10,871 bases of DNA. It comes from a bacterium. GTDB taxonomy: Bacteria; JAMCPX01. The position numbers and the translations under genes are program-made. The notes beneath the pieces are model-generated. The model searched no databases, was not told the DNA's origin, and worked only from the letters and a program-made list of their open reading frames with translations. The stretch covers positions 1 to 10,871 of the forward strand of contig JAJYJX010000080.1 of the NCBI GenBank assembly GCA_021789095.1. Reading direction: 5' to 3'. This document shows, in pieces, positions 1 through 10,871 of the stretch (its first letter is position 1; the number at the start of each line of letters is the position of its first letter).

Positions 1-915
1 CCGATCTAAAGGCAGTAAAAATTTTCTTATGTAAATAAATATCGCCTCGGGTATAAACAGTATAGTCCATAAGAAGCCTTTATTATCAACGAATGCAGTA
101 GCACCTTTATGATAATACCACATTGTATAGGGCACATATACAGCAAGCAGCAACACATAAGGAACAAGCCTTTTTGATATATCTCTTATGCCACGCCTGT
201 TTATGAAATATTCATACGCCGCGAGCACACCAGGAATAGTAACTGCCTGGAACTTGCTCAGGATGGCTGATAGGAAACATATATATGCAATAAAACAGTT
301 GATAAAATTGCTGCGGGTATTTTTTTTATCTGAACGCATATAAAATATAAACCACAGCAGGTAGAACATCATTGCAAGCAGGTCTTTTCTTCCGGAAAGC
401 CATGCTACATTCTCAACCATTAACGGATGCACTGCGAAGAACAGTGCTGTGAAGAATGCTGTTATTGCATGGTTAGATCGAGATGGTATTGAGATTGCTT
501 CGTCGTGTCGCCTGTGCGACGCTCCTCGCAATGACAAGGTGTCATAATCTTCGGGTCGTACGGCATTTAACAGTATTAACGTCACTGCAAAGACAAGCAA
601 TACATTGATCGTCTGCAGAAGCACATTGTCAAGGTGAAAACCCTGAGGGGAATCTTTGCCGTAAAAGTGCCATTCGGTCATGTAGGTAAGGTCAGTAACA
701 GGGAAGTATTCGTAGTAGTACTGTCCCTGAAATATGCCGAGAGGATCAAAAAGATGAACAACCGATGAAATATTCAATTGCTGTATGCGCGGTTTGTTGA
801 GGATGTCTTTGTCATCGTCCCATCCTATAAACCCGTAGCGGGCTGTATGCGCATAGATGGACACGGTGGCTGCAATCAAGATAAAGGCATATATCAATAT
901 TCTTAAACGACGCAT
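1..915 (-). CDS. TMTC/PMT-like GT-C family membrane glycosyltransferase, N-terminal part (3' end outside window)
   Basis: The frame is open without a stop from ATG at 913-915 to the left edge, giving 305 residues of a longer protein. A first hydrophobic segment (about residues 5-22) is followed by an external loop with an Asp-Asp motif in GWDDDKDILN (31-40), the position of the catalytic acidic pair in GT-C enzymes. Further landmarks match the TMTC-type family: YFPVTDLTYM (70-79), GFHLDN (92-97), FAVHPLMVENVAWLSGRKDLL (160-180) and a helix ending RKFLLPL (297-303). Several more membrane helices follow residue 150. Such proteins transfer mannose or another sugar from a lipid-phosphate donor outside the membrane, and relatives carry C-terminal TPR repeats, which would lie beyond this window. 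Residues about 127-142 come from a palindromic repeat and look like an insertion in the loop before the third helix. There is no clear ribosome binding site. The gene is divergent from yajC. The substrate cannot be told from sequence. Confidence 0.8.
   Translation of the reverse strand, partial: MRRLRILIYAFILIAATVSIYAHTARYGFIGWDDDKDILNKPRIQQLNISSVVHLFDPLGIFQGQYYYEYFPVTDLTYMTEWHFYGKDSPQGFHLDNVLLQTINVLLVFAVTLILLNAVRPEDYDTLSLRGASHRRHDEAISIPSRSNHAITAFFTALFFAVHPLMVENVAWLSGRKDLLAMMFYLLWFIFYMRSDKKNTRSNFINCFIAYICFLSAILSKFQAVTIPGVLAAYEYFINRRGIRDISKRLVPYVLLLAVYVPYTMWYYHKGATAFVDNKGFLWTILFIPEAIFIYIRKFLLPLDR
491..535. repeat. Palindromic repeat element (GTCATTGCGAGGAGC...GAAGCAATCTC type) inside a coding frame
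   Basis: The minus strand begins GTCATTGCGAGGAGC, continues through a GTCGC/GCGAC inner stem and ends GACGAAGCAATCTC. The ends pair (ATTGC at 494-498 with GCAAT at 528-532), giving an imperfect hairpin. The sequence strongly resembles the dispersed palindromes that occur in many copies in some bacterial genomes, and resembles in concept the Rickettsia palindromic elements that insert in frame into genes. Here it is read in frame as LSLRGASHRRHDEAIS. Its identity rests on recognition from memory; only this copy is in the window. Confidence 0.75.
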
Positions 916-921
916 TTACAA

Positions 922-950
922 ATCTTACAATAATAAAGTAAAGCTGTAAA
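922..950 (-). promoter_or_regulatory. Candidate promoter for the TMTC-like gene
   Basis: On the minus strand TTTACA (945-950) and TAAGAT (922-927) are separated by 17 bases, matching 5 of 6 and 4 of 6 positions of the sigma70-type consensus. The -10 ends only 6 bases before the ATG, so a transcript from it would be almost leaderless. That weakens the call. Confidence 0.3.
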
Positions 951-983
951 CCCCGTTAGAAAGGACGTGGCTTTCTAACGGGG
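951..983. repeat. Perfect 13-bp inverted repeat (short copy of a paired element)
   Basis: CCCCGTTAGAAAG (951-963) and CTTTCTAACGGGG (971-983) are exact reverse complements around a 7-base spacer, GACGTGG. No T-run follows on either strand, and it lies between two divergent genes, so a terminator role is unlikely. The same arms, slightly diverged, bound the longer element at 1036-1146. This makes it a member of a repeat family or a transcription-factor or RNA-structure site. Confidence 0.8.
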
Positions 984-999
984 TAACCCGGCTCTTTAA

Positions 1000-1028
1000 T
1001 TGACAACAGACAATAGTTAATTTAACTT
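1000..1028 (+). promoter_or_regulatory. Candidate promoter of the yajC operon
   Basis: TTGACA at 1000-1005 matches the -35 consensus fully. The best -10 at a 17-base spacing is TAACTT (1023-1028), only 3 of 6. It lies between the two inverted-repeat elements and is the only full -35 match seen upstream of yajC. If used, the transcript would start near 1035 and carry the whole 1036-1146 element in its leader. Confidence 0.35.
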
Positions 1029-1035
1029 AAATAAA

Positions 1036-1146
1036 CCTTGTTAGAAAGGGCAGCATGAAGCCGGCTCTCGGGAAAGAGGGAGTATTCCCTTTATATACTC
1101 ACCATCCTGCCGGAGACATAGAAAATGATGAGGCATTCTAACGGGG
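1036..1146 (+). repeat. 111-bp element bounded by inverted repeats; possible structured leader of yajC
   Basis: CCTTGTTAGAA (1036-1046) can pair with TTCTAACGGGG (1136-1146) over 11 positions, two of them G-U. The arms correspond to those of the perfect hairpin at 951-983, and the two T changes in the left arm keep pairing in RNA. Inside, CCGGC (1061-1065) pairs with GCCGG (1109-1113), CTCT (1065-1068) competes for AGAG (1075-1078), and GAGTAT (1080-1085) pairs with ATACTC (1095-1100). It matches no riboswitch class I can recognise. It could be a non-autonomous mobile repeat (MITE-like) or a cis-regulatory RNA. It ends 27 bases before the yajC start. Confidence 0.5.
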
Positions 1147-1173
1147 TAAAAAAATACAAAAGGAGAAAAAACA

Positions 1174-1542
1174 GTGGATACAATTACTTATGCAATGGGC
1201 CAGACCGGGACAACAGGCGCAGCAGAGGGAGGTACGTCCGGATTAATGAGCATGTTCCTGCCGCTGATAATCATCTTTTTTATCTTCTGGTTATTACTGA
1301 TACGGCCGCAGCAAAAAAGGGTAAAAAAGCATCAGGAGTTTATTTCTAATCTTAAGAAAGGAGACGAGGTTATCACATCAAGCGGCATATTCGGTAAAAT
1401 AACCGGTATTGCAGACAATGCAATTACCATTGAGATATCGGAAGGTGTAAAAATAAAGGTAGAAAAGGGACATATATCCGGTTATGCTGCATCCGGCCAG
1501 GCTGCTTCTGGAGAAAAAATAGGAGATACCGGCAAGCAATAG
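1174..1542 (+). CDS. yajC: YajC, Sec translocase accessory subunit
   Basis: This 122-residue protein is the small single-pass subunit that joins SecD and SecF in the accessory complex of the SecYEG export channel. A Gly-rich N-terminus precedes one membrane helix (about 26-43), then the family hallmark RPQQKR (44-49) and a basic cytoplasmic domain with KKGDEVITSSGIFG (61-74) and alternating beta strands to about residue 100. The length is normal for the family. Translation starts at GTG 1174-1176, supported by AGGAG at 1161-1165 with 8 bases of spacing; no ATG fits better. The stop codon abuts or lies just before the next start, and secDF is two genes downstream, so this is the first gene of a sec operon. 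Confidence 0.96.
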   Translation: MDTITYAMGQTGTTGAAEGGTSGLMSMFLPLIIIFFIFWLLLIRPQQKRVKKHQEFISNLKKGDEVITSSGIFGKITGIADNAITIEISEGVKIKVEKGHISGYAASGQAASGEKIGDTGKQ

Positions 1543-1554
1543 TTGGCAAGCAGC

Positions 1555-2220
1555 ATGTCGGACAAAATACTTCAGCAGATAATTGATGATCCCAGGGCTG
1601 CCGTGTACATAGATATGGCAGACCGGCATCTCGAGCAAATAGGGTATACGGAGCACGGCAGAAGGCATGCCATGTTTGTTTCTCAGCAGGCAGGTTATAT
1701 ACTCGAAAAACTGAATTTCCCGGAAAAAAGCACTCAACTCGCCGGCGCAGCCGGATTTTTGCACGATATAGGCAATTTTATAAGCCGTAACGGGCATAAT
1801 TTATTCAGTGCTTTCCTTGCAAAGGAGATAATGGAAAATAACGGCTTCAGCATTGAAGATACAGCGGTTGTAATGAGTGCGATCGGCAATCATGAAGAAG
1901 AAAGCGTGGAAATCACGAACGAGGTCACGGCTGCAATAATAATAGCAGACAAGGCTGATGTTCACCGGTCGCGTGTGCGGAACAGAAACTTCATATCGTT
2001 TGATATTCACGACAGGGTGAATTATGCGGTAACCCAGTCCAAACTCGAGATTGATCCGGAGAAAAAAGAGATTACCCTCATCATGGAGATCGATACCGAG
2101 ATATCGGAGGTTGTTGAATACTTCGAAATATTTTTGTCGAGGATGCTTCTGTGCAAGAAGGCGGCCGAGTATTTAGGAACAAAATTCTCAATGTTCATAA
2201 ACAATGTCAAATTAATTTAA
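1555..2220 (+). CDS. HD-domain metal-dependent phosphohydrolase (uncharacterised, sec-operon associated)
   Basis: From ATG 1555 the protein has 221 residues. HD-superfamily metal ligands are visible: YTEHGRRH (31-38), LHDIGN (69-74, the HD pair at 70-71), GNHEEE (111-116) and an Asp in ADKADVHRSRVRN (131-143). This fits a divalent-metal phosphomonoesterase or phosphodiesterase. A C-terminal segment (about 145-221) with FDIHDRVNYAV and VVEYFEIFLSRM is typical of one particular family of small cytoplasmic HD proteins. I know no proven substrate. A TTG at 1543, directly after the yajC stop, would add four residues (MASS). Neither start has a clear ribosome binding site, so I chose ATG. It lies 12 bases after yajC and 10 before secDF and is surely cotranscribed. 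There is no signal peptide, membrane helix, GAF or response-regulator domain. Confidence 0.85.
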   Translation: MSDKILQQIIDDPRAAVYIDMADRHLEQIGYTEHGRRHAMFVSQQAGYILEKLNFPEKSTQLAGAAGFLHDIGNFISRNGHNLFSAFLAKEIMENNGFSIEDTAVVMSAIGNHEEESVEITNEVTAAIIIADKADVHRSRVRNRNFISFDIHDRVNYAVTQSKLEIDPEKKEITLIMEIDTEISEVVEYFEIFLSRMLLCKKAAEYLGTKFSMFINNVKLI

Positions 2221-2225
2221 AGGAG
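2221..2225 (+). promoter_or_regulatory. Ribosome binding site that fixes the secDF start
   Basis: AGGAG directly follows the stop of the HD gene and lies 5 bases before ATG 2231. The longer alternative start, GTG 2225, overlaps this site and would leave itself without one. Confidence 0.75.
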
Positions 2226-2230
2226 TGAAA

Positions 2231-4867
2231 ATGAGGAAGAATATAGTGTGGAGGCTGGTGCTTGTAGGAATGCTCACCGTTATCTCTGTATTCATAATTT
2301 TACCATCATTCATGAACGAACTGCCGGGATGGTGGAAAAATCTTTTTCCATCGGCAAAGCTTAACCTCGGGCTTGATCTTAAGGGCGGGACATACCTTGT
2401 GTTCGGAGTCGACCTGGATAAGGCCGTAAAGGATGATCTGACAAGAAAGGCAAGCGAACTAAAGGGTTCCCTTGATAATAAGAATATTGCTGTTCAGTCA
2501 ATCTCTGTTACCACTGCCGGAGAAATTCACCTCGTCATTTCCAGTGTCAGGGATACAGACAAATTTTTTAATGTTTTAAAAGACGATTTTCCCGATCTTC
2601 AGAAATTGGACACTGTCCAGCCTCCTTCTTTTGTCCTGGCATTGACGAATTCTGAAATAAACTACATGAAAGGGAACATATTGAACCAGGCTGTGGAGAA
2701 CATAAGAAACCGCGTTGATCAGTTCGGAGTTACCGAGCCGATTATCCATCCGCAGGGTAATGATCAGATTGTCGTGGAATTGCCCGGCATAAAGGACCCC
2801 CACAGGGCTATAGAGATTATAGGCAAGACTGCGCAGCTGGAATTTATGCTTGTAGACGAGGCACCGGCATTTTTATCAAACATTGTAAAAGACAGCAAAC
2901 GCCTCCCTGACGGTATTTATACAGGTTCAACGCCTGTAAGTACGCCAAATGGCGAAACTGTCAACAGTCCTTACCTGTGGTCATACAACAAAGATCAGCT
3001 TGTCCAGTTCCTTTCAGACAAAGTACCGCCTCAATATATGGTAGGATACAAGGTGAACAGGGACAGCAATACAAATGTTACCACCTACCAGACGTATATC
3101 CTGGATAAGGATGTTTCAATGACAGGAGATATGCTCACGGATGCAAGGATGGAGATAGGGGGCGAGTACAACCAGCCATATGTAGGGATACGTTTCAACT
3201 CGAGAGGAGCCAGACTGTTTGATCAGCTTACAGCAGCACATGTCGGTGAAAGACTAGCAATAGTACTTGACGATATAGTCTACTCTGCACCGGTCATACG
3301 TGAAAGAATAAGCGGTGGTGTTGCACAGATAACAGGCAACTTTACGGAAGAAGAGGCAAAAGATCTTGCGATAGTGCTGAGGGCAGGTGCGCTGCCTGCA
3401 CCCGTTAAGATACTCATGAAGAATGTCGTGGGCCCAACACTCGGGACCGATTCCATAAGAGAAGGTATGACCGCTGCAATAGTAGGCAGCATTTTTGTAG
3501 TGCTGTTCATGCTTGTTTATTATATCATAGCTGGTGTTATTGCAGACATCGGTTTGATCATAAACGTCGTAATGCTTCTTGCCATACTTGCTTTATTCGG
3601 TGCAACGCTGACCCTGCCAGGGATCGCAGGTATCATTCTGTCTATAGGTATGGCTGTAGACACGAACGTACTGAACTTTGAGAGGACAAGGGAGGAACTG
3701 AAGCTCGGCAAACCGGTAAGAACGGCTGTTGATGCAGGATATGACAAGGCCTTTTACACCATCATCGACTCCCATATTACAACGCTGATCACGGCCATCA
3801 TTCTGTACATATTCGGGACAGGTCCTATAAAAGGCTTTGCAGTGACACTCAGCATTGGTGTTACCCTGAACCTTTTTACGGGACTCTTTGCCACACGGGC
3901 GTTCTTTGATTATCTCAATTCAAGGGTAAGATTGACAAAATTGAAGTTTCTGGAGTTCATAGGCAAGCATGATATCCATTTCATGGAGATGAGGCGGTAT
4001 ACCTATGTAATATCGGGTATCCTGGTTCTGACAGGTATAGTTGCGTGTGTTCAGATAGCAAGGGGTAAGGCCAACATTGGTATTGATTTTGGCGGAGGTA
4101 CATCCGTCCAGATAAAGTTCGAAAAATCTGCTGGAATATCGGACGTAAGAAAAGCAGTTGAAAATGCAGGGATAAACGGTTCAGAGATTCAGGAACTGCC
4201 CAAATTAAATGAGTTTTTAATCAATGTTAAAAAGGTAAAGCACGTCAATGAGAATATAGCGGACAAGATCATAGGTGCGCTCAAGACCGCTTTCCCGGGC
4301 AATAACTTCGATGTTGAAAGTACAAATGAGATAGGTCCTGTCGTAGGTAAGAATTTACAGAAGAATGCCCTCTGGGCTATCATATTTTCCCTGATCGCCA
4401 TAGTAATCTACATAGCATGGCGCTTTGAGTTTAAATTCGGTGTTGCTGCAACCATAGCAACCGCCCATGATGTGCTTGTGGTACTGGGCATCTTTTACCT
4501 TCTTGACAAGGAAATTACATTGCTTATTGTTACAGCCCTTCTGACACTTGCAGGCTATTCTCTTACAGACACCGTTGTCGTGTTTGACAGGATAAGGGAG
4601 AGGTTGAAAACAAGAAAAGGAGAAACCCATGTAGAGCTGTTCAATAGGAGCATCAACGAGGTGCTGAGCAGAACAATTATAACCTCGCTGACTGTTTTCC
4701 TCGTCGTTCTTGCAATGTTTCTGATGGGTGGATCCGTTCTGCATGACTTTTCCCTTGCAATGCTTATAGGTGTGGTCGTCGGAACATACTCATCCGTATT
4801 CATAGCAAGTGCGATTGTTGTAGACTGGATAGGCGAGAAAGGGAAGATATTCCAGAAGAAAAGATAA
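2231..4867 (+). CDS. secDF: SecDF, fused protein-export membrane protein SecD-SecF
   Basis: This 878-residue inner-membrane RND-type protein uses the proton gradient to pull secreted proteins through SecYEG. The SecD half has a first helix (about 5-27), the conserved LNLGLDLKGGTYL (44-56), the P1 periplasmic domain, and five helices from about 415 to 560 including GMAVDTNVLNFERTREEL (473-490, key Asp 477). The SecF half starts near residue 572 with the cytoplasmic FIGKHDIHFM, then a helix (592-610), NIGIDFGGGTSV (615-626), AHD (745-747) and GYSLTDTVVVFDRIRER (775-791, Asp 786/Arg 787). Asp 477, Asp 747 and Arg 787 correspond to residues needed for proton-coupled function in other SecDF proteins. 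SecD and SecF are one frame with almost no linker, as in Bacillus-type SecDF. The start is ATG 2231, given the AGGAG at 2221. The stop overlaps the recJ start in TAATG. Confidence 0.96.
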   Translation: MRKNIVWRLVLVGMLTVISVFIILPSFMNELPGWWKNLFPSAKLNLGLDLKGGTYLVFGVDLDKAVKDDLTRKASELKGSLDNKNIAVQSISVTTAGEIHLVISSVRDTDKFFNVLKDDFPDLQKLDTVQPPSFVLALTNSEINYMKGNILNQAVENIRNRVDQFGVTEPIIHPQGNDQIVVELPGIKDPHRAIEIIGKTAQLEFMLVDEAPAFLSNIVKDSKRLPDGIYTGSTPVSTPNGETVNSPYLWSYNKDQLVQFLSDKVPPQYMVGYKVNRDSNTNVTTYQTYILDKDVSMTGDMLTDARMEIGGEYNQPYVGIRFNSRGARLFDQLTAAHVGERLAIVLDDIVYSAPVIRERISGGVAQITGNFTEEEAKDLAIVLRAGALPAPVKILMKNVVGPTLGTDSIREGMTAAIVGSIFVVLFMLVYYIIAGVIADIGLIINVVMLLAILALFGATLTLPGIAGIILSIGMAVDTNVLNFERTREELKLGKPVRTAVDAGYDKAFYTIIDSHITTLITAIILYIFGTGPIKGFAVTLSIGVTLNLFTGLFATRAFFDYLNSRVRLTKLKFLEFIGKHDIHFMEMRRYTYVISGILVLTGIVACVQIARGKANIGIDFGGGTSVQIKFEKSAGISDVRKAVENAGINGSEIQELPKLNEFLINVKKVKHVNENIADKIIGALKTAFPGNNFDVESTNEIGPVVGKNLQKNALWAIIFSLIAIVIYIAWRFEFKFGVAATIATAHDVLVVLGIFYLLDKEITLLIVTALLTLAGYSLTDTVVVFDRIRERLKTRKGETHVELFNRSINEVLSRTIITSLTVFLVVLAMFLMGGSVLHDFSLAMLIGVVVGTYSSVFIASAIVVDWIGEKGKIFQKKR

Positions 4868-6582
4868 TGACTAAACGATGGGAAAAAAGGAATAATACAG
4901 CGGCTGAGGCTGTTAAAAATCTCTCAAGTGCAGTAGGTGTATCGGACGTACTTTCAACTGTTCTGATAAACAGGGGAATAACGGATGGTGACGAGGCAAT
5001 GCTGTTTTTGCATCCAACCCTGCAAGCCCTTCCGTCGCCTTTTCTCATAAAGGGAATGGAAAGGGCGGTTGAGAGGATTATATCAGCCCTGAAAAGACAT
5101 GAGAAGATCATGCTGTACGGTGATTATGACGTGGACGGCATATCATCAGTATCAGTGATGTACCTGTACCTGAAATCTGTCGGTGCAAACGTGGACTATT
5201 ACATACCCAGCAGGTTAAAGGAAGGATACGGGCTCAATATAAACAGCATAAAAAAGTTCTTAAGTGATGGGTATAAGCTCCTTATAACGCTTGACTGCGG
5301 TATATCCAACGTGAAAGAAATAAGTTTTGCGAGACAAAATAACCTGGACACCATCATAGTGGATCATCATGAAATACCCGATACAAGTCCCCCTGCCTAC
5401 GAGATACTTGATCCCAAGGACAGTGACATAAAAGACATAGATATACTTGCAGGCGTAGGGGTAGCATTCAACCTTTTAATGGCTCTTCGCAGCACGATGA
5501 AAAAAGAGGGCTTTTTCAGCTCTATGCAGATGCCGAACCTGAAGTATTATCTTGATCTGGTGGCTCTGGGTACAATTGCGGACATAGTTCCGTTTACCGG
5601 GGAGAACAGGATTATCGTAAGTATAGGTATAGATGTGCTGAAAGATTCCGAACGGCACGGCATAAAAGCAATAAAGGACGTGGCATCAGTGGGATACGAT
5701 GAGGTACACACTTCGGATGTTAGCTTCAGGATCGCACCGAGGATCAATGCGGCAGGCAGGCTTGATGATCCGGCAATAGGCGTTCAATTATTGACTACAG
5801 ACAATCCTCTGCTGGCTGTTAAACTTGCCAGTGCGCTTGACAGGATAAACAGCAACAGACAGCAGATAGAGCAGAAGATCTTCAGGGATGCAACAGCCCT
5901 TATTCGGAAGGATGCGGTTATGCAGGGTAGCAAGGGGATAGTCCTTGCTTCAGAGCAATGGCACCCCGGGGTTATCGGTGTTGTTGCCTCGAAGCTTGTT
6001 GAGACTTATTACAAACCTACCATTTTAATCTCATTAAACAGCAACCCGGGTAAAGGCTCTGCAAGGAGCATACAATCGATACACATTTATGAGGCTTTGA
6101 AAACATTGAGCGAATACCTTGTAGGGTTTGGCGGCCACAAACTGGCCGCTGGTCTTGTGATAAAGCCTGAAAATCTTGAGGTTTTCAGAAATAATTTTTT
6201 CAAGCTTCTTAATACGACCCTGACAGGCGATATGCTTGTTCCAGTGCTTGACGTGGATGCTGTGTTGAAATTCAAACAGATCACAAGGAAGGTAGCCGAT
6301 GAATTGAAACTCCTCAGGCCTTACGGACCTGGAAATTCAGAGCCTGTTTTCGTTTCATACAATGTGAAGATCGCCGAGCCTGTTATGTTAAAGAACAATG
6401 TATTAAGGTGCAAGGCAGTACAGGATGACACTGTTGTGGAACTTGTAGCTTTCAGGCTTGTGGATTCCATCGATAATTTGCCGAGATACGCAAACATAGC
6501 TTATTACATACGGAGTAATTCATTTCATGGTACCGGAAACGCAGAGCTTGTGTTAAAGGATATTGCTGCTTCAGAGAATTGA
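4867..6582 (+). CDS. recJ: RecJ, single-stranded-DNA-specific 5'-3' exonuclease
   Basis: The 571-residue length is usual for RecJ, which degrades single-stranded DNA from the 5' end in recombination (RecF pathway), mismatch repair and base-excision repair. The DHH phosphoesterase core shows YGDYDVDGISS (84-94), a metal-binding Asp in LDCGIS (142-147), DHHEIP (166-171) and ADIVPFTGENR (238-248). The DHHA1 part carries APRINAAGRLDDP (290-302), WHPGVIGVVASKLVE (365-379), KGSARS (396-401) and GFGGHKLAAGL (420-430). A C-terminal OB-type domain follows, from about 455. All metal ligands I can place are present. The ATG shares one base with the secDF stop, and no strong ribosome binding site precedes it, so it is probably translated by coupling. 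It is the last gene of the yajC operon, and its stop overlaps the rpoZ promoter. Confidence 0.95.
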   Translation: MTKRWEKRNNTAAEAVKNLSSAVGVSDVLSTVLINRGITDGDEAMLFLHPTLQALPSPFLIKGMERAVERIISALKRHEKIMLYGDYDVDGISSVSVMYLYLKSVGANVDYYIPSRLKEGYGLNINSIKKFLSDGYKLLITLDCGISNVKEISFARQNNLDTIIVDHHEIPDTSPPAYEILDPKDSDIKDIDILAGVGVAFNLLMALRSTMKKEGFFSSMQMPNLKYYLDLVALGTIADIVPFTGENRIIVSIGIDVLKDSERHGIKAIKDVASVGYDEVHTSDVSFRIAPRINAAGRLDDPAIGVQLLTTDNPLLAVKLASALDRINSNRQQIEQKIFRDATALIRKDAVMQGSKGIVLASEQWHPGVIGVVASKLVETYYKPTILISLNSNPGKGSARSIQSIHIYEALKTLSEYLVGFGGHKLAAGLVIKPENLEVFRNNFFKLLNTTLTGDMLVPVLDVDAVLKFKQITRKVADELKLLRPYGPGNSEPVFVSYNVKIAEPVMLKNNVLRCKAVQDDTVVELVAFRLVDSIDNLPRYANIAYYIRSNSFHGTGNAELVLKDIAASEN

Positions 6583-6607
6583 CAGTAATATATGTCTGGA
6601 TTATCAT
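6579..6607 (+). promoter_or_regulatory. sigma70-type promoter of rpoZ
   Basis: TTGACA (6579-6584, full consensus) and TATCAT (6602-6607, 5 of 6) are separated by 17 bases. The -35 hexamer contains the recJ stop codon TGA. Transcription would begin near 6614, leaving a leader of about 15 bases with the rpoZ ribosome binding site (AGGTGG, 6619-6624). This is the strongest promoter-like sequence I found in the window. Confidence 0.65.
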
Positions 6608-6628
6608 TATATAAAGTGAGGTGGACAT

Positions 6629-6841
6629 ATGGCAAGAGTAACGGTTGAAGATTCCCTTAGAATTACAAACAACAGATTTTTACTCGCCGAGATTGTTATG
6701 AAGAGGGCGAAACAGTTAATCAAGGGGGCGAATTCGCTTATCGATAACAAGGACGATAATAAAGAGATTGTATTGGCCCTGAGAGAGGTTGCCGCAGGAA
6801 AGATCCCGTATACATCCGGACCTGTCAAAAGAAAAAGGTAA
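6629..6841 (+). CDS. rpoZ: RNA polymerase omega subunit
   Basis: This 70-residue protein begins [10 protein letters not shown], the omega signature, followed by [17 protein letters not shown] (14-30) and [11 protein letters not shown] (51-61), the conserved C-terminal part of the fold. Omega clamps and stabilises the beta-prime subunit during polymerase assembly, and in proteobacteria it forms part of a ppGpp binding site. It is slightly shorter than E. coli omega, as in many other bacteria. The start ATG 6629 has AGGTGG four bases upstream. The next gene makes ppGpp, so the polymerase subunit and the alarmone enzyme are neighbours, as in E. coli and many other proteobacteria. Confidence 0.95.
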
Positions 6842-6951
6842 TCTCCGTATCGCCGGATGCCTGACGAGGTGTCCCGGTTTACCGGAACAATGTCATAAAG
6901 TTACCGTGATCCGCCTCAGGTGGAGAGACAGAGCAAAACAGATATATGCAG

Positions 6952-6978
6952 CCGTTCCCGCAAAAGCGGGAATAACGG
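6952..6978. repeat. Short palindromic repeat (TTCCCGC-AAAA-GCGGGAA)
   Basis: TTCCCGC (6955-6961) and GCGGGAA (6966-6972) form a perfect 7-bp stem with an AAAA loop; CCGTT and AACGG extend it with a small bulge. It resembles the widely dispersed intergenic palindrome usually seen as ATTCCCGC...GCGGGAAT in proteobacterial-type genomes. It lies between rpoZ and rel and lacks a following T-run, so it is a dispersed repeat rather than a standard terminator, although its transcript could fold. Confidence 0.65.
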
Positions 6979-7023
6979 GAAAATGGAGTTTTAAGGGAGG
7001 GGGAAGGGCCATCAAAGATAATT

Positions 7024-9186
7024 ATGATAAGGTTGAATGAAATCCATGAAAAGATCCTTTCTTATAACCCCGATGCAGATTTAGATTTAGTCAATAAAGC
7101 TTACGTCTTTTCCGCAAAGGTTCACAACGGCCAGGTACGCATGTCGGGTGAACCTTACCTTATACATCCTATGGAGGTAGCAGGCATCCTTGCATCCCTC
7201 AGAATGGATATACCGACAATTGCGGCAGGACTTCTGCACGATACTGTTGAAGATACATGGGCAACGATAGAAGAGATTACAGATCTGTTCGGTAAAGAGG
7301 TCGCCGATCTTGTAGAGGGTGTTACAAAGATAAGCAACATCACTTTTAACACGGAGGTTGCAAAACAGGCAGAAAATTTCAGGAAGATGCTTGTAGCAAT
7401 GGCAAAGGATATAAGGGTAATAATTATAAAACTTGCCGACAGATTGAACAACATGAGAACGCTTGAATATATGTCCGAGGATAAAAGGGTCGGTATTGCA
7501 AAGGAAACCCTGGACATATACGCACCCATCGCACACAGGCTGGGCATATACTGGCTGAAATCGGAGCTTGAGGACCTGTCGTTCCGTTTTACAAAACCGG
7601 AGATGTATTACAGGTTGTCAAAGATGGTCGCAAAGAGCCGCAAGGAGCGCGAGAAGTATGTGAATGAGGTAGAACATATCTTAAAGGAAACACTCGAAAA
7701 AGAAGGCATGAAGGTCGAGGTAAGTGGCAGACCCAAACATATTTACGGCATATATCAAAAGATGGAAAAGGCAAACCTGGATTTTGAACAGGTTTATGAC
7801 ATTACAGCATTCAGGGTTCTCGTGGACAGCATAAAAGATTGCTATCAGGCACTGGGCATTATCCATACGACATGGAGGCCTGTTCCTGACAGGTTTAAGG
7901 ATTATATAGCAATGCCAAAAACCAATATGTATCAATCGCTTCACACTACAGTAATAGGTCCCAAAGGTGAGCGGGCAGAGATCCAGATAAGGACCCATGA
8001 CATGCACAAGGTTGCAGAAGAAGGTATAGCAGCACACTGGAAGTACAAGGAAGGCAAACTTGTTGATGCAAAAGAGGATGTTACATTCAGGTGGATAAGG
8101 CACCTTATAGAATGGCAGCAGGAACTGAAAGATCCGGAATCTTTTATGCAGTTCGTAAAGGTAGACCTGTTCCCGGACGAGGTCTACGTGTTCACTCCAA
8201 AGGGTGATGTTATTGAACTTCCTGTTGGTGCGACGCCACTTGATTTCGCATATGCAATCCATACAGATGTCGGGAACCACTGCGCGAGTGCCAAGATAAA
8301 CGGCAAAATTGTACCCCTGAAAACACCGCTCAAGAACGGGGATACGGTCGAGATAATTACCTCTCCCACGGCACATCCTACAAGGGATTGGCTCAGGATT
8401 GTAGTGGTATCAAAAACAAAAGCAAAAATAAGGCAGTGGCTGAGCAAAGAGGAAAGGGAGCAGAGCAAAAAAATAGGCAAAGAACTTCTGGCAAGCGAGT
8501 TTACCAAGTTCAATCTTGATTTATCAAAGTTTATAAACTCAAACGAGGTAGATAAATATCTTATGGAGGCTAATCTTAAGAGTATTGACAATTTATACTC
8601 CCAGATTGGTTACGGCAAACTATCACCGCTTCAGACTATAAAGCACCTTATACCGATAGACAAACTACAGGAACATAAGCCGAAGAGCGACAGCGCAATA
8701 TCAAAACTCTTTAAGCTTGTGGCAAGGAAATCTTCAACAGCAGTTAAAATAAAAGGGATGGACGATATATTGGTAAGGTTTGCCCATTGCTGCAATCCCA
8801 TAGTGGGCGATCCGATCGTCGGCTTCATAACAAGGGGCAGGGGGATAACGATCCATACGGCGGATTGTACAAGGACACTCGAACTGGACCCGGAGCGCAA
8901 GATCGAGGCAGAATGGGATACAAGAAGCAATATACTCAGGCCTGTTAAGATTCTGGTAACGGGTATTGATAAGCCAGGACTGCTTGCAAATATAACAAAT
9001 TCCATCTCATCACTGGGGGTCAATATCATAAGGGCATCTGTGGCACCAAACAGAAACCAGAAATCAACGCTTATGTTTGAAATTGCCGTAAAGGACACGC
9101 ACCAGTTGAGAGAATTAATAAACAGCATATCAAAGATTAAAGACGTTACCAATGTCGAAAGGGTAATGGCAGGAGAAACTGCATGA
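7024..9186 (+). CDS. rel: Rel/SpoT bifunctional (p)ppGpp synthetase/hydrolase
   Basis: This 720-residue long-form RSH enzyme makes and degrades the stringent-response alarmone (p)ppGpp. The hydrolase HD domain has H48, LHDTVEDT (71-78) and LADRLNNMRT (137-146). The synthetase domain has GRPKHIYGIY (235-244), YDITAFRV (258-265), RFKD (290-293), NMYQSLHTTV (301-310) and EIQIRT (319-324). RFKD is the RxKD form seen in bifunctional enzymes, whereas monofunctional RelA has ExDD. The regulatory half contains TGS (about 385-446), helical, a Cys-rich motif HCC...H...C (588-615) and a C-terminal ACT domain (about 640-715). All parts are intact. ATG 7024 is the only good start, and relatives also begin MIRLN; the GGAGG-rich tract (about 6995-7008) is unusually far upstream, roughly 15 bases. 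The stop overlaps ridA by four bases. Confidence 0.96.
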   Translation: MIRLNEIHEKILSYNPDADLDLVNKAYVFSAKVHNGQVRMSGEPYLIHPMEVAGILASLRMDIPTIAAGLLHDTVEDTWATIEEITDLFGKEVADLVEGVTKISNITFNTEVAKQAENFRKMLVAMAKDIRVIIIKLADRLNNMRTLEYMSEDKRVGIAKETLDIYAPIAHRLGIYWLKSELEDLSFRFTKPEMYYRLSKMVAKSRKEREKYVNEVEHILKETLEKEGMKVEVSGRPKHIYGIYQKMEKANLDFEQVYDITAFRVLVDSIKDCYQALGIIHTTWRPVPDRFKDYIAMPKTNMYQSLHTTVIGPKGERAEIQIRTHDMHKVAEEGIAAHWKYKEGKLVDAKEDVTFRWIRHLIEWQQELKDPESFMQFVKVDLFPDEVYVFTPKGDVIELPVGATPLDFAYAIHTDVGNHCASAKINGKIVPLKTPLKNGDTVEIITSPTAHPTRDWLRIVVVSKTKAKIRQWLSKEEREQSKKIGKELLASEFTKFNLDLSKFINSNEVDKYLMEANLKSIDNLYSQIGYGKLSPLQTIKHLIPIDKLQEHKPKSDSAISKLFKLVARKSSTAVKIKGMDDILVRFAHCCNPIVGDPIVGFITRGRGITIHTADCTRTLELDPERKIEAEWDTRSNILRPVKILVTGIDKPGLLANITNSISSLGVNIIRASVAPNRNQKSTLMFEIAVKDTHQLRELINSISKIKDVTNVERVMAGETA

Positions 9187-9566
9187 AAAAGAGCATAAAC
9201 ACTCAAAAGCTGCCCAAGCCCGTTGGTCCTTACTCACAGATGGTTTCGTGTAATGGTTTTTTGTTTTTGTCCGGGCAGATTGCGATAGATCCGGTAACAG
9301 GTGAACTTATTAAGGGCGGGGTGGAGGATCAAACAACAGCAATACTCGAAGCCGTGAAATCAGCAGTAGAAGAACAGCAATTGAGTATGAAGGACGTTGT
9401 AAAGGTTACTGCATATCTTACCGGTACGGATGATTTTAATGCATTTAATATTGTTTACGCAAAATGCTTTACCGGTGAACCGCCGGTCAGGATAACCGTA
9501 TTTGTCAATGCGCTGCCCAAGGGAGCAAGGGTGGAGCTTGACGTGATTGCGGCATTAAAAGATTAA
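9183..9566 (+). CDS. ridA: RidA-family reactive imine/enamine deaminase
   Basis: This 127-residue protein has the full RidA (YjgF/YER057c/UK114) length and landmarks: GPYSQ (15-19), LFLSGQI (27-33), VVKVTAYL (72-79), PPVRITVFV (100-108) with the substrate-binding Arg 103, and GARVELDVIA (114-123) with Glu 118. RidA proteins form soluble trimers that hydrolyse 2-aminoacrylate and related imines released by PLP enzymes such as threonine and serine dehydratases, protecting other PLP enzymes. ATG 9183 overlaps the rel stop in ATGA, which implies coupled translation. The same rel-ridA order occurs in other bacteria of this type, although no direct functional link is established. Its own stop overlaps the stop of the convergent gene. 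No terminator hairpin is visible downstream. Confidence 0.93.
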   Translation: MKKSINTQKLPKPVGPYSQMVSCNGFLFLSGQIAIDPVTGELIKGGVEDQTTAILEAVKSAVEEQQLSMKDVVKVTAYLTGTDDFNAFNIVYAKCFTGEPPVRITVFVNALPKGARVELDVIAALKD

Positions 9567-9946
9567 TTTAGTTTTTGTTCGATACCGGATATCCTATGCT
9601 CGTGATCGTCAATTTTATCTGTATTGGTTTTTAAGAGGTCTTTCACTTCACTTATTTGTTTGCCAAGCTTTCCGATGACAGCATTATCGCCATCCTCTAT
9701 CTTTTTGGTTAACGTTTCTTCTGAATGTTCAATAGAAGTTTTAATGAGAAAGATCAGCTCATTGCGGGTCGTATGAAGTTCATGGGCTACGTTATCTATT
9801 TTATTATCAAGAACGCCTATCTTATCATTTAAAATGACATGCCCCTCTGCGAGAAATTTGAATTTGTCACGTATGTCCTCAAGCAGTATTTCAAAATGCT
9901 CTTTCTCGAGGGCGGATCTTTTATTTTTCTTAATTTCCCTGGTCAT
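9563..9946 (-). CDS. Small coiled-coil protein of unknown function
   Basis: This 127-residue protein has a basic start (KKNKR, 6-10), then FEILLEDIRDKFKFLAEGH (18-36), then long heptad-like stretches (about 37-127) rich in Glu, Lys, Asp and Ile, such as NDKIGVLDNKIDNV (40-53). It is predicted to be almost wholly alpha-helical, without Cys, signal peptide or membrane helix. Similar short proteins with an LLEDIR...FK...EGH start followed by variable KID-type helical repeats are common, uncharacterised hypotheticals in environmental bacteria. ATG 9946 has no ribosome binding site. TTGACT (9976-9981) and a weak TATTTC (9953-9958) 17 bases apart on the minus strand could be a promoter giving a nearly leaderless transcript. 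Its stop overlaps the ridA stop by four bases, tail to tail. The function is unknown. Confidence 0.75.
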   Translation of the reverse strand: MTREIKKNKRSALEKEHFEILLEDIRDKFKFLAEGHVILNDKIGVLDNKIDNVAHELHTTRNELIFLIKTSIEHSEETLTKKIEDGDNAVIGKLGKQISEVKDLLKTNTDKIDDHEHRISGIEQKLN

Positions 9947-9988
9947 AAAAACGAAATACAGCCATATTAATGACGAGTCAAGAAATGT

Positions 9989-10270
9989 CTATTTTTTGAA
10001 AAGCTGTTCTGCGAGCTTGTAAGTCTTTGCCTTATCAGATGCAGTGTTTGATGTATCACTTTTGAATTTGAAATATTCACACCTGTTTTCTCTGTCCTTT
10101 GTAAGCACCCTTTCTGCAGATGATTCCTTGCAGTCGTTATAGGCACCGGGTGAGTAGAATGAACAGTTAAGGCATACGTGAAGCGGTCTGCCACAATGAG
10201 GGCACTCATCCCTGAAACCGACATGCTGCTCAACGGCAAGCTCTTTCCCGCAGTTAAAACAAAGATACAT
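9989..10270 (-). CDS. Small zinc-ribbon-like protein with eight cysteines
   Basis: This 93-residue protein starts MYLCFNCGKEL and carries Cys at 4, 7, 23, 26, 33, 36, 47 and 64. CxxC pairs at 4-7, 23-26 and 33-36 make at least one four-Cys zinc ribbon (4/7/23/26) and perhaps a second site (33/36/47/64). Between the pairs are VGFRDECPHC (17-26), NCSFYSPGAYNDC (35-47) and AERVLTKDRENRCEYF (52-67), a pattern I recognise from a conserved uncharacterised family of cytoplasmic proteins. The C-terminus is a Lys-rich helical tail. GAGAGG at 10276-10281 lies 5 bases before the ATG. A perfect TATAAT sits about 40 bases upstream. The gene is 42 bases ahead of the coiled-coil gene and 56 after the YfhO-like gene. 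The function is unknown; nucleic-acid or protein binding is a guess from the fold. Confidence 0.85.
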   Translation of the reverse strand: MYLCFNCGKELAVEQHVGFRDECPHCGRPLHVCLNCSFYSPGAYNDCKESSAERVLTKDRENRCEYFKFKSDTSNTASDKAKTYKLAEQLFKK

Positions 10271-10309
10271 ACTTACCTCTCAATACTTTGAATTTCATCG
10301 CAAAAATCA

Positions 10310-10315
10310 ATTATA
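10310..10315 (-). promoter_or_regulatory. Possible -10 element for the zinc-ribbon gene
   Basis: The minus strand reads TATAAT, a perfect -10 hexamer, 40 bases before the ATG. No -35 match occurs at 16-18 bases: the region is a T/A-rich stretch at the end of the YfhO-like gene. A start here would give a leader of about 30 bases with the GAGAGG site. Confidence 0.3.
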
Positions 10316-10326
10316 CTGTAAGACCT

Positions 10327-10871
10327 CTATTTTTTTCTAAATATGAATAGATAAAAACCAATAAGACTTATAATACCCATTATTGATAATAAAACACCAT
10401 ATTTGAAACTTGAGGGAGAATATTGAAGCTCTACAGTATGTGTTCCTTTTGCAAGCCACAGCCCCTGGAATGCATAATCAGCTCTGATAACCCTTGCTTC
10501 TCTCCCGTCAACAAAGGCATGCCAGCCAGGAAAATATGTATTTGAAATAATAAACAAACCAGGCTGGGATGTAGTACATAATAGTTTTATATATTCAGGA
10601 CTATATTGTATAAAATCTACCTTATACTCACCATGGGCAGTGTAAGTTAACGGCATGCCTTGTGTGTCTTTTTTAAAGACGATCGCAATAGTATTCAACT
10701 GTCCGGAATATGCATTTAATAAGTCTAATGCTTGTTGTTGACTGTCAGCTACCGCATAATTATAAATTATAAATGCCCTGTTAAATGCAGAGAGATTCTT
10801 ATATAACGTATATCCATTGTAGGTCGTTATCGGCTGCAAATAATTAGATAAGGATGACAGATCAAAGTCTT
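10327..10871 (-). CDS. YfhO-family membrane protein, C-terminal part (5' end outside window)
   Basis: The minus-strand frame is open from the right edge to TAG at 10327-10329, giving the last 180 residues. A TTG at 10837-10839 could be mistaken for a start, but the frame continues upstream to the edge. An extracytoplasmic domain ends with the YfhO hallmark LFIISNTYFPGWHAFVDGRE (105-124), then ADYAFQGLWLAKGTHTVELQY (130-150) and SPSSFKYG, a single membrane helix (about 157-176) and a basic RKK tail. YfhO proteins are large GT-C-like polytopic membrane proteins; Gram-positive YfhO and its relatives are needed for glycosylating lipoteichoic acid or other surface polymers. The catalytic N-terminal part is not in the window, so the role here is inferred from the family only. 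Confidence 0.85.
   Translation of the reverse strand, partial: DFDLSSLSNYLQPITTYNGYTLYKNLSAFNRAFIIYNYAVADSQQQALDLLNAYSGQLNTIAIVFKKDTQGMPLTYTAHGEYKVDFIQYSPEYIKLLCTTSQPGLFIISNTYFPGWHAFVDGREARVIRADYAFQGLWLAKGTHTVELQYSPSSFKYGVLLSIMGIISLIGFYLFIFRKK

Follow-up and report, generated by a model that had tools for sequence, protein, structure and literature searches.

Probable In-Frame Insertion of a REP-Like Hairpin Repeat in a Loop of a TMTC-Like Membrane Protein

The Hairpin Unit and Its Host Gene

A REP-like, non-autonomous hairpin unit has very probably inserted in frame in a gene for a TMTC-like membrane protein, where it adds a 15-residue loop segment to a protein that probably remains functional. 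The window (the whole stretch of 10,871 nucleotides that was analyzed) corresponds to contig C12 in a draft genome that totals 2.15 Mb over 203 contigs. The element, GTCATTGCGAGGAGCGTCGCACAGGCGACACGACGAAGCAATCTC, is 45 bp long and occupies exactly positions 491–535 of the window on the minus strand; the minus-strand open reading frame (ORF), which runs from 915 to 1, passes through it without a stop. Both the position and the open frame are as the initial annotation had reported. The annotation had also counted about 16 added residues, of which the in-frame addition holds and the number is corrected: the element encodes the 15 residues 128–142 (SLRGASHRRHDEAIS), as the codon of L127 is mostly flank. 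The features are as follows.

1..915, minus strand: first 305 codons of the gene for a TMTC-like membrane protein (GT-C plus TPR), truncated by the contig end (ORF, orthologs, TPR, overlap with contig C38)
469..564, minus strand: enlarged loop, approximately residues 117–149 (hydropathy, ortholog loop lengths, low-confidence structure model)
491..535, minus strand: GTCATTGCGAG...GAAGCAATCTC hairpin unit (singlet), 45 bp (sequence, covariance model, fold with both stems)
533..535, minus strand: unpaired 5' tag GTC, preceded by T and so TGTC (columns 1–3 unpaired in the 131-unit alignment)
528..532, minus strand: outer stem 5' arm ATTGC (pairing and compensatory changes)
502..527, minus strand: inner region with GA / GGA..CGA tandem G-A steps flanking the inner stem GTCGC/GCGAC, with an ACAG loop (pair tally, fold)
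494..498, minus strand: outer stem 3' arm GCAAT (pairing and compensatory changes)
491..493, minus strand: 3-nt tail CTC (tail tally over 103 units)

The TMTC-like label proposed for the host gene fits the evidence: the window protein has a GWDDD motif (the acidic first-loop motif) after helix 1, and the orthologs are full-length at 580 residues with C-terminal TPRs (TPR matches in ortholog L057). The N-terminal half encoded in the window has no Pfam match above the cut-off. The remainder of the gene is located on contig C38 (locus L048), which overlaps the window by 126 bp at 98% identity and continues with 301 open codons. Positions 1–7 of the window (CCGATCT) are identical to the 3' end of a widely used Illumina adapter and diverge there from C38; thus, they are probably a sequencing remnant, and the last codons of the 305-residue ORF (..LDR) are not genuine. 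Adapter-like sequence at the window start, and a draft in so many pieces for which short repeats are common break points, could suggest a chimera in which the assembler joined the repeat into the gene. This is very improbable, as the ORF continues in frame on both sides of the element at ortholog-like identity and 45 bp should lie well within the length of a read.

By hydropathy, the element is located between hydrophobic segments 98–116 and 149–167, which bears out the earlier placement between two hydrophobic helices. An AlphaFold model built from four sequences (pLDDT 43) has helices at 95–118 and 146–167; the model is too poor to place the loop confidently and is used as weak support for the helix order alone. 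Three orthologs of a sister genus (L056–L058), which are 61–68% identical to the window protein, do not have the 15-residue segment. Measured from the invariant LL to TAFF/TAFL, the loop of the window protein has 36 residues and those of the orthologs have 23, 23 and 27; removal of exactly 15 codons leaves 21 residues, near the ortholog lengths. An insertion of up to 30 residues with flanks, as the initial annotation had allowed, is not favored, since its removal would leave about 6 residues. The insertion boundary so drawn is a protein-level estimate from the lengths of a naturally length-variable loop, for which an exact DNA-level boundary would take a closer relative; a scan of genome contigs for closer relatives returned the same three sister MAGs and no close genome with an empty site.

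Copies in the Source Genome

Exact matches to the 11-mer GTCATTGCGAG number 25 across the 2.15 Mb of the genome, compared to none in the reversed control. A covariance model trained on 19 units and applied with a cut-off of E < 0.4 identifies 39 units, which form 25 elements: 14 inverted doublets, 11 singlets and no direct doublets. In all 14 doublets the GTC tags face outward, with spacers of 8–24 bp and total lengths of 72–117 bp. The doublet ends are inverted, and their flanks, inspected by eye and with no empty site for comparison, include no obvious target-site duplication. Exact core matches in coaE (L003) and in an ABC transporter gene (L013) are regarded as chance matches in conserved coding sequence and are not counted.

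The window copy scores 48.4 bits (E = 5.6e-8 in its own genome) and is an isolated, intact singlet. A candidate second half of a doublet at 457–467, with about 8 of 11 bases alike by eye, is not significant and was left out. Loop lengths at the position of the element vary within the TMTC-like family, which is what might be expected if the segment were native and ancestral and its likeness to the repeat fortuitous. Such a reading is refuted in practice by the copy count, and the E value of the window copy and the orthologs without the residues leave it next to no likelihood. The initial annotation had predicted both further copies in the genome and homologs without the loop residues, and both were found; no unrelated homolog with the same residues was encountered.

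Other In-Frame Copies

The source genome has three insertions of the repeat in coding sequence, two of which (TMTC-like and E2) have repeat-free orthologs. In the dihydrolipoyl acyltransferase (E2) gene, which encodes a 2-oxoacid dehydrogenase acyltransferase, an inverted doublet (L018 1501–1583; G000 contig C147) is in frame in the linker that joins the lipoyl domain to the E3-binding domain; four orthologs are without the doublet and are 15–20 residues shorter there. The third copy is a singlet (L021 1478–1511; G000 contig C148) that is in frame, as VIARDEVPKQSH, inside an RHS-repeat protein. Each gene uses a different sense-strand frame of the repeat: TCA-TTG (SLRGA) in the window gene, CAT-TAC (HYEE) in E2 and GTC-ATT (VIAR) in the RHS gene. 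Thus, no special peptide is under selection. Among 30 loci from elsewhere, taken one per genome, two copies reside deep in long ORFs of unrelated genomes, namely L066 (G363, 1010 codons) and L077 (G123, 826 codons), the latter in a gene for an O-antigen ligase/TPR protein. In other genomes, the ORFs that seem to span a copy are mostly short or open-ended, and such copies are not counted as intragenic.

The insert could alternatively have been recruited, with its 15 residues under selection, for example as topology-fixing positive charges or through mRNA structure in the coding region. The added residues are charged (RGASHRRHDEA) and reside between two hydrophobic segments, and the window unit also folds as RNA (z = -2.4). 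Recruitment is nonetheless distinctly improbable, given that the charge of the loop is balanced overall (5 K/R and 5 D/E), that the orthologs manage without the insert and that the host genes are unrelated.

A different palindromic repeat, CCCTCCCTTGACGGGAGGG, is in frame as SPSLDGRDKREGERG in the next loop of the sister ortholog L058 (G004 contig C94, approximately 3085–3130). Its sequence CTCTCCCTCCCTTGACGGGAGGGATAAAAGGGAGGGTGAGAG has 22 copies in G004 and 2 in the genome of the window, with none in the control. Thus, two lineages have each gained a repeat, unrelated to that of the other, in a loop of the TMTC-like protein.

Structure of the Repeat

The repeat is a REP-like hairpin with a YGTC tag, an ATTGC/GCAAT stem, tandem G-A steps and a covarying inner stem. 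The base that precedes GTC is T in 66, C in 24, G in 10 and A in 3 of 103 units, so that T or C is found in 90 of the 103. The tails CTC, CTA, CCC, CTT and CTG account for 94 of 103 units (CTC 32, CTA 26, CCC 19), while CCA is found once. In 116 distinct units, 98.8% of the outer-stem cells are paired; the first stem position is A-U in 115 of 115 and the second is U-A in 112 and C-G in 3. Compensatory changes of the outer stem are rare and include G-C to A-T and T-A to C-G. Next to the outer stem, a GA faces a GA with one additional A; a pair follows, often then a second GA/GA, and after that an inner stem of variable length closed by a loop that is mostly 3–4 nt. The middle of the unit varies in sequence and length, yet stays a hairpin.

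Covariation of the inner arms is evident from two tests. Across 132 distinct units the inner arms form 502 Watson-Crick pairs, compared to 352 ± 13 (maximum 394) when the right arms are reassigned among units. In an alignment of 131 units, 97.2% of the named pairs form, compared to 17–53% with the partners slid, and 75 cells carry double changes where 17.7 are expected, a number reached in none of 500 shuffles. The alignment was fitted to the model and the inner-arm test was not, which makes the latter the cleaner of the two; relatedness among units inflates both.

The loops may point to the form in which the unit is recognized. Loops of three nucleotides are GNA in 43 of 66 cases, while the opposite-strand equivalent TNC is found in 1 of 66. 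Mini-hairpins with GNA and GNNA loops are extraordinarily stable as DNA, and GCGAAGC melts at 78 °C (PMC4686876). Strand-specific GNA loops, together with the conserved and covarying structure, thus suggest recognition as folded single-stranded DNA; the tagged strand would be the folding strand, and DNA, not RNA, would be the selected form.

Pre-adaptation of the repeat to coding was considered and rejected. Open frames number 4.22 of six per unit, compared to 4.19 ± 0.09 in dinucleotide shuffles; thus, the shortness and composition of the unit suffice to explain its openness.

Relationship to Known Palindromic Repeats

In-frame palindromic repeats are described from Rickettsia, Wolbachia and Methanocaldococcus jannaschii (PMC2996958). 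GTAG and CGTC REPs are translated in several other species, for which flexible loops and linkers are already proposed (PMC3733652), and a 2024 review still calls a wider occurrence of translated palindromic repeats conceivable (PMC10969869). The novelty that the initial annotation had seen in a spread beyond Rickettsia is therefore already in print (PMC2996958, PMC3733652, PMC10969869). What is new here is the structure of the repeat family, its breadth and its recurrent seeding of loops, not the general claim that such repeats are translated. Neither the repeat as such nor its usual translations were found in the literature searched; many relevant papers lie outside that literature, and an earlier description is possible. 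The few literature matches to the repeat sequence look, judging by their titles, like unrelated primers.

The Rickettsia palindromic elements RPE-1 to RPE-10 are similar in that a palindromic repeat is in frame in unrelated genes and is tolerated in loops. By contrast, they are 105–146 bp and Rickettsia-specific (PMC2229807), while the unit described here is 45 bp and is found across distant genomes; the two are set apart by description. RPE-4 and RPE-6 are themselves CGTC REPs (PMC3733652). The RPE-like behavior suggested in the initial annotation thus stands for the in-frame lengthening of a loop, with orthologs that are without it and at least two more translated copies, but not for the build, as the window element resembles a REP singlet or the half of a REPIN rather than a 105–146-bp RPE-1. 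The Wolbachia palindromic element (WPE) and the M. jannaschii repeats, compared by description only, likewise exemplify in-frame palindromic insertion outside Rickettsia; WPE is reported to be unrelated to CGTC-4 elements (PMC2996958, PMC3733652).

The closest likeness is to the CGTC-tagged REPs of Di Nocera et al. 2013 (PMC3733652). Both have an unpaired YGTC tag (defined there as CGTC or TGTC/CCTC), A-T followed by T-A at the stem base, a predominance of inverted dimers, some units inside ORFs, a 3-nt tail and no transposase beside the copies (here at 20 Y1_Tnp loci from ten genomes). Families 1–4 of the CGTC REPs, however, have an 8–9-bp stem, a 4–5-nt loop and the tail CCA, whereas the present family has a 5-bp stem, tandem G-A steps, an inner stem of variable length and the tails CTC/CTA/CCC. 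As the tag, stem base, dimers and missing transposase agree but the stem, loop and tail do not, the family is regarded as a variant or fifth family of CGTC REPs, separate from the four already published.

GTAG REPs, BIMEs and REPINs, which are associated with RAYT/TnpA-REP, are also short tagged hairpins with inverted doublets and an irregular stem. Recognition as folded single-stranded DNA is known for GTAG REPs. The tag here is YGTC rather than GTAG, and, unlike in the GTAG REP/REPtron arrangement, no RAYT-like gene resides beside the copies in the loci checked.

Other structured sequences are present in the window. A hairpin at 6952–6985, CCGTTCCCGCAAAAGCGGGAATAACGG, has a CGTC/dRS3 look and is located between rpoZ-like and relA/spoT-like genes. 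Three imperfect copies of CCCGTTAGAAAGG/TTCTAACGGGGTAA, partly as inverted repeats, are found at 947–986, 1032–1049 and 1123–1149 upstream of a yajC-like gene and are possibly a local regulatory or terminator-like structure.

Proposed Route of Insertion and Mobility

The insertion in the TMTC-like gene is proposed to involve one REP-like, non-autonomous mobile hairpin unit. The 45 bp, as 15 codons that are stop-free in the frame used, would have left the reading frame intact and lengthened the loop by a 15-residue segment that is polar and charged. The loop already tolerated changes in length, so that the protein probably retained its function and the insertion was kept; any effect of the added loop on the protein, if translated, would presumably be neutral. 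Survival after insertion is expected to need an open frame, and, with harmful insertions purged, the ones that remain would be in loops and linkers.

The family would spread mostly as inverted doublets with the tags outward, and an enzyme that processes single-stranded DNA may recognize the folded unit, as HUH/TnpA-REP enzymes recognize REPs. The TnpA-REP of E. coli recognizes only the folded single-stranded REP, needs the tag and the stem irregularity, and cuts at CT near the hairpin (PMC8266576). The present unit is similar to this substrate in its tag, its stem with conserved irregularities and the CT in most of its tails. Y1 transposases are present in the source genome; no copy of the repeat is found near any of 20 Y1_Tnp (HUH) loci from ten genomes, and thus proximity does not point to a mobilizer.

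The repeat could instead have been copied from elsewhere into this site by recombination, gene conversion or template switching at a stalled hairpin, with no dedicated enzyme of REP mobility. No dedicated transposase adjoins the copies, in keeping with CGTC REPs, which are generally without one (PMC3733652), and a second doublet just upstream of the E2 gene has its right half, CGGCGCCAGGGCGCC, in common with the doublet inside that gene. This route is judged unlikely, if well short of negligible: the window copy is isolated and intact, its flanking bases are common to no other copy, and units genome-wide have conserved termini that suggest defined ends. Insertion of a mobile REP-like unit remains the preferred explanation of the window copy.

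Breadth of the Family and Significance

Among 386 genomes sampled prokaryote-wide, the family with GTCATTGCGAG and GAAGCAATC flanks is found in 76 (about a fifth) and in none of the reversed control. In five genomes (G069, G178, G064, G156 and G194) the number of pattern matches ranges from about 90 to above 400, and in G069 it is 426. Plasmids of Methylosinus, Methylocystis, Calothrix, Halomonas, Novosphingobium and Legionella carry the family when queried with a 34-nt consensus, while a plasmid search with the 45-mer returned one weak match. Tentatively, and with somewhat less than even confidence, the GTCATTGCGAG hairpin may represent a distinct, near pan-prokaryotic REP family that acts as a single-stranded DNA object, is moved by an enzyme for single-stranded DNA and recurrently installs loops and linkers in many phyla.

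The capture of palindromic repeats in frame is a known but thinly documented route to protein loops. As roughly one in five genomes of a broad sample carries the family, how often such insertions arise, where they land and what becomes of them can be measured across phyla. The strand-specific, DNA-like hairpin, in turn, provides a concrete substrate for finding the mover of CGTC-type REPs, which have so far been without one.
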